Source of the DNA: Dethiobacter alkaliphilus
GTDB taxonomy: Bacteria; Bacillota; Dethiobacteria; DTU022; UBA8154
DNA length: 64,000 bases
Assembly: GCA_016841605.1 (NCBI GenBank)
Contig: JAENYV010000002.1
Span: 186,001-250,000, forward strand
Direction: 5' to 3'
Below the pieces are notes generated by a model that ran no database searches, was not told the origin of the DNA, and saw only the letters and a list, made by a program, of their open reading frames with translations. Shown here piece after piece: positions 1 to 64,000 of this stretch (position 1 is its first letter; the number at the start of each line of letters is the position of its first letter). The translations under genes and the position numbers were made by a program.

Positions 1-2163
1 TCGCTTTAAGTCCAGAGAATTTATTTCTTCACTCAGTTCCGTCAGTTTCTTATTGTTTTTATCCAGTTCCTTTTTTTCGTCTTCCAGATGTTTCTCGAAG
101 CTTTCTATATCTTCTTGAAGTATGGTCAGTTCCCGTTTCCTTTGCAGAAATCCCGACCGTTCTCCGGACTGCAAACCTCCTGAAATGGCGCCCCCCGGCG
201 TAATCATCTCCCCGTCCAAAGTGACGATCCTCCAACCTCCCCTGTCCTTGCGCAGTATCAGCAGGGCCTTTTCCAGATTCTCGGCTAGAAGCACACCCCC
301 CAACAAATATTCGACGGCTTTTTTAAATTTGTCCGGGACTGTGACAACTTTAGAAGCAACCCCCAGAAAACCGTCTACAATTTGCGGAATTTCTCTCCGG
401 TGGGGAGTTTTCAGTAAATTTAAAGGTAAAAAAGTTGCCCTGCCGGCCTTTTTTTCTTTTAAATAGGCAATCGCCTTACGGGCAGCCCTGTCATCTTCCA
501 CCACAATAAACTGAACCGAAGCCCCCAAAGCAACCTCAACAGCTTTTTCAAAATTTTGGGATACATTAATTAAACCGGCTACCGGACCGAAAATACCTTC
601 CAACATAGAACCATGGGAGGAAGCTTGCATAACAGCCCTTACTCCACCGGTATACGACGTTAACTCTTCTTCATTTTCCCGCAGCAATTTTAAGCGGCTG
701 TTCTTTTTTTCCATTTCCCGAATTGAGCGAAGATAACTTTCTTTTTGTGCATTACAACGATGCGCTAAATCCTGAAAGTATTTCTCCCGAAGCTGGAATT
801 CCTTTTCAAGGTCATTCTGCCCGGTTTTCAGTCGGGCCAAAAGACCCTGGGAATTCTCCTCTTCTTTTTCCCATTTTCCCTTTTCCTGCCTTTTGTTCTC
901 CTGCTTTTTTTGCAACTCGCTCAATCTTTCCTGCAACTCGCGGCAGCGCAATTTATTGTCTTGAATGGATTGTTCCATCACTGCTCCTCCGGAAGAAAGC
1001 TCAGTCAACTGTTCTTTCAGTTTTTCCCGGGAGGCAAGAAGACTGCCGCTTCTTAAAGATTTAAGGCGATTTTGCACATTAATGGCTTTCTGCCCGGTGT
1101 ATTCTTGTTCCTTTTGAACATTTTGCAGTTCTTCTTTATTTTGCAGAAGAGTTTTTTCCAAGCCCTCAAGACGCAACTGCACCTCCTGAAAAGCTTCTTC
1201 TTTTAAAATACTTCTCTCCCGGGCAAATTTTTTTTGCTCTTGAACCAGACCGCATGTATGGCGTAATTCTTCAACCTCAGTTCGTCGCTGCTGAAAACTT
1301 TTTTGTTTTTCCTCCACTTCTTGGAAAGCGCGTGCTTCATCCTGAACCAGAACACCTAATCTTTCGGTGAGATTTTGCAAATTTATTTTTTTATCCTGCA
1401 GCAACACTTCTAATCGTTCCAATTCACCAGTAACTTTGGCAATAGAGCTTTCGTTCATAACCCGACGCAGTTCAAAAAGTTTTAGCTCCCTCTCCTGCAA
1501 TTGTGACTGAATTTCCCTGTATTTTCCCGCCTGATCTGCCGCCTGAGATAAATGATTTTTCCGGTCCTTTAGTTCCGCTAGAAGATCTTCCAGACGGATC
1601 ATATTTCTTTTCATCTCTTCCAGCCTGGAACCGGTCTCTTTTTTCTTCTGTTTATACTTATGAATTTCTGCAGCTTCCTCAAATATCTCTCTCCGCTCCT
1701 CTGATCTGGCATTAATAATCTGTTCTACCCGTCCCTGGCCGACAAGAGAATAAGTTTCCGTACCGATACCCGTATCCCAAAAAAGTTCAAGAATATCTTT
1801 TAATCTACAGGAAGTTTTATTCAAATAGTATTCCCCTTCTCCCGACCTGTACATCCTCCTGGTAATTGCTACCTCAGTATAATCCAGGGGCAGAGATTTA
1901 TCGACATCATCCAAAACCAGTGAAACCTCGGCAAAGTTCAATGCTTTGCGCTGGGCGGTTCCATTAAACATCAACTCTTCCATTTTTGTCCCGCGCATCG
2001 ACTTGGCACTTTGTTCTCCCAGAGCCCACCTTATCGCATCCACCAGATTGCTTTTGCCGCACCCGTTCGGGCCTACGATGGCAGTAATACCCTGCGAAAA
2101 TTTCAGTTCAATCTTTTCGAAAAATGATTTAAAACCGATTATTTCTAAAGATTTTAAATACAT
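1..2163 (-). CDS. smc: Chromosome partition protein SMC (N-terminal part, gene cut by window edge)
   Basis: SMC is the ATPase core of the bacterial condensin that organises and segregates chromosomes. The window holds 721 codons; the C-terminal coiled coil and the second half of the ABC head lie off the left edge. Visible: a Walker A loop GPNGCGKSN at residues 31-39, the head segment LVGQGRVEQI that carries the Q-loop, a long Glu/Lys/Arg-rich coiled coil to about residue 500, and the hinge at about 505-665 with a TPGGAISGG turn. The ATG at 2163 follows AAGGAGAAGATC, a good ribosome binding site. It lies downstream of rnc, the usual Firmicutes order fab-acpP-rnc-smc. Confidence 0.97.
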   Translation of the reverse strand, partial: MYLKSLEIIGFKSFFEKIELKFSQGITAIVGPNGCGKSNLVDAIRWALGEQSAKSMRGTKMEELMFNGTAQRKALNFAEVSLVLDDVDKSLPLDYTEVAITRRMYRSGEGEYYLNKTSCRLKDILELFWDTGIGTETYSLVGQGRVEQIINARSEERREIFEEAAEIHKYKQKKKETGSRLEEMKRNMIRLEDLLAELKDRKNHLSQAADQAGKYREIQSQLQERELKLFELRRVMNESSIAKVTGELERLEVLLQDKKINLQNLTERLGVLVQDEARAFQEVEEKQKSFQQRRTEVEELRHTCGLVQEQKKFARERSILKEEAFQEVQLRLEGLEKTLLQNKEELQNVQKEQEYTGQKAINVQNRLKSLRSGSLLASREKLKEQLTELSSGGAVMEQSIQDNKLRCRELQERLSELQKKQENKRQEKGKWEKEEENSQGLLARLKTGQNDLEKEFQLREKYFQDLAHRCNAQKESYLRSIREMEKKNSRLKLLRENEEELTSYTGGVRAVMQASSHGSMLEGIFGPVAGLINVSQNFEKAVEVALGASVQFIVVEDDRAARKAIAYLKEKKAGRATFLPLNLLKTPHRREIPQIVDGFLGVASKVVTVPDKFKKAVEYLLGGVLLAENLEKALLILRKDRGGWRIVTLDGEMITPGGAISGGLQSGERSGFLQRKRELTILQEDIESFEKHLEDEKKELDKNNKKLTELSEEINSLDLKR

Positions 2164-2351
2164 GATCTTCTCCTTGCTGAAGAGTAGACTTAAAGAGTTA
2201 AAAAGCGAACTCAAAAGGAGGAAACCTGCTGTACATAGCAAAACAGGAGCACGATTTCAACGGCTTCCCATTATCTATCTGATCGGGCGGAATGAGACCT
2301 CTTTTTCGAAAAATGTCCCCAGGCCTTTCTTTTCACTCTAAAGCTATAAAT

Positions 2352-3062
2352 TTAAGAAAAAAAACTCTTGTCTTTACTGAAAATTAACCAGGCATCATTT
2401 GCTGCCGCTTGCTCCGCCTCTTTCTTACTTTTACCCGTCCCCTTACCCACAACTTTATCTTCGATTTTAACAATTGCTTCAAAAGTTTTGTCATGAGGTG
2501 GTCCAAATTCGCATACTATTTCATAAACCGGCGTCTTACCAAAGACGGATTGGCACTTTTCCTGAAGAATTGTTTTGTAATCCGTCAGCGGTAAAATGCC
2601 ATCCTCAACCGCTTTTAACACTGGGGTAAAGAGAGCAATAATAAGTTCTTTTGCTTTGGAGTAACCATGATCCAGAAAAAGAGCTCCCGCCAGAGCCTCC
2701 AGAGCATCTGCCAGCAAAGAGGGCTTATCATACCCCCCACTAAAAATTTCTCCCTTGCCCAGCTTAAGATACGAACCTAGATTTATACTTCTTGCTATGG
2801 AGGCAAGAGCTTTTTCATTTACCACCCGGTGGCACATCAGGGTTAATTTTCCCTCGGGATACTCAGGAAATGCTTTAAAAAAATATTCGGAAATAACAAG
2901 CTCCAAGACAGCATCTCCTAAAAATTCCAGTCGTTCATTGTTTTTTAAATCTTGAGTTTCATAAGCATAAGAAGAATGGGTCAATGCTTCCCGATAAAGA
3001 TTAAAATTCTGTACCGGCCATTCAACCGTCTTCAGAAACTCTTCAATCTCCCTAGACGACAA
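2352..3062 (-). CDS. rnc: Ribonuclease III
   Basis: Cleaves double-stranded RNA in rRNA and mRNA processing. The 236-residue protein has the family signature NNERLEFLGDAVL at 41-53 with acidic metal ligands E46 and D50, the second acidic pair D119 and E122, and a C-terminal double-stranded RNA-binding domain from about residue 160 ending in the KKEAEQAAA helix. The start is TTG at 3062, preceded by GGAGGG that lies inside the 3' end of fabF, so the two genes are probably translationally coupled. Normal family length. Confidence 0.97.
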   Translation of the reverse strand: MSSREIEEFLKTVEWPVQNFNLYREALTHSSYAYETQDLKNNERLEFLGDAVLELVISEYFFKAFPEYPEGKLTLMCHRVVNEKALASIARSINLGSYLKLGKGEIFSGGYDKPSLLADALEALAGALFLDHGYSKAKELIIALFTPVLKAVEDGILPLTDYKTILQEKCQSVFGKTPVYEIVCEFGPPHDKTFEAIVKIEDKVVGKGTGKSKKEAEQAAANDAWLIFSKDKSFFS

Positions 3063-3070
3063 AATTAGAG

Positions 3071-4318
3071 TTAACCCTCCTTCGGTAAATGAATTGCCTT
3101 GAGCAACAGACAGGCATTTGTTCCTCCAAAACCAAAAGAATTGGAAATAGCCGCTTTAATTTCTCTCTCACAGGGTTTATTCGGAACATAAAAAAGGTCA
3201 CAATCCGGATCTTTAAATTCATAATTAATGGTAGGGGGTATGATCCCTTGTTTCATGCTCAGGAGGGTGGCTACCATCTCCACTCCTCCCGCAGCACCAA
3301 GCAGATGGCCTACCATTGATTTTGTGGAACTGATAGCCAGTTTATAGGCATGATCCCCAAATAGCCTCTTGATAGCCAGGGTCTCAATCTTATCATTATA
3401 TTCCGTCGAAGTACCATGCGCATTAATGTAATCAACACATTCCGGTTCAAGTGAGGCATCCTCTAAGGCCCTTTTCATGCAGAGATAAGCTCCCTCTCCT
3501 TGGGGATCAGGTGCGGTTAAATGATGGGCATCTCCCGACATTCCATAACCCGCTATTTCTCCATAGATAACAGCATCCCTGGCCAGAGCATTTTCCAGTG
3601 TCTCAAGGACTAAAACGCCGGCGCCTTCACCGATAACGAAACCATCCCTGTGCAAATCAAAGGGACGGGAGGCTTTTTCCGGTTCGTTATTTCGGGTAGA
3701 CATGGCCCGCAATGCACTAAATCCGGCAAAAGCAATCGATGTCAATGGGGCTTCCGCTCCCCCGGCAATCATAATATCCGCATCCCCTCTTTTAATGATG
3801 CGAAAGGCTTCTCCGAGGGCATGTGTTCCACTGGCACAGGCAGTTACAATAGTTGTATTCGGTCCCCGAATCCCATAAACAATAGAGATATAACCGGAGG
3901 CAATATTGGCAATCATCATGGGAACAAGAAAGGGGCTGACACGCCGGGGCCCCTTTTCCAAAAGAACTTTCAACTGTGTTTCAATCGTGCCGATACCACC
4001 GACACCGGAACCTATTATTACGCCAACTCTATTCTTATCCGTTTTTTCCAAATCAAGGGACGCATCATTCAGGGCCATTGAAGCAGCAGCATGGGCGAAA
4101 TGGGTAAAACGGTCCGTCTTTTTGACATCCCGTTTTTCCATATAGTCCTCAGGGGTAAAATCTTCCACAACCGCGGCAATTTGTGAAGCATAGTCTTTAA
4201 ATTGTTCAACCTTTTTAATGCCGCTTTTACCTTTCAGAAGATTTTCCCAGTAATCCTCTTTTGTTTTACCGATAGGGGTAACCACTCCCACCCCAGTCAC
4301 TACTACTCTGCGCTTCAA
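3071..4318 (-). CDS. fabF: 3-oxoacyl-[acyl-carrier-protein] synthase II
   Basis: Condenses malonyl-ACP with acyl-ACP in fatty acid elongation in the cytoplasm. The 415-residue protein shows the thiolase-fold KAS triad: nucleophile C161 in TACASG, H301 in NAHGTST and H338 in KSMVGHLLGAAG, plus the FGFGGTNA glycine-rich C-terminus. It lies 90 bp downstream of acpP and its last bases carry the rnc ribosome binding site. Full length, no anomalies. Confidence 0.98.
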   Translation of the reverse strand: MKRRVVVTGVGVVTPIGKTKEDYWENLLKGKSGIKKVEQFKDYASQIAAVVEDFTPEDYMEKRDVKKTDRFTHFAHAAASMALNDASLDLEKTDKNRVGVIIGSGVGGIGTIETQLKVLLEKGPRRVSPFLVPMMIANIASGYISIVYGIRGPNTTIVTACASGTHALGEAFRIIKRGDADIMIAGGAEAPLTSIAFAGFSALRAMSTRNNEPEKASRPFDLHRDGFVIGEGAGVLVLETLENALARDAVIYGEIAGYGMSGDAHHLTAPDPQGEGAYLCMKRALEDASLEPECVDYINAHGTSTEYNDKIETLAIKRLFGDHAYKLAISSTKSMVGHLLGAAGGVEMVATLLSMKQGIIPPTINYEFKDPDCDLFYVPNKPCEREIKAAISNSFGFGGTNACLLLKAIHLPKEG

Positions 4319-4408
4319 ATACTACACCTCATCTCACGTCACTATCTTTAGTAGTTAAAAAAACTTTATCCGCGGATAAATTATAAATATATTTTGCTAA
4401 GGCAAAAT

Positions 4409-4645
4409 TTAAGAGATCGCCTTCTCTATGTAACTAACAATATCCCCGATCGTTTTAATCTTTTCAACTTCTTCGTCGGCAATTTCCAGGTTAAACTCCT
4501 CTTCCAACGCCATTACCAGTTCCACGACATCCAGCGAATCAGCATCAATATCTTCAAAAGTTGTCTTCCGATCAATTCTTTCCTCTTCCACGTCGAGCTG
4601 TTCGGAAATCATCGTTTTAACTTTATCAAAAATTTCCAAGTCCAC
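4409..4645 (-). CDS. acpP: Acyl carrier protein
   Basis: Small acidic carrier of growing acyl chains; the phosphopantetheine arm attaches to S37 in the motif DADSLD. The 78-residue length, strongly acidic composition and four-helix pattern are typical. It sits between fabG and fabF and is presumably co-transcribed with them. A GGAGG-containing ribosome binding site (GGAGGGAGGTGAG) precedes the ATG at 4645. Confidence 0.98.
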   Translation of the reverse strand: MDLEIFDKVKTMISEQLDVEEERIDRKTTFEDIDADSLDVVELVMALEEEFNLEIADEEVEKIKTIGDIVSYIEKAIS

Positions 4646-4684
4646 TCACCTCCCTCCAAAGTAAATAAACCATTCCCACAAAAA

Positions 4685-5428
4685 CTACAGGGAAAGCCCT
4701 CCGTCAATGGATAAGACAGTTCCGGTCAGATACCCGGCACCCTGAGCTAAAAAAAGGACAACCTCGGCTACTTCTTCCGGCTTCCCGTATCTTTCCAATG
4801 CTACGTGGGATAGAACTTTTTCTTTTACAGCTGCCGGTAAATCCTCCGTCATTTCCGTTTCGATAAATCCCGGAGCTATCGCATTAACAGTTATGGCTCT
4901 CTTGCCAAGTTCCTTGGCTAAAGATTTTGTAAAAGCGATCACGCCCCCCTTCGCAGCAGCATAGTTTGTCTGGCCGCTATTGCCGACCAATCCGGCAATA
5001 GAAGAAATATTTATAATCCGGCCTCCGCTTTTTTGCTTTAACAAAGGTTTAAGAACCGCTTTACAGCAGTTGAACATCCCCTTAAGGTTGGTATCCAAAA
5101 CAATATCCCAATCGTCCTCTTTCATTAACGCCAGTAAGGTATCTCTCCTGATACCGGCATTATTAACCAGTATATCAATTCTCCCAAAATGATCAAGAGT
5201 TGTTCTTACCATTTTCTCACATTCAGCAAGAACAGTAACATCGGCCTGAACAAGTAAACCTTTTCCCTTCTCCTCTTCAATTTTTTTTAAAACTTCTTCA
5301 GCCGCACCTGCTTCCCGGTGATAGTTGATAGCCACGGCTGCCCCGGCCCGGACAAGAGTTAAAGCAATCTCTTTGCCGATGCCCCGGGATCCGCCGGTTA
5401 CAATGGCGACTTTCCCCTGTAAAGTCAC
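4685..5428 (-). CDS. fabG: 3-oxoacyl-[acyl-carrier-protein] reductase
   Basis: NADPH-dependent reduction of 3-oxoacyl-ACP. Short-chain dehydrogenase with the cofactor motif TGGSRGIGK at 11-19, NNAG at 89-92, and the catalytic set N115, S142/S143, Y156 and K160. Length 247 is standard. Its start overlaps the fabD stop by 4 bp (ATGA type), which indicates translational coupling. Confidence 0.98.
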   Translation of the reverse strand: MTLQGKVAIVTGGSRGIGKEIALTLVRAGAAVAINYHREAGAAEEVLKKIEEEKGKGLLVQADVTVLAECEKMVRTTLDHFGRIDILVNNAGIRRDTLLALMKEDDWDIVLDTNLKGMFNCCKAVLKPLLKQKSGGRIINISSIAGLVGNSGQTNYAAAKGGVIAFTKSLAKELGKRAITVNAIAPGFIETEMTEDLPAAVKEKVLSHVALERYGKPEEVAEVVLFLAQGAGYLTGTVLSIDGGLSL

Positions 5429-6366
5429 AGCGAAACCCCCTCCAGACGATTTAACAGTTTATTTAAGGTTTCCCCGTTTTCAACATGGAAGGCCGGAACA
5501 TTCCTGTTAATCTTTTTCATAAACCCGGTCAATGCCCGACCAGGTCCAACTTCGATAAAAAAATTATAACCTTCTTTGATAAGAAGCTCAATAGAATTTT
5601 CCCATAAAACAGGGTTAAAAACTTGTTTAACCAGGGAAGCTTTAATTTCTTGCGGGTCGCTCAGATACTGTGCATTGATATTGGCCACAAAAGGAATAAC
5701 CGGCTTTCTCAAAAAAATATTTTCCAGGAGCTCGGTCATCTTTCCTTCAAGAGAGGCTAGCAGACGGCTGTGAAAAGGCGCACTGACCGAGAGCATAACT
5801 GTTTTGGCCTTTTTCCCTTTCGCCAGGCGGCAGGCTTCCTCCAGGGCTTCCCTGTAGCCTGCAATAACAATCTGCCCCGGGCAGTTAAAGTTAACAGGCT
5901 CTACATGACCGACGGGAAGTGCCTCCCGGCATAAAGAAACAACCTCCTCGGAATTTAAACCCAAAATAGCGGCCATACCCCCCTTTCCGGAAGGAACCGC
6001 CTCCTGCATATAAATAGCTCTTTTTTGGACAAGAGGAAGGGCATCGGCAAACGTTAAAGATCCTGCACAAACCAGAGCGCTGTACTCTCCCAGACTTAAA
6101 CCGGCTGTCCCGTCCGGGAAAATTCCTCTCTCCCTGAGAACAGCTAAAATGGCTATACTGGTCGTGAGCACTGCGGGCTGTGTTATTTCCGTCTGACGTA
6201 GTTGTTGTTCATCTCCGTCAAAGATGATCCTGCTTAAGCCAAAACCCAGAACATCGTCGGCTTCTTCAAAAATTTCCCTTGCTCCGGCAGAAATATTTGC
6301 CAGATCCTTTCCCATTCCAATATATTGTGCCCCCTGTCCGGGAAAAATAAAAGCACATTTTACCAT
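5425..6366 (-). CDS. fabD: Malonyl-CoA:ACP transacylase
   Basis: Loads malonyl groups from CoA onto ACP. The 313-residue protein has the oxyanion-hole motif FPGQGAQ at the N-terminus, nucleophile S91 in GLSLGEYSA and the catalytic H199 in APFHSR. Its 3' end overlaps fabG by 4 bp. Upstream, 384 bp separate it from fabH. This is far longer than other junctions in this cluster, and the gap is filled by a repeat copy and a GC-rich structured element. Confidence 0.97.
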   Translation of the reverse strand: MVKCAFIFPGQGAQYIGMGKDLANISAGAREIFEEADDVLGFGLSRIIFDGDEQQLRQTEITQPAVLTTSIAILAVLRERGIFPDGTAGLSLGEYSALVCAGSLTFADALPLVQKRAIYMQEAVPSGKGGMAAILGLNSEEVVSLCREALPVGHVEPVNFNCPGQIVIAGYREALEEACRLAKGKKAKTVMLSVSAPFHSRLLASLEGKMTELLENIFLRKPVIPFVANINAQYLSDPQEIKASLVKQVFNPVLWENSIELLIKEGYNFFIEVGPGRALTGFMKKINRNVPAFHVENGETLNKLLNRLEGVSL

Positions 6367-6387
6367 TTCCTAATCCCTCACAATACA

Positions 6388-6424
6388 GATGTCAGAAGTC
6401 TGTGTGCCGGCAGGCCGGAAATAC
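6388..6424 (+). repeat. Dispersed GCCGG repeat, copy A
   Basis: The segment reads roughly GTCAGAAGTC, then TGCCGGCAGGCCGGAAATA. Close relatives occur at 18061-18095 and, inverted, at 12885-12911. The shared core is TGCCGG-N2-GGCCGGAA preceded by an AGAAGTC or AGATGTC block. It lies directly upstream of fabD. It looks like a small intergenic palindromic repeat rather than coding sequence; only three copies are visible here, so the family is an inference. Confidence 0.45.
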
Positions 6425-6501
6425 TACTAAAAACAATACTACAACGAAAATTTGCTTGTTTTACTAAACCTCTAATCTACTCCGTATACATTAGGCGCTC
6501 G

Positions 6502-6739
6502 GGTGAAGTGTCGGGCAAGGTGCGACTTTTTCCGGCCGTGCAAAGTCCCGGCGAAGCGCAGGCCGGAAGCTTACCCTGCAGACAGGACGTCTGCAGCCGG
6601 CTCGCTGCCATGGAGGGCAGCGAGCCGGGTAGGTAAAGCGAAGGTCTAAGCAGAACCGCAGGACTTGCAGGCTGGAAACCGGAGCACCGGTCCGGCGCTT
6701 TACCCGAACGCCCCGAACGAACCGCGTCCCCATTTCACC
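6502..6739 (+). ncRNA. Candidate structured noncoding RNA between fabH and fabD (unassigned; possibly HEARO/omega-RNA-like)
   Basis: A GC-rich island in an otherwise AT-richer gap, with nested inverted repeats. Closing stem 6502-6510/6731-6739 (9 bp, one G-T). Stem 6532-6537/6561-6566, with extra pairs on both sides and an inner TGC/GCA. Perfect 8-bp hairpin 6576-6583/6589-6596. Perfect 13-bp hairpin 6597-6609/6616-6628 with a 6-nt loop. Perfect 9-bp stem 6632-6640/6696-6704 enclosing a 5-bp hairpin 6678-6682/6687-6691. CGGG at 6512-6515 could also pair with CCCG at 6547-6550. Unpaired parts are A-rich on the plus strand, so I favour plus-strand RNA, although the flanking genes are minus. The 5' stem begins at GGTGA; HEARO elements are reported to insert next to ATGA/GTGA, but no IsrB-like gene is present. 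The family is not established. Confidence 0.5.
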
Positions 6740-6750
6740 ACTAATTACTA

Positions 6751-7740
6751 CTACCAGTTCAAAGCTGCCGCTCCCCAGGTCAAACCTGCGCCAAAGGAGA
6801 CCAGGGCAAGCAGGTCCCCTTGTTTGAGCTTTCCCGCCTCAAAAGCTTCATCCAGAAGAACAGGGATTGCGGCGGAAGACATATTTCCGTAACGATGTAT
6901 ATTTGTTAAAACCTGCTCGTCGTTCAGCCCCAATCTTTTGCAGGCTGAATCGATAATGCGGATATTTGCCTGGTGAGGAGCAATATAGCTTATATCGGCC
7001 GGTTTTTTACCACACATATTTAGAACATTGGTAGTCGATTCCACCATTATTTTAACAGCAAATTTAAAAATTTCAGGGCCGTTCATTTTTACATAGTGCG
7101 CTCTTTCTTCCAGTGTCTTCAGTGTAGGCGGGCGGCGGGATCCTCCGGCCGGAATATCGAGAAGTTCCGCCTTTGTACCATCGGAAAACATTTTGGAAGC
7201 CAGTATACCCCTGCCCTCCTCCACTTGTTGCAAAACCACCGCTCCCGCGCCGTCGCCAAAAAGCACACAAGTATTCCGGTCCGTCCAATCGACAATAGGT
7301 GAAAGTGTGTCCACCCCGATAAGCAGAATATTTTTCGCCGCCCCGGTTTCAATAAACTGTTGGCCGACTGTCAGCCCGTAAAGAAAACCTGTACACCCTG
7401 CAGCCAGATCAAATGCTGCTGCCCTGTGTGCATTGAGCCTTGCCTGGACTAAACAGGCTGAAGAGGGTAGAAGCTGGTCCGCAGTTACCGTGGCTACAAT
7501 CAATATATCGATCTCTTCCGGTTTCAAAGCCGCCCTTTCCAAAGCTATCCGCGCGGCAATTTCAGAAAGGCTGGAGTTTGTTTCCGTCCCGCTGATGATT
7601 CTCCTCTCTTTAATTCCTGATCTGGAAGTTATCCATTCATCACTGGTTTCCACGATATATTCCAGTTCCCGGTTGGTTAATCTGCACACAGGGAGGGCTT
7701 TTCCCGTTGATACGATACCAGCTTTTCTCCCGGTTTTCAT
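6751..7740 (-). CDS. fabH: 3-oxoacyl-[acyl-carrier-protein] synthase III
   Basis: Starts fatty acid synthesis by condensing an acyl-CoA with malonyl-ACP. The 329-residue protein has the KAS III triad: C116 in AAGCTGFLYG, H256 in PHQANIRI and N286 in RYGNMSSA, the last followed by the conserved AAIP. The start overlaps the plsX stop by 4 bp. The cluster is plsX-fabH then fabD, but the link to fabD is broken by a long structured gap. Confidence 0.98.
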   Translation of the reverse strand: MKTGRKAGIVSTGKALPVCRLTNRELEYIVETSDEWITSRSGIKERRIISGTETNSSLSEIAARIALERAALKPEEIDILIVATVTADQLLPSSACLVQARLNAHRAAAFDLAAGCTGFLYGLTVGQQFIETGAAKNILLIGVDTLSPIVDWTDRNTCVLFGDGAGAVVLQQVEEGRGILASKMFSDGTKAELLDIPAGGSRRPPTLKTLEERAHYVKMNGPEIFKFAVKIMVESTTNVLNMCGKKPADISYIAPHQANIRIIDSACKRLGLNDEQVLTNIHRYGNMSSAAIPVLLDEAFEAGKLKQGDLLALVSFGAGLTWGAAALNW

Positions 7741-8747
7741 TTCAGCCCCTCCTTCGGATCCTGTTTCAATTCTTCTTCAATTTTAAGGTTTGTATTTTTT
7801 TTGGCAAAAGAATATGCCCGCTTCAGCAAAGCCTGACTAATTGCTCTTCCCCTGGAGGCACCGTGGCATTTTATACAAATCCCGTTAACGCCAATCAGTA
7901 TTGAACCGCCGTATTCCGCTTCATCCAGTCTGGAATAAATTTTTTGTAAAGTAGATAAAAATATGGCGGAAATATTTGCATCCTTCTGAAATTCATTCTT
8001 CAAATAGGTAAAAATATCCGTTGCGATCCCTTCAAAAGCTTTTAAAAAAACATTGCCCACAAAACCGTCGCAAATAAGTATATCGGTCTTATTCTGAAAA
8101 AGTTCTTTGGCTTCCAAATTACCGACAAAATTAATCTGATGACTTTCTTTAAACAACTGATATGCTCGTTTTATTTGAGCATTTCCCTTATTTTCCTCTG
8201 AACCGATGTTTAAAAGGGCTATGCGGGGATCAGGCTTGCCCAGAACCTCTTGGGTATAAACTTTGCCCATCTGGGCGTACTGCCAAAGGTGTTCAGGTTT
8301 TGCGTTCATATTTGCCCCAACATCAAGTATTACAACGTCCTCTCCTTCGAAAGTAGGAAATTCCGCCAAAAGAGCAGGTCGCTTAATACCGTTTAATCTT
8401 CCCAGAAATAATAAACCGCCGGCCATAAGAGCACCCGTACTGCCGGCGCTGAGAACGGCATCTGCTTGACCGGAACGAACCAGCTGCAAGGCAGTGACCA
8501 TTGAAGATGTTTTTTTACGGCGAATGGCAAGACCCGGGTCTTCATTATTTCCGATCACTTCATCAGCATGAATGACAGCAACACGATCTACGTCTATCTC
8601 TCGTTCAATACTTTGCCGGATAACGTCTTCTCGGCCAACTAGCAGAACTTCCAGATCTTCCGTTTGCTCGACGGCATTAAGAACTCCTTTGACAATTTCG
8701 GCAGGGGCAAAATCACCCCCCATGGCATCCACAGCTACCCTCAACAC
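7737..8747 (-). CDS. plsX: Phosphate acyltransferase PlsX
   Basis: Makes acyl-phosphate from acyl-ACP, the first step of the PlsX/PlsY route to phosphatidic acid. The family opening VAVDAMGGDFAP is present, and ALLNIGSEENKGN and ILICDGFVGNVFLK are typical. The chosen start is GTG at 8747: AGGAG lies 8 nt upstream and the resulting 336 residues match the family. A longer reading to 8870 would add a hydrophobic non-homologous stretch. No fapR regulator gene lies upstream, unlike B. subtilis. Confidence 0.96.
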   Translation of the reverse strand: MLRVAVDAMGGDFAPAEIVKGVLNAVEQTEDLEVLLVGREDVIRQSIEREIDVDRVAVIHADEVIGNNEDPGLAIRRKKTSSMVTALQLVRSGQADAVLSAGSTGALMAGGLLFLGRLNGIKRPALLAEFPTFEGEDVVILDVGANMNAKPEHLWQYAQMGKVYTQEVLGKPDPRIALLNIGSEENKGNAQIKRAYQLFKESHQINFVGNLEAKELFQNKTDILICDGFVGNVFLKAFEGIATDIFTYLKNEFQKDANISAIFLSTLQKIYSRLDEAEYGGSILIGVNGICIKCHGASRGRAISQALLKRAYSFAKKNTNLKIEEELKQDPKEGLK

Positions 8748-8823
8748 ATTCCCAACTCCTAAAAGAAAAAAATAAAACAAACCCCGGGCAAGACAAAAAT
8801 ATCCCGGGTTTAAAAACTGGAAT

Positions 8824-9006
8824 CTAAGATTTGACGGATTTGACGATTTCTTTTCCTTTATAAAAACCACAGCTTCCGCAAATATGATGCGGTAATTTCA
8901 ACTCACGGCATTTTGGACAGACAACAAGACCGGGTACTGCCAACTTCCAATGGGTGCGTCGTTTATTTCTCCTTGTTTTTGACGTTCTTCTCTTCGGTAC
9001 TGCCAA
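8824..9006 (-). CDS. rpmF: 50S ribosomal protein L32
   Basis: Small large-subunit protein. The start is TTG at 9006, giving 60 residues beginning [17 protein letters not shown]. The start is decided by a near-perfect Shine-Dalgarno GGAGGTGA at 9012-9019. Four cysteines in two CxxC pairs (VVCPKC and ICGSC) form the zinc ribbon of the zinc-bearing L32 type. It sits between the DUF177 gene and plsX, a widely conserved arrangement. Confidence 0.97.
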
Positions 9007-9043
9007 CCTAATCACCTCCAAATTCTTTTCTAAACTAGTACAG

Positions 9044-9574
9044 CTACCTATTTTCTTTACGTAATTTATCCAACAAAGACCATCTGTCATCCGTCTTCTC
9101 ATCGGCACAGGAACAGGAATATTTATTCCTGTCTCGACCGCAAACCGGACATAAGCCTTTGCATTCTTCATGACATAATATTTTTAACGGTTGAGCGATA
9201 AAAAAAGCTTGCTTAAAGTACTCATCCAGCCTGAGCAGTTCTCCTTTAAAAAGATATTGTTCTCTTTTTTCCGTATCGGTATAAGGGAACTTCCCGTTTT
9301 CTCCTGCCTGCTGGTGAATAAATTCTTCGTTAAACGATTCTTGCAGAGTATAATCGGTTTGTTCCAGGCAACGGCTGCACTCGCCTGTAAGTTCCGCCTG
9401 CCAACTTCCTCTAATAAGAACCCGGTTATTTACATATGCTGCTTTAAGCAAAACCTCTAAAACCGGAACTTTTCCTTGGGACCCTTTTATTTCCGGATCT
9501 TTAATTTCTATTTCGTCATGATACTCTAAAAACCGTCCCCCTGCTTTTTTTAAATCAGGTATAAAAAGTTCCAT
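9044..9574 (-). CDS. DUF177 (YceD family) protein
   Basis: A 176-residue member of the YceD/DUF177 family, found upstream of rpmF in most bacteria; its exact role is not settled, with links to 23S rRNA maturation in some species. Visible: the CSRCLE motif near the middle and a C-terminal Cys-rich segment with [13 protein letters not shown] followed by CSC, a likely metal site. First gene of the rpmF-plsX-fab operon; an excellent sigma-A promoter lies 30 bp upstream. Confidence 0.93.
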
Positions 9575-9604
9575 TTGCTCCCACCCCCTTGGGAATCAAG
9601 CCTA

Positions 9605-9634
9605 ATTATATATGAGGTGTAAGTTTTTTGTCAA
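9605..9634 (-). promoter_or_regulatory. Sigma-A promoter for DUF177-rpmF-plsX-fab
   Basis: On the minus strand a perfect -35 TTGACA (9629-9634) and a perfect -10 TATAAT (9605-9610) are separated by 18 nt. Transcription would start near 9598 and give a short leader before the DUF177 gene at 9574. This is the strongest vegetative promoter in the window. Confidence 0.85.
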
Positions 9635-9651
9635 GAATCAAGCTAGTTGTT

Positions 9652-10095
9652 CTAATATGTGATGCCGTCTACTTCCTGTTTTTTTTCACCGCTAAAGGTA
9701 ACTAAAATTCGATTCGGAACGCAGACAATACTCTGGTAATCGCGGCTGATCCATCCTGTATGAGAACAGATTCCATGCGGACAAAGGTTCTCAGGCAGGG
9801 GAAGCATTCGTACCCGCCCCCGGCTGATTTCCAGGGTAGCAGTATACTCATTATTCTTGCCAAAGGGAAATTTTACAATTCTCTCAGTTTGATCGTCAAA
9901 GGAAACTTCCATCACAAACCGGTTATCCACAAAAATAGAAATATATTTTTGTTCCCCCCGGGCATCGAGACGAAAATTAAACAAAAAGGTAGCAAGACTT
10001 AATACCAGAATAAATACGATTATTGCTTTATCATAAAAAGTCAGCTTTACAGACAATTTCCCGTGTCTCCCCTTATTTACTTTACAAATTTTCAT
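9652..10095 (-). CDS. NusG domain II-containing membrane-anchored protein
   Basis: A 147-residue protein with one N-terminal transmembrane helix (about residues 22-42) and an extracytoplasmic NusG_II (DUF1312) domain. It shows the motif LCPHGICSHTGWI, then IVCVPN, characteristic of this family and probably a paired-cysteine site. The molecular role is unknown; members are common in Clostridia, often near the Gx transporter gene, which is absent here. It stands alone between the rpmF promoter and a thioesterase gene. Confidence 0.85.
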   Translation of the reverse strand: MKICKVNKGRHGKLSVKLTFYDKAIIVFILVLSLATFLFNFRLDARGEQKYISIFVDNRFVMEVSFDDQTERIVKFPFGKNNEYTATLEISRGRVRMLPLPENLCPHGICSHTGWISRDYQSIVCVPNRILVTFSGEKKQEVDGITY

Positions 10096-10240
10096 TATAA
10101 CCTAATATACACCGAAAAACAACTCTGTAAAACCAATTTTAAAAATACTTCCGAATTTGCGTTCTTTCTCCGGATAATCGCCGAAATCCTAATAAAATTT
10201 AATATCCATACTTATAGGCAGGTTAATTACGGGAAACCGT

Positions 10241-10621
10241 TTACCGTTCGGTTAATTTAATCGTAGCACTCCCTATGGCGGCAAGGGCTCCATCATTGTA
10301 AATATAAACCAGCCCAAAAGCCATTAAATTCTTCCTATGAATAATTTCACCCTCAACATTTATCGTTCCCCCTGTTATGGCCTTTAAATAATTTACTTTT
10401 AGTTCCACTGTGGCAATCCCCTTTACTTTACGGTCCTGCAAAAGAACATAACCGAGGCCCACATCAACAAGAGACGAAATGACACCCCCGTGTAAAGTGC
10501 CCATGGGATTAGTCAATTTTTCACTAAACTTCAAGGCAAGGCGCGCCCGGGGATATACGGATTCCTCCACTTCAATCCCTAAAAGATGCATATAAGGAGA
10601 AGGGCCTATCGTACCATCCAT
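10241..10621 (-). CDS. PaaI-type hotdog-fold thioesterase
   Basis: A 126-residue single hotdog domain with the PaaI/YbgC-like helix motif NPMGTLHGGVISSLVDVG, which holds the usual active-site Gly-Gly and Asp region. Such enzymes hydrolyse acyl-CoA or aryl-CoA thioesters; the substrate cannot be read from the sequence. It is divergent from the acetyltransferase gene at 10719 and probably monocistronic. Confidence 0.88.
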   Translation of the reverse strand: MDGTIGPSPYMHLLGIEVEESVYPRARLALKFSEKLTNPMGTLHGGVISSLVDVGLGYVLLQDRKVKGIATVELKVNYLKAITGGTINVEGEIIHRKNLMAFGLVYIYNDGALAAIGSATIKLTER

Positions 10622-10653
10622 AGTATTTCTGCCCTTTCTTTTAGTTTTTTATC

Positions 10654-10682
10654 TGGTCAAAAACTTTTAAATACGTTACAAT
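10654..10682 (+). promoter_or_regulatory. Possible sigma-A promoter for the acetyltransferase gene
   Basis: TGGTCA (10654-10659) and TACAAT (10677-10682) with a 17-nt spacer, 36 bp before the start codon. The -10 matches 5 of 6 and the -35 about 4 of 6 consensus bases, so this is moderate evidence. Confidence 0.4.
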
Positions 10683-10718
10683 TGTAATTACATTACCCTA
10701 TTAAAGGGGGAGAAGCCC

Positions 10719-11174
10719 ATGCTTTTTAGAAAAGCGAAAATGTCCGATATTGAAAAAATAGCCGCTTTAATCAATTTTTACGCAGATAAAGGGGCTATGC
10801 TGCCCCGGACAATTCCTTACATGTACCAGAGAGTCAGAGAATACACAGTAATTGAGGATAATAATGGCACTATCATTGCGGTGGGAAGTCTGCATATCCT
10901 CTGGAGCGACCTGGCGGAAATATGTTCTCTGGCGGTCCGCCCTGAAAACATCAGCAACGGCCTGGGTTTGTCTCTCGTCGAGAGATTGCTTCAGGAAAGC
11001 CGGGAACTTGAAATAAAAAATATTTTTACATTAACTTACCAGCCGACATTTTTTGAAAAATGCGGCTTTACCAGAATTGAAAAGGAAAATTTACCGCAAA
11101 AAGTCTGGACCGAATGTATTAACTGCCCCAAATTCCCAAATTGCGACGAAATCGCCTTAATACGAAAAATTTAG
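10719..11174 (+). CDS. GNAT N-acetyltransferase, ArgA-like
   Basis: A 151-residue GNAT protein of the short, stand-alone N-acetylglutamate synthase-like group seen in Firmicutes. Visible: the acetyl-CoA loop region after SLAVRPENISNGLG, the FFEKCGF strand-helix, and a C-terminal Cys-rich tail with ECINCPKFPNC. The likely role is amino-acid N-acetylation (arginine synthesis), but there are no arg genes nearby, so the substrate is inferred from family resemblance only. A GGGGGAG ribosome binding site precedes the ATG. Confidence 0.82.
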   Translation: MLFRKAKMSDIEKIAALINFYADKGAMLPRTIPYMYQRVREYTVIEDNNGTIIAVGSLHILWSDLAEICSLAVRPENISNGLGLSLVERLLQESRELEIKNIFTLTYQPTFFEKCGFTRIEKENLPQKVWTECINCPKFPNCDEIALIRKI

Positions 11175-11208
11175 TAACTCCCTAATATTATCGTTACATA
11201 TTTTTCTC

Positions 11209-12213
11209 TTAATTGTTTCTCATTTTCCGTATCACGGCAGCAGCCATTTGCGAAGTCGTGGCTTCTCCTCCCAGGTCGTATGTAACCTCTTTCCCCTCGG
11301 CAATGACCTCTGAGAGGGCCTTTTCAATTTTTACTGCTACTTCCGTTTGGCCCAGATACTTTAACATTAGAACAGCCGAAAGTAGAATTGCTGTCGGGTT
11401 CACTTTATTTTGCCCGGCATATTTCGGGGCACTACCGTGGACAGGTTCAAAAATCGCGGCCTCTTCACCGATATTTGCCCCGGGCGCAACTCCAAGCCCT
11501 CCCACCAGGCCGGCGCAAAGATCCGAAAGAATATCCCCGTAGAGATTGGGCATCACCAGCACATCATACAGGTTTGGTTTAACCACCAACTGCATACACA
11601 TATTGTCAACAATACGATCCTCAAATTCAATATCCGGATATTCCGTCGCGACTGCCCGTGCTACATCCAGGAAAAGTCCGTCGGTGCATTTCATGATATT
11701 GGCCTTATGGACAGCAGTTACTTTTTTTCTTTTTTCCGTTCTTGCATACTCAAAAGCAAAACGGACAATTCGTTCCGAACCTTTACGGGTAATGATTTTA
11801 ATACTTTCGGCCGCATCTTCTCCGACCATATGTTCGACTCCGGCATAAAGATCTTCCGTATTCTCTCTGACAACAACCAAATCGATATCATTGTAACGAC
11901 TGAGAATTCCTTTGTAGGTTTTAACAGGCCGCAGATTGACATAAAGGTCCAACGCTTTTCTTAAAGCAACATTTATACTGCGGAAACCTGTGCCCACAGG
12001 AGTTGTCAGGGGACCTTTCAGCGCGACTTTATTTCTGCGAATGGAATCGATAACTTCATCCGGCAAAACCTTCATTCCTTTTTCGTAAGCAGTCTGTCCT
12101 GCATCCATGATTTCCCATTTAAGATCCGCGCCTCCGGCTTCCAATACTTCCAGGGTTGCAGAGGTTAATTCCGGTCCCGTTCCATCACCGGGAATTACCG
12201 TTATTGTTTGCAT
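11209..12213 (-). CDS. Isocitrate/isopropylmalate dehydrogenase family protein, probably NAD-dependent isocitrate dehydrogenase
   Basis: A 334-residue beta-decarboxylating dehydrogenase. Substrate motif [22 protein letters not shown] resembles the mitochondrial-type NAD isocitrate dehydrogenases more than LeuB; the metal-binding Asp cluster [10 protein letters not shown] and the cofactor loop [14 protein letters not shown] are intact. It would oxidise isocitrate to 2-oxoglutarate; homoisocitrate or other substrates remain possible. AGGAGG lies just before the ATG. No other TCA genes are adjacent, and its 3' end converges on the acetyltransferase gene. Confidence 0.87.
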
Positions 12214-12230
12214 TGTTTTACCTCCTTGTG

Positions 12231-12797
12231 CTAAAAATTTTCATCGCCATAAATCTGCTGATAACGCTTGTACGTCCTTTCAACTTTCTGAATAAAGAAG
12301 CGGGTCTCAGGGAAAGGGATATCTTCCAAACTGTCCCTTCTACCGCTCCAGATTCCTTCTTCAAGCCACCTTCCCACATGCCCTCTTCCACCGTTATAAG
12401 CTGCCAGTGCCGGGTAAAGCTCCCCGTTGAATTGGCGCAGAAGATCGTTGAAGTACCAGGTACCCAGGGAGATATTGATACCGGGATCATAAAATTTTTC
12501 TTCGGAAAAATTATCTAATCCGATCTGCCCGGCGATCCAAAACCCTGTGTCAGGCATAATTTGCATTAATCCTCTTGCCCCTTTTTCCGACCTTGCCGTA
12601 TGCTCAAAACCGCTCTCAACGCGCATAATTGAGACAATAAGCAAGGGGTCCAGATCGTATTTGGCGGCTTCGGAGACAACTAACTCCCTGTAGGGAAAAG
12701 GATAGACAAAGCGAGCGAAATTATTCGCCTGGGTCAGTAAAATATAAAAAAAGAGAAGAAATATTAAAAGATAAAAAAACCTTTTTATTACTGTCAA
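12231..12797 (-). CDS. Soluble lytic transglycosylase-family protein, membrane-anchored
   Basis: Cleaves the glycan strand of peptidoglycan with 1,6-anhydro product formation. The 188 residues comprise an N-terminal signal anchor (about 6-23) and an Slt70-like catalytic domain with catalytic E61 in RVESGF, then GLMQIMPDT and AAYNGG. Located between coaE and the dehydrogenase gene; a coaE-slt pair is common in Clostridia. Secreted or membrane-tethered action at the cell wall is expected. Confidence 0.93.
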
Positions 12798-12884
12798 AAA
12801 AAGAACACCCCGAACTTAAAATTCAGGTATTTAGAATTAAGAAATCTGCACTCAGCATAATTATGAAAGGAGATCAACCTTTCC

Positions 12885-12911
12885 TTATTCCGGCCCCCGA
12901 CTTCTGACCTC
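12885..12911 (-). repeat. Dispersed GCCGG repeat, copy C, forming the 3' end of coaE
   Basis: Read on the minus strand: GAGGTCAGAAGTCGGGGGCC then GGAATAA. It matches the AGAAGTC and GGCCGGAA blocks of the copies at 6388 and 18061. The coaE stop codon lies inside it, so the last residues of CoaE (VRSRGPE) are encoded by the repeat. Confidence 0.45.
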
Positions 12912-13511
12912 CAGCTCGTGAGTCAGTTTCTCCCAGATGCTCTCTACCTGATCCTGTAAAATATTTAACTGACCGTTATTATAAATAATATAATCGGCAG
13001 ATTTAATTTTTTCTTGAAGATCCATCTGTGATCTGATACGGCGCAGGGCTTCTTCCCCGGAAAGGCCGTCCCTGTCTCTTAACCTGCTAATCTGCTTTTC
13101 TTCGTCTGCGGCAATAACAAGGACAATATCTACTTCTTTATCCATACCAATCTCATAGAGCAGGGGAATATCCCAGATCTGAATTGTTTTGGGAAATTCC
13201 AGGGCAAGTCTTTTACTTTTTTCAGAAAAACGTTCACTGACGCGGGGATGGGTAATGGTGTTTAATTTTTGAAGGGCTTTGCGGTCTGAAAAAACAAGGG
13301 AGGCAATTTTTGCCCTGTTCAGGGATCCGTCTTCTTGTAAAACCCCCTTTCCCATCCAGGAAACAATTTCAAGCCAGGCAGGTTTTCCGGGTTCAACGAC
13401 TTCCCTGGCAATTCGGTCGGCGTCCAGCAGAAGGGCACCTTTCAAAACGAACATTTTTGCTATTGTTGATTTGCCGCAGGCTATCCCTCCGGTTAAGCCG
13501 ACCTTAAGCAA
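12885..13511 (-). CDS. coaE: Dephospho-CoA kinase
   Basis: Last step of coenzyme A synthesis (phosphorylates the ribose 3'-OH of dephospho-CoA). P-loop GLTGGIACGKST at the N-terminus, DADRIAREV, and the lid region RDRDGLSGEEALRRI are present. I chose TTG at 13511 (208 residues) because AAGGTGG lies 10 nt upstream and the P-loop then starts at the usual position; an ATG at 13535 would also be open but has no ribosome binding site. The C-terminus appears to come from an inserted repeat. Confidence 0.94.
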   Translation of the reverse strand: MLKVGLTGGIACGKSTIAKMFVLKGALLLDADRIAREVVEPGKPAWLEIVSWMGKGVLQEDGSLNRAKIASLVFSDRKALQKLNTITHPRVSERFSEKSKRLALEFPKTIQIWDIPLLYEIGMDKEVDIVLVIAADEEKQISRLRDRDGLSGEEALRRIRSQMDLQEKIKSADYIIYNNGQLNILQDQVESIWEKLTHELEVRSRGPE

Positions 13512-13681
13512 TGCTGCACAACCACCTTTTCTCATAAACAAAAAAAAAGCATTGAGACGCTTTACGTCTATAGTATATTAAAAACGCCCGCTAAAATCAA
13601 TATCCCCCGGACTTTCTTTTTCACCTTCCTTTTATTCCCGGCATACTCTATCAGAGCATTAAAAACGATGAAGGTGATAGA

Positions 13682-14299
13682 ATGGAATTTTTTACTGCCG
13701 TATTGCTGGCCGTAGCTCTCAGTATCGATGGTTTTGGAGTAGGCCTGGCTTACGGAATCAGAAAGATTAAAGTCTCTTTCTTTCCCATAATTTTAATTGT
13801 ATTCTGTTCAGGTTTAGCTTTGACGTTTTCGCTGGTTACAGGTCAATTAGTTGCCGGTTTTATTCCCAATCATCTGGCAAGTGCTTTGGGCGGCACTATT
13901 TTAGTGTTAATCGGTTTTTGGCAGTTGGTGGAAGGTTTAAAAAAATATAAAGATAACCCTGTCCTGCTGACAATAAAATTAAAAACTTTCGGCCTGGTCC
14001 TGCAAGTTATACGTGAACCTGAAAATGCTGATATGGATAAATCAGGAGATATTAATTACAGAGAGGCCTTACTCCTGGGAGTTGCCTTAAATATGGATGT
14101 TATGGGAGTAGGCTTCGGAGCTGCCATTGCAGGTTACTCCTTTCTCTTAATTCCTTTTGTTACGACAGCTTTATTTTTCGCCTTATATTCAGGCTTACTG
14201 ATTGGAGAAAAATATACTACAGGGTTTTTAGGCAAAAAAGGATACATATTACCGGGAACAGTATTGATACTTTTAGGTATAATCAACCTTATCCGCTAA
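13682..14299 (+). CDS. ytaF: Sporulation membrane protein YtaF (MntP-like)
   Basis: A 205-residue membrane protein with about six hydrophobic segments and the paired Asp-containing helices ALSIDGFGVGLAYG and ALNMDVMGVGFGAA that mark the MntP/YtaF fold. Between the halves is a perfect EF-hand-like loop DMDKSGDINYRE, suggesting Ca2+ or other divalent metal binding. In B. subtilis ytaF lies between mutM and coaE in the same direction. Here it sits between the same two genes but on the opposite strand. AGGTGATAGA precedes the ATG. Confidence 0.9.
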   Translation: MEFFTAVLLAVALSIDGFGVGLAYGIRKIKVSFFPIILIVFCSGLALTFSLVTGQLVAGFIPNHLASALGGTILVLIGFWQLVEGLKKYKDNPVLLTIKLKTFGLVLQVIREPENADMDKSGDINYREALLLGVALNMDVMGVGFGAAIAGYSFLLIPFVTTALFFALYSGLLIGEKYTTGFLGKKGYILPGTVLILLGIINLIR

Positions 14300-14305
14300 A
14301 ACAGT

Positions 14306-15133
14306 TTACATAACCTGGCAGGCCGGGCAAAAATAAGTTCCCCGGCCTGCCACACTCCGGCGAACTATGACCTGCCCGCACCTTGGACAGGGTTCTTTTT
14401 CCCTGCGGTAGACCTTGAGGTGATGCTGAAATTCTCCGCTGCGTCCATAGGGATCCTGATAATTTGCCACACTTACTCCCCCGCATTTAATCCCCTCCCC
14501 CAGAACATCCCGGATCGCCTGCAGCAATTTTGCCTGATCATCCGGGCACAGAGTCTCCAAACGTCGTGAAGGATTTAAACCGGCACGGAATAAGGCTTCA
14601 TCCGTATAAATATTTCCCAATCCGGAAAAATTTCTTTGGTCAAGAAGAAAAGCTTTGAGGCTGCTTTTGGGTTTCTTTTTTAGTATCTCCCGGAAAAAAG
14701 AAAGATCAGGGATATCTTCCCAAAGATCAGGGCCCAGCCGCACCTTATTTGTCTTCTCCAGCGTCTCTTTATCCCAGAGCCTGAATGTGCCGAATTTACG
14801 TATATCCCGGAAATGAAGCTCGCTGCCTCCTTCTAAATAAAAGATAGCCCTGATATATTTATCCGCTCGGCGGCCCTCCGGGAAAAAGAAAAAAGCTCCG
14901 GTCATACGGAGGTGAACTTCCAGGATTTTCTCCCCGGTTAAACAAAAATGTAGATACTTCCCTCGCCGTTTTACCCCCAGAATATGCTTCCCCTGTACCT
15001 GCTCAGCAAAATCCGCAGGGGAGAGCTTGCCCAGCATACCTTGGAAAAAAAATTTTGTTCCGGTTATCTTTTTTTCCATTAAACAGCCTTTTAAAATCCT
15101 TGCTATCAACTCTACTTCGGGTAGTTCGGGCAT
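14306..15133 (-). CDS. mutM: Formamidopyrimidine-DNA glycosylase
   Basis: Base-excision repair glycosylase/AP lyase for 8-oxoguanine. The N-terminus M-PELPEVE gives the catalytic P2 and E3; the helix-two-turn-helix NIYTDEALFRAGL and the C-terminal zinc finger C-x2-C-x16-C-x2-C are intact. 275 residues, standard length. GGAGG of its ribosome binding site overlaps the end of polA (6-bp gap). Its last codons contain a perfect 12-bp inverted repeat shared with the convergent ytaF end. Confidence 0.97.
   Translation of the reverse strand: MPELPEVELIARILKGCLMEKKITGTKFFFQGMLGKLSPADFAEQVQGKHILGVKRRGKYLHFCLTGEKILEVHLRMTGAFFFFPEGRRADKYIRAIFYLEGGSELHFRDIRKFGTFRLWDKETLEKTNKVRLGPDLWEDIPDLSFFREILKKKPKSSLKAFLLDQRNFSGLGNIYTDEALFRAGLNPSRRLETLCPDDQAKLLQAIRDVLGEGIKCGGVSVANYQDPYGRSGEFQHHLKVYRREKEPCPRCGQVIVRRSVAGRGTYFCPACQVM
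14316..14352. repeat. Perfect 12-bp inverted repeat at the mutM 3' end
   Basis: TGGCAGGCCGGG at 14316-14327 and its exact complement at 14341-14352, with a 13-nt loop. It lies inside the mutM zinc-finger codons and immediately past the ytaF stop (convergent). There is no T-tract on either side, so it is not a standard terminator, but it could protect or stop both transcripts. Confidence 0.6.
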
Positions 15134-15139
15134 AAAAGC

Positions 15140-17995
15140 TCAGCCTCCTTCTAAAGGAAAAAGATGATACCAGTCTTTACCGGCTTTTAGATCAACTTTA
15201 AGAGGAACAGAAAGAGGAAAAATCCCTTCCATCAGTTCTTTAACCGTCAAGCTTACTTCTTCCAATTTTTCCGGGGGAACTTCAAAGATCAGTTCGTCAT
15301 GAACCTGAAGAAGCATGGAGGCCCTGTACGTCGCTTTTTCCAGTTCCCTGTCAATCGCTATCATGGCTGCCTTGATGATATCCGCCGCGGAACCCTGAAC
15401 AGGAGTATTCCGGGCCATCCTTTCGGCAAAACTACGCCGGTTAAAATTAGTATGATTTATATCAGGAAGGTAGCGCCTCCTGTTCATGACGGTGGTTACG
15501 TAACCTTTCTCCCTGGCTGTTGTGATGCATTCTTCAACATATTTTTTTACGCCCGGATAACGTTGAAAATATTGGTTGATATACTCCCTCGCCTCAGCCC
15601 GTGATATCTGCAGATCCTGAGATAAGCCATAATCACTTATCCCGTAGATAATGCCAAAATTCACCGCTTTCGCCCTACTCCGCATCAAAGGCGTTACCTC
15701 CTCCGAAGAAACGCCGAATACCTCTGCTGCCGTTCTCATGTGAATATCTTCCCCGCTGTTAAACGCATGGACCAGGCTGGGGTCCTGAGAGAGATGGGCC
15801 ATGATGCGAAGCTCAATTTGTGAATAATCGGCAGCAAAGAAAAGGTTATTCTTATCCGCAGGGATAAAAGCCCGGCGCAAACGCCTGCCGCTCTCCCATT
15901 TAACAGGGATATTTTGCAAATTAGGATCTTTACTGCTCAGCCTTCCGGTAGCAGTGACCGCCTGGTTAAATGTTGTATTAATTCTTCCCGTTTTCTTGTT
16001 AATAAAAGGATAAAATCCTTCCAAATACGTATTTTTAATTTTCGCCACTGTACGGTATTCAAAAATCCTGGAGGCGATGGGATGAATTGCTGCCAACTCC
16101 TGAAGAACCCTGGCATCGGTAGAATACCCTGTTTTTATTTTACGTAATGCAGGAAGTTTTAGCTTTTCAAAGAGAATATAACTTAACTGCTGGGGAGAAT
16201 TAAGATTAAACGTTTGGCCGGCCATCATTGTTATCTCTTTTTCGAGCAGGCGAAGGCTTGCTTCCATCTCCGCCGCCAATTCCTGAAATATTTTTTCTTC
16301 TACTTTAATACCCCTCAGCTCCATTTTTGCCAAAACCGGAACAAGGGGCAGTTCCAGGTGGAAAAACAAATTATCAAGTTTGCGGAGTTCCAAATTATGC
16401 CGTAAAACCTCTTCTAGCAAAGGCAGCTCCCTGATGCACCCCATAAGGGAACGGATCTCCTGCTTCTCTCTTTCCTTTCCGGCAGCTTTCTTCTCAGGTA
16501 AACGAATAGTTTTACCTAAATATTCCTCTAATAAGACGGGGAGATGATAGGCCGGTTTATCTGCTTCAAGCAAATAAGCGGCCAAAAGTGTATCAAAAAC
16601 GGAACATTTAACGGTAATACCCTTTTTTATGAAAAGTTTAAGCAATATTTTCCAGTCATGGGTAATTAAATACCGTGAAGGATCGGCAAAAACATCTCTA
16701 AACATCCCGGTAATCCGTTCATCCTGCAACGTATCTCCCCAAGGGATGTAAACAGGTTCTTCTCCCTTCTGGAAAAAGACCAGTCCCCGGTAAAAACTTT
16801 CATAAGGAGGCGAAGCATCTTTCTCCATGGATAACAGGACAGTAAAGGAAGACTCTTTGCCTAACCTGGTCAAAAATGCCGCAAGAAGGTCCGGATCAGA
16901 AAGGATACGGACTTTCGGATCATCGTCAATATGCTCACACTCAGCTCTGCCGTTATCTTCCCCAACCCCGGATTTCCATACTTCTCCGCCGGCTTCTCCC
17001 ACATGCTCCATTTCTTTCCGGCAGTCTTTTTCCAGGAGAGAAATCTGCCCTGTTTGGTTTTTTTTCTGTTTTTCCGACGGTTTTTCTTGTAAATTTTGAA
17101 TACCTATTTCGTCAAATTCCGGTATTTTTTTAAGAAGGTTATTAAATTCCAAACGTGTAAATATATCGTAGAGTGCTTTAACGTCCGGCTTGCTAAGACG
17201 GCATTTTCTCAGAGGAAGTGTAATGGGCACCTGTCTGTCGATAGTTACCAGTTCCCTGCTGAGCAAAGCCTGGGAAATATTTTCGCTTAAAGATTCCCCT
17301 ATCTTTCCTTTAATTTCCTCGCGCTTTTTCAGCGTCTCATCCAGGGAACCGTATTTGCTCAACAATTGCAAAGCTCTTTTTTCACCGATCCCGGGAACTC
17401 CCGGAATATTATCCGAGCTATCGCCTTTTAAGGCCTTAAAATCAATCCATTGCTCCGGAGTAAGACCGTAATCTTCAAACAAGCGAACTGATGTTATCTC
17501 TTGCAAATTTGTAATCCCTTTACGGGTTATTAAAGCTTTGACCATTGGGGATAAAAGCTGGTAAACGTCGGCATCTGCCGTTACGATTACCGTCAGAAGG
17601 CCGGCTTCTTCTCCCTGGCGGGCAAAAGTGCCGATCAAGTCATCCGCCTCATAGCCTTCCATTTCAAAAGAAGGAATATTAAAAGCATGCAGTATATCTT
17701 TAATAAGAGGTAATTGCTCACGCATCTCCGGAGGGGTTTTTTCCCTCGTTGCTTTATATTCACCGTATTTTTTATGACGGAACGTGGGGCTTGGGTAGTC
17801 GAAAGCCACTGCCAGATAGTCAGGAGATTCGTCTTTTTTTAGACGCAATAACATGTTGATGAAACCAAGAACAGCACCTGTATGCACCCCCTGTTTGGTA
17901 GCCAAATCCAGGGGAAGGGCAAAAAAAGCCCTGTAAGCCAGGCTATGACCATCCAGAATAAAAAATGTAGCTTCCTTTTCCCGCTTTTTGGACAA
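15140..17995 (-). CDS. polA: DNA polymerase I
   Basis: 951 residues: N-terminal 5'-3' exonuclease (FILDGHSLAYRAFF, then GEKRALQLL helix-hairpin-helix), a 3'-5' exonuclease-like middle domain whose acidic motifs look degenerate (FTVLLSMEKDA where DxE is expected), and an intact polymerase domain with DYSQIELR, KAVNFGIIYG and VHDELIFEV. A low-complexity Glu/Lys-rich linker at about 300-350 joins the first two parts. It likely lacks proofreading, as in B. subtilis. TTG start with AGGAAGG upstream; 6 bp before mutM. Confidence 0.97.
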   Translation of the reverse strand: MSKKREKEATFFILDGHSLAYRAFFALPLDLATKQGVHTGAVLGFINMLLRLKKDESPDYLAVAFDYPSPTFRHKKYGEYKATREKTPPEMREQLPLIKDILHAFNIPSFEMEGYEADDLIGTFARQGEEAGLLTVIVTADADVYQLLSPMVKALITRKGITNLQEITSVRLFEDYGLTPEQWIDFKALKGDSSDNIPGVPGIGEKRALQLLSKYGSLDETLKKREEIKGKIGESLSENISQALLSRELVTIDRQVPITLPLRKCRLSKPDVKALYDIFTRLEFNNLLKKIPEFDEIGIQNLQEKPSEKQKKNQTGQISLLEKDCRKEMEHVGEAGGEVWKSGVGEDNGRAECEHIDDDPKVRILSDPDLLAAFLTRLGKESSFTVLLSMEKDASPPYESFYRGLVFFQKGEEPVYIPWGDTLQDERITGMFRDVFADPSRYLITHDWKILLKLFIKKGITVKCSVFDTLLAAYLLEADKPAYHLPVLLEEYLGKTIRLPEKKAAGKEREKQEIRSLMGCIRELPLLEEVLRHNLELRKLDNLFFHLELPLVPVLAKMELRGIKVEEKIFQELAAEMEASLRLLEKEITMMAGQTFNLNSPQQLSYILFEKLKLPALRKIKTGYSTDARVLQELAAIHPIASRIFEYRTVAKIKNTYLEGFYPFINKKTGRINTTFNQAVTATGRLSSKDPNLQNIPVKWESGRRLRRAFIPADKNNLFFAADYSQIELRIMAHLSQDPSLVHAFNSGEDIHMRTAAEVFGVSSEEVTPLMRSRAKAVNFGIIYGISDYGLSQDLQISRAEAREYINQYFQRYPGVKKYVEECITTAREKGYVTTVMNRRRYLPDINHTNFNRRSFAERMARNTPVQGSAADIIKAAMIAIDRELEKATYRASMLLQVHDELIFEVPPEKLEEVSLTVKELMEGIFPLSVPLKVDLKAGKDWYHLFPLEGG

Positions 17996-18015
17996 TTTTA
18001 CCTTCCTCTCCAGGT

Positions 18016-18049
18016 TATTAAAAAGGAGCGGGAAACTTTTTCCTGCTCC
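18016..18049 (-). terminator. Rho-independent terminator after ribH
   Basis: On the minus strand GGAGCAGGAAA pairs with TTTCCCGCTCC (stem 18025-18035/18039-18049, one G-T, 3-nt loop) followed by TTTTTAATAA. It lies between ribH and polA and ends the riboflavin operon. Confidence 0.8.
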
Positions 18050-18060
18050 AAAATAAAAGG

Positions 18061-18095
18061 TCAGATGTCGGAATGCCGGTGGGCCGGAATAAACC
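18061..18095 (+). repeat. Dispersed GCCGG repeat, copy B
   Basis: TCAGATGTCGGAATGCCGGT followed by GGGCCGGAATAAACC. Closely related to 6388-6424 and to the inverted copy at 12885-12911. Noncoding, between polA and ribH, just beyond the terminator. Confidence 0.45.
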
Positions 18096-18230
18096 GGATC
18101 ATGCTTGTATATTGACCGACTTCTTCAGGCTTCCGATAAAAAATTTCAGAGGTCAATAGTCATGGTACCATCATGCCGGAAAAAAACGAAACCTGCTTTT
18201 TCCCTGCTCTCGGTTCCCGGCGCTTCCCTT

Positions 18231-18701
18231 TTAACTATCTATCGTCTTCAGCAGGTTCACCATTTCTATAGCACCCAGGGTTGCATCCCATCCCTTGTTG
18301 CCTGCTTTTGTGCCGGCCCTTTCAATAGCCTGTTCCAGGGTGTCGCTGGTAATTACGCCGAACATAACGGGAACTCCGGTTTCCAAACCTACCAAAGCGA
18401 TACCTTTAGCTACTTCAGAGGCCACATATTCAAAATGAGGGGTTGCGCCCCTGATGACTGCTCCCAAACAAATTACGGCATCAAAACGTCCGCCCGCGGC
18501 AATTTTTTTGGCGACAAGTGGTATCTCGAAAGAACCGGGCACCCAAAATATTTCAATATTATCATCCTGAGCATCATGTCTCTTTAATGCATCCAGGGCC
18601 CCCGATAAAAGTTTACTGGAGATAAATTCATTAAAACGGCCGACTATAAGTCCAAAACGAAAATCTTTAGCTGTTAGATGCCCTTCAAATTGCCTGATCA
18701 A
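18231..18701 (-). CDS. ribH: 6,7-dimethyl-8-ribityllumazine synthase
   Basis: Condenses dihydroxybutanone phosphate with the ribitylamino-pyrimidine to give lumazine, the penultimate step of riboflavin synthesis; forms a large cage-like oligomer. 156 residues with [31 protein letters not shown] (catalytic His) and the [16 protein letters not shown] motif. Last gene of the rib operon, followed by a terminator. Confidence 0.98.
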
Positions 18702-18757
18702 ATCTTTTTCCTCCCCCTTAAATACTGAATAAAAATATTATATAAATATCTTTTTTC

Positions 18758-19966
18758 CTAAGATTTAGAGCCCAGAAAATGCCCAAGCTTATCCTTTTTG
18801 GTTTGCAGGTAACGCATACTGTGAGAACTTGGCGAAATTTCAATGGGGACACGTTCGACGATAGTCAAATCATATCCCTCCAGTCCTTTAATCTTGCGGG
18901 GATTGTTCGTTAAAAGGCGCATTTTCCGTACACCCAGGTCAACCAGTATCTGGGCACCCAGACCATAATCCCGCAGATCAGCCGGAAAACCCAGTTCTTC
19001 ATTGGCTTCGACAGTATCTCTCCCGCAATCCTGGAGATAATAGGCTTTTAATTTATTGACAAGGCCGATACCTCTCCCCTCCTGTCGCATATAGACCAGC
19101 GCACCGCATCCCTCGTCATCTATTTGCTTCATTGCCTGGGCCAATTGCATCCCGCAATCACAGCGCAGTGAACCCAGAACATCTCCTGTAAAACATTCCG
19201 AGTGTACCCGGACCAGAACCGGCTTTTCACCATTAATTTCTCCTTTTACCATCGCCAGATGGGTCTTATCATCAACAGCATTCTCGTAAGCAATAAGTTT
19301 AAACTCCCCAAAAGAGGTAGGCAAAACGGTTTCTGCGGCTCTCCAGATAAGCTTCTGTTTTTTCATGCGATACTGGATAAGGTCTGCAATGGTCACAACT
19401 TTCATACCGTGCTCCTCGGCAAACTTCAACAGTTCCGGAACGCGGGCCATTGTCCCGTCCTCATTCATAATCTCGCAGATTACACCGGCAGGGTAAACAC
19501 CTGCCAAATTGGCTATATCAATCACAGCTTCCGTATGACCGGCCCGGCGCAGAACGCCTCCATCCTTGGCCTTAAGAGGGAAAATATGCCCCGGACGGGT
19601 AAAATCCGCCGGCCCTGCACTGTCATCGATCAGTTTTTGGATTGTCTGAGCTCTCTCAAAGGCGGAAATTCCAGTTGAAGTTCCCCTGGCATCCACTGAG
19701 ACCGTAAATGCCGTATCACGGCTATCTGTATTATTGGTTACCATCGGGGGAAGATCCAGCGTTTCAATACGCTCGGCAGTAAGAGGAACGCAAACAAGTC
19801 CACGCCCAAAACGGGTCATAAAGTTTACCGCCTCGGGGGTCACTTTTTCCGCGGCCAGGACCAGATCCCCTTCATTTTCTCTATCCTCATCATCAACCAC
19901 GATAAACATTTTTCCCTGTTTAAAATCTTCAATGGCTTCTGCAATCGAATTAAAAGTCCCCTTCAT
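18758..19966 (-). CDS. ribBA: Bifunctional 3,4-dihydroxy-2-butanone-4-phosphate synthase / GTP cyclohydrolase II
   Basis: 402 residues. N-terminal RibB half (about 1-200) with [11 protein letters not shown] and RPGHIFPL; C-terminal RibA half with the zinc ligands in [15 protein letters not shown] and the GTP motif [10 protein letters not shown]. Supplies both precursors of lumazine. It lies between ribE and ribH; all four rib genes appear to be one transcript coming from rpe. Confidence 0.98.
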
Positions 19967-20000
19967 TTTAACATCCCCTTCTAGTTACCAAATAAGTTTT

Positions 20001-20690
20001 TTAAATAAAACCGTTTTCCGATAAAAAAGAAACTGTCAGGCCCTGAGGTTCCTTTTTGCTGTTATTATCTTCCCGGTGAGGAAGAAGTATATTCCCTTGC
20101 AGATGGGGCGCAAGAAGCTTTTCTAGGTATTTTCCCAGCATGTCCGCTTCCAGATTGACCTTATCTCCCTGCTTCCGGTAAAACAGAGCCGTTTCTTTTA
20201 GTGTATGGGGAATCAAAGAAACCTGAAAAGAGGTATCGTCAAGATCAACAACGGTCAGGCTAATACCGTCAATAGCGATAGAACCCTTGACCACAACATA
20301 GCGCAAAACCTCCGGCGGTCCGCTAAAACATTTTACAACGGCATTGCCTTCTCTTCGTTCACGAAGAAGAATCCCGGTTCCATCAATATGACCACTTACA
20401 AAATGACCTCCCAGACGCCCTCCAGCCAGCAGAGCCCTCTCCAGGTTCACCTTTTCCCCTATTTTTAGATCCTGTAAGTTCGTCCTACGCATGGTCTCAG
20501 GCATAACATCCGCATAAAAAGCGTCCCCAGTGACTTTTGTTGCCGTTAGGCAAACACCGTTAACGGCAATACTGTCTCCTACCTTGAGATCTTCCAGGAC
20601 TCTCCTGCCCTTAATAAAAAGGACAGCACTTTCTTTATTGTACCGCCTGCTTAATACTTCCCCCAGTTCTTCCACAATCCCCGTGAACAA
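20001..20690 (-). CDS. ribE: Riboflavin synthase, alpha chain
   Basis: Dismutates two lumazines to riboflavin. 229 residues forming two similar beta-barrel repeats, starting MFTGIVEELGEV, with VNGVCLT and the repeat-two counterpart IDGISLTV. TTG start at 20690 with AAGGGGGGAAGAAA upstream; it lies inside ribD, overlapping it by 56 bp in another frame, so the two are tightly coupled. The last 20-30 residues beyond the second barrel are non-conserved. Confidence 0.96.
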   Translation of the reverse strand: MFTGIVEELGEVLSRRYNKESAVLFIKGRRVLEDLKVGDSIAVNGVCLTATKVTGDAFYADVMPETMRRTNLQDLKIGEKVNLERALLAGGRLGGHFVSGHIDGTGILLRERREGNAVVKCFSGPPEVLRYVVVKGSIAIDGISLTVVDLDDTSFQVSLIPHTLKETALFYRKQGDKVNLEADMLGKYLEKLLAPHLQGNILLPHREDNNSKKEPQGLTVSFLSENGFI

Positions 20691-21798
20691 TTTCTTCCCC
20701 CCTTACAGGGTAACCGATAATTAACAGGTCTCGATCAAGTTGTTTCATTTCAATATTTTCCACTGTCCAGGCATTTTCCAGTTCTTCGATGCCTTCTCCT
20801 TCCAGGGGTGTTCGTGCCTCTTTCCCTCCAATAAGCAACGGAGCAGTAAAAAAATAAATTTTATCGATTAAATTTTCTGCCAGAAAAGAGTAATTTAAAG
20901 TCCCTCCTCCTTCCGCCAGGAGAATACTAATCTCCTTTTCACCCAGAACCTGCATCATAGCTTGTAAATCTACCCGTCCATTTTTCGAAGGAAGAATCAT
21001 TACTTCCACACCTGCAGACTCCAGGGCAGCCAGCTTGGTCCGCGGAGCAAGTTCCGTCGTAGCAAGAAGTGTTTTAATCTCCGCAGCTGATTTGACAACT
21101 CTGGACTCTAAAGGCAACTTTCCTTTACTGTCGATAATAATTCGGGCCGGATTTTCTTTTTTTTCACCATTAAGACGTACATTGAGCAACGGATCATCCT
21201 GTAAGACAGTATTAATACCAACAACAATTCCATCCGACATGGAGCGTAATCTGTGAACGAATTTACGCGATTTCTCCCCGGTAATCCACCGGGATTTACC
21301 GCTTTTTGTCGCGATTTTCCCATCAAGGGTCATCGCCATTTTAACAATAAGAAACGGCGTTTTCGTTGTTATATATTTTAAAAATACTTCATTTAAACGG
21401 CGCGCTTTTTCCTCCAAAATACCAACTCTTACCTTGATACCGGCTTCTTGAAGTTTACGAATACCGGCACCGGAAACAAGCGGGTTGGGATCAACCATAG
21501 CAACAACAACTTTTTTGATACCGGCAGCAATAATAGCATCGACGCAAGGAGGTGTTCGACCTTGATGAGAACAGGGCTCCAGGTTTGCATATAATGTGGC
21601 CCCCCGGGCTTTTTCGCCGGCTTCCTGCAGGGCGATGATCTCTGCATGAGGCCCTCCTGCCTTTTCGTGGAAACCTGTGCCCACAACCTCTCCGTCTTTT
21701 ACGAGTACTGCACCAACCATTGGATTGGGACTGGTTTTTCCACAACCCTGACGGGCAAGATCCAGAGCAGACCACATATATCGTTCCTCAGATTCCAT
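20635..21798 (-). CDS. ribD: Bifunctional riboflavin deaminase/reductase RibD
   Basis: 387 residues. N-terminal zinc deaminase domain with HAEIIAL and the ligands of PCSHQGRTPPC; C-terminal reductase domain with TLDGKIAT, SRWITG and LLAEGGGTLN. Converts the GTP-derived pyrimidine to the ribitylamino form. First rib gene, only 59 bp downstream of rpe. That spacer is too short to hold an FMN riboswitch, and none is recognisable. Confidence 0.97.
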   Translation of the reverse strand: MESEERYMWSALDLARQGCGKTSPNPMVGAVLVKDGEVVGTGFHEKAGGPHAEIIALQEAGEKARGATLYANLEPCSHQGRTPPCVDAIIAAGIKKVVVAMVDPNPLVSGAGIRKLQEAGIKVRVGILEEKARRLNEVFLKYITTKTPFLIVKMAMTLDGKIATKSGKSRWITGEKSRKFVHRLRSMSDGIVVGINTVLQDDPLLNVRLNGEKKENPARIIIDSKGKLPLESRVVKSAAEIKTLLATTELAPRTKLAALESAGVEVMILPSKNGRVDLQAMMQVLGEKEISILLAEGGGTLNYSFLAENLIDKIYFFTAPLLIGGKEARTPLEGEGIEELENAWTVENIEMKQLDRDLLIIGYPVRGEEIVHGDCGRTGGSIKQAVQ

Positions 21799-21857
21799 CT
21801 AGTTTACATCACCTCTTACTTATTATTTTATTAATTATAACACAAAACATAATTTTC

Positions 21858-22526
21858 TTAAACATTTCTTTCCCTGGGAAAATTTTTTTTAAAGGTGTCG
21901 ATTAAAGCAACAGGATTCGCGTGCCGGAAAAGAGCCGACCCTGCAACCAGTACCTCTGCCCCGGCAGCAATTACCTCTCCGGAAGTATCCTCGTTTATCC
22001 CTCCGTCTACCTGAATTAAAAAGGGCAGGTTCCTTTTTACCTTTTCCTCGGCAAGAGCCCTAATCTTGGGGATAACGGCCGGAATAAAATTCTGCCCGGG
22101 GAAGCCCGGGTTAACGGACATAATTAAAACAAGATCCAGATCCGGAAGCAGATACTCCAAGGCGCTCAGGGGGGTGGCAGGATTAAGGGCAACTCCTGCC
22201 TGCATACCCATATCTTTAATACTGTAAATCACTCTATGAAGATGCGTGCAGGTCTCGGCATGAACAGTCAAGGACTCCGCTCCTGCACTGTAAAAAGCGT
22301 CTAAAAAAATTTCGGGCTGCTTTATCATAAGGTGAACATCGAGAAAGAGACGGGTCCGGCCCTGCAGAGCCTTCACAATGAGCGGTCCGACAGTAATATT
22401 CGGGACAAAATGCCCGTCCATAACATCTATATGCAACCAATCCGCACCGGCTGACTCCATCTTTTGCACTTCCTGAAGAAGACAGGCAAAATCTGCCGAA
22501 AGAATGGAAGGTGCTACTTTAATCAT
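21858..22526 (-). CDS. rpe: Ribulose-phosphate 3-epimerase
   Basis: Interconverts ribulose-5-phosphate and xylulose-5-phosphate. 222-residue TIM barrel with SILSADFA, HIDVMDGHFVPNITVGP (metal ligands), MSVNPGFPGQ and VDGGINEDT. Its start overlaps the rsgA stop by 4 bp, matching the conserved prpC-prkC-rsgA-rpe order. It is immediately followed by the rib operon; supplying ribulose-5-phosphate, the RibB substrate, may explain this pairing. Confidence 0.98.
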   Translation of the reverse strand: MIKVAPSILSADFACLLQEVQKMESAGADWLHIDVMDGHFVPNITVGPLIVKALQGRTRLFLDVHLMIKQPEIFLDAFYSAGAESLTVHAETCTHLHRVIYSIKDMGMQAGVALNPATPLSALEYLLPDLDLVLIMSVNPGFPGQNFIPAVIPKIRALAEEKVKRNLPFLIQVDGGINEDTSGEVIAAGAEVLVAGSALFRHANPVALIDTFKKNFPRERNV

Positions 22527-23428
22527 TCCTTCTCCCCCTTTTTTAAAAAAAGTTCTTCTTTTTGTTTGATTTCCCTTAGAAAAGCCAGATAATGATCATA
22601 TCTCCAGGAGGCTATTTTACCTGTCTTAAGGGCATCTTTAACCGCACATTCCGGCTCGGCCACATGAAGACAACCGGCAAAACGGCATGAACCGGCAAGA
22701 TCCTGCATCTCCGGGAAATAAAGTGCTAAATTGCCGGAAGTAAAACCTTTTAAATCCAACCTCTGAAATCCCGGGGTATCAATAATAAAAGCATCTCCAT
22801 TCAGCTTAATCAAGCTAACATCCCGGGTTGTCTGGCGCCCTCTTTTGGTTTTTTTACTTACCGGCAAAGAAAGCAGGCCCAGTCCGGGTTTAAGTTTATT
22901 AACCAATGTGGTTTTTCCCGCCCCGGAGGGACCTGCCAGAGCGCAGACTTTGCCCGGCATCATACTTTTTAATTCATTAAAGCCCTGGTCTGTCACTGCA
23001 CTGGTTAAAAAGACCCTGTAACCGCATGCCCGGTAAATATCTGTAATTTGATTAAAATTTTGGAAATCATTTACGCTAAGCAGGTCTGTTTTATTAAAAC
23101 AAATCAGGACTTCTAGGCCGGCTCCCTCAGCAGCTAAAAGAATTCGATCAAGGAGAAAAAGATCAAGGGGGGGAGCTTTTATGGAGAGAAAGGCTATGAC
23201 TTGATCTATATTGGCCACTGGAGGTCTTATCAGCCTGTTTTTACGGGTTAAGACGTTTTCAATAACTCCCTGTCCATCGTTCGTTAACTCAACTTCCACC
23301 ATGTCCCCAACCAAAAGGTCGGTTCCCTTTTCTTTCAAACGTCCTCTGGCCCGGCATAAGATAAGTTCATCCCGGAAACCCTGGACAAAATAGAAACCGC
23401 CTTTTGCTTGTACCAGACGAGCTTGCAG
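22523..23428 (-). CDS. rsgA: Ribosome small-subunit-dependent GTPase A
   Basis: Late 30S assembly factor. Circularly permuted GTPase: G4 motif FNKTDL precedes the P-loop GPSGAGKTT and G3 DTPGF. C-terminal zinc site C-x4-C-x-H-x5-C in SCRFAGCLHVAEPEC. The start at CTG 23428 (301 residues) is chosen because AAGGAGG lies 7 nt upstream and because the added N-terminus (ARLVQAKGGFYFVQG, LCRARGR) matches the OB-fold of known RsgA proteins. The nearest later start, TTG at 23338, would delete that strand. Atypical start codon. Confidence 0.93.
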   Translation of the reverse strand: MQARLVQAKGGFYFVQGFRDELILCRARGRLKEKGTDLLVGDMVEVELTNDGQGVIENVLTRKNRLIRPPVANIDQVIAFLSIKAPPLDLFLLDRILLAAEGAGLEVLICFNKTDLLSVNDFQNFNQITDIYRACGYRVFLTSAVTDQGFNELKSMMPGKVCALAGPSGAGKTTLVNKLKPGLGLLSLPVSKKTKRGRQTTRDVSLIKLNGDAFIIDTPGFQRLDLKGFTSGNLALYFPEMQDLAGSCRFAGCLHVAEPECAVKDALKTGKIASWRYDHYLAFLREIKQKEELFLKKGEKE

Positions 23429-23505
23429 GAAAACTCCTCCTTGGCAAATAAACTCACTGCTTCAGCAGGCTAAAACGCCGTATAGCAGTAAAAACCTGCT
23501 CCATC

Positions 23506-23544
23506 AATTTAAAAATTCCCACCTGCTAAAGCTCAAGAGGTGGG
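23506..23544 (-). terminator. Hairpin with T-rich tail between prkC and rsgA
   Basis: CCCACCT and AGGTGGG (23538-23544/23518-23524 on the minus strand) enclose a 13-nt loop, followed by AATTTTTAAATT. Most simply the prpC-prkC terminator. The loop sequence CTTGAGCTTTAGC also resembles ends of IS200/IS605-type elements, an impression I cannot test. Confidence 0.55.
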
Positions 23545-23602
23545 GAGGCTTATTACCCCAAAGAAAAAACTTACCGGAAAAGCTGGAAAGCTGAAAGGCT
23601 GT

Positions 23603-25468
23603 TTAGGGAAATTGTTTCGTATCAATCGTATAATATTCATTATCCCGCAATTCCATTAATATTACGTAACCGGAACCGACTCCTTGGACATCGATTACCT
23701 GGCCCTGAAAGACCCCCTCATAAAACACGCGGCTTCCCTCTTCATCTTCCACAGAAACCCTGATGACCTGACCGATATCCACCTCAGGATGCACCTGAAT
23801 GGAATAAGTCTTGGAGGTTCCGGGTTCACGGCCTTTACTGACAACCAGATCTACCGGATCACCGGATTGAACCATCTCACCGGCAGGGGGGTATTGGGAA
23901 ATTATTTTCCCTTCAGGAAAATCATCTGAATACTCACTTTCCGGATTGCGCAAAACCAGTCCGTAGAGGTTAAGCCACTCTTGGGCATCTTCGAGAAGCC
24001 ATCCCTGAAAATCCCGCAGGGAAAACGGTTGTTTCCCGCTACTGAGAACAACATGAACAGTTTCCCCTCGGGAAAGCCGGAAACTTTGGCTTGGATTTTG
24101 CCGGACAACATAACCTGGAGCAATTTCTTCATTATACTCATGCTCTACTTCCATCTTTAATCCAACATCTTCCAGCATCAAACGGGCTTCCAGTTCCGAC
24201 CTCCCCACCATATCCGGGACTTCGGAATAATCCGGACCTAAACTAATGACCAGTTCAATAATTCGTTCTTTCCTTACACTTCTCTCTGCCGGAGGATCCT
24301 GAGAGACAATATGGTGCGGCAGAATTTCCTCATCATGAATCTCCCCGGCGATTTTAAAACCAAGTCCAAGAGTCGATAATTGATCTTGTGCCTCTTGTGT
24401 ACTAAGACCCCGCAGATCCGGGACCACTACTTCGGGAACGACCAAAAAAGCTCGCAAAAGTGTGTAACCGCCCCAAAATAGAACTACAACAGCGGCAAAA
24501 ATAAATGTATAGATAATTACTTTCTTCCGTTTCAAGCGTCTCGCCATATCTTCTTCCCGCTCCTCATCGTCTTCTGTAAGAGTGTTACCGAACGAAGTAT
24601 AGTAATGACGTCCCTTTCTACCCGGGTAATCCGACTCTTCCCGTGTTTCCAGCCATCCCTCCAGGTCATCCCTTAATTCAATCGCCCCGGCATAACGTAA
24701 ATTTCGGTCTTTATGCAAAGTTTTCATTACTATTTTGTTCAATTCCCGCGGCAATTCAGGATTTAATTCCCCCGGAGGAACAATATCTTCCTGGAGATGC
24801 TTTAAAGCAACTGAAATAGGGCTTTCTCCCGAAAAAGGAACATTGCCGGTCAACAACTCATATAAAACGACGCCGAGAGAATAAATATCAGATTTTTGAT
24901 CTGCACAACTTCCCCGTGCCTGCTCCGGAGAAGAATAATGAACCGAACCCAGCAAAGAGCGGCCGTGTGTTATTGTTGCATCGGCAGCAGCACGGGCAAT
25001 GCCGAAATCGGTAACTTTAACCCTTCCATTGGGAGTGATAATAATATTTTGCGGTTTGATATCCCGATGAATAACATTTTCGCTATGGGCATGGACCAAA
25101 GCATCACATATTTGCAGAACCAAACGGACAGCTTCTTCGGGTTTTAAACGGCCGTTTTGCAGGATATGACTCTTGAGGGTTTTACCCTGAACATATTCCA
25201 TAACGATAAAATGTATTCCTTCTTCTTCACCTTCATCATAAACGTTAACAATTGCGGGATGGGAAAGCATGGCCGAAGCTTTTGCCTCTTGTTTAAAACG
25301 GCGCAAAAACTCAGGATCATTAACAAATTGTTCATAAAGGATCTTTATAGCAACATGACGATTTAAACGGTGATCAATGCCTTTATAAACCCTGGCCATC
25401 CCGCCTTCGCCAATTTTTTCAAATATTTCATAACGGTTCCCCAGCAGCCTGCCGAGCATATCTTTCAC
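23603..25468 (-). CDS. prkC: PASTA-domain serine/threonine protein kinase
   Basis: Transmembrane Hanks-type kinase that senses muropeptides/lipid II and controls wall metabolism and spore germination in relatives. 621 residues: kinase domain with K42, HRDIKPQN (D136) and DFG at 154-156; juxtamembrane acidic/basic stretch; one membrane helix at about 317-338; three PASTA repeats (about 345-411, 415-478, 481-546) and a further 75-residue extracellular tail without a recognisable domain. Follows its cognate phosphatase by 40 bp. Confidence 0.96.
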   Translation of the reverse strand: MKDMLGRLLGNRYEIFEKIGEGGMARVYKGIDHRLNRHVAIKILYEQFVNDPEFLRRFKQEAKASAMLSHPAIVNVYDEGEEEGIHFIVMEYVQGKTLKSHILQNGRLKPEEAVRLVLQICDALVHAHSENVIHRDIKPQNIIITPNGRVKVTDFGIARAAADATITHGRSLLGSVHYSSPEQARGSCADQKSDIYSLGVVLYELLTGNVPFSGESPISVALKHLQEDIVPPGELNPELPRELNKIVMKTLHKDRNLRYAGAIELRDDLEGWLETREESDYPGRKGRHYYTSFGNTLTEDDEEREEDMARRLKRKKVIIYTFIFAAVVVLFWGGYTLLRAFLVVPEVVVPDLRGLSTQEAQDQLSTLGLGFKIAGEIHDEEILPHHIVSQDPPAERSVRKERIIELVISLGPDYSEVPDMVGRSELEARLMLEDVGLKMEVEHEYNEEIAPGYVVRQNPSQSFRLSRGETVHVVLSSGKQPFSLRDFQGWLLEDAQEWLNLYGLVLRNPESEYSDDFPEGKIISQYPPAGEMVQSGDPVDLVVSKGREPGTSKTYSIQVHPEVDIGQVIRVSVEDEEGSRVFYEGVFQGQVIDVQGVGSGYVILMELRDNEYYTIDTKQFP

Positions 25469-25508
25469 TCTGGTTTCACCCTAATTTTAATATTTTAGAA
25501 TAAAGATA

Positions 25509-26249
25509 TCAATCAACGCGCATCAATACAAAGGTAATATTATCCAGACCTCCATAATTATTGGCCTGTTTAATCAACTCGTCTGCCGCCAAATCAAGAT
25601 TTTGGCAACGATTAATTATTTCCTTGATCTGTTCGGGCCTGAGCATAGAAGTCAGCCCATCTGTACAGAGAAGTATATAATCGCCATTTTGGGGTTTTAC
25701 TGTGTAAAAATCAACCTTATAAGAAGATATGGTTCCCAGGGCTCTGGTCAGCAGGTGGCGCTGGGGATGAGTATATGCTTCCTCCGGGTTTATTTCTCCA
25801 TTCTTAACAAGCACCGCTACCAGAGAATGGTCTTCCGTAATTTGCAAACACATCTCCTCGTTTAAAAGATGAACCTGACTATCTCCAACATGTCCCACTA
25901 AAAGTTCATTACCCACTAAAATTACGGTGGTTAGAGTAGTCCCCATCCCTTCAAAATCGCGGTTTTGCCGCTGTGCAGTCAGTATTTCATCATTTGCTTC
26001 CCGGATCAACTCCTGTAAAAATAATTGACAGCCCTGCAAATCTCTCTGCTGTAATGTTTGAAGCTGTTCAAGATATTTCTTCTCCAGCAGATCAATGGCT
26101 ATCGAGCTGGCAACCTCGCCGGCAGCATGACCACCCATACCGTCTGCAACAGCAAAAAGAAAAGGACCATTTTCGGGGGGTACATAAAAACGATCCTCAT
26201 TTTTTTCACGCCTGCAACCCCGATGAGAACGGGCTGTAAATTTTAACAT
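25509..26249 (-). CDS. prpC: PP2C-family protein serine/threonine phosphatase
   Basis: Mn/Mg-dependent phosphatase that reverses PrkC phosphorylation. 246 residues with the PP2C motifs RREKNEDRF, DGMGGHAAGEVAS, GTTLTTVIL, GHVGDSQVHL, LLCTDGLT and GGLDNITFV; all usual metal-binding Asp residues are present. The ATG at 26249 is chosen: GAGGAGAGACT precedes it and the family N-terminus begins here. A strong sigma-A promoter lies 35-60 bp upstream. Confidence 0.96.
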   Translation of the reverse strand: MLKFTARSHRGCRREKNEDRFYVPPENGPFLFAVADGMGGHAAGEVASSIAIDLLEKKYLEQLQTLQQRDLQGCQLFLQELIREANDEILTAQRQNRDFEGMGTTLTTVILVGNELLVGHVGDSQVHLLNEEMCLQITEDHSLVAVLVKNGEINPEEAYTHPQRHLLTRALGTISSYKVDFYTVKPQNGDYILLCTDGLTSMLRPEQIKEIINRCQNLDLAADELIKQANNYGGLDNITFVLMRVD

Positions 26250-26283
26250 AGTCTCTCCTCGCCATTTTAGGCCTGGTAGAGTA

Positions 26284-26312
26284 AGTATAACAAAAAGAGG
26301 GCTGAAAAGCAA
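26284..26312 (-). promoter_or_regulatory. Sigma-A promoter for prpC-prkC
   Basis: Minus strand TTGCTT (26307-26312), 17-nt spacer, TATACT (26284-26289); transcription would begin about 30 bp before the prpC start codon. Confidence 0.65.
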
Positions 26313-26434
26313 TGAACTTTAATGCAAATATCCGTTCATATCCGTCATAATGCCGCTTTGAGCTTTCCTTCTACACAAAAAGCAGGTAAGAAGTAACTGT
26401 TACCGGGAAAGAGTAGGCCGTTCTCCCTCCAGGG

Positions 26435-27808
26435 CTAGCTCTTTTTTCTTATCCGTGCCAGGAAAAAGCCGTCCAGTCCATGTTTGTGCGGCTGGAGACG
26501 GACCATCCCATCCCCTTCTTCCTGCCTCCGCAGTTCCGGGGGCAAAAGAATTGCCGGCAAATCAGGGGCAGCCAGAGGCTCCTGCTCAAGAAAGCGCTGA
26601 ATTACATCGTTTGTTTCCTCCGGCTCTGTGGAACAGGCACTGTAAACTAAAACTCCTCCCGGCTGAAGAGCCTGGAAAGCACTCCTCAGCAGTTCGGCCT
26701 GCAGCTTGGCGAGTGAAAAAATATCTTGTTCCTTCCGTCGCCATTTTAATTCTCCTTTGCGCCGGATAACGCCTAAACCGGAACAGGGCACATCCAGTAG
26801 AACCCTCTGAAAAGAAACATGTTTTTTCTCACAGATAGTTCGCCCGTCAAGCTTCTCCGTCCGGATAATTTCAATATCCTGCCTCTTCATTGTCTCCTGC
26901 AGCAGTCGCAGGCGATGAGGATATAAATCTGCCGCAACGATGGTGCCTTTATTCTCCATAAGCATAGCCATATGAAGTGCCTTCCCACCGGGAGCACTGC
27001 ACAGATCGAGGACACTTTCCCCAGGCTTGGGATCGACTAGTGGGGCCACCAGCATAGAGGCTTCTCCCTGAATCTGAAAAAGACCATCCTTAAAACTTGT
27101 AAGATTAACCAATTTTTTTGTCAGTTCCAGGGTTAAACCTTCGGGAGCATAACGGCAGAACTCTGCCCCGACTCCTTCTTCCTTCAAAAGTTCCCTTAAT
27201 TTTTCTCGCGTTATTTTTAGGGTATTTGTGCGCACAGTCAGAGGAGCTACTTGATTATTTGCAGAACAAAGCTGCTCTGCTTCATCAAAACCCATTTGCC
27301 CGATCCAGCGTCGGACGATCCAGAGAGGATAAGAGTAAACAATGGAAAGATAGAAAGAAGGATTGTCATCCCTGGAAGGCCAGGGAATATCCTCTCCGGA
27401 CCGGATTATTTTCCGGAGCACAGCGTTAACCAAACCGGCAACCCCTTTATGCCCGAAACGATAAGCAAGTTTTACCGATTCATCAACTACAGCAGCCGCG
27501 GGAATCCGGTCCAGATATAAAAGCTGGTAAGCTCCAAGCCGTAAAATATTGCGTATCCATGGAGTTAAGTTATCAAGCGGAGAGGTCAGGAAAAGGGAAA
27601 GGACCCAATCCAGTGTATTCAATCGCTGAAGAACACCATAAGAAAGCCCTGTTAAAAGGGCCCTTTCTTCTTCAGCCGGAGAGAGCCTGGAAAGTAAACG
27701 GTTTAAAGCAAGATTGGCATAAGCCCCTTCCTCCACCTCTTTTAAAATTTTGAGGGCATAACTCCTCGCTGTCTCGTTTTCCCGTGTATTTACGATTTTT
27801 TCTCTCAA
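26435..27808 (-). CDS. rsmB: 16S rRNA (cytosine-967-C5)-methyltransferase
   Basis: 457 residues: N-terminal NusB-like RNA-binding domain (about 1-140) and C-terminal SAM-dependent RsmB domain with CSAPGGKALHMA, DVPCSGLGVIRRK (catalytic-cycle Cys) and YSACSTEPEE (second Cys; the family usually has TC here). TTG start at 27808. In the conserved fmt-rsmB-prpC order, with the zinc peptidase and DUF116 genes between fmt and rsmB. Confidence 0.96.
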   Translation of the reverse strand: MREKIVNTRENETARSYALKILKEVEEGAYANLALNRLLSRLSPAEEERALLTGLSYGVLQRLNTLDWVLSLFLTSPLDNLTPWIRNILRLGAYQLLYLDRIPAAAVVDESVKLAYRFGHKGVAGLVNAVLRKIIRSGEDIPWPSRDDNPSFYLSIVYSYPLWIVRRWIGQMGFDEAEQLCSANNQVAPLTVRTNTLKITREKLRELLKEEGVGAEFCRYAPEGLTLELTKKLVNLTSFKDGLFQIQGEASMLVAPLVDPKPGESVLDLCSAPGGKALHMAMLMENKGTIVAADLYPHRLRLLQETMKRQDIEIIRTEKLDGRTICEKKHVSFQRVLLDVPCSGLGVIRRKGELKWRRKEQDIFSLAKLQAELLRSAFQALQPGGVLVYSACSTEPEETNDVIQRFLEQEPLAAPDLPAILLPPELRRQEEGDGMVRLQPHKHGLDGFFLARIRKKS

Positions 27809-27824
27809 TCTATCCTCTTTCTCT

Positions 27825-28517
27825 CTATCTTCTTTCTCTTAACAATAAAAGTCTAAAAAGCTGTGCCAGAGCAACAGCAAGAGCAGCAACATAAGTTAAA
27901 GCCGCAGCACGGAGGACTTGCCCCGCTCCTTCCAGTTCTTCTCCCTGGAGGAAACCGCCTCCATCCAGAAGAGCCAGAGCTCTGCTGCTCGCATTTAATT
28001 CCACGGGCAAGGTAACTGTTTGAAAAAAAACAGCAAAAAGAAAGACAGCGATGCCGATATCCATTAAAAAACTCAGACTTCCGCTAAATAAAAAACCAAG
28101 GAAAAAAAGAGGGAAGGCTGCTTTCGAACCAAATCCGGCCAGGGGGAAAATAGCGTTGCGAACCCCCAGGAGAGCATAACCTGTATCGTGCTGGATGGCA
28201 TGACCCACCTCATGAGCGGCAATACCCAGAGCAGCAAGGGAATTATTGCGAAAAATTTCGGAGGAAAGCCGGACTACTTTGGCCCTGGGGTCATAATGAT
28301 CCGTCAACTGGCCCTGCGTAAGTTCGACCGGGATATCCTCCATCCCTGCCTCATCCAAAAGAGAGCGGGCAATTTGTCCTCCTGTTAACCGGTTGCGGGA
28401 AGATACCCTGGAGTAACGTGTGTAAGTACTTTTAACTTTGTTCTGAGCATAGAGGGCAAAAGCCATGGCCGGCAAAACAAGAAGAATAAAGCCGCTGTCA
28501 AAAAAGAACATTAACAT
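27825..28517 (-). CDS. yugP: Zinc metallopeptidase, YugP family
   Basis: A 230-residue integral membrane protein with about four hydrophobic segments and a gluzincin-like HEVGHAIQH motif (H102, E103, H106). The family (Zn_peptidase_2) is widespread in Firmicutes; substrates are unknown. Overlaps the DUF116 gene by 7 bp, so the pair is probably co-translated, and it ends 16 bp before rsmB. Confidence 0.9.
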   Translation of the reverse strand: MLMFFFDSGFILLVLPAMAFALYAQNKVKSTYTRYSRVSSRNRLTGGQIARSLLDEAGMEDIPVELTQGQLTDHYDPRAKVVRLSSEIFRNNSLAALGIAAHEVGHAIQHDTGYALLGVRNAIFPLAGFGSKAAFPLFFLGFLFSGSLSFLMDIGIAVFLFAVFFQTVTLPVELNASSRALALLDGGGFLQGEELEGAGQVLRAAALTYVAALAVALAQLFRLLLLRERR

Positions 28518-29320
28518 CTGACCTCCTTGCTTACTACTTCCCTATTTAGAAAAAAATCCAAAGCCTTTTCCACTTTTTGCAAATCAACCCTGGTATTAAA
28601 ACATGGTCCATTGGGTCTTTCATTCAGGATGCCGAAAACAGGCAGGGGAAAGGTGTCAAGAACTCCGCTGGAAAGATCCCTTTCACAGGCAACAGCCACA
28701 ATAATCTTAGGCTTATAGCGCTCCACCGCGCGGCGGGCTATCGTGCCTCCGGTGACAACTACCATATGAACTCCCCTGGATTCGGTTATCTCTAAAAGAC
28801 GGGCAATCTGGCACTTACCGCAACGTTTGCAGTTTGTGACAATCTTCGTAATCCTAACCGGACAACCGTCAAATTGTAAACAGTGAGGAAGGAGCACTAA
28901 TATTTTTTCCGCTTCTGTTTTGAGAGGATTTAAACACAAAAGCTGGTTATTTACTTCAATAAAAGAACGCTGTATTTTATCCTGGGCGATAGAGAGAAAA
29001 CGTCCTATTTGCAAGACAAACGGATAAAGGTAAAGTGTCCGACCCACAAACCACGCCAAACCAGGAAATGTCCGTTTTTTTACTATGGCAAAAATAATAC
29101 AGCAAAGGCCGCAAAGGATCAGGCCGGTGGAAAAAAAAGCAAGAGTAATGAGCACCATCGCCACGTTTCGCGAAAAAACGGCATCGGGATTTCCGGCGAT
29201 AACAAGAAAATAAACTATTATGATAATAATCAGGATTAGTGCCGAAAGTAAAAGGCCAAGAAATGTTCTTTTTTTTGTCTTACCCCCAACTGTTGCTATT
29301 TCATGCAAATTTTTCACCAA
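28511..29320 (-). CDS. DUF116 family membrane protein
   Basis: 269 residues. Two N-terminal transmembrane helices (about 22-45 and 53-80), then a cytoplasmic DUF116 domain with a Cys-rich motif LPHCLQFDGCPV...NCKRCGKC that suggests metal or Fe-S binding, and a VVVTGGTIARRAV segment. Function unknown; it is commonly found near fmt in Clostridia. Overlaps fmt by 20 bp. Confidence 0.87.
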   Translation of the reverse strand: MVKNLHEIATVGGKTKKRTFLGLLLSALILIIIIIVYFLVIAGNPDAVFSRNVAMVLITLAFFSTGLILCGLCCIIFAIVKKRTFPGLAWFVGRTLYLYPFVLQIGRFLSIAQDKIQRSFIEVNNQLLCLNPLKTEAEKILVLLPHCLQFDGCPVRITKIVTNCKRCGKCQIARLLEITESRGVHMVVVTGGTIARRAVERYKPKIIVAVACERDLSSGVLDTFPLPVFGILNERPNGPCFNTRVDLQKVEKALDFFLNREVVSKEVRC

Positions 29321-30248
29321 CCTGCAGGGAGTATCCCTTTAAAAAATCTCCGCTTTTCATTCTTTTTTTACCTTCCGGTTGCAGTTCAAGAACTTTAAGA
29401 GAACTTTTGGCTGTAGAAACGTCAAAAAAATCCTTTTCCACCCGGCAAATTGTTCCTGTCGAACCTAAAGATGCGGATACTTCTTCTATCTGTTTTTCCG
29501 GAACAGCCTTCCAAATTTTAATACGTTTTCCCCGATAGTATGTATAAGCTCCGGGAAAAGGATCCAGGGCCCGGATCTGATTGGTCAGGGAAAAGGCATC
29601 TTTTGACCAGTCGATTACTTCGTCCTCCCGGGAAAGGGGAGGAGCAAAGGTCGCTTTCTCATCTTCCTGGGGAATGCGCGGCACGTCTCCTCTTCCGATC
29701 AGCTTGAGCGCTTCCAGCAGTTTTTCCGCTCCCAGCACAGCCAAACGGTCATAAAGCATTCCAAAAGTCTCTTCCGGCTCAATCATGACTTTTTCCTGTA
29801 AAATTATGTCTCCGGCATCCATCCTGGAAGACATATAGAAAATAGAAACTCCCGTTGCCTCCTCTCCGGCCAGCAACGCTCTCTGTATAGGTGCAGCTCC
29901 CCGATAAGACGGAAGAAGAGATGGATGCAAGTTAATGGCCCCCAGAGGAGGAATCGCGAGAACGGCAGGCGGTAAGATCATTCCATAGGCAACGGCTACC
30001 AGTATTTCAGGCTTTAAATCCTGCAGGATGTTTTCCAACTCAACTTTACTCTGCGGTTGAAAGAGTTGTTGTCCATACTGTAAAGTCATCTCTTTCACAG
30101 GTGGCGAAGAAATTTTTTTCCCTCTTCCTGCCGGTCGATCCGGCCTGGTAATAACTCCTACAAGGTTAAGTCCATTGTCAAGCAGCAATTTAAGGGAAGG
30201 AAGAGCAAAAGGAGCGGTTCCGAGAAAAACAATTTTCTCATTCGGCAA
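29301..30248 (-). CDS. fmt: Methionyl-tRNA formyltransferase
   Basis: Formylates initiator Met-tRNA using 10-formyl-tetrahydrofolate. VFLGTAPFALPSL at the N-terminus, the catalytic region INLHPSLLPSYRGAAPIQRAL, and the C-terminal OB-like domain are present. The start is taken at TTG 30248 (315 residues, M-PNEKIVFLGT); GAGGTG lies about 9 nt upstream. Longer readings from 30251 or 30263 are possible. Lies 83 bp after def. Confidence 0.96.
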   Translation of the reverse strand: MPNEKIVFLGTAPFALPSLKLLLDNGLNLVGVITRPDRPAGRGKKISSPPVKEMTLQYGQQLFQPQSKVELENILQDLKPEILVAVAYGMILPPAVLAIPPLGAINLHPSLLPSYRGAAPIQRALLAGEEATGVSIFYMSSRMDAGDIILQEKVMIEPEETFGMLYDRLAVLGAEKLLEALKLIGRGDVPRIPQEDEKATFAPPLSREDEVIDWSKDAFSLTNQIRALDPFPGAYTYYRGKRIKIWKAVPEKQIEEVSASLGSTGTICRVEKDFFDVSTAKSSLKVLELQPEGKKRMKSGDFLKGYSLQVGEKFA

Positions 30249-30331
30249 CAAAGAACACCTCAACTATCTGTTCAAACTAAAAGTTTTCGTGAAAAGTCCA
30301 AAGTCAAACGTTTAGATTTTAGACTCCCGGA

Positions 30332-30814
30332 TTACGATTTTTCCCGTAGTTTTTCCAGTTCTTCAGGAGTAAGGATATGTGATGCCCTGTCGACAAAAAG
30401 GATCCCTTCCAGATGATCAATTTCATGCTGGAAAACCCTGGCCAAAAAGCCTTTTGCATTAAGACGGACCTCTTTCCCTTCCCTGTCCAGCCCGGTCACT
30501 TGAACATGCTCAGCCCGGGAAACTTCACCATAAATGCCTGGAAAGCTCAAGCAACCTTCATAATCCACAACATTACCCTTGCTGGAGGCAATAACCGGGT
30601 TAACCAGTTCCAGAATAGCGTCTTCATCGCGGACGACAATAACTCTTTTGGATATTCCGACTTGAGGAGCCGCCAGACCTGCCCCTTCAGAGTCGATCAT
30701 CGTCTCGGCCATATCATCCAGCAATTGCTGTAAACCGGGTGTAAACCGGTTTACCTGTTCGGCCTTTTTTCGTAAAACAGGGTCTCCATTTTTTCTGACA
30801 TTTCTTAAAGCCAT
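30332..30814 (-). CDS. def: Peptide deformylase
   Basis: Removes the N-formyl group from nascent proteins. 160 residues with all three family motifs: GAGLAAPQVG (45-54), EGCLSFPG with metal ligand C88, and QHEIDHLEG with H130, E131 and H134. Between priA and fmt, as in many Firmicutes. GGGGAGG precedes its start. Confidence 0.97.
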   Translation of the reverse strand: MALRNVRKNGDPVLRKKAEQVNRFTPGLQQLLDDMAETMIDSEGAGLAAPQVGISKRVIVVRDEDAILELVNPVIASSKGNVVDYEGCLSFPGIYGEVSRAEHVQVTGLDREGKEVRLNAKGFLARVFQHEIDHLEGILFVDRASHILTPEELEKLREKS

Positions 30815-30835
30815 CTTTCAACCTCCCCATCAATA

Positions 30836-33091
30836 TTATAACATCATCTGGGGATTAAAATCCACCGTTACACGAACATCTTTCTTTAATTCTTTCCGAA
30901 AATTCCAGACGATCTCTCTGATTTCATTTTCGAGCCGGTGCAATTGATCTCCTTTAAAGACAATATGAAAACGATAATACCCTTCTTTTTTTTGCAGGGG
31001 AGCAGGAAAAGGTTCCGACAGAACAGGAACAGGGGCCTTCTGCCCTGTCAGGGATAATCCTGCCTGCAGCCTTTTTTTTAGTTTCATGGCATAGTACCTG
31101 GCCTTTTCCTCATCCGGAGAACTGCAACAAAATAAAAGCATCTCCGAAAAAGGCGGGTATGTCAGACGTGAGCGTCTGCCGGCTTCTTCAGCAATAAAAC
31201 CTTTATAATCATGGGAAGCTGCTCCCTTAATACTATAATGCCAGGGGGTATACGTCTGTATAATTACTTTTCCTTTTTTTTCACCTCTTCCAGCCCGGCC
31301 GGCCACCTGAGAGAGCAATTGAAAAGTTCTTTCACCAGCCCGAAAGTCCGGTAGGTGAAGCGTAATATCTGCAGCGATCACCCCGACCAGGGTCACTCCC
31401 GGAAAGTCAAGGCCTTTGGCCACCATCTGAGTCCCAATAAGCACCTGCGCTTTTTTTTCGTTAAAAGCCTTCCACATTTTAAAGTGAGTTCCTTTTACTG
31501 CCGTTGCATCGCTATCCATGCGGATAATTTCAACCCCTGGAAATCGCATGTTCATTTCTTTTTCTACCTTTTGCGTTCCCAGTCCAAAACTCCTCAAATA
31601 GGGGCTGCCGCATTCAGGGCAGATCTGGGAAGCTTCGCTGCGATACCCACAGAAATGGCATTGAAGATGTTCCGGAGATGTATGATAAGTCAGGGAAACG
31701 GAACAAAAAGGACAGCGGATGACAAAACCGCAAACCCTGCAAAGCTGAAAACCGGCAAACCCTCGCCGGTTAAGGAAAAGAATGACCTGTTCCCCTCCGG
31801 CCAGAGTTTCTTTAATGGCGGAAAGCAGGACACGGCTGAAGATACTCCGATTCTTTTGTTGGAACTCTCTGCGCATATCCACGATCTGAACTGCCGGTAG
31901 GAAACGCCCCTCCACTCTTTCGGACATTTCCACCATCTTTAACTCTTTCTTTTGAACCTTCAGATATGAATCAAGGGAAGGTGTTGCACTACCCATGAGT
32001 AAAAGGGCCTCATGATAAACGGCTCTTTTTTTGGCAACATCACGGGTGTGATAACGGGGAGCTTCTTCCTGCTTATATGTATTCTCATGTTCTTCATCAA
32101 TAACAATGAGACCGATATTGTCCAGAGGGGCAAAAACAGCGGAACGGGCCCCCAGGACTATTCGTGCTTCTCCTCTTTTTACTCTCCACCACATATCATA
32201 TCTTTCCCCCGGCGACAGGCTGCTGTGTAGGAGGGAAAATTGCCCGGCAAAGCGTCCCCTGAACTGATTAATAATCACCGGGGTCAAAGCTATTTCAGGG
32301 ACCAGGATTAAAACGGTTCGCCCCTGGCTTAAAACTTTTTCCGCGGCCCGAAAATAAAGTTCCGTCTTCCCGCTCCCGGTTATCCCATAAAGTAAAAAAT
32401 GTTTTTGTGTATCCTCAAATCCTTTTAAAATTGCCTGCCAGGCCTTTTCCTGTTGCCCGGTCAAAATTACACCGGGCCTGGAATCCGTCTCCATCAGCTT
32501 CTCATCCCCGGGGACCCGGATCTGAGAAAGCTTATCAACCCTTACAAAGCCCTTGTTTACCAGGGAGGTAAGGCTTTGACGCCCGGCCCCCGTTTTCTCT
32601 CTAAGATTGTCCCAGGAAACTCCCTCTTGGCCGGCGAAGGCAACATACTCAAGAATTAATGCCTGCCGCAGCGCCTTTTTTCTCAGCCTGCTGCTTTCCT
32701 CCAACAAAAACGACTTTGTTTGGAGCGGAAAAATAACCTCATCATATTTTGGTTTAATCCTGTCTCTCCCGGGCGGAAGGCAAAGCCGAATCGCTTCAAT
32801 CCAGCGGGAAAAAAAATACCTTGATACCCAGTAAGTTAAATCAATAAACTCCGGTGACAGACCGGCGGCCGAGCTATCTACACTTAAGACCTCTTTTGGA
32901 TTGTGAACAGAAGTTTTTTCTTCCAAAGAAACAACAAAAGCTTTAACTGTCCCGGAGCGAAAAGGAACAATTACCTGGGATCCGACCCGGACCTGCTCTC
33001 GCAGTCCTGCAGGTATAAGGTAATCAAAGGGTTTATCAACACCATCATTAATCAGGTCAACAATCACACGGGCATACTGTTTCGTTTCCAT
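30836..33091 (-). CDS. priA: Primosomal protein N' (replication restart helicase PriA)
   Basis: Reloads the replisome at collapsed forks. About 750 residues: N-terminal 3'-end-binding domain, helicase motif I GITGSGKTELY, DEEHENTYKQ (motif II), a zinc-binding insert with two pairs of CxxC-type motifs (CRVCGFVIRCPFC, CHFCGY...CPECG) and motif VI QVAGRAGRG. ATG at 33091 (METKQYARVIV) fits family starts; GTG at 33103 is also open. AAAAGG upstream. Confidence 0.96.
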   Translation of the reverse strand: METKQYARVIVDLINDGVDKPFDYLIPAGLREQVRVGSQVIVPFRSGTVKAFVVSLEEKTSVHNPKEVLSVDSSAAGLSPEFIDLTYWVSRYFFSRWIEAIRLCLPPGRDRIKPKYDEVIFPLQTKSFLLEESSRLRKKALRQALILEYVAFAGQEGVSWDNLREKTGAGRQSLTSLVNKGFVRVDKLSQIRVPGDEKLMETDSRPGVILTGQQEKAWQAILKGFEDTQKHFLLYGITGSGKTELYFRAAEKVLSQGRTVLILVPEIALTPVIINQFRGRFAGQFSLLHSSLSPGERYDMWWRVKRGEARIVLGARSAVFAPLDNIGLIVIDEEHENTYKQEEAPRYHTRDVAKKRAVYHEALLLMGSATPSLDSYLKVQKKELKMVEMSERVEGRFLPAVQIVDMRREFQQKNRSIFSRVLLSAIKETLAGGEQVILFLNRRGFAGFQLCRVCGFVIRCPFCSVSLTYHTSPEHLQCHFCGYRSEASQICPECGSPYLRSFGLGTQKVEKEMNMRFPGVEIIRMDSDATAVKGTHFKMWKAFNEKKAQVLIGTQMVAKGLDFPGVTLVGVIAADITLHLPDFRAGERTFQLLSQVAGRAGRGEKKGKVIIQTYTPWHYSIKGAASHDYKGFIAEEAGRRSRLTYPPFSEMLLFCCSSPDEEKARYYAMKLKKRLQAGLSLTGQKAPVPVLSEPFPAPLQKKEGYYRFHIVFKGDQLHRLENEIREIVWNFRKELKKDVRVTVDFNPQMML

Positions 33092-33353
33092 GTCTGAAGG
33101 CACATCCTTTTAGGCATAAGTCAATGTCCCATGTCAAATATTTAAACTTCTTTTTGGAACTTTTAACCCCGGACTTTAGACTTTAGACTGAATCTGAATC
33201 AAACTACTGTTTCATTATTTCTACGGATATATTATAATACTGTATGAAGAAGTCGGAAGTCTACATCAGAAAAATAAGAAAACAGTTGGGCGAATACCTG
33301 AATAGTAACATAATACCGGCTTAAAGAGAAGCTATGAAAAGGGGCGCATAAAC

Positions 33354-33974
33354 CTGTTCAAACAGAAAATAGGTCATATAATTAAACAAAATAATAACTG
33401 GATCATTCTGTCAGTTTTTTTCTTTCTTCTTGGTATTATGGTCTCTTTCTTGCCTTTGGGAGGAAGACAATTTTTTCTCGCCGATTTAACGACAAACCAG
33501 CAGCAGATCATGCAGGAAATGGCCGAGATAATCTTTACCAGCCCACCGATTGTGGGAATTGTCCTTCTTTTTCTTAATAACCTTCTGGCTTCCCTCTATG
33601 TTGTCTTGCTGGGAATAATTCTGGGGCTTCCTCCCCTGCTGGGCCTTTTTACCAACGGAGCTTTCCTGGGCACTATCATGGCCGGACTGAGCCGGGAGGG
33701 AGTTAACGCCCTGGCTTTTTTCTCTCTAGGAGTTTTACCGCATGGTATTTTTGAATTGCCTGCTTTTTTCCTCGCCGCAGCCTTTGGTCTAAAAATGGGT
33801 TTTCATATCATTTTCCCGTTGCCGCAAAAAAGACGGGGTGAAAGTATCATTTTTATTTGGAAAGAATTCTGGGCAGTCCTTCCTCTCCTCCTCAACCTCC
33901 TGATTCTGGCCGCGGTTATCGAAATTCTGGTTACTCCTCACCTCTTAAACCTGGTAAACTTTCCTACGGTCTAA
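33354..33974 (+). CDS. SpoIIM-family membrane protein (stage II sporulation protein M-like)
   Basis: About 206 residues with five hydrophobic helices and the SpoIIM-type core LFTNGAFLG...LPHGIFELPAFFLAA. SpoIIM acts with SpoIID and SpoIIP in septal peptidoglycan remodelling during engulfment; whether this is spoIIM itself or a paralogue is open. The first ATG (33438) falls in the middle of the first membrane helix, so the start must be earlier. CTG at 33354, 9 nt after AAGGGG, is the only well-placed candidate in the open frame. Monocistronic, divergent from priA; a TATAAT at 33233-33238 lacks a good -35. Confidence 0.82.
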   Translation: MFKQKIGHIIKQNNNWIILSVFFFLLGIMVSFLPLGGRQFFLADLTTNQQQIMQEMAEIIFTSPPIVGIVLLFLNNLLASLYVVLLGIILGLPPLLGLFTNGAFLGTIMAGLSREGVNALAFFSLGVLPHGIFELPAFFLAAAFGLKMGFHIIFPLPQKRRGESIIFIWKEFWAVLPLLLNLLILAAVIEILVTPHLLNLVNFPTV

Positions 33975-33994
33975 CAAAATTTATTGAAAAACAA

Positions 33995-34022
33995 ACGGGC
34001 CTGAAGGCCCGTTTTATTGTTT
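33995..34022. terminator. Terminator between spoIIM-like gene and coaBC
   Basis: ACGGGCC-TGAA-GGCCCGT hairpin (33995-34001/34006-34012) followed on the plus strand by TTTTATTGTTT; on the minus strand it is followed by TTTGTTTTT. It can serve both convergent genes. Confidence 0.8.
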
Positions 34023-34068
34023 AATGCCGTTTAATTATGATAAGATACCTTTTAATTTTACCTCTCTC

Positions 34069-35271
34069 TTACCTTCCCCGGTGATCTTTAATACGATCCA
34101 GTATCAAATGGGAAAGGTGATACTTTGTCATGAGAGGAATATCTTCAACAAAGCCTCCTTGATAAAGCAGGCGGACAATATTCGTATCAACCTGAAAGCC
34201 GGCCCCTTTTTGCCCCAGGTCATTAGCTACAATCATATCCAGGTTTTTTTCTTCCATTTTTTTCCTGGCATGTTCTAATAGTTTTTCCGTCTCCGCGGCA
34301 AAGCCCACCAGAAACTGTTTGTTTTTTTTAGCACCGATTTCTTTGAGGATGTCAGGGTTGCGTACCAGGTTCACCTGCATCTCGCCGGCTTTTTTTATCT
34401 TTTGCGAAAAGTTCTCTACCGGCCGGTAATCAGCCACCGCAGCAGCTTTAACGACAATATCAGCCTTCTCAAGTTTGTCCATCATAACCGCATACATTTC
34501 CCTGGCGGAAACAACCGGGCGGAAATCAATACCTGCGGGCGGTTCCAGAGCTGTCGGACCGCTAACCAGAACAACGTTGGCCCCCCTCTCCCGGGCGGCA
34601 CGCGCCAGGGCATAACCCATTTTGCCACTGGAATGATTGCTGAGAAAGCGGACCGGATCCAGCGCTTCTCTGGTAGGACCTGCTGAAATAAGCACATTAA
34701 CTCCCTGGTAATCTTTCTCGGAGAAGAGCTTTTTCTTAATCAATTCAAGTAGTTCCAGAGGCTCTACCATACGACCCTTCCCTGTTTCACCGCAAGCAAG
34801 ATCACCGTCATTCGGGTCTGCAATTACATAGCCTCTTTTTCCCAGAAGAAAAATATTTCCTTTTACAGCAGCATTCTCCAGCATGGTCGTATTCATGGAA
34901 GGAGCTAAGATAACAGGACATTTTTCCAAATCAACAGCTAAAAGAACGGTTGAAAGAAAATCATCTGCAATCCCCGCTGTTAGCTTCCCCAGAATATTTG
35001 CCGTAGCCGGAGCAACGATGACCAGATCCGGTTCACGGGCCGTCTGGATATGGGCCGTAGCAGTCCTGTAACCACTATCGAAAAGAGATGAGTAAACAGG
35101 GCGTCCTGTAAGTGCGTGCATCGTCAACGGGGAAATAAACTTTTTGGCGGAACGGGTCATGATCACCTGTACGGAACAACCTTCCCGCACAAGTAACCTG
35201 GCCAGTTCAGCACTTTTGTAAGCGGCTATCCCTCCGGATATTCCCAGCAAAATTGTCTTATCTTGCAGCAA
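34069..35271 (-). CDS. coaBC: Phosphopantothenoylcysteine decarboxylase / phosphopantothenate-cysteine ligase
   Basis: Two consecutive CoA steps in one 400-residue protein. N-terminal FMN-dependent CoaC half with ISGGIAAYKSAELARLL, the conserved His of TMHALTGRPV and the APSMNTTML motif; C-terminal CoaB half with SAGPTREALDPVRFLSNHSSGKMG and KAAAVADYRP. TTG start at 35271 with a weak ribosome binding site. Follows rpoZ by 24 bp. Confidence 0.96.
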   Translation of the reverse strand: MLQDKTILLGISGGIAAYKSAELARLLVREGCSVQVIMTRSAKKFISPLTMHALTGRPVYSSLFDSGYRTATAHIQTAREPDLVIVAPATANILGKLTAGIADDFLSTVLLAVDLEKCPVILAPSMNTTMLENAAVKGNIFLLGKRGYVIADPNDGDLACGETGKGRMVEPLELLELIKKKLFSEKDYQGVNVLISAGPTREALDPVRFLSNHSSGKMGYALARAARERGANVVLVSGPTALEPPAGIDFRPVVSAREMYAVMMDKLEKADIVVKAAAVADYRPVENFSQKIKKAGEMQVNLVRNPDILKEIGAKKNKQFLVGFAAETEKLLEHARKKMEEKNLDMIVANDLGQKGAGFQVDTNIVRLLYQGGFVEDIPLMTKYHLSHLILDRIKDHRGR

Positions 35272-35295
35272 TCAAATACACCCACTTTGAAAACA

Positions 35296-35502
35296 TCACT
35301 TAATCCCGTCCTTGATCCTTTGAAAAGTAATCCTGCCCTGGGCAACATCTTCCAGCGCTGAAGTGACTTCTTTAAAAGCTCCGGCCTCTTCTTTTAAAAT
35401 TTCACGCTCTCTGAGGCTCCGGGCTCTTTTTGCCGCCATTATAACAAGAGAATATCTGCTGTCGACCTTTTTCAGCATTTCGTCAATGGAAGGATATATC
35501 AA
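35296..35502 (-). CDS. rpoZ: DNA-directed RNA polymerase omega subunit
   Basis: 68-residue assembly subunit of RNA polymerase. The typical opening [27 protein letters not shown] (read in parts: PSIDEML, SRYSLV, AAKRAR) is clear. In the conserved gmk-rpoZ-coaBC order, 6 bp after gmk. Confidence 0.96.
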
Positions 35503-35508
35503 AGCTTA

Positions 35509-36120
35509 TCACCTTTTCCCAATGATATCTTCAAGAAATTTTTTATTTCTTTCAACCCGGCATTTTTCAGCCGCAATTATTCCTTCTATATCTTTTACCG
35601 CTCGGGAAACAATATCATTAATAATCACGTAATCGTACTTCCAGACTTCCATCAGTTCATGGCGAGCGGTTTTAAACCTGTCTTTAATCGCGTCAGGAGT
35701 ATCGGAACCCCGACCGTTAATTCTCTGCCAGAGTTCCTCCATGCTGGGAGGAAGGAGAAAAATAGAAATCCCTTCTGCGGAACTGCTGCGTATCTGTGCG
35801 GCTCCCTGGACATCTATTTCCATAATTACATCATAATCTTTTTGACGTAATTCTTCCACCTCTCCGGCAAGAGTTGCATAAAAGTTACCATGCACTTTTG
35901 CCCATTCCAAAAAAGCTCCCTGATTCTTTAATTCATAAAATTTCTTTTCACTAACAAAATGATAATCGACCCCATCCTCTTCCCCCTTCCTGGGAGGACG
36001 CGTCGTCAGGGAGGTAGTACGCACCAGATGCCGGTTTTCTCGGCAAAGAACCCGACAAATAGTACCTTTTCCCACTCCGGAAGGTCCTGATAAAACGATC
36101 AGCAATCCCTTACTCATCAT
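35509..36120 (-). CDS. gmk: Guanylate kinase
   Basis: Phosphorylates GMP to GDP. P-loop LSGPSGVGKGT near the N-terminus, TTRPPRKGEEDGVDYHF GMP-binding segment and MEIDVQGA. The start is at one of two adjacent ATG codons (36120 or 36117), preceded by GGAAGAG; this gives about 203 residues, the normal size. A longer open frame to 36387 overlaps remA and has no homologous look. Follows remA by 19 bp. Confidence 0.96.
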   Translation of the reverse strand: MMSKGLLIVLSGPSGVGKGTICRVLCRENRHLVRTTSLTTRPPRKGEEDGVDYHFVSEKKFYELKNQGAFLEWAKVHGNFYATLAGEVEELRQKDYDVIMEIDVQGAAQIRSSSAEGISIFLLPPSMEELWQRINGRGSDTPDAIKDRFKTARHELMEVWKYDYVIINDIVSRAVKDIEGIIAAEKCRVERNKKFLEDIIGKR

Positions 36121-36139
36121 TTTCTCTTCCACACCGGGG

Positions 36140-36415
36140 CTAGAGCTTGCTCGCGCTCTCGTCCGAAACGGGTTCTTTGTTCTGCAAACGGTGTTTGACG
36201 GTTTCCGGTTGAACCGCTGAAAGAATAATATGACCGCTGTCCGTAATAATAACTGCACGCGTTCTGCGGCCGTATGTTGCATCGACAAGCATTCCTCTGT
36301 CCCGCGCTTCGCCGATAATACGTTTAATGGGAGCAGACTCCGGGCTGACAATAGCAATAATACGATTGGCTGAAACAATATTTCCAAAACCGATATTAAT
36401 TAACTTGATATTCAT
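36140..36415 (-). CDS. remA: Extracellular matrix regulatory protein RemA (DUF370)
   Basis: Small DNA-binding regulator that in B. subtilis activates biofilm matrix genes. 91 residues with the family-defining [14 protein letters not shown] and [13 protein letters not shown] stretches; an acidic/basic C-terminal tail is less conserved. Conserved yicC-remA-gmk-rpoZ order. Its ribosome binding site appears to be embedded in a leader hairpin (see separate entry), which suggests translational control. Confidence 0.95.
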
Positions 36416-36420
36416 AATTA

Positions 36421-36490
36421 ACCTGATCCCGGGGCTAAAAATTAAAACCCGGATAAAAACAAGATCAGGTCGACACCTCCTTTTTTTTCA
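36421..36490 (-). promoter_or_regulatory. remA leader hairpin with an orphan ribosome binding site
   Basis: Within the 207-bp gap before remA, ACCTGATC and GATCAGGT (36463-36470/36421-36428) form an 8-bp stem. Inside it CCGGG pairs with CCCGG (36448-36452/36429-36433). The 3' arm contains the AGGT that should serve remA. Just upstream of the stem is a perfect AAGGAGGTG (minus strand, 36474-36482) with no annotated gene; it could drive an 8-codon leader starting at CTG inside the 5' arm. Translation of that leader would open the hairpin. Inference from sequence only. Confidence 0.4.
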
Positions 36491-36622
36491 TAATCCGTTC
36501 TTAAACGGAAACAGAACAGAACAATAAATTTTCCTTCCCACCTCCTTCTATATTCTCCTTGTTTTAAACTTCATAAAAGGGCTTAACTTTCTCTTACAGT
36601 GCGCTTAACCGGACAAGATCCG

Positions 36623-37504
36623 TTATTCAATATTTTGAACCTGTTCTCTTATTTTTTCAATTTCACTTTTACCTTCCACTACCAGACGAGAGATTTCCAG
36701 ATCGCTGCTTTTTGCGGCAATAGTATTAATTTCCCTGTTCATCTCCTGCAAAAGAAAATCCAGCTTGCGTCCGACGGCTTCATCCCCGACAAGAGCTGCA
36801 AAGAAAGATTCAAGATGGCTATCCAGTCTGACCAATTCTTCATCAATATTGCTTCTTTCCGTAAACAAAGCAACTTCCATAAAAAAGCGCTGTTTGTCGA
36901 GCTCGTTACCGCGGAGTATTTCTTCCAGACGAGAATTCAGCTTATTACGATATTCTTCCAGAACCGCCGGTCCTTTTTCTCTCATCCGTAAAACCAGCTT
37001 CTGCAAGGTTTCCAAGCGCCGGGTAATATCTTTTTCGAGCCTGTTTCCTTCCTCTGACCTTTGTTGTATCAAGTTAGAGAGGGCCTGGTCCAGGACAAGA
37101 TCCAAAAGCGGGGCAACCAGCTCCAGGTCCGGACCTGTCTTGACAACCTTCAAAATATCAGGAAAACCCGCCAGTTCTCCGATCGAAAGCTTCTTTTCCG
37201 CTAATTGAAACGAACTGTCCAGTTTTTGTAAGGCCAGATAATAGCTTTCCGCAAGATCTAGATCTACTTCAACAGTTTTACCATATTCGGAGGCGATCTC
37301 CAGGGAAATAAAAACCTCCACCCTGCCGCGTGAAAGCCTTTCATGTATTGTGCGTCGAATTTTTTCCTCCAGCGCCAGCAAATCCCTGGGAGCCCTGATA
37401 ACAAGATCAAGATGTCTGTGATTAACAGATTTAATTTCCACTGTAAAAGAGTAACCGTTCCGGCTTTCTCCCCCACGACCATAACCTGTCATACTTCTAA
37501 CCAA
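36623..37504 (-). CDS. yicC: YicC/YloC family endoribonuclease
   Basis: 293 residues of the YicC family, oligomeric RNases first known as stress-induced proteins. Signature N-terminus MVRSMTGYGRG and KSVNHRHLDL, and the C-terminal GRKLDFLLQEMNREINTIAAKS that holds the conserved acidic residues. Upstream of remA in the conserved order. A plausible sigma-A promoter lies 50-77 bp upstream. Confidence 0.95.
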   Translation of the reverse strand: MVRSMTGYGRGGESRNGYSFTVEIKSVNHRHLDLVIRAPRDLLALEEKIRRTIHERLSRGRVEVFISLEIASEYGKTVEVDLDLAESYYLALQKLDSSFQLAEKKLSIGELAGFPDILKVVKTGPDLELVAPLLDLVLDQALSNLIQQRSEEGNRLEKDITRRLETLQKLVLRMREKGPAVLEEYRNKLNSRLEEILRGNELDKQRFFMEVALFTERSNIDEELVRLDSHLESFFAALVGDEAVGRKLDFLLQEMNREINTIAAKSSDLEISRLVVEGKSEIEKIREQVQNIE

Positions 37505-37553
37505 AAAAATTCCCCTTTTTCTCTATGTCGTTTGAACAACTTTTTCAAACTTT

Positions 37554-37581
37554 ATTCTATCACAAAAACAGGCATAATCAA
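37554..37581 (-). promoter_or_regulatory. Possible sigma-A promoter for yicC
   Basis: Minus strand TTGATT (37576-37581), 16-nt spacer, TAGAAT (37554-37559), in the 113-bp gap between the P-type ATPase gene and yicC. Confidence 0.5.
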
Positions 37582-37617
37582 GAGAAAAAGAGTAAGAATG
37601 TCAAGATATAAGAATTT

Positions 37618-40353
37618 TTACCCTAATTTTCTGCAAAATTTTGTTACGGACCGGGAAAACAATTTCTTGTATGACCAAAGAAGGAAATTACCAAGATAGG
37701 GCAGGGCAGTAGCAATCAGAATAATTAGCCAGTCTTCCATACTGAGTGGGAAAGTATTGAAAAGCTCCCGTAAAAAAGGATTATAAAGAATACATAATAG
37801 TAGAAAAATGGAGGTGCTGACGGCAGCGACGAGAAAAAAGTTGCCGACTGGATTTTTCTCCCATATCGGAAGATATTCTGATCTACATTCGAAAACATAA
37901 AACAGTTGTGTCAAGATCAATGTTGTTAAGGCCATTGACTGTGCATAAACGATATCTTCACTATTAACATAAGACAGGGAAAAAACGATGAGAGAAGTAA
38001 CTCCAATAATAAAGCCCCGATTGAGAATATTTAACCAGAGCCCACGGCCGAAAATATTTTCTCTCGGTGCCCGGGGAGGCCTGGACATAATATTTCCCTC
38101 GGGCGGATCAACCCCCAGGGCCAAAGCCGGTAGACCATCCGTAATTAAATTTACCCAGAGAATCTGGATCGGTTTTAACGGTAGAGGCAAACCAAACATC
38201 ATGGCCAGAAACATCGTTAGTATCTCACCTAAATTGCAGCCCAGCAGAAAGCGAATAAACTTACGGATATTATCGTAAATACTGCGCCCTTCTTCAACAG
38301 CAGCCACGATAGTATTGAAATTGTCATCGGCAAGGATCAAGGAAGCTGCTTCCCTTGTTACCTCAGTCCCGGTACGCCCCATAGCTATGCCGATATCCGC
38401 CTCTTTGACAGCAGGAGCATCATTTACCCCGTCCCCCGTCATGGCTACGATATGGCCCTTTGCTTTTAAGCAACGGACAATCCTTAATTTATGCTCGGGA
38501 TTAACCCGGGCATAAACACGATATCCTTCAATACGCCTGGAAAGTTCTTTTTCGTTGAACATGTCCAGTTCCGCACCCGTAACCACCTCTTCTCCAGACC
38601 GCAGTATCCCCAGTTGCCTGGCGATGGCGACCGCGGTATTGCGGTGATCACCTGTAATCATTACCACCCTGATACCCGCCTTTTTACAATTCTGCACAGC
38701 CTGGAAAACTCCGGGACGAGGGGGATCGATCATCCCAAAACAACCTGTAAAAATAAGATTTTTTTCCAGATCTTCCACCTTAACATTCTCGGAAAAAGAA
38801 TCCAGGGGTTTATAGGCTACTGCCAGCGTCCTTAATGCCGCGGCTGCCATTAACTCTACTTGAGCAAGAATTTCTCTTCGTCTCCTGCTATCAAGGGGTT
38901 TACTTTTTCCCCCTTCTCCATAGATTGAGCTGCACTTTTCCAGGAGCTGTTCCGGTGCCCCTTTCACAAAGAGAAAGAGCTTCTCTCCGTTACGGTAAAC
39001 AACCGACATAGATTTCCTTCCAGAACTGAAAGGATATTCTTTTTGCCGAGTGAAACGTCGCTCCATTTCCTCTTTCCATATGTTTCCTTTTGCTGCGGAG
39101 ACCAATAACGCCCCTTCCGTCGGATTCCCCTGAATACTCCAGGAATCCCTCGTCTTTTTTTTGGGAGAGAGGGAGGCATTGTTACAGAGGACAGCAATAG
39201 TCATGGCCTGGGAAAGATGGAGATCGTTTTTGATCTCTACTTTTTTGCCTCCGCTAAAAAAGCCGCCCTTTATATCATATCCTTCTCCTTCTACCTCAAA
39301 CATTCTACCACCGGCAAAAATTTTTTTGACTGTCATTTTATTTTGAGTAATAGTACCTGTTTTATCAGAGCAGATCACGGTCGCGCAACCCAGCGTTTCC
39401 ACAGCCGGCAGACGGCGAACGATGGCCCTGCGTTTTACCATACGCTGAACACCCAGGGCGAGAGAAACGGTTACAATGGCCGGAAGTCCTTCAGGTATGG
39501 CGGCTACCGCCAGGGAAATACCCGACATTAGCATCCTGTAAAGCTCCTCTCCTCGCCAGAGACCGAGCAGAACAACACAGAGACAGAGAATTAAACAGGA
39601 GGCAACCAGATATTTTCCCAGTTTGGCCAAACGTTTTTGCAATGGTGTACTGTGGGCTTCCACCTCCTGGATAAGAGCGGCTATTCTCCCCATTTCCGTC
39701 GACATTCCTGTGGCCAAGACGATCCCTTTTCCGCTGCCGCCGGTGACCAGAGTTCCGCTGAAAGCAAGGTTTAAGGCATCACCCGGAGACGAGGGGATAC
39801 TGCTTAGCGTTGTCACTTCTTTTTCAACTGCAGTAGATTCTCCCGTCAGAGGTGACTCGTCAATCAGCAGACTATCGGCCGAAATTATCCTCAGATCGGC
39901 ACAGATCCGATCCCCGGCCTGAAAAAGGACCAGGTCTCCCGGAACGATTTCCTCCGCGGCAATCTCCTTAACTACCCCTCCTCTGAGAACTTTCCCCAGT
40001 GGTGATGAAAGTTTTTTTAACGCGGAAAACGACCGTTCGGCTTTAAATTCCTGCAGAAAACCAAGAAAAGCATTTAAAAAAACAATGGTGATAATGATAA
40101 TAGCATCGCTGTACTCTTTTAGTATTCCGGAGACCAGCGTAGCAGCCAGGAGGACCAGGACCATAAAATCCTTGAACTGGTTCAAAAAAATTTCCAGGAC
40201 GTTTTTCTGTTTTTTCTCCTGGATAACATTGGGTCCCCATTGTTTTAGTCTTCGTCCGGCCTCTGCCTCTGTTAAACCTTTTGTTGGATCGGCTTGGAAA
40301 TGGGAGTACATTTCCTGAAGTGAAGATACCGCCCATAATTTTGATTGTTTCAA
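37618..40353 (-). CDS. Calcium-translocating P-type ATPase (SERCA-like)
   Basis: 911 residues. Actuator motif LTGES, phosphorylation site D330 in CSDKTGTIT, GDGVNDAPA hinge, and ten predicted membrane helices. The ion-site motifs IPEGLPA (M4, about 286-292) and NLITDGLPALALG (M6) match Ca2+ pumps; B. subtilis YloB is at the same locus. Exports Ca2+ (possibly Mn2+) from the cytoplasm. TTG start at 40353 with GGGGGAGGG just upstream. Divergent from rqcH. Confidence 0.94.
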   Translation of the reverse strand: MKQSKLWAVSSLQEMYSHFQADPTKGLTEAEAGRRLKQWGPNVIQEKKQKNVLEIFLNQFKDFMVLVLLAATLVSGILKEYSDAIIIITIVFLNAFLGFLQEFKAERSFSALKKLSSPLGKVLRGGVVKEIAAEEIVPGDLVLFQAGDRICADLRIISADSLLIDESPLTGESTAVEKEVTTLSSIPSSPGDALNLAFSGTLVTGGSGKGIVLATGMSTEMGRIAALIQEVEAHSTPLQKRLAKLGKYLVASCLILCLCVVLLGLWRGEELYRMLMSGISLAVAAIPEGLPAIVTVSLALGVQRMVKRRAIVRRLPAVETLGCATVICSDKTGTITQNKMTVKKIFAGGRMFEVEGEGYDIKGGFFSGGKKVEIKNDLHLSQAMTIAVLCNNASLSPKKKTRDSWSIQGNPTEGALLVSAAKGNIWKEEMERRFTRQKEYPFSSGRKSMSVVYRNGEKLFLFVKGAPEQLLEKCSSIYGEGGKSKPLDSRRRREILAQVELMAAAALRTLAVAYKPLDSFSENVKVEDLEKNLIFTGCFGMIDPPRPGVFQAVQNCKKAGIRVVMITGDHRNTAVAIARQLGILRSGEEVVTGAELDMFNEKELSRRIEGYRVYARVNPEHKLRIVRCLKAKGHIVAMTGDGVNDAPAVKEADIGIAMGRTGTEVTREAASLILADDNFNTIVAAVEEGRSIYDNIRKFIRFLLGCNLGEILTMFLAMMFGLPLPLKPIQILWVNLITDGLPALALGVDPPEGNIMSRPPRAPRENIFGRGLWLNILNRGFIIGVTSLIVFSLSYVNSEDIVYAQSMALTTLILTQLFYVFECRSEYLPIWEKNPVGNFFLVAAVSTSIFLLLCILYNPFLRELFNTFPLSMEDWLIILIATALPYLGNFLLWSYKKLFSRSVTKFCRKLG

Positions 40354-40483
40354 CGCCCTCCCCCTTTTCGTTTTAATCGTCGAGCGAATGATTTTTCCAA
40401 CGAAGGGGCCTATGTTAACATTATTCTTGTACTAAAAAAAAAAGAACCCTGTCCCTTTTCAGCCGGAAGAAACATCAAGGAAG

Positions 40484-40512
40484 TTGCTTTTCGTTAGAAC
40501 AGCTATTATACT
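40484..40512 (+). promoter_or_regulatory. Sigma-A promoter for rqcH
   Basis: TTGCTT (40484-40489), 17-nt spacer, TATACT (40507-40512), 31 bp before the chosen ATG at 40544. This also argues against the longer reading frame that starts within the -35 box. Confidence 0.65.
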
Positions 40513-40543
40513 GTTAGTAACAACCAGAGGAGTGTGCTTTGTT

Positions 40544-42289
40544 ATGCCGTTTGATGCTTTTGTCTTAAATGCAGTCGCTGACGAGATGATAGAAAAACTA
40601 GTTAAAACCGGACAGAGGGTCTACAAAATATTCCAAATTAATCAGGAGTTAATTATAACCTTTCGGGGTGAAACGCACTCACCCTCTCTCTACTTTTCCG
40701 TTCACCCCCAAAGTTGCAGGATTCATTTTACAGAGCGTCATTATACCCACCCGCTCTCTCCTCCCGCTTTTTGCATGCTTCTACGGAAGCATCTTTTGAA
40801 CGGGGTTTTAACCTCTCTGGAACAACCCCTGCTGGAAAGAGTTCTTTACTTAAATTTTTCCGCACCGAACAGAGAAGGGAAAGAAGTGACGAAAACCCTC
40901 GTTTTGGAAATTATGGGCAGGCACAGCAACCTCATCCTGCTGGATACTGTTTCTGAAGAAAACAAAAGAATCATTTTAGGAGCTTTAAAACCAATTTCTC
41001 CTCTTCTCAACCGACGAAGAACCATTCTCCCTCACCATAACTATTCCCCGCCACCGCTGCAGGACAAACTTCACCCTTTCGCTCTGAGCTACCAGGCTTT
41101 TGTTGAAGAAATGAGCCGCTTTGAGGGGCAACCTGTGGAATCGGCCGTTATGGAAAACATTCGGGGAATCAGTCCTTTTTTAGCCAGAGAAATCGCGGCC
41201 CGGGCAGAAACATCCACGGTATCAAAAGAGGCTGCCCCGTCCTTATGGCATGCGCTGGAGAAATTAATGCAAATTTATACTTCCAAAGAATGGAAGCCGG
41301 CTTTACTCTGCGATAAAGAAGGAAACCCCATTGATTTTAGCGCTTTTCAGCCGCTTCAACCTTTTGAGGGAAGCTTTCGCTTAGTTCACTCCATCAGCCG
41401 ACTTCTTGACGAATTTTTTCAATACAGGGAAAAAATTGTAGGGGAAAAGACCTTGCGGGCTTCTCTTAACCAACATCTCGAGCAAGCACTGAAAAAAAGC
41501 AGACGGAAAGAAAAAGTCCGGTCTAAAGAACTGGAAGAAGCAAAAAAAGCCGATCAGCTCCGGCTCTTTGGGGAATTAATCATTCTGCACCTGAAGAAAA
41601 TCCCTGAGAAGACAAAGGAAATATACCTTGAAAATTTATACAGTGCAGAAGGAGAAAAAATAAAAGTAACCCTTGATCCGCAGATTTCCCCTGCTTCAAA
41701 CGCGCAGCGTTACTTTCGCAAATATCGTAAAGCGCGCCAGGGTGAAATAAAAATCTCGGAAAGATTGGCTGAAGCACATCAGGAGATCGCCTATCTGGAA
41801 AGTGTCCGTTTTTCCATGGAAAAAGCCGACCTGCCAATACTGCAGGAAATAAAAGAAGAGCTTGAAGAGGCCGGTTTTCTTCCCGTAAAGAAAAAACCCC
41901 AACTCCCCAAAAAGGCACCCCGGTTCAGTCCGCTTCAATACCATTCTTCCAGGGGGGAAGAAATTTATGTGGGCCGCAACAACCGCCAGAATGAGCACCT
42001 CGTGCATAAATTCGCAGCGAAAACAGATCTCTGGCTTCACGTCAAAGATATACCCGGTGCCCATGTGATCATCAGGTCAAAAGATCCCCATGATGAAACG
42101 GTCCGGGAAGCTGCTCTGCTGGCGGCTTACTACAGTAAGGGAGCCGATTCATCCAATGTTGCCGTCGATTACACCCAGGTAAAAAATATAAAAAGACACC
42201 CGGCCGGTAAGCCGGGCATGGTTACATATACAAATTACAAAACAATCTTTGTGACCCCGAAAAATTTCGAAAATTTCGGGACACATTAA
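40544..42289 (+). CDS. rqcH: Rqc2/RqcH-type NFACT protein (ribosome quality control)
   Basis: 581 residues. Recruits Ala-tRNA to stalled 50S subunits and adds C-terminal alanine tails; older name FbpA/YloA. NFACT-N domain starting MPFDAFVLNAVADE, a central coiled coil (about 330-470), and the NFACT-R domain with GRNNRQNEHLV, DLWLHVKDIPGAHVII and VAVDYTQVKNIKRH. The ATG at 40544 has GAGGAG upstream. The final residues KNFENFGTH do not look like the family and are encoded by the inserted transposon repeat, so the native end has been replaced. Confidence 0.93.
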   Translation: MPFDAFVLNAVADEMIEKLVKTGQRVYKIFQINQELIITFRGETHSPSLYFSVHPQSCRIHFTERHYTHPLSPPAFCMLLRKHLLNGVLTSLEQPLLERVLYLNFSAPNREGKEVTKTLVLEIMGRHSNLILLDTVSEENKRIILGALKPISPLLNRRRTILPHHNYSPPPLQDKLHPFALSYQAFVEEMSRFEGQPVESAVMENIRGISPFLAREIAARAETSTVSKEAAPSLWHALEKLMQIYTSKEWKPALLCDKEGNPIDFSAFQPLQPFEGSFRLVHSISRLLDEFFQYREKIVGEKTLRASLNQHLEQALKKSRRKEKVRSKELEEAKKADQLRLFGELIILHLKKIPEKTKEIYLENLYSAEGEKIKVTLDPQISPASNAQRYFRKYRKARQGEIKISERLAEAHQEIAYLESVRFSMEKADLPILQEIKEELEEAGFLPVKKKPQLPKKAPRFSPLQYHSSRGEEIYVGRNNRQNEHLVHKFAAKTDLWLHVKDIPGAHVIIRSKDPHDETVREAALLAAYYSKGADSSNVAVDYTQVKNIKRHPAGKPGMVTYTNYKTIFVTPKNFENFGTH

Positions 42290-42324
42290 AAAATTTCGGA
42301 AAAAATTTCGGGACACATTAAAAA
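42272..42324 (+). repeat. Left REP-like repeats of the transposase element (two direct copies)
   Basis: Two copies of AATTTCGGGACACATTAAAA at 42272-42291 and 42304-42323, each preceded by another AATTTCG. The first copy includes the last codons and stop of rqcH. Confidence 0.85.
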
Positions 42325-42384
42325 TTTTTAATACTGCACAAACCATTTTAACGTTTTTTATAGCGCTCTAACGGACATCAAACA

Positions 42385-43068
42385 CTACTCAGTTGGATCT
42401 TTTTTATGTTTCCACGGACCTTTTGGGCCTCGCTTGCGTGGCTTAAAATTCAAACTAAATTTTTTTTCAAGGTCAGAAACAAAAGATTCATCTCCAAGTG
42501 GTATTCCGGTTTGCGAATGGTACTGTATCTTCTCCGCTTCTTCGGTAGTTATATTAAAAGATAGATATTTTTTCCATTCACCAAACATATTTAACAGTGG
42601 GGCAACCCTCACCAGGGAATCATCTCTCCCCTCAATGTGTGCTGCTGCACTGCTCCAACGATATTGCCACGCATGTTCAGCCAATCCGGCGCGAACAGGA
42701 TTAAGTTCAATATAGCGGGCAGCCAAATATAAATGAGCCTCGTCCATTGGAAACGAGGCAAAACGTCCCTGCCATAAATAACCGCTCCAGTCTTTCTGTG
42801 AGTTCACCAGCCAGGTATAACGGCGATGTGCTTCACCGATTGCACTTGCCAAGGATTCTTTTGTATGAGGCACGGCAATAAGATGGATATGGTTGGGCAT
42901 TAAACAGTAGGCCCAAATCTCGACGCTCCACTGCGAACATAACTCTGCCATAATCCGAATGTATCGCTTATAATCATCGTCACAGAAAAAAGTTGGAAGA
43001 CGTCTATTTCCACGTTGCGTAACGTGGTGGGGTAAACCTGGCACGACAACTCTGGCTATTCTTGGCAT
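42385..43068 (-). CDS. REP-associated tyrosine transposase
   Basis: 227-residue HUH-class Y1 transposase of the RAYT group. Metal-binding HUH motif in MPNHIHLIAV, the catalytic Tyr in YLAARYIELNPVRAGL, and the family phrases HHVTQRGNRR and LWQGRFASF are all present, so it looks intact. The ATG at 43068 (MPRIARVVVPGLPHH) is the normal family start; the open frame continues into pyrR but that part is out of character. A basic C-terminal tail follows the domain. Confidence 0.93.
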   Translation of the reverse strand: MPRIARVVVPGLPHHVTQRGNRRLPTFFCDDDYKRYIRIMAELCSQWSVEIWAYCLMPNHIHLIAVPHTKESLASAIGEAHRRYTWLVNSQKDWSGYLWQGRFASFPMDEAHLYLAARYIELNPVRAGLAEHAWQYRWSSAAAHIEGRDDSLVRVAPLLNMFGEWKKYLSFNITTEEAEKIQYHSQTGIPLGDESFVSDLEKKFSLNFKPRKRGPKGPWKHKKDPTE

Positions 43069-43109
43069 AAATACATTATAATAACAAATTCTTTTACAGT
43101 CAACAATAA

Positions 43110-43667
<558 letters not shown>

Positions 43668-44606
43668 TTAATCTTCCTCCCCGTCAAAAAATAACGAAAA
43701 TTCTTTTCCAGGTTCCGCGACAAATTCCAGATACTCTCCACGAGAAGGGTGGATAAAACCCAGAGTTCTGGCATGCAGCAACTGTCCCAGATCCCGATAA
43801 GGCGACCTTCTGGGGCCATAAAGGGGATCGCCGACAACGGGACACCCGATAAAAGCCATATGAACACGAATCTGATGAGTTCTGCCGGTTTCCAGATGAA
43901 GAGAAAGAAGTGCAAAAGAATTTTTTTTCTTCAATACCTGAAAATGAGTTACTGCTCTTCTTCCTGTTCTATCCTTTCTCACCGCAAATTTTTTACGATC
44001 CAGAAGATCTCTTCCCAACGGGGCATCGATCATCCCCTCCCTTACCTGGGGAGAACCATGAACAATTGCCCTGTACTCTCTTTTTACTTTCCGATTTTTT
44101 AATTGAGCGCTAAGCTCTCGAAAAGCTGCTTCATTTTTAGCCACCATCAACAGTCCGGTTGTATCCTTGTCCAGACGATGGACGATACCGGGCCTGATTT
44201 TGTCGCCGATAGCGGAGAGATCAACGCAGTGAGCCAACAAAGCATTAACAAGGGTGCCCTGCCGATGGCCTACCGCGGGATGCACAACCATACCTTTCGG
44301 CTTATTGATGACCAGGAGATCTCCATCCTCAAAAACAATGTCGAGGGGGATATCTTCCGGTGCAGCTTCCATTATCTCCGGGGGAGGGATATACACTTCG
44401 ATCTGTTGTCCGGCTTTTAACTTTGTCCCGGTCTTTTTTTCCACTTCTCCCTCAATAAGGACATTCCCCCGACGGCAATTTTTTTGCCAGTAAGAACGGG
44501 AAAAAGAATCGTTCCGGACAGTTAGGAACTGATCTAAACGGTATCCCTCTTCTTTTTCTTCGACCCGAAATACTTTTTTCTCCATATTCATTAATCCTGC
44601 GGTCAT
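43668..44606 (-). CDS. rluD: RluA-family 23S rRNA pseudouridine synthase
   Basis: 312 residues: N-terminal S4 domain (YRLDQFLTVRNDSFSRSYWQ) and catalytic domain with HRLDKDTTGLLMVAKN (catalytic Asp), GRTHQIRVHMA and GDPLYG. Probably modifies 23S rRNA helix 69 positions as RluD; B. subtilis YlyB is the positional equivalent. The start at 44606 forms an ATGA overlap with lspA; an internal ATG at 44591 is an alternative. Confidence 0.94.
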   Translation of the reverse strand: MTAGLMNMEKKVFRVEEKEEGYRLDQFLTVRNDSFSRSYWQKNCRRGNVLIEGEVEKKTGTKLKAGQQIEVYIPPPEIMEAAPEDIPLDIVFEDGDLLVINKPKGMVVHPAVGHRQGTLVNALLAHCVDLSAIGDKIRPGIVHRLDKDTTGLLMVAKNEAAFRELSAQLKNRKVKREYRAIVHGSPQVREGMIDAPLGRDLLDRKKFAVRKDRTGRRAVTHFQVLKKKNSFALLSLHLETGRTHQIRVHMAFIGCPVVGDPLYGPRRSPYRDLGQLLHARTLGFIHPSRGEYLEFVAEPGKEFSLFFDGEED

Positions 44607-45130
44607 TTAAAAGATAAAAAACGGCTTTTCTGCAAACCATAAAACAAAAGTACAATTCCGACGACAAGAGATATATCCGCCACGTTAAAAACCGGCCATA
44701 TCTTAAAATCTAAAAAATCAACCACATATCCGTACTTCATCCGGTCAATAAGATTCCCGGTCGCGCCTCCCGCCAGCAAAGACATGCCAAGGCGCAGGGA
44801 AAAACTCTCTTGAGTGAAAAAACGCTCTCCATAAATAATTAAAAAAATCATTAATAATGAGATAATTATAAAAAAAGAAGTCCGGAATGCCAGAATTCCA
44901 AAGGCGGCACCCGGGTTTCTAACATAAGTCAGGTGAAAAATCCCTTTTACTATAGGCCACGACTCTCCGGGTTCAAACTGCCGGATAATCCAGTTTTTAC
45001 TGAACTGATCGCAGGCTAAGATAAAAAGGGCCAAAGCAAAAAAGTAAAGCTTATAAAGGCGGTTTTTTTTAATATCAATGAAGAAACGGTTTTTTCCGTT
45101 TTTTTCTCCCGACTTCCGCGTTATCCTCAT
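44603..45130 (-). CDS. lspA: Lipoprotein signal peptidase (signal peptidase II)
   Basis: Aspartyl protease that removes signal peptides from prolipoproteins. Four membrane helices; catalytic Asp residues in YGYVVDFLDF and FNVADISLVVG; also KNWIIR and RNPGAAFGIL. The exact start is uncertain. ATG 45130 gives 175 residues with a basic N-terminal extension overlapping the TraR/DksA-type gene by 56 bp; a shorter protein of about 155 residues would be closer to family size but has no clear start codon. Confidence 0.92.
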   Translation of the reverse strand: MRITRKSGEKNGKNRFFIDIKKNRLYKLYFFALALFILACDQFSKNWIIRQFEPGESWPIVKGIFHLTYVRNPGAAFGILAFRTSFFIIISLLMIFLIIYGERFFTQESFSLRLGMSLLAGGATGNLIDRMKYGYVVDFLDFKIWPVFNVADISLVVGIVLLFYGLQKSRFLSFK

Positions 45131-45695
45131 CCCCTTCACCCCGGTCAAAATCTGTATCATAGTTCGGCAAAGTATCTTGCAAAGAACTTGCCGTTCCGTA
45201 TTCCGCAACCTGTTCCCAGGCATTTTTACCGTCAAACCAGCTGTTCTCCTCTAAAAAGGTACGTTTAAAAGGAGGATAAAGGTTAAACTCCTCGACCGGC
45301 CGGTCACTGTCCTCTCCCCTCTCCTCTTCTTCCTTCTCCCTAACTTGCCTGCAGGCAAAACAGTAAGGGGTGTAAGGAATTGCCTCTAAACGTTCTTTTT
45401 CAACTTGACGGCCACAACGTGTACATATTCCGAATTGACCCGTTTGAATCCTGTGCAGAGCTTCATCAATTTCTTTCAAAGTGTCAAGACGCTTTTCATG
45501 CAGGGAGAGATCTTTTGACCGTTCGAAAAGTTCCGAACCAACATCCGCGGGATGATTGTCAATCATGGAGAGTTCCTGAATACTCTCCCTGAAAGAAATG
45601 TGCGCTCCGGCTCCTTCACGGGCAGCGGATTCTAAAAGTTCTTCTTTTTCCTTTTGCAGCAAATTGTTAAAATAATTGAGATCAAGCTCCGGCAT
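45075..45695 (-). CDS. TraR/DksA C4-type zinc finger protein, YteA/YlyA-like
   Basis: 206 residues. N-terminal helical part with NHPADVGSELFERSKDLSLHE, then the C4 zinc finger CTRCG...CFACR near 91-115, then an acidic tail with FKRTFLEENSWFDGKNAWEQVAEYGTASS read in parts as EENSWFDG and YGTASS. The YteA group is typical of spore formers; B. subtilis YlyA at this locus modulates sigma-G RNA polymerase, so a role in late-stage transcription is plausible but inferred. Confidence 0.9.
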   Translation of the reverse strand: MPELDLNYFNNLLQKEKEELLESAAREGAGAHISFRESIQELSMIDNHPADVGSELFERSKDLSLHEKRLDTLKEIDEALHRIQTGQFGICTRCGRQVEKERLEAIPYTPYCFACRQVREKEEEERGEDSDRPVEEFNLYPPFKRTFLEENSWFDGKNAWEQVAEYGTASSLQDTLPNYDTDFDRGEGDEDNAEVGRKKRKKPFLH

Positions 45696-45746
45696 ACCAT
45701 TTCACTACTCCTCTTGTAAATATTGCTAGAAATTCTGTAAATGGGT

Positions 45747-46139
45747 TTACAGGTAAGTGAGGACAATGCGCACAAGTTCTGCCAGAAAATCCCCTATTAC
45801 CGGTAAATTTAAAACCACCAGCCGCTGTAAAACGTAGAGGATTAAAGCCCCAAATATTGTCAATCCTATGGCCATTCCCAGGCCCCGAAAAAGCCCTCCG
45901 AAAAAGTTGACCATGAGGTAACGCCGGGGATTATTGAGCTGATTCATATACTCGGCAAGATTAAATTTCTCTAACTGTTGTGTAAGCTCAACCATTTTAT
46001 CCCCAAGACTTTTTGACCTGCTATCTTGATCATCCACCGCGTCACCATCAGTTTTAATAGTTTTTCCAGTAATAATTATATCCTTTTCAGTAATATAGCT
46101 TCTATCCTGGTGGGGCTTTAATCCTGGCGGTTTTCCCAT
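45747..46139 (-). CDS. DUF5665 family membrane protein
   Basis: 130 residues. N-terminal disordered third, then LEKFNLAEYMNQLNNPRRYLMVNFFGGLFRGLGMAIG, quoted here as NNPRRYL and GLFRGLGMAIG, leading into one or two membrane helices (about 80-125). Matches the DUF5665 pattern; function unknown. It lies 12 bp after ileS and before the TraR/DksA-type gene, so it is probably in the ileS transcript. Confidence 0.8.
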   Translation of the reverse strand: MGKPPGLKPHQDRSYITEKDIIITGKTIKTDGDAVDDQDSRSKSLGDKMVELTQQLEKFNLAEYMNQLNNPRRYLMVNFFGGLFRGLGMAIGLTIFGALILYVLQRLVVLNLPVIGDFLAELVRIVLTYL

Positions 46140-46151
46140 TATATCATTTCC

Positions 46152-48947
46152 TTAGATAGCCGGTTTAATCCCCTGTTTTTTTAAAATATCATTACAGCGG
46201 GAACAAACACCGGGATATTGTTTATCCTCGCTCACTGTCGTAGAAATGACCCAGCAGCGCCGGCACTTTTCTCCTGCTGCTTTCTTCACCCGAATACGAA
46301 GATCCATGGCCTGCGCTTTTTCGCTGCCGGTTTCTGCCGGGAAATCCGGCTGCTGCAGGCGGCAGGAAGAAACAATTAGAATGGATTCCAGGAGGGAATT
46401 GTACTTCAGCAATTTCCCATAGATCTCTTCCCCCGGATACAGGTCCACATCAGCCTGCAATGAATTACCAATAATCTTTTCTCTCCGGGACTTCTCCAAT
46501 ATCCGGTTTACCTCCTCTTTTAACTGAAGTAATACATCCCATGAATCAGCCAGTTCCTCATCCTCAAAATACGCAGGAAGCTCCGGCCAGGAAGCAAGTA
46601 AAACGCTCTCTTCTTTTTTGAAAGGAAGGTAAGACCAGATCTCTTCCGCGGTAAAAGAAAGTATAGGTGCAATTAAGAGAGTAATGGTCTGCAAAACTTT
46701 CCAAAGAACTGTCTGAACAGCCCGCCGGGAGGGAGAATCCTTCTCCAGGACATAAAGTCGATCTTTAACAATATCCAGATAAAAGTTACTCATATCTACA
46801 ACTGCAAAATTATGAACAGCATGAAAGACCTGATGAAATTCAAAATGATCATAAGCCCATGCTGTTTTTTCAACCAATTTATAGAGGCGATGCAGGGCCC
46901 AGCGGTCCAACTCTTCCAACTTTTCATAATCAATTTCATGCGCAGCAGGATCAAAATCGCTGCAATTACCAATCAAAAAACGGCATGTGTTGCGTATTTT
47001 GCGATAAATCTCCGTCAGCTGTTTTAAAATCCCCCCGGATAGATGGATATCACTTGTGAAATCAGCGCTGGAGACCCAGAGGCGCAAAACATCCGCTCCA
47101 TAGTTCTTGATAATATCTGCCGGCGCAATAACATTTCCCAGGGATTTCGACATTTTTCTCCCCTCGCCGTCGACAACCCAGCCGTGGCTTAAAACCGTCC
47201 GATAGGGCGGTTCACCTTTGATGGCTACTGCTGTCAGTAGGGAAGACTGGAACCAACCGCGAAACTGATCGCTCCCTTCCAGGTAAAGGTCGGAAGGCCG
47301 GAAAAGATCTTTCCTGGTTGTCAGGACAGCTTCATGGCTGGAGCCCGAATCAAACCAGACATCCATGATATCTTGTTCTTTGCGAAAACTTTTTTCTCCG
47401 CAAGAGCTACAAGAGATGCCCTCCGGCAGGATCTTTTCAGCGGGATAGATATACCATGCATCGGATCCCTCCCGGGCAAAAAGTTCCTGAACAGCAGCGA
47501 TGCTTTCCGGGGTTAAAAGAGTTTTTCCGCAACTTTGGCAATAAAAGATCGGCAGGGGAACTCCCCACACACGCTGGCGGGAGATACACCAGTCGCGGCG
47601 TTCCGCAATCATGTTTCTCATCCGGCCCATACCCCAGGTGGGAATCCAGGAAACGTTTTCAACTGCTTGTAGCGCTTCTTCCCGAAATTGCTCAATTGAA
47701 GCAAACCACTGCTCAGTAGCCCGGAAAATTACTTCTTTTTTACAGCGCCAGCAATGGGGGTACTGGTGGGTAATGAAAGAAAGGTTGAGAAGGACTTTTT
47801 CCCTTTCCAGTGCGGCGGTTACGGCCTTATTACCCTCATCATAGCGTAAGCCGGAAAATTCTCCCGCCTCTGTGGTAAAAATTCCCTTTCCATCCATGGG
47901 AGCGAAAATGGGTAAATTATACCTGAGTCCGGACTCATAGTCCTCCAGACCATGACCGGGAGCCGTATGCACACAACCGCTGCCCTGTTCCAGAGTCACA
48001 TAATCCGCCAGGATAACGTTTGAATCCCTTTCAAAAAGCGGATGCCGGCAGCGGAGCCCTTCCAGCTCACGTCCGGTAAACTCTCCGACGACTCTCTCCA
48101 ATTTCAAATTAATTTCAGAAAAAACTTTTTCCAGCAAATCCTTGGCTACCAGGAGGTAACCGTCATTCGTTTCCACCAGACTATAAATATAGTCCGGGTG
48201 CACGGCAATCGCCAGGTTGGCAGGAATTGTCCAGGGCGTTGTCGTCCAGATCAACACGGAAGACGGTTTATAGCTATCGTCCCATTTACCCTTTGTATCT
48301 ACCACGGGAAATTTCACATAGATGGAAGGAGATCTCCTTTCCTGATACTCAATCTCCGCTTCCGCCAAAGCGGTTTCACAGTGGGGACACCAGTAAACCG
48401 GTTTAAGACCTTTATAAATAAAGCCTTTTTCCGCCATTTTTCCAAAAACACCTATCTGCATGGCCTCGTAAGCCGGATCAAGGGTAATATACGGGTTTTC
48501 CCATTCACCCAGGACACCCAGTCTGACAAACTGTTCACGCTGAATATCCAGATAATGAAGGGCATAATCACGGCACAAACCTCTGAATTCCGGAATAGAG
48601 ATATCATCTCTCTTAACCTTTTTTGTTTTAATTACCTGGTGTTCAATGGGAAGACCGTGGGTATCCCAGCCGGGAACATAAGCAACATCAAAGCCCCTGT
48701 AAAATTTATATTTATTAATGATATCTTTCAGCACCTTGTTAAGGGCTGTTCCCATGTGAATATTCCCATTGGCATAGGGAGGCCCGTCGTGAAGCAAAAA
48801 CCTGGGTGCCCCTGCTCTTTTTTCACGAAACTTCCGGTATATTTCTGACTTGTCCCAGGATTCCAGTATCATAGGCTCCTTTTGTGGAAGGCCTGCCCTC
48901 ATGGGAAAGTCGGTCCGGGGTAGATTTAGCGTACTGCTGTAGTCCAT
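46152..48947 (-). CDS. ileS: Isoleucyl-tRNA synthetase
   Basis: Charges tRNA-Ile. 931 residues from the ATG at 48947 (MDYSSTLNLPRTDFPMR), which matches the family start; an in-frame ATG at 48971 is upstream of the AAAGGAG and less likely. HIGH-type motif ANGNIHMGTAL, editing domain with WTTTPWTIPAN, KMSKS motif GRKMSKSLGN and a C-terminal zinc finger CRRCW...CSRC. Class I, type 1 bacterial enzyme. Controlled by a T-box leader and its own sigma-A promoter. Confidence 0.98.
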   Translation of the reverse strand: MDYSSTLNLPRTDFPMRAGLPQKEPMILESWDKSEIYRKFREKRAGAPRFLLHDGPPYANGNIHMGTALNKVLKDIINKYKFYRGFDVAYVPGWDTHGLPIEHQVIKTKKVKRDDISIPEFRGLCRDYALHYLDIQREQFVRLGVLGEWENPYITLDPAYEAMQIGVFGKMAEKGFIYKGLKPVYWCPHCETALAEAEIEYQERRSPSIYVKFPVVDTKGKWDDSYKPSSVLIWTTTPWTIPANLAIAVHPDYIYSLVETNDGYLLVAKDLLEKVFSEINLKLERVVGEFTGRELEGLRCRHPLFERDSNVILADYVTLEQGSGCVHTAPGHGLEDYESGLRYNLPIFAPMDGKGIFTTEAGEFSGLRYDEGNKAVTAALEREKVLLNLSFITHQYPHCWRCKKEVIFRATEQWFASIEQFREEALQAVENVSWIPTWGMGRMRNMIAERRDWCISRQRVWGVPLPIFYCQSCGKTLLTPESIAAVQELFAREGSDAWYIYPAEKILPEGISCSSCGEKSFRKEQDIMDVWFDSGSSHEAVLTTRKDLFRPSDLYLEGSDQFRGWFQSSLLTAVAIKGEPPYRTVLSHGWVVDGEGRKMSKSLGNVIAPADIIKNYGADVLRLWVSSADFTSDIHLSGGILKQLTEIYRKIRNTCRFLIGNCSDFDPAAHEIDYEKLEELDRWALHRLYKLVEKTAWAYDHFEFHQVFHAVHNFAVVDMSNFYLDIVKDRLYVLEKDSPSRRAVQTVLWKVLQTITLLIAPILSFTAEEIWSYLPFKKEESVLLASWPELPAYFEDEELADSWDVLLQLKEEVNRILEKSRREKIIGNSLQADVDLYPGEEIYGKLLKYNSLLESILIVSSCRLQQPDFPAETGSEKAQAMDLRIRVKKAAGEKCRRCWVISTTVSEDKQYPGVCSRCNDILKKQGIKPAI

Positions 48948-49013
48948 AGTAAACGGCCAGACTCCTTTCATTAAATATTTATTATCTCCGATTATAAAGA
49001 TTATAAAAAAATG

Positions 49014-49049
49014 GATTAAAAATAAAATCCCGTCCTGCTAGGGACGAGA
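49014..49049 (-). terminator. T-box attenuator terminator of ileS
   Basis: TCTCGTCC and GGACGGGA (49042-49049/49028-49035, one G-T) with a 6-nt loop, followed by TTTTATTTTT on the minus strand. Formed when tRNA-Ile is charged. Confidence 0.88.
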
Positions 49050-49278
49050 CTTTTCCCGCGATACCACCCTTTTTGTTAGGATTAATAAATAAATCATAAC
49101 CCCTTCACGCTTTAACGCAGCTTTTTTACGCTTATTTCTACTTACCCTGCCGTGAACGGGGTTTTGGAAATAAGAACTCCCGGGTGATCTTCAGCCTGGA
49201 CCGCCACGCCGGCTTTCACCTGATCCGGCTCTCTAAAGAGGTAAGAAACCAAGCTTACTATCCCGTTCATTGTTTGTA
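49014..49278 (-). promoter_or_regulatory. T-box riboswitch, isoleucine-specific, upstream of ileS
   Basis: Minus-strand leader with the diagnostic T-box AGGGTGGTATCGCGG (about 49057-49071), whose 5' part pairs with the uncharged tRNA acceptor end. Stem I shows the distal GGTGAAAGCCGGC region and a probable specifier ATC at 49186-49188 (GAAGATCACC), an Ile codon matching the downstream gene. A terminator hairpin follows the T-box. It fills the 400-bp gap between divIVA and ileS together with the promoter. Confidence 0.93.
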
Positions 49279-49284
49279 ACAATC

Positions 49285-49313
49285 ATTATAAAATTTATCT
49301 TTCCCCGCGTCAA
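49285..49313 (-). promoter_or_regulatory. Sigma-A promoter for the ileS T-box transcript
   Basis: Minus strand TTGACG (49308-49313), 17-nt spacer, TATAAT (49285-49290). The expected transcript start near 49278 is just before stem I of the T-box. Confidence 0.8.
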
Positions 49314-49349
49314 ACAAAAAAATTCAAACGGAACTGCTATTTCACTTAA

Positions 49350-49844
49350 TTAATTTCCACTCTCGTTTTTATTTCCATTTTCTTCATTTTCCACCTGAAG
49401 CCAGTCCTCCAGCTCCAGAGAAGCCAGTTGTGCCTCAACAAATGAACGAAAACGGAGTTTAAAGATCTGCGCCTGCTTGTAAACTTCTTCATGTTCCGCC
49501 AGAATACGGCTGGCTTTGTAGCGGGCCTCATCCAAAGCCCGCTGTGCATCTTTTTCAGCTTCCCTGCGGATTAACTCTGCCTCCTTATTGGCATTTCTTT
49601 TCACGTCTTCAGCCGTTTCCTGAGCCACGATAATCGAATTATGAAGGGTATTTTCCAACTTTTGATACTGACTCAGCTTCTCCTCAAGCTGCTGTATTTT
49701 TTCCTCCAGGCTAAGCTTATCTTTAATAGCTTCTTCAAAATCTTTGGCAACTTGCTCCAAAAATTCGTCAACCTCTTCCGGTTTGTAACCGCGAAATCCT
49801 TTATTAAATTCTTTATTTTGAATATCAATCGTGGTTAAATTCAC
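49350..49844 (-). CDS. divIVA: Cell division/pole protein DivIVA
   Basis: Binds negatively curved membrane at septa and poles and recruits partner proteins. 164 residues: N-terminal lipid-binding domain LTTIDIQNKEF, FRGYKPEEVDEFL, then coiled coil with many Glu/Lys/Ala residues to about 140 and a short acidic C-terminus. GAGGAGGATC precedes the ATG. Just upstream lie tandem 12-bp repeats next to a TATAAT. Confidence 0.95.
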   Translation of the reverse strand: MNLTTIDIQNKEFNKGFRGYKPEEVDEFLEQVAKDFEEAIKDKLSLEEKIQQLEEKLSQYQKLENTLHNSIIVAQETAEDVKRNANKEAELIRREAEKDAQRALDEARYKASRILAEHEEVYKQAQIFKLRFRSFVEAQLASLELEDWLQVENEENGNKNESGN

Positions 49845-49873
49845 TTGGCAGATCCTCCTCAGGTTTGACGACC

Positions 49874-49897
49874 GGGGAACTCCCGGGGGAACTCCCG
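49874..49897 (-). repeat. Tandem 12-bp operator-like repeats upstream of divIVA
   Basis: Two exact head-to-tail copies of GGGGAACTCCCG (49874-49885 and 49886-49897); each contains the palindrome GGGA-N2-TCCC on the minus strand. They abut TATAAT at 49898-49903 on the minus strand, so they would cover the transcription start and early leader. No good -35 is visible at 17 nt, which would suit an activated or regulated promoter. Confidence 0.5.
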
Positions 49898-49975
49898 ATT
49901 ATAATCTTTAATTTTGACAATTCTCCTGCTTTTCCTGCCTTATTCCCATAAAAATATGAAATATTTTCAAGCAGT

Positions 49976-50770
49976 CTAAATAATCCTGTTCAAAAGAAGG
50001 CGAATTCTCCCTTTTCTGCTCTCCCCCAAAACCTGAATAACCTCAACCCGGCCTTTTCCCGCGAGGGAAATAAGATCACCCTCTTTTACGTTTTTAGAAG
50101 GCTGATTTATCACCTGGTAGTTCACCTTAACCTGCTCGCCTTTAATCAGGGGGGCTATCCTGGAGCGGGAAAGACCAAAACCCAGACCTGCCACGGCATC
50201 AACCCGCATGGAAGCAACTGTTCCCGTTATTTCTTTCACCTGCCTGGTTAAGAAATTGAGATCAAGCTTTTCCGGATCAACTATCGCTACTTTGGCGGCA
50301 AAGCGTCCAATCCTGGTTAAATTTTGCTCCAGGAAAGAAGCAAGTTCCGGTAAAAAAAAGATATATGCTTTTTGCTCCCCGCGATAGATGATATCCCCCA
50401 GAGTCTCGCGTTTTATCCCCATGCCGAGAAGCGCTCCTAAGAAATCCCTGTGAGTTAAAATTCCTGAAGGGAAGGTTCCTTCAACCAGCGCACAGCAGAC
50501 TTTGTGTTCATTATCTCCGACAATTATACTAAGGGGAACAGCACAAATACGAACTCGTTCCGCCTCCGGGTATCCACCGAAAAAAGAACATTTTACATCG
50601 CCGGAAAAGAAATGAAGGAGCTCACCCGCGATCTGCTGTTGTCTGGGATCGGTAAAAACTGTCCACTGCTGTACATGATGATCTCTGGCCTTTTCCAATA
50701 TGGACCAAAAATAAGAAGCCCATCTGTTTTCATTGGGAAGATGATAATGATGTGGAACTTTCCCTTTCAA
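49976..50770 (-). CDS. ylmH: YlmH-type S4-domain RNA-binding protein
   Basis: 264 residues. N-terminal YlmH domain (ISRFNRGDRK-type fold not obvious, but TVFTDPRQQQIAGELL and FFGGYPEAERVRICAVP are typical), central DFLGALLGMGIKRETLGDI, and a C-terminal S4 domain with GFGLSRSRIAPLIKGEQVKVN. YlmH is a ribosome-associated factor linked to ribosome quality control and sits next to divIVA in most Firmicutes. Confidence 0.92.
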   Translation of the reverse strand: MKGKVPHHYHLPNENRWASYFWSILEKARDHHVQQWTVFTDPRQQQIAGELLHFFSGDVKCSFFGGYPEAERVRICAVPLSIIVGDNEHKVCCALVEGTFPSGILTHRDFLGALLGMGIKRETLGDIIYRGEQKAYIFFLPELASFLEQNLTRIGRFAAKVAIVDPEKLDLNFLTRQVKEITGTVASMRVDAVAGLGFGLSRSRIAPLIKGEQVKVNYQVINQPSKNVKEGDLISLAGKGRVEVIQVLGESRKGRIRLLLNRII

Positions 50771-50801
50771 TTTACATAACGACCTCCTGTGAGAGACGAA
50801 C

Positions 50802-51089
50802 TTAAAGCAACCCCAACAAAAGCCGTCTGAGCAGTCCTAAAATGATCAGCGCGAGAATCGGTGATAGATCAAGATACCCGCCGCCACCGACACGCAGGGG
50901 CGGCACCAGGCTGCGAAACGGAGCTAAGAAAGGCTCGGTAATCTGGTGGAAGAAACGGATAAGATTGAGTAAAAAGGGATTTCCATAAGGATTTACCGGG
51001 AAAAAACTCAGTACGATACGTATCAGAATTAAGAAATAAACAATATCAAAAAATGCATCAATCAAATTTCTTAGAAAAATACTTTTCAC
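50802..51089 (-). CDS. yggT: YggT family membrane protein
   Basis: 95 residues with two hydrophobic segments and the YggT signature RIVLSFFPVNPYGNPFLLNLIRFFHQITEPFLAPFR (key phrases: RIVLSFFP, ITEPFLAPFR). Related to plant CCB3; role uncertain, linked to division and osmotic balance. In B. subtilis YlmG occupies the same place between sepF and ylmH. Confidence 0.92.
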   Translation of the reverse strand: MKSIFLRNLIDAFFDIVYFLILIRIVLSFFPVNPYGNPFLLNLIRFFHQITEPFLAPFRSLVPPLRVGGGGYLDLSPILALIILGLLRRLLLGLL

Positions 51090-51252
51090 CCCCCAACTTT
51101 GGTAACCGGCCTTCCTTCACGGAAAACCGGCAGGCAGAACAAATGCTATAACAACAAGTTTATATGTTCTTTCATCTAAGGTCAAGGACAAGTTGTTGAA
51201 GCATTGACAAAGTCACTACTCTCTTACAATCATATTGTATTATTGTTTACTA

Positions 51253-51696
51253 TTATTGTTTAATTATATTGTTATTATCGTTCAATTTCCGGTGCAAAGC
51301 ATCTTCATGGAGATTCCTCGGAAGATCTGCGTCCAGAGCAACCCCCGCAGGAGCAAAAAGAAAGATTTGCCGGTTAACCTTTTGGGTATAACCGTTAATG
51401 GCAAAGGTTATTCCGCTTAAAAAATCGATAACCCTTTTAGCATCCTCGGGTTCCATCTCTTCCAGGTTGACAACAACTACCCGTTTCATTTTCAGATGCT
51501 CGCCCATGTTTTCAGCCTCAGCAAAACTGAGAGGTTTCTTGACTACAAATTTAAAAGTACTTTCCTGGGAAGGAAATTCCACGATGTTGTTTTTTTTCCA
51601 AAATAGTTGACCCGGATTATCATCCTCAGATAATTCATCCTTCTCTTCCTCAACAATTCCCAGGCCTAATAAAATTTTCTTCCAGATTCTCTGCAT
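51253..51696 (-). CDS. sepF: Cell division protein SepF
   Basis: Membrane-bound FtsZ partner that shapes the septum. 147 residues: N-terminal amphipathic segment MQRIWKKILLGLG, acidic linker, and SepF domain with KKPLSFAEAENMGEHLKMKRVVVVNLEEMEPEDAKRVIDFLSG (key parts: VVVNLEEM, RVIDFLSG). The C-terminal DNNNIIKQ is encoded by AT-rich tandem repeats (51238-51263) and is not conserved. GGAAGGTGATATT upstream. Confidence 0.95.
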   Translation of the reverse strand: MQRIWKKILLGLGIVEEEKDELSEDDNPGQLFWKKNNIVEFPSQESTFKFVVKKPLSFAEAENMGEHLKMKRVVVVNLEEMEPEDAKRVIDFLSGITFAINGYTQKVNRQIFLFAPAGVALDADLPRNLHEDALHRKLNDNNNIIKQ

Positions 51697-51713
51697 AATA
51701 TCACCTTCCCGGA

Positions 51714-52406
51714 CTAAGAATCCCTTGCACCAAACAGTGCTGTCCCCAGTCTGACCATGTTTGCACCCTCTTCTACAGCCACTTCAAAATCATTTGTCAT
51801 ACCCATGGAAAGATACTTCATCTCCGCACCTGCAATTTGAATACTGTTAAACAATTGATATAGCCGCCGAAAATAGGGACGGGTATGTTCCGGATCGGGG
51901 AAAAAAGGAGCAATAGCCATTAAGCCCAAAATTTTTAAGTTACTGAAACCGGCCATCTCCTGCAAAGCCGGTAGCACCTCTTCATAAGCAAAGCCGAACT
52001 TACTGTCTTCTGAACCAATGTTTACCTGAACCAGAGCATTTACCTTTTTATTAAGTTTTTCTCCCTCGTTCTGGATCACCCTGGCCAGTTTAAGAGAATC
52101 CAGAGAGTGAATCAGATCGAAAACCGGAAGAACGCTCTTTACTTTATTTGTCTGCAGATGGCCGATAAAATGCCAGTGTAGATCGTTGGGAAGGACATTA
52201 ATCTTTGGTAGCGCATCCTGCACTCTGTTCTCTCCGAAGTGTTTGATACCTGAGTCCCATGCTTCCCGAATCGCCTCGGAAGACACGGTTTTTGTTACGG
52301 CAATGAGCGTTATATCCGTAACAGGAATGCCTCTCTTCGCCGCGGAAGCCTGCAAACGTTCTTTAATATGCCTAAAATTTGCCCTGATCACCATAAATTC
52401 CTCCAT
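51714..52406 (-). CDS. yggS: YggS/YlmE-type PLP homeostasis protein
   Basis: 230-residue single-domain fold III PLP protein. PLP lysine in LIAVTKTV, FGENRVQDALPKI, WHFIGHLQTNKV and LSMGMTNDFEVAVEEGANMVRLGTALFG in parts (SMGMTNDFE, MVRLGTALFG). Maintains pyridoxal phosphate balance; no enzyme activity known. Conserved location between pgeF and sepF. Confidence 0.95.
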   Translation of the reverse strand: MEEFMVIRANFRHIKERLQASAAKRGIPVTDITLIAVTKTVSSEAIREAWDSGIKHFGENRVQDALPKINVLPNDLHWHFIGHLQTNKVKSVLPVFDLIHSLDSLKLARVIQNEGEKLNKKVNALVQVNIGSEDSKFGFAYEEVLPALQEMAGFSNLKILGLMAIAPFFPDPEHTRPYFRRLYQLFNSIQIAGAEMKYLSMGMTNDFEVAVEEGANMVRLGTALFGARDS

Positions 52407-52419
52407 TTTTCTTACTTAC

Positions 52420-53550
52420 TTACCAGGAAAAACGTTGCCCCTCTTTTACTTTATCCGGGTTGAGAACAAGAACCACTTTTTCGTAAGACTCCAGGTCTTC
52501 TATCAGGTAAAAATCCTCTTTTTCCCCAATAATTTCTACTTCGCAGAAAGAGATAAGACCTTTATCAACAAGGTAAATACCTTTTTGACCGTCTTTTTCT
52601 ATTAATGTACCCCTGGGAATCATAGTACCTTCAATTTGCTCATAAACAACTTTTGCCTGACACCACCGCTGGCTATAAAAGTTTTCCGCAAACTGGTTGA
52701 TAGCCCATGTTATCTTCAGGAGCCCACCATCCCTTCTAACCTCAAGCTGCTCACCTCTAACCGGAGATTCCGGGGCAAAGGAAAAATATAAAACAACCTG
52801 TGATTTCTCGGCAAGAATTTCCCCGGAAGAAACAGGGAAAACAGCACTGAAGTACCAGGTATAATTGTTAATAATTCTGAGAAGAGGTGAAAAACGGCTA
52901 ACCTCTTCACCACTGCTCATGAGCTGTTCCTGATACGGTTTTCCGGCAAACTCTTCCTCCGTAAAATAAGGAAAACCCGCTTCCGGGCCAAATTTCTCCC
53001 ATCCGTCAAATTTAAAGCTCACCAGTCCTGCCCGGGGATTAATAACAACCGACTCCTCATTTTCCGGAAAAAGGGAAAGATAACTATCCTTATTCACTTC
53101 GTCACCCTTTAGAAACCAGTCTTTAAACTTCAGTAAATAATCTCCCACTCCTTGTTCTTCTTCGTTTTTGGAAGCACTCTCTTCCAGGGGAAATTCGCTA
53201 ATCCTGGCCAGCTCCTCGCCGACGGGAACCCGGGACCCTTCATCCACAAGATAATAAATAAAACCGGGCTTAGGAGAAAAAATTATTTCTTCGTCAAAAG
53301 TGATCAGACCTGAGAGGGAAGAAGTTAACTCTATGGACCCTTCCCCGGCCAAAGTTGTCTTAATAGACTTCTGGCCGAATATCCCCCAGATATATCCGAT
53401 TAATATTTGGGCCAGTAAGAAAAGCGCTAGGGAAAGCAGAAGGAAAAAAAGAGGTTTCTTACCGGACGGTGGATAATTTTCCAGTTTATCCCTTCCGCCT
53501 TTAATTACTTTTAAATCCACGGTTTTCGACTTCCGGAGCTTTCTTTTCAT
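52420..53550 (-). CDS. HlyD-like membrane-anchored adaptor protein
   Basis: 376 residues. Basic cytoplasmic N-terminus, one membrane helix (about 32-56), then an extracytoplasmic beta-rich region with the barrel-sandwich (biotinyl-lipoyl-like) half ELTSSLSGLITFDEEII...DEGSRVPVGEELARI and a C-terminal beta-barrel, separated by a mixed charged segment. Related proteins of Clostridia occur at this locus between pgeF and yggS. No ABC or RND transporter gene is next to it, so the partner is unknown. Confidence 0.8.
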   Translation of the reverse strand: MKRKLRKSKTVDLKVIKGGRDKLENYPPSGKKPLFFLLLSLALFLLAQILIGYIWGIFGQKSIKTTLAGEGSIELTSSLSGLITFDEEIIFSPKPGFIYYLVDEGSRVPVGEELARISEFPLEESASKNEEEQGVGDYLLKFKDWFLKGDEVNKDSYLSLFPENEESVVINPRAGLVSFKFDGWEKFGPEAGFPYFTEEEFAGKPYQEQLMSSGEEVSRFSPLLRIINNYTWYFSAVFPVSSGEILAEKSQVVLYFSFAPESPVRGEQLEVRRDGGLLKITWAINQFAENFYSQRWCQAKVVYEQIEGTMIPRGTLIEKDGQKGIYLVDKGLISFCEVEIIGEKEDFYLIEDLESYEKVVLVLNPDKVKEGQRFSW

Positions 53551-53553
53551 CTT

Positions 53554-54387
53554 TTAATGATCCGACCCCGTATCTCTTAAAAAAATAATACCCATATGGC
53601 TGCCGGTAATCTTTCCTCCGGAGCCCCGGTATGAATAAAACAAACTGCTATCGCATTTTGTACAGAAATCATTTCCAAAAATATGGTTGGATTTTATTCC
53701 TTCTTTCATTAATACATTCCTGTTTGATGCCCGCAAGTCAAAGTAAAGATGCCCGGACTTGCCGGCCGGGTATAAAACCATCTCCTCTTTCCAGGAAGAA
53801 CGACGACAGCATTCGATAACTTCAACTCCGATTTCATAGCAACATGCTCCAATGGAGGGGCTCATCAACACCTGTATTTTTTGCGGATCCGCGGCAAACT
53901 GTCTTTTCATGATCCGGACAACCCGGGAGACTATTCCTTTGCATGTACCTCTCCACCCGGCATGTGCGATCCCCACAACCGGAACAGACGGTTCTAAAAA
54001 AAAGACAAGGAGACAATCTGCACAAAAAGCTCCCAACACTGCCTTCCTTTCTGCTGTGACCAGGGCATCGGTCTTGGGGAAGGCTCTCCGGCCTGCTAAA
54101 AGTTCCTCACGGCCAATTATAGAAACCCTCCTGCCGTGAACCTGTTCACCGGTACAAAGTACAGAGTTATTTTTCCCCCAAATTGCCAGGAATCTCTCCC
54201 TGTTTTCCAGAACCCTGGAAGGATTTTCTCCTCCTTTAAAGCCCATATCAAAGGAAATAGTTCTCTCTACACCGACTCCTCCAAGACGGGAGGAAAATCC
54301 GTGACCACAGATTTTCGTTTTTTCCCATAAGGGCAAAGAAAAAAAGGGAATATTTTTTCTTTCCGTCAGTTGTAGTTTATCCTGCAT
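53554..54387 (-). CDS. pgeF: Purine nucleoside phosphorylase / laccase-domain protein (YlmD, PgeF family)
   Basis: 277 residues of the YfiH/LACC1 family, which phosphorolyse adenosine/inosine and may edit peptidoglycan precursors. Motifs: TGEQVHG, ADCLLVF, the metal ligands in HAGWRGTCKGI and CCYEIG. Four bp from the HlyD-like gene, in the ylmC-ylmD-ylmE-type cluster. Confidence 0.93.
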   Translation of the reverse strand: MQDKLQLTERKNIPFFSLPLWEKTKICGHGFSSRLGGVGVERTISFDMGFKGGENPSRVLENRERFLAIWGKNNSVLCTGEQVHGRRVSIIGREELLAGRRAFPKTDALVTAERKAVLGAFCADCLLVFFLEPSVPVVGIAHAGWRGTCKGIVSRVVRIMKRQFAADPQKIQVLMSPSIGACCYEIGVEVIECCRRSSWKEEMVLYPAGKSGHLYFDLRASNRNVLMKEGIKSNHIFGNDFCTKCDSSLFYSYRGSGGKITGSHMGIIFLRDTGSDH

Positions 54388-54410
54388 GATTACTCCTGTC
54401 TCTCAGAAAT

Positions 54411-56285
54411 TTATACGGGAGAAAAAAAGGTATTTATTGATACATATCCGAGATCAGCCCCCGCTAGTTCCCGCAAAAATTCAGCCGCTCCCTCCAGGTC
54501 AAGTCCCGGCATAAGAAATACTGTACTGGAACAGCCCGCCAAACAGTGGCGATGTATCTCCCCTTCATAAGCAATTTTTTTATCAAGGCCTTCATCTTCC
54601 TGGAAGAGGATAAAGCCGGGACTATAAAGCTCTTTATCCGTAACCCCTCGAATAATGCCGAAATCTTCTCTATCTTGTTCCGTAAAACTCTGCAGCTGCC
54701 TGTCACCCGAGATGCCGGCCAGTGCAAAATTCAAATCATATTCTTCCCGGAAAGATAAGACTCTTCTAGACATATGGCTTAAAATCCTGACGAGTAGTCT
54801 GTGGCTTTCTTCATTACTCTCGCTTTTTTCGGACTGGAACACCCGCAGGACCTCCGGCAAACCAATAAAACCCAGCGTCATTATCCCATTTTTTAAAGCA
54901 TCTTGAATACTGTCCTCCGGGGATAAACGTTCACTTCCCATATATTGGCCTTTCCCCATAACAAAAGGAAGATCCCGGCAGCGCAAGGCAGTTAAAACCT
55001 CAAAGCGGTGTAAAAGTTGACGAACCCCCAGACGTAGCAGGCGGTCCAGTTCCACAAAAAAAAGCTCCTCGTCCCGGGTTGTAAGAGCAAGGCGGGGTAA
55101 ATTAATGGTTAAAGAACCAATATTTCCTCTTCCTTCTCCCCCTGCCTTACCGTGCCTGTTCTCAGCAATCCTCAGCCCGTCGGAAAAATAACACACCTCG
55201 TTATGTAAAGGATTATTATACGAAGTATCCAAAAAACAGAACGTAGGATTGCCGGTACGTAGTGCCGACCGCAAAGCCAGTAAAAATAAATCGTAATTTG
55301 GATCTTTCGGTAAAAAGTTAATACCTTCCCTGAGAATAAAAACAATCCTCGGGTGGTTGTTATGGTCTTTATCGCAAAGCAGTTCGTTTAAAAAAAATTG
55401 AGAACACAGCTTACCTTCTTCAGACGTATCCAAACCTAATCCCATGCTGAGTTTAAAACGGTTTCCGGCAAAAAAACCGGAAAGATTATTGTAATAACGT
55501 AAAAAACCCCTTAGACTTCCCGCTAATTCCACATGTTCGCTTCTTTTCTGAAACCCGCGCAGCAACTCTCCCAGGAAGCGATCAAAAAAAGGCAAATGTT
55601 GCTCACCAAACATATCGTTCCGGCTTTTCTGAACCGCACCGGCAATATTCATTAATGTAGAATAAAAGCCGATGGGAGAAAAATTTTCTATAATCCCGGA
55701 ATGGTTTTTAACTATCCTCGGAAAATCAATATGTAATGAATCTAAAGTTTTACTGTAATACCCAAGATGATGAATATGGAAACTTCCCCGCCGATGTGCC
55801 TGAGCAATTTCGGGAGGAAGCAAGTTGTCCAGGTAATACTTCTGGCTGGCAGCCAGGGCAATTTCATGCATCTTCTGAGCAGATGAATACCCGCACTCCT
55901 CTGCTCTTCGATTTCCCTCTACAAGAATATCTTTAACGACATCCATAAGGTCGGACTTGGCTTCTCTGATACGTGTTCTTCTATCCCTGTATAAAATATA
56001 GGCTTTAGATGTCCGGGCATGTCCTTTTTCAATGAGTATTTTTTCCACAACATCCTGAATTTCCTCTACAGTAGGAATCAGCCCCGGAACCTTGTTAGCC
56101 GCAAGGTAGCTAATTACTTCTCCCGTTAATTCTTCTGCCAGGGAGTAGTTTTCTCCTCCTACAGCCCTGGCAGCTTTAAAAATTGCCTCGGTTATTTTCC
56201 GTTTATCAAATGGTGTAATTCTTCCATCTCTCTTTCTAATCTCAAGAAAAGGAACACTATCAAAAGGAATACTATCTTTTGTCAA
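54411..56285 (-). CDS. ATP-cone/NrdD-like protein lacking the glycyl-radical domain
   Basis: 624 residues. ATP-cone domain at about 15-105 (IRKRDGRITPFDKRKI, ILYRDRR), then a class III ribonucleotide reductase-like barrel with GRGNIGSLTINLPRLAL at 385-401. The protein ends at AGADLGYVSINTFFSPV, where genuine NrdD proteins continue with a zinc-binding Cys cluster and the glycyl-radical RVxGY. The conserved GGH loop is replaced by HRHCLAGCS (569-576). No frameshift or downstream remnant is seen, and there is no nrdG nearby. It is unlikely to be an active reductase of the known type; nucleotide sensing is a possibility. Immediately downstream of nrdR. Confidence 0.8.
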   Translation of the reverse strand: MTKDSIPFDSVPFLEIRKRDGRITPFDKRKITEAIFKAARAVGGENYSLAEELTGEVISYLAANKVPGLIPTVEEIQDVVEKILIEKGHARTSKAYILYRDRRTRIREAKSDLMDVVKDILVEGNRRAEECGYSSAQKMHEIALAASQKYYLDNLLPPEIAQAHRRGSFHIHHLGYYSKTLDSLHIDFPRIVKNHSGIIENFSPIGFYSTLMNIAGAVQKSRNDMFGEQHLPFFDRFLGELLRGFQKRSEHVELAGSLRGFLRYYNNLSGFFAGNRFKLSMGLGLDTSEEGKLCSQFFLNELLCDKDHNNHPRIVFILREGINFLPKDPNYDLFLLALRSALRTGNPTFCFLDTSYNNPLHNEVCYFSDGLRIAENRHGKAGGEGRGNIGSLTINLPRLALTTRDEELFFVELDRLLRLGVRQLLHRFEVLTALRCRDLPFVMGKGQYMGSERLSPEDSIQDALKNGIMTLGFIGLPEVLRVFQSEKSESNEESHRLLVRILSHMSRRVLSFREEYDLNFALAGISGDRQLQSFTEQDREDFGIIRGVTDKELYSPGFILFQEDEGLDKKIAYEGEIHRHCLAGCSSTVFLMPGLDLEGAAEFLRELAGADLGYVSINTFFSPV

Positions 56286-56320
56286 ATAATCACCCTTCCA
56301 ACCCGCAACATTTAATCCTG

Positions 56321-56797
56321 CTACTGCCTCTCCTCACCCCGACGGAGAGAGAGAACTCTCTCCAGCTCTTCTTTAAAAGTTTCAATGTCCTCGTAACGAT
56401 AAAAAACAGAAGCATAGCGAACATAAGTCACTTCGTCCAGTGGTAAAAGCTTTTCTAAAACCCTTGTTCCAATACTATCTGAAGATATCTCCCGCATATC
56501 TTCGCTGCGTATTTCCCTCTCCACTTCGTCGGCTATATTCTGAAAAGTATGTATGGATATCCTACTTTTCTCACCGGCTCGAAGAAGACCTTCCAGAATT
56601 TTATTTTTATCGAATAATTGTTTGCTGCCGTCTTTTTTTAAAATAAAGATGGGGATCTCTTCAACCTTCTCGAAGGTTGTAAAATGCTTGCTGCATTGCA
56701 AGCACTCACGACGGCGCCTGATGGATTCACCTTCTTCAAAAGTCCGGGCATCTACAACCCTGTTTTCCGGTTCCCCGCAATAAGGACACCTTATCAT
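56321..56797 (-). CDS. nrdR: Transcriptional repressor NrdR
   Basis: Zinc-finger/ATP-cone repressor of ribonucleotide reductase genes. 158 residues from the ATG at 56797: MIRCPYCGEPENRVVDAR, RRRRECLQCSKHFTTFEK zinc ribbon, then an ATP-cone with KKDGSKQLFDKNKI and FYRYEDIETF. AGAGGATG upstream supports this start rather than the longer frame. The next gene carries the same kind of ATP-cone. Confidence 0.97.
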   Translation of the reverse strand: MIRCPYCGEPENRVVDARTFEEGESIRRRRECLQCSKHFTTFEKVEEIPIFILKKDGSKQLFDKNKILEGLLRAGEKSRISIHTFQNIADEVEREIRSEDMREISSDSIGTRVLEKLLPLDEVTYVRYASVFYRYEDIETFKEELERVLSLRRGEERQ

Positions 56798-56833
56798 AAG
56801 GAACATCCTCTCCCATGTTTTCGCCACTTTTTC

Positions 56834-56862
56834 ATTATATACCAACCTCCGGGGCATGTCCA
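56834..56862 (-). promoter_or_regulatory. Sigma-A promoter for nrdR
   Basis: Minus strand TGGACA (56857-56862), 17-nt spacer, TATAAT (56834-56839), 37 bp before the nrdR start. Confidence 0.7.
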
Positions 56863-56900
56863 GTCTGGGTATTATATTCAATTATGTAAATTTTAGTAAA

Positions 56901-56936
56901 TAAAAAAATAACCGGCGCTTGCAAACAGTGCCGATT
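56901..56936 (-). terminator. Terminator after ylmC
   Basis: Stem of about 7 bp between 56913-56919 and 56927-56933 (CGGCACTG side to CAAGCGCCG side, one G-T) followed on the minus strand by TTTTTTTATTT. Separates the sigG-ylmC unit from nrdR. Confidence 0.65.
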
Positions 56937-56937
56937 G

Positions 56938-57189
56938 TTATCTCTCATGGTTTATGTCCGGAGAGTAATCAACTAAAATTGTATCTACACCAACTTTAAT
57001 AACTTTTTCCCACGGGATTGACAGATCCTGCTTCTTTCCGAGAACCCCCAGAAACCCTCCCGAACCGGGGATAACTACCGCTTTAATGGTCCCTTTTTCA
57101 ATATCAATATCTAAATCATTGATAACTCCAAGCCTTTTACCGTCATTAACATTAACAACATCCCGATCCCGCAACTCGTTAATGCGCAT
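56938..57189 (-). CDS. ylmC: YlmC/YmxH family sporulation protein (PRC-barrel)
   Basis: 83 residues from the ATG at 57189 (MRINELRDRDVVNVNDGKRLG). A single PRC-barrel domain with GVINDLDIDIEKGTIKAVVIPG and IPWEKVIKVGVDTILVD. Members are widespread in spore formers near sigG; molecular role unknown. A five-codon longer start (57204) is possible. Confidence 0.9.
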   Translation of the reverse strand: MRINELRDRDVVNVNDGKRLGVINDLDIDIEKGTIKAVVIPGSGGFLGVLGKKQDLSIPWEKVIKVGVDTILVDYSPDINHER

Positions 57190-57266
57190 CTGTTTTTCCC
57201 CCAACCCTTTTTTCGGCTCTTTTTGTCTCCTTTTATATTCTATTATACTTCTTCTTTTATGATACT

Positions 57267-57494
57267 TTAAAAGATTCTTAAATGCCCGGTTGCGTCCTCT
57301 CTACTGATCAAGTAATAATCGTCAGGGTTTTGCATATACTCACTAACTGTTGTGCTCCGAAGGAGATTATTCATATTGTAGGCAAAAATTATGTGTGAGT
57401 GCCTGGCCGAAATTGTTAAAGCAGAAAAAAGAAGGAAAAAACAAAGAAAAAAACTGAACACGTTTTTCTTTTGCTTATAACCTTTCTCCAACAT
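57267..57494 (-). CDS. Small secreted or membrane protein of unknown function
   Basis: 75 residues from the ATG at 57494, chosen for GAGGAG seven nt upstream. N-terminal MLEKGYKQKK followed by a hydrophobic helix (about 12-33) resembling a signal peptide or anchor, then SARHSHIIFAYN and a short polar tail ending TGHLRIF. I recognise no family. Position between sigG and ylmC, with no terminator before it, suggests sporulation-linked expression. Confidence 0.6.
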   Translation of the reverse strand: MLEKGYKQKKNVFSFFLCFFLLFSALTISARHSHIIFAYNMNNLLRSTTVSEYMQNPDDYYLISREDATGHLRIF

Positions 57495-57547
57495 TTTACT
57501 ACTCCTCATTTTTTACAATGTTATTCATTGGATATCACTGAGGGCTT

Positions 57548-58318
57548 TCACTGCATATGTTTCCTTAATTGCCCCAACGCCGATTTTTCCAAACGGGAAA
57601 CTTGAGCCTGGGAAATACCTATTTCATCTGCTACCTCCATCTGGGTCTTACCCCTGTAAAATCTTAATGTTAGAATCAGCTTTTCTCTTTCATTCAGTTT
57701 TTTCAGGGCATCTTTGATGGAAAGAACCTCCAACCATTTTTCATCCAAACTTTTTTCGTCACTGATTTGATCCATAACAAAAATGGGATCTCCCCCATCG
57801 TTATAGATAGGCTCAAAGAGAGAAACGGGTTCCTGAATTGAGTCCATGGCCAAAATTATTTCTTCCCGGCTCACTTCCAATTCCGAGGCAATCTCCAACA
57901 GGCTTGGTTCCCTGGATAATTTGTGAGCCAACTGATCTCTAATCTGTAAAACCTTATAAGCGATGTCACGCAGTGACCTGCTTACTCTCACCGGGGTATT
58001 ATCCCGAAGGTAGCGCCTGATTTCACCAATTATCATAGGAACTGCATACGTGGAAAATTTAACATTTTGACTCAGATCGAAATTATCGATAGCTTTAATT
58101 AAACCGATGCATCCCACCTGAAAGAGATCGTCAACCAGTTCACCTCGGTTGTTAAAACGCTGAATAACGCTTAATACCAACCGTAAATTCCCATTAACCA
58201 ACTGGTCCCTTGATTGAAAATCCCCATTTTGCATTCTGGTAAAAAGCTTACGCATTTCTTTATTATTTAGAACAGGTAACTTGGCAGTGTTGACTCCGCA
58301 TATTTCTACTTTATTCAA
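57548..58318 (-). CDS. sigG: RNA polymerase sporulation sigma factor SigG
   Basis: Late forespore sigma factor. 256 residues with the SigG-specific N-terminus MNKVEICGVNTAKLPVL, region 2 (QVGCIGLIKAIDNFDLSQNVKFSTYAVPMI in parts), region 3 and region 4 with a helix-turn-helix GKTQMEVADEIGISQAQVSRLEK (read in parts). TTG start with AGGAGGAAG upstream. A sigma-G/F-like promoter is visible in front; it lies 75 bp after sigE. Confidence 0.96.
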   Translation of the reverse strand: MNKVEICGVNTAKLPVLNNKEMRKLFTRMQNGDFQSRDQLVNGNLRLVLSVIQRFNNRGELVDDLFQVGCIGLIKAIDNFDLSQNVKFSTYAVPMIIGEIRRYLRDNTPVRVSRSLRDIAYKVLQIRDQLAHKLSREPSLLEIASELEVSREEIILAMDSIQEPVSLFEPIYNDGGDPIFVMDQISDEKSLDEKWLEVLSIKDALKKLNEREKLILTLRFYRGKTQMEVADEIGISQAQVSRLEKSALGQLRKHMQ

Positions 58319-58355
58319 GGGATACTTCCTCCTGGCGGACTCATTTACTTACTAA

Positions 58356-58384
58356 AAGTATCTCCTCATGTTGCTTTTTTATAC
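58356..58384 (-). promoter_or_regulatory. Possible forespore (sigma-G/F-type) promoter for sigG
   Basis: Minus strand GTATA (58380-58384), 17-nt spacer, GATACTT (58356-58362). It resembles the -35 GNATA and -10 CATACTA of forespore promoters, and sigG is autoregulated in B. subtilis. Confidence 0.4.
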
Positions 58385-58393
58385 GGTTAATAT

Positions 58394-59125
58394 TTACTCC
58401 ATTTTCTTAATCTCTTTTTTTAATCTTTTAATAATCCGTTTTTCCAGACGGGAAATATAGGATTGAGATATACCGAGAAGTTCAGCTACTTCTTTCTGAG
58501 TTTTTTCATGTCCGTCGAGCAAACCGAAACGAAGCTGCATAATTTTTCTCTCCCGTCCCGATAATTTTTCCATTGCTGTGTACAGGAGCTTACGTTCAAC
58601 TTCGTCTTCAAGATTGCGAATAACCAGGTCGTTCTCCGTTCCCAAAACATCAGAAAGCAAAAGTTCGTTCCCATCCCAATCCACATTAAGGGGTTCATCA
58701 AAAGAAATTTCTGCTCTGACTTTATTATTTCTGCGCAGGTACATCAAAATTTCGTTTTCAATACATCTTGAAGCGTACGTTGCCAGCTTGATGTTTTTAT
58801 GCGGGTTAAACGTGTTCACTGCTTTAATCAGGCCAATAGTCCCTATGGATATTAAATCATCGACAATCAAACCTGTATTTTCAAACTTACGGGCTATATA
58901 AACAACCAGGCGCAAATTTCGCTCAATAAGTGTTCCTCTGACCCTGTCTTGACCGTCCTTGAGTAGTTCAAGAAGGGTATATTCTTCCTCTGAGGAGAGA
59001 GGGGGAGGCAGCGCTTTACTGTTGGTGACATAATAAATGATTTTTGAACAATTAATGCCCAATTTATTCTTCAAAAACAACAGCGCCGATATGATTTTCC
59101 ATCTAAAATTGAATATATTTCTCAT
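58394..59125 (-). CDS. sigE: RNA polymerase sporulation sigma factor SigE (pro-form)
   Basis: Early mother-cell sigma factor made as an inactive precursor. 243 residues from the ATG at 59125; the first ~27 residues ([20 protein letters not shown]) form the membrane-binding pro-sequence cleaved by SpoIIGA. Region 2 [33 protein letters not shown] (in parts) and region 4 helix-turn-helix [17 protein letters not shown] are intact. One bp from spoIIGA. AGAAGGTC upstream of the start. Confidence 0.97.
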
Positions 59126-59126
59126 T

Positions 59127-60053
59127 TTATCGACCTTCTTCTCCGGAACAACGGCAGACTTCCAACGGCAAGAGCATTTCATATTCCTCCTCGTAACTAA
59201 ATTTTTGCTGCGTAATAGCAATGAACATTCCTTCCTGCAAAGATATCTCCCTTCCTTTTTGCCATATTCTTATCTCCTCAGGACGGAAGGCAACCATATA
59301 ATCATCATGGTTTAAAGAATGGTAAGGAACAAGACGAAACATTAAATCTGTTCCACAACTGCTTAGCGCTTTTTCAAGTCCGCACCATTTGATTTGTGAA
59401 CCGTCTTCCAATACTGCACGTATCTCCGGAGGGAGAAGTTCGGCCATAGCCGGGTACGAAGCTACGGCAACAGGAAGACCTGAAAAGGGCTCCTTAAGCA
59501 TATTACCGGTATCTAAAAAAGCTGAAAATTTTTTCTTCTTACCTGATAAGCCGACTTCCACCTGAAAATTTTTCGTCAAAAAGCGATATTTAACCTTTTC
59601 TTCAAGCAGAGGTGAAACCCAACGTACAAAAGTTAACAGGAGTATTCCCGCCCCAAAAAGGTGAAAAAAAGAAGGGGAGTGGAGAAAATAAATGTTCCGG
59701 GAGAAATCAAGAGAGTAATTACTCCACAGTAAAAAAGAAAAAACGATTCCGGCAAGGATAAAAGAACCGAGATAAAAAAGCAATAACAGTAAAAATCCAT
59801 CCATCCACCGTCGCGGCCGGAATGTCAAGACAATCATGGCAATGGGCAGTAAAAGTTTTCCCGGCCAGGACATAAGGAGAGAAGCCCCGGCCGGTAAGAG
59901 GAAGAAAAGAAGCAGTATACCGCCCAAAGCAGATCCGGTAAATAGCCTTAAAAGGGTTGTTTTCTGCCTCGCTACCTGACCGGCAAGTTTTAACAGCAAA
60001 AAATTGACGGCAACATTCAGTGTAATAACCAGATCAAGGTACAACCCTTTCAC
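59127..60053 (-). CDS. spoIIGA: Sigma-E processing peptidase SpoIIGA
   Basis: 308 residues: five N-terminal membrane helices (about 1-155) and a cytoplasmic aspartic-protease-like domain with the catalytic Asp in [12 protein letters not shown] and the GVALSS-type surrounding strand PVAVASY. Cleaves the SigE pro-sequence after septation. Conserved spoIIGA-sigE-sigG order immediately downstream of ftsAZ. Confidence 0.96.
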
Positions 60054-60101
60054 CCACCCTGAAAAATATTTCGCCTGTTTCTGACCTTGTTTTACTTGCT
60101 C

Positions 60102-60107
60102 ATTATA
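60102..60107 (-). promoter_or_regulatory. Probable -10 element of the spoIIG promoter
   Basis: Minus strand TATAAT, about 49 bp before spoIIGA. TTGTTA lies 23 nt upstream, a long spacing reminiscent of the Spo0A-activated spoIIG promoter of B. subtilis (22 nt). No clear Spo0A box could be identified by eye. Confidence 0.4.
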
Positions 60108-60145
60108 ACAAAATTTCGTTCAGAAATTTGTAACAATTTGCCACC

Positions 60146-60185
60146 CCAAAATAAAAAGGTATGGAATCTTTCTTCCATACCTTTT
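60146..60185 (-). terminator. Terminator after ftsZ
   Basis: Perfect 13-bp stem (60173-60185/60154-60166; AAAAGGTATGGAA arm) with a 6-nt loop and TTTTTATTTT on the minus strand. Ends the ftsQ-ftsA-ftsZ transcript before spoIIGA. Confidence 0.9.
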
Positions 60186-60241
60186 GTGGAAATTTCACTT
60201 TTTCATTTGAGAAGCAAAAGCACCGTCCCCTTGACTTTCCC

Positions 60242-61306
60242 TTACTTGCCTGATCTTCGGCGCCTGAGAAAGGCCGGAATGTCGATATCGGTCTCGCTAA
60301 ACTTTTTATCTTCCGTAAAAGTAATTAACTCTTCACGCGGTGATTTTGCCGCTTTTTTATCAAAACCCGTGGCAATTACGGTAACCCGGGCCTGATCCTT
60401 AAATGATTCATCAATTACCGCGCCAAAAATGATGTTGGCATCCGGATCGGCAGCCTCTGCAACCGTATCGGCCGCCTCATTAATTTCAAAAAGACTCAGG
60501 TTACTTCCACAGGTAACATTAATTAATACCCCTCTGGCACCTTCAATGGAAGTTTCTAAAAGAGGACTGAAAATCGCTGCTTTAGCCGCTTCGATGGCAC
60601 TGTTTTCTCCACTTGCACTCCCAACGCCCATCAAAGCAGTACCTGTTTCTTTCATGATCGCTTTTACATCAGCAAAATCAAGATTAATGAGTCCTGGAAT
60701 GGCAATTAAATCGGATATTCCCTGGACTCCCTGACGCAAAACATCATCAGCAATGCGAAAAGCTTCCAATAAAGGAGTCTTCTTATCGACAACCTGAAGG
60801 AGTTTATCGTTGGGGATAACAATAAGAGTATCAACTTTTTCTTTTAAGGCCAGGATGCCTTTATCGGCCTGAGTCATACGCCTGCGGCCTTCAAAAGTAA
60901 AAGGGCGTGTGACAACTCCCACCGTCAATGCGCCAAGATTTTTTACGATCTCCGCAATGATCGGTGCAGCTCCGGTCCCTGTCCCTCCTCCCATTCCTGC
61001 AGTAATAAAAATCATATCGGAACCTTTGAGGACAGCTTCGAGTTCTTCCCTGCTTTCTTCCGCAGCCTGCCTTCCCATTTCAGGATTTCCCCCAGACCCT
61101 AAACCCTTGGTCAGCTTAGTCCCAATTTGCAGTTTTGTTCCGGATTGGGCCAGATCTAGCGCCTGGGCATCAGTATTGACGGAAATAAAATCCACTCCCT
61201 TGAGACCGGCCTCAATCATGCGATTTACGGCATTACTGCCGCCTCCGCCTACCCCAATGACTTTTATTTGTGCATACAGCTCCATTTCAGCTTCATATTC
61301 AGTCAT
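60242..61306 (-). CDS. ftsZ: Cell division protein FtsZ
   Basis: Tubulin-like GTPase that forms the Z ring. 354 residues with [18 protein letters not shown], the tubulin signature [10 protein letters not shown], synergy loop [11 protein letters not shown] and the C-terminal conserved peptide [12 protein letters not shown] that binds FtsA/SepF. Thirty bp after ftsA. Full length. Confidence 0.98.
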
Positions 61307-61335
61307 AAAGAACCTCCCCTATTGTCTTTCAAAGA

Positions 61336-62565
61336 TTACTCCCAAATATCTGCGAGAAAAGATTTTATACGCCTCCAGAGGTTGATAAAAAAACTTTCCT
61401 TTATTTCAGTTTTTTTACCTGTTTTTCGCACCGTTTTATTTCGGGAAGCATGATGGATTAGTCCAACAGCCGTGGAGTAAATAGGGCTTTTTACTCCCAG
61501 ATATTCCGGTTGGGCCAGCCTTACGGAACATCCAAAAGCAGACTCTGCCAAATCGGAAATTCCCCGCATTAAAGAAACGCCTCCGGTAAGAACAACGCCT
61601 CCGGGAGGTAATTTGCCGAAACTCATACGATTAATTTCCTGACCACAAAGCTGTATAATTTCTGTAATGCGCGGTTCAATAAAATTAAAAAGTTCATCCG
61701 AAGTAATATTATGAACTTCTTTGCCGCTAATACCTTCAATCTCAATCTGCTTTGTTTCAAGGGCGGGATCCTGGACAGCAAAACCATATTCAATTTTAAT
61801 TCTCTCCGCCAACTGAAACGTCGTGCGCAAACCGACGGCCAAATCATTGGTAATATGGTCTCCCCCCATAGGTAAGACAATAATATCTTTTAATGTTCCC
61901 TGCTGAAAGAAGGCGATTTCTGTTGTTCCCCCGCCAATGTCAATTAAAAAAACCCCCAGTTCTTTCTCGTCCCTGGAAAGGCAGACATCCCCATTGGCGA
62001 TTGAACACAAAACCAGTCTATTCACCTCAAATCCGGCCATGTTCACACAGCGGATAAGATTTCGCAGGGAAGTCATCGTTCCCGTCAAGACCATGGCTTC
62101 AACTTCCAGTCTAACCCCCAGCATCCCCACGGGATCACGGATACCATCATACCCGTCAACAATAAATTCTTTGGGAATAACATCAATAATTTCCTTTTCC
62201 TGAGGAAGAACGATAACTCTTGCGGCCTGCAAAACTCTTTCGACATCCTGCTCCGTAATCTCTTTGTCATCCCTGGCAACGGCTACAACACCGCGATTGT
62301 TGACCAGGCCGATATGTGTACCGACAATTCCCACATTAACAATTTCTATTTTGGACCCCACCATCCGTTCTGCCTCTGCTGTCGCCCTGGTGATGGAATC
62401 TACAGTTCGTTCCAGATCAATAATAATTCCTTTTTTTATTCCTTCGGAAGGACTTGTCCCAACTCCAATAATATTAATGTTTCCATCTGTCATAACTTCT
62501 CCGACTAAAACCCGGACATTTGAAGTCCCTATATCAATCCCCGTAATAACATCTCGCCTGGTCAA
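61336..62565 (-). CDS. ftsA: Cell division protein FtsA
   Basis: Actin-like membrane tether of FtsZ. 409 residues with the ATPase phosphate-1 motif GIDIGTSNVRVLVG, phosphate-2 LIDIGGGTTEIAFF, the adenosine motif VVLTGGVSLMRGI, and a C-terminal amphipathic helix NLWRRIKSFLADIW for membrane binding. Between ftsQ and ftsZ. Confidence 0.98.
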   Translation of the reverse strand: MTRRDVITGIDIGTSNVRVLVGEVMTDGNINIIGVGTSPSEGIKKGIIIDLERTVDSITRATAEAERMVGSKIEIVNVGIVGTHIGLVNNRGVVAVARDDKEITEQDVERVLQAARVIVLPQEKEIIDVIPKEFIVDGYDGIRDPVGMLGVRLEVEAMVLTGTMTSLRNLIRCVNMAGFEVNRLVLCSIANGDVCLSRDEKELGVFLIDIGGGTTEIAFFQQGTLKDIIVLPMGGDHITNDLAVGLRTTFQLAERIKIEYGFAVQDPALETKQIEIEGISGKEVHNITSDELFNFIEPRITEIIQLCGQEINRMSFGKLPPGGVVLTGGVSLMRGISDLAESAFGCSVRLAQPEYLGVKSPIYSTAVGLIHHASRNKTVRKTGKKTEIKESFFINLWRRIKSFLADIWE

Positions 62566-62652
62566 ACATATACCCCCTTGTTACGACCACTCTCCAAAAC
62601 TTCCCCTTTTTATATTCCACATTTTAAATATATTTCCTTTTACAGATAAAAA

Positions 62653-63453
62653 TTATTTTGTAATTGGTATAAAGACGGGTGCTTCCACTGCTCTAATATC
62701 CAGATATCCCTGTTGAAATTTATTCTCCTCCTCTGAAAGAATATACTGGTGCAGCTGTTGCAAAACTTCCAGCTTTTCCGGCAGATCTTCCTTGTCTCCC
62801 AGCCAAACTTCCATTCCTTCCCATGTATAGGCAATAATTTGCTGCGGGTCGTTTACGTTAATTTCCGCTAAAGGTAATGAGGGAGAATTAGTTAATGACT
62901 CCAGAAATATTTCTACAATCTCGCCGCGGGATCGATCCGGAATACTCATTCCTACATCCATTCTACCCCAGGATAATCCGTTAATCAGAGGAAATTCCCC
63001 TTTGTAAGCATCATTCATCCCAATAATCAATCCATCGGAAGAGAGTTCGAGATACGAACCATGATATGGCGCCATGGCTACAGGATATTTTTCCTTAATA
63101 GCTATGATAATGCCTCCTGGCAAAGATCTTTCTACCTGAACTTCAGCAACCCGGGGCATGGAAGCAACCCGCTCCCTGATTTCCGGAGAACTTATTTTCC
63201 AGATATTCATCCCTTCCCGCAAACCTGTAACTGCACGTATCTCATCAGAGGAAACCTTGTCCAATCCTTTAATGGAAATTTCCTGTATGGTAAAATATGG
63301 TGATCGCAGAAATAAAAGCATGGAGAGCGAAGAAAAGAGAAAAAGTAAAATTAAAACAAATTTTTTTTTCATACTCTTCCGCTCTTTGTTCTCCACGTTC
63401 TCCACCGGTGGATCATGCTCTCCATACGAATAACTATGTGTCTTTTCTACCAT
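62653..63453 (-). CDS. ftsQ: Cell division protein FtsQ/DivIB
   Basis: 266 residues. Cytoplasmic charged N-terminus (1-29), one membrane helix (about 31-48), then POTRA domain YFTIQEISIKGLDKVSSDEIRA (in parts) and beta domain. Stabilises the FtsB/FtsL complex at the septum. 87 bp before ftsA; follows murA. Confidence 0.94.
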   Translation of the reverse strand: MVEKTHSYSYGEHDPPVENVENKERKSMKKKFVLILLFLFSSLSMLLFLRSPYFTIQEISIKGLDKVSSDEIRAVTGLREGMNIWKISSPEIRERVASMPRVAEVQVERSLPGGIIIAIKEKYPVAMAPYHGSYLELSSDGLIIGMNDAYKGEFPLINGLSWGRMDVGMSIPDRSRGEIVEIFLESLTNSPSLPLAEINVNDPQQIIAYTWEGMEVWLGDKEDLPEKLEVLQQLHQYILSEEENKFQQGYLDIRAVEAPVFIPITK

Positions 63454-63477
63454 TATGCCACCTTTTATTCTCGTTAT

Positions 63478-64000
63478 TTAGCCGATGGCTGCTTTTTGCT
63501 GCTGTCCATGTATTCCCTTAACTCTGGAGATCTTTCCCCCTAATTTTTGCAGTTCTATCTCCAGGTTTTCATAACCCCGGTCTATATGCCGGACATCATG
63601 AACAATTGTTCTTCCTTCGGCAGCCAACCCAGCAATGACCAGAGCTGCTCCGGCACGAAGATCCGTCGCGGCAACCTCCGCCCCCAAAAGCTTATCGGTT
63701 CCCCGAATAAAAGCTTTTCTCCCCTCCACATGTATTTGGGCTTTCATCCTCTGCAGTTCAAAAGCATGTTTAAAACGGGCCTCAAAAATACTTTCCACAA
63801 TAGTACTGTTTCCCCCGGCCAGAGTGAGCAGAACCATCATGGGAGCTTGTAAATCGGTGGGAAACCCGGGATAAGGCAGGGTATACACTGTCTCCACACC
63901 CTTTATTTTACTTTTGCGAATTAAGAGGCTATCTTCCGAAGTTTCAATATTCGCACCGGCTTCCCGCATTTTTGCCACCACAGCATCCAGATGAGAAGGA
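63478..64000 (-). CDS. murA: UDP-N-acetylglucosamine 1-carboxyvinyltransferase (C-terminal part, cut by window edge)
   Basis: First committed step of peptidoglycan synthesis. About 174 C-terminal residues lie in the window; the frame continues open to the edge (PSHLDAVVAKMREAGANI). Visible EPSP-synthase-type motifs: PGFPTDLQAPMM, FEARFKHAFELQRMKA, ATDLRAGAALVIAGLAAEG and HIDRGYENLEIELQKLGG. The catalytic Cys region is off the window. Just upstream of ftsQ in the division cluster. Confidence 0.96.
   Translation of the reverse strand, partial: PSHLDAVVAKMREAGANIETSEDSLLIRKSKIKGVETVYTLPYPGFPTDLQAPMMVLLTLAGGNSTIVESIFEARFKHAFELQRMKAQIHVEGRKAFIRGTDKLLGAEVAATDLRAGAALVIAGLAAEGRTIVHDVRHIDRGYENLEIELQKLGGKISRVKGIHGQQQKAAIG

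Follow-up and report, generated by a model that had tools for sequence, protein, structure and literature searches.

The junction between fabH and fabD in Dethiobacter alkaliphilus is interrupted by a mobile element, a MITE, which with high probability carries an RNA of the TwoAYGGAY type (RF01731). We consider MITEs carrying a CsrB-type RNA with predicted CsrA binding to be the best reading of this element and its relatives, with a probability of roughly 0.58. The window analysed here is a stretch of 64,000 nucleotides from the D. alkaliphilus genome (G000), and plain coordinates refer to it. The features of the element, all given on the plus strand, are the following:

6389 to 6750, plus strand: inserted segment between fabD and fabH (junction comparison with relatives, flank alignment with congener G002)
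6437 to 6452, plus strand: left terminal inverted repeat (TIR) TACTACAACGAAAATT, consensus CACTACAGCGAAAAAT (TIR comparison over 30 copies, pattern search)
6494 to 6503, plus strand: 5' arm of the outermost conserved RNA/DNA helix, pairing with 6703-6712; the helix is kept as GGCGCTCGGG/CCCGAGCGCC in other copies
6703 to 6712, plus strand: 3' arm of the outermost conserved helix (inverted-repeat and copy comparison)
6542 to 6667, plus strand: conserved RNA core of the TwoAYGGAY type (R1 covariance model match of 126.7 bits, covariation)
6560 to 6647, plus strand: central stem (6560-6564 with 6643-6647, 6569-6575 with 6632-6639) with a GGA/GAA (tandem-GA-like) internal loop (alignment, pair counts)
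6576 to 6596, plus strand: hairpin 1, CTGCAGAC-AGGAC-GTCTGCAG, loop GGA at 6585-6587, candidate CsrA site
6597 to 6628, plus strand: hairpin 2 with an ATGGAG hexaloop (ANGGAN), GGA at 6612-6614, candidate CsrA site

A GC-Rich Insert Interrupts the fab Operon

The genes fabD (5425-6366) and fabH (6751-7740), both on the minus strand, bracket a GC-rich, hairpin-rich segment. A Pfam check of the neighbours returned the acyltransferase (FabD), ketoacyl-ACP synthase III (FabH), and PlsX families. The operon is tight elsewhere, with overlaps at plsX-fabH and at fabD-fabG, and the fabH-fabD spacing is 384 nt in the window versus 37-40 nt in the congeners G001 and G002. The junction is short and uninterrupted in all 14 relatives inspected. 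The overlapping neighbours and these empty sites bear out the interruption of the operon, which had been suggested by an earlier reading of the DNA made from its letters alone (hereafter, the sequence-only reading). The flank CACAATACAG, which runs to position 6388, can be aligned with G002; since the shared sequence resumes there, the foreign part spans approximately 6389-6750, wider than the 6502-6739 first proposed.

The GC content is 0.60-0.66 in the insert versus 0.39-0.46 in its flanks. The plus strand folds with -145.8 kcal/mol (z = -8.9 against shuffled sequence) and the minus strand more weakly (z = -5.7), so that the strongly folding, GC-rich insert is real. Inverted-repeat analysis recovered the perfect stems described before, namely 13 bp at 6597-6609/6616-6628, 9 bp at 6632-6640/6696-6704, and 8 bp at both 6576-6583/6589-6596 and 6530-6537/6561-6568. 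The supposed 9-bp closing stem at 6502-6510/6731-6739 turned out to be complementary at only eight of nine positions and is not a conserved closing stem; the outermost conserved helix is the one formed by 6494-6503 and 6703-6712.

The Insert Is a MITE

The insert is a MITE, as its multiple copies, terminal inverted repeats, and flanking TA indicate, and it has been mobile. It combines the features by which MITEs are recognized: it is short, non-coding, and multicopy, with TIRs, target duplication, and empty sites. The 4.07-Mb genome G000 holds about 17 near-full copies that are 76-93% identical to the window copy, and additionally about 20 partial copies or fragments, giving about 40 matching places altogether. 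Intact copies measure 300-330 bp. After the copies had been oriented, terminal inverted repeats (N)CACTACAGCGAAAAAT/ATTTTTCGCTGTAGTG(N) were found beyond the span of the sequence-only reading. In the comparison of 30 copies, TA adjoins 12 of 13 left ends and 10 of 12 right ends. Six copies that retain two ends and measure 158-332 bp (L003, L004, L005, L006, L017, and L029) have TA on either side. Elements with the same ends that lack the RNA or are internally deleted are also present.

The copies are intergenic, and a crude, ORF-based count of their orientation relative to genes (11 co-directional, 9 antisense, 8 convergent, and 2 divergent) revealed no strand bias. The search for an autonomous transposon with the ends of the MITE, which covered the DDE_3 family, found none, and the single DDE_3 transposase gene of the genome has no matching ends. 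The phages, plasmids, and viral contigs searched contained no match to the element.

The window copy has kept its left terminal repeat and lost the right one by a deletion near the fabH stop. A promoter and terminator scan of the window segment predicted no promoter and returned nothing notable. Because it lies antisense to the fab genes, has no predicted promoter, and has lost its right end, the window copy is probably an immobile passenger and may be silent.

Two further observations concern the host genome. A second dispersed repeat, like GGGGACACACCTCT..AGAGGAATGTCCCC, lies beside several copies (flanks of L002, L011, L015, L020, and L023), which suggests nested insertions of another element. 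With its 4.07 Mb, G000 also approaches double the genome size of its congeners (2.1-2.4 Mb), in which 0-3 copies of the RNA occur.

The Core Is a Conserved RNA Structure

The core of the element is a conserved, covarying RNA structure on the plus strand. In an alignment of 36 cores, 89.8% of the cells pair (20-41% if the alignment is slid), with changes on both sides in 20 of 32 pairs. From this alignment we built the covariance model R1. Among 100 cores aligned to R1, 93.4% of the cells are paired (22-43% if slid), with compensatory changes in 30 of 32 pairs; this alignment was fitted to the R1 structure and hence leans towards it. The copy number, the TIRs, and the covariation, including homologous copies with compensatory changes, uphold the earlier suggestion of an inserted, mobile, structured RNA element. 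Relatives from other genera share the same architecture with different sequences.

As for the two hairpins, 97.7% of the cells of hairpin 1 are paired, with compensatory changes, and its GGA is conserved at 97-99%, while the GGA of hairpin 2 is conserved at 94-100%. Over the 100 copies, both loop GGAs thus stay at 94-100% against changing stems, a comparison with some circularity since R1 itself contains GGA. When folded without constraints, 82 of the 100 cores formed exactly two GGA hairpin loops. Two or more such loops appeared in 19 of 500 composition shuffles and not in a single one of 100 reverse complements. Most copies have a GGA/GAA or GAA/GAA internal loop below the hairpins, and several unpaired positions besides the GGAs are likewise conserved. 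G-U pairs exceed A-C mismatches in the stems (162 versus 65, or 37 versus 24 when counted once per position), which favours an RNA of the plus strand over a strand-symmetric DNA hairpin. The GGA loops on one strand only and the G-U excess agree with the plus strand as the functional one, as had been proposed.

In many G000 copies, the left arm of hairpin 2 has CTCG and the right arm CTTG, leaving two mismatches; the mix looks like recombination between GGCTCG/CGAGCC and GGCAAG/CTTGCC forms.

The RNA Is a Probable Diverged Member of the TwoAYGGAY Family

The only Rfam family that rises on the element is RF01731, TwoAYGGAY (Weinberg 2010, PMC2864571). The window copy scores 29.1 bits (threshold 43), and two close relatives reach 32 and 40 bits over the full model (positions 1-168) against the same threshold. 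In the window scan, no Rfam family matched the element at gathering level. We filed the RNA as TwoAYGGAY because loci found by R1 in other lineages pass the RF01731 threshold, with 46.2 bits (full length) and 50 bits elsewhere in the phylum. In Desulfofustis glycolicus, the copies score 39-48 bits with R1 and 36-44 bits with RF01731, one of them above threshold (44.1). Judged from these scores, the RNA is a diverged member of TwoAYGGAY whose window copy falls below the curated cut-off. Of the idea that it represents an undescribed RNA class, the novelty of the class does not hold, the family being a described one; what stands is a divergence well beyond the reach of the Rfam threshold.

Two adjacent hairpins with (A)YGGAY-type loops, a closing stem, and a tandem-GA internal loop are common to the RNA and the family, and relatives of the window copy align to the model at full length. 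The loop of hairpin 2 reads ATGGA(N), and that of hairpin 1 A(U)GGAC, in which one base is frequently absent. Tandem GAs are named as a feature of TwoAYGGAY in a passage of PMC4333381. The window RNA differs by a longer, GC-rich outer stem and by being multicopy within TIR elements, a trait that goes without mention in the passages of open papers naming the family. These passages list the family or model its structure, and those on TwoAYGGAY, on CsrA together with MITEs, and in a MITE review contain no report of a mobile TwoAYGGAY. The novelty of a mobile TwoAYGGAY is judged against such passages of open papers.

A resemblance to the c-di-GMP riboswitch (GCAAAG) was dropped, as no such model matched. 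Across the window, a T-box leader at 49037-49279 on the minus strand (124 bits) is the sole Rfam match to exceed its threshold.

The RNA Occurs in Other Lineages and Other Vehicles

R1 matches were found in 24 of 60 close genomes, in 28 of 98 genomes of the class, and in 36 of the 398 phylum genomes sampled, where eight candidates per genome were scored and copy numbers are therefore minima. Among the close genomes, with candidates capped at 58, the counts amount to at least 58 copies in G003, at least 57 in G021, and 20-23 in G000, G008, G012, and G015. Outside the phylum, the cultured Desulfofustis glycolicus (Desulfobacterota) has 29 copies. Pattern matches in Lysobacter, Microbacterium, an archaeal MAG, and others had weak or no model scores and are probably due to chance.

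Judged from the element ends, the vehicle varies by lineage and the RNA stays. In G228, eight near-identical copies constitute an element of about 290 bp that has TGAYTCYACTGCRAAAA ends together with direct repeats some 6 bp long (e.g., ATTATT and AAGTTT), and the element ends in G319 contain the unlike sequence GGTGGCTTTTGC. Putative lineage-specific ends CATTTTCAT/ATGAAAATG were also seen in G003 and G008. Upstream of the RNA, copies in G003, G008, and G012, which represent another group of genera, share a conserved block of about 55 nt, CATTTTCATATTAACCGCCATGACCCT..GGGTCACAACAATGGATGAAAATG (e.g., L049 1372-1415 and L058 1372-1430), which may be an element end, a promoter, or a second MITE.

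A divergent RNA pair was found in synteny beside asd in G000 and G001 (77.5% identity over 1 kb); Pfam identifies asd in G000, and sequence similarity does so in G001:

L019 1197-1671 and L032 1532-1923: divergent RNA pair near asd, with one member only in asd-leader orientation

The pair looks like a vertically kept gene pair. The MITE may have picked up its RNA from this pair in the G000 lineage, the direction being inferred.

The evidence gathered so far bears on a rather unlikely alternative, in which the element is an ordinary MITE without RNA function and its fold a by-product of palindromic DNA aiding transposition through hairpin extrusion or transposase recognition. Strong folds are indeed frequent in MITEs, template switching at the DNA level can keep the arms of a palindrome complementary, partial copies are abundant, and the copies have no orientation bias towards genes. 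What this alternative leaves unexplained is the conservation of GGA loops on one strand only, the excess of stem G-U over A-C (weaker per position), the recurrence of this core in Desulfobacterota and, in other lineages, within vehicles whose ends are unrelated, and the syntenic pair beside asd in two species.

Predicted CsrA Binding

Proteins of the CsrA family recognize GGA within hairpin loops, preferably as ANGGAN (RsmE/CsrA site), and the SELEX consensus for CsrA is RUACARGGAUGU (PMC7652899). The core has two GGA hairpin loops, in keeping with CsrB-type RNAs, where such loops come in pairs or greater numbers, and TwoAYGGAY shares the Rfam clan CL00106 with CsrB of E. coli. On the strength of two strong motif matches, the motif-annotation study PMC4333381 predicted that TwoAYGGAY is an sRNA bound by CsrA. 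The sequence of hairpin 1 is ACA(U)GGACGU, closed by AC/GU; G021 has the full hexaloop, and most of the others lack one base of it. Hairpin 2 has the ANGGAN loop but is not closed by the AC/GU that the SELEX consensus contains, and its stem is long and stable in the window copy. The 5-nt loop of hairpin 1, together with the closing and stem of hairpin 2, may weaken CsrA binding. Taking a MITE with a TwoAYGGAY-type RNA as given, our analysis moderately favours CsrA binding.

Three csrA genes are present in G000, one of them beside fliW, and D. glycolicus has one. Among the close genomes, csrA occurs in 15 of 24 carriers of the RNA versus 7 of 36 non-carriers (Fisher p = 0.001 without kinship correction; p = 0.03 when restricted to genomes of 90% completeness or more), an association confounded by kinship. 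No csrA was found in some carriers, namely G003 (at least 58 copies, 89% complete) and G028, G033, G040, and G045 (92-96% complete), and CsrA may therefore not be needed everywhere. Within G000, fliW and the csrA beside it are separated by a truncated element copy that runs antisense to this csrA (L014 1472-1660, G000:C22:146060-146248), and the two further csrA genes lie 7-9 kb away.

If MITEs carry a CsrB-type RNA, suitably placed copies would be transcribed, and the two adjacent GGA loops would bind one CsrA dimer. The RNA could then act as a CsrB-like decoy or render a host mRNA responsive to CsrA, and the MITE, moved in trans by a transposase, would spread it. Such an RNA would resemble CsrB/RsmB-type sRNAs (CsrB RF00018, clan CL00106) in its clan, in the GGA of its hairpin loops, and in presumed CsrA sequestration. 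CsrB is one gene with many sites, whereas the window RNA has two predicted sites and many dispersed, mobile copies. The Coxiella elements QMITE1/2, as described in part of PMC5896051, are likewise short TIR elements with strong folds in tens of copies, some of which yield sRNAs; that part reports no known RNA family or CsrA site for them, and the window RNA core, unlike QMITE1/2 as described there, is older and wider than its vehicle.

Also unlikely is a TwoAYGGAY-type RNA whose function does not involve CsrA, such as binding of another protein to the loops, RNA-RNA kissing, or an RNA role in transposition. This alternative would fit the carriers that seem to lack csrA and the conserved unpaired positions other than the GGAs, but the most conserved unpaired positions are those of CsrA sites, and two such sites lie next to each other, an arrangement shared with known CsrA-binding RNAs.

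Very improbable is a cis-acting leader of the fab operon or another fixed gene set. Rfam types TwoAYGGAY as Cis-reg, and one member of the asd-side pair is co-directional with asd; however, the window RNA and the fab genes occupy opposite strands, the junction is empty in 14 relatives, and the neighbours checked for low-copy members share no common pathway.

HEARO RNAs (RF02033) are carried by IS200/IS605-type elements, which lack TIRs and TA flanks such as those found here. A remnant of a HEARO/IsrB guide RNA, one of two origins proposed by the sequence-only reading, has a negligible chance: the element is mobile, structured, inserted between genes, and begins near GGTGA, but it has no IsrB, its TIRs with TA are not IS200/IS605-type ends, GGTGA is not a conserved boundary across copies, and RF02033 gave no match in the window (E-value up to 10) or in 16 related loci (up to 1).

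Implications

Since 2010, TwoAYGGAY has remained an orphan among RNA families. R1, the model derived from the window, widens it greatly, across the phylum sample and into Desulfobacterota, and the family is now seen as a high-copy mobile passenger. Desulfofustis glycolicus DSM 9705, with its 29 copies and single csrA, is a cultured organism suited to a direct test of CsrA binding. Our results suggest that jumping DNA spreads regulatory decoy RNAs around bacterial genomes. More tentatively, and on balance doubtfully, transposable elements of several bacterial lineages might, independently of each other, have captured a CsrA-decoy RNA and multiplied it to tens of copies, a "distributed CsrB" in which titration of the host CsrA is encoded by scattered, evolving selfish elements. 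If CsrA binding proves true, transposable elements would be linked to global post-transcriptional control in bacteria.
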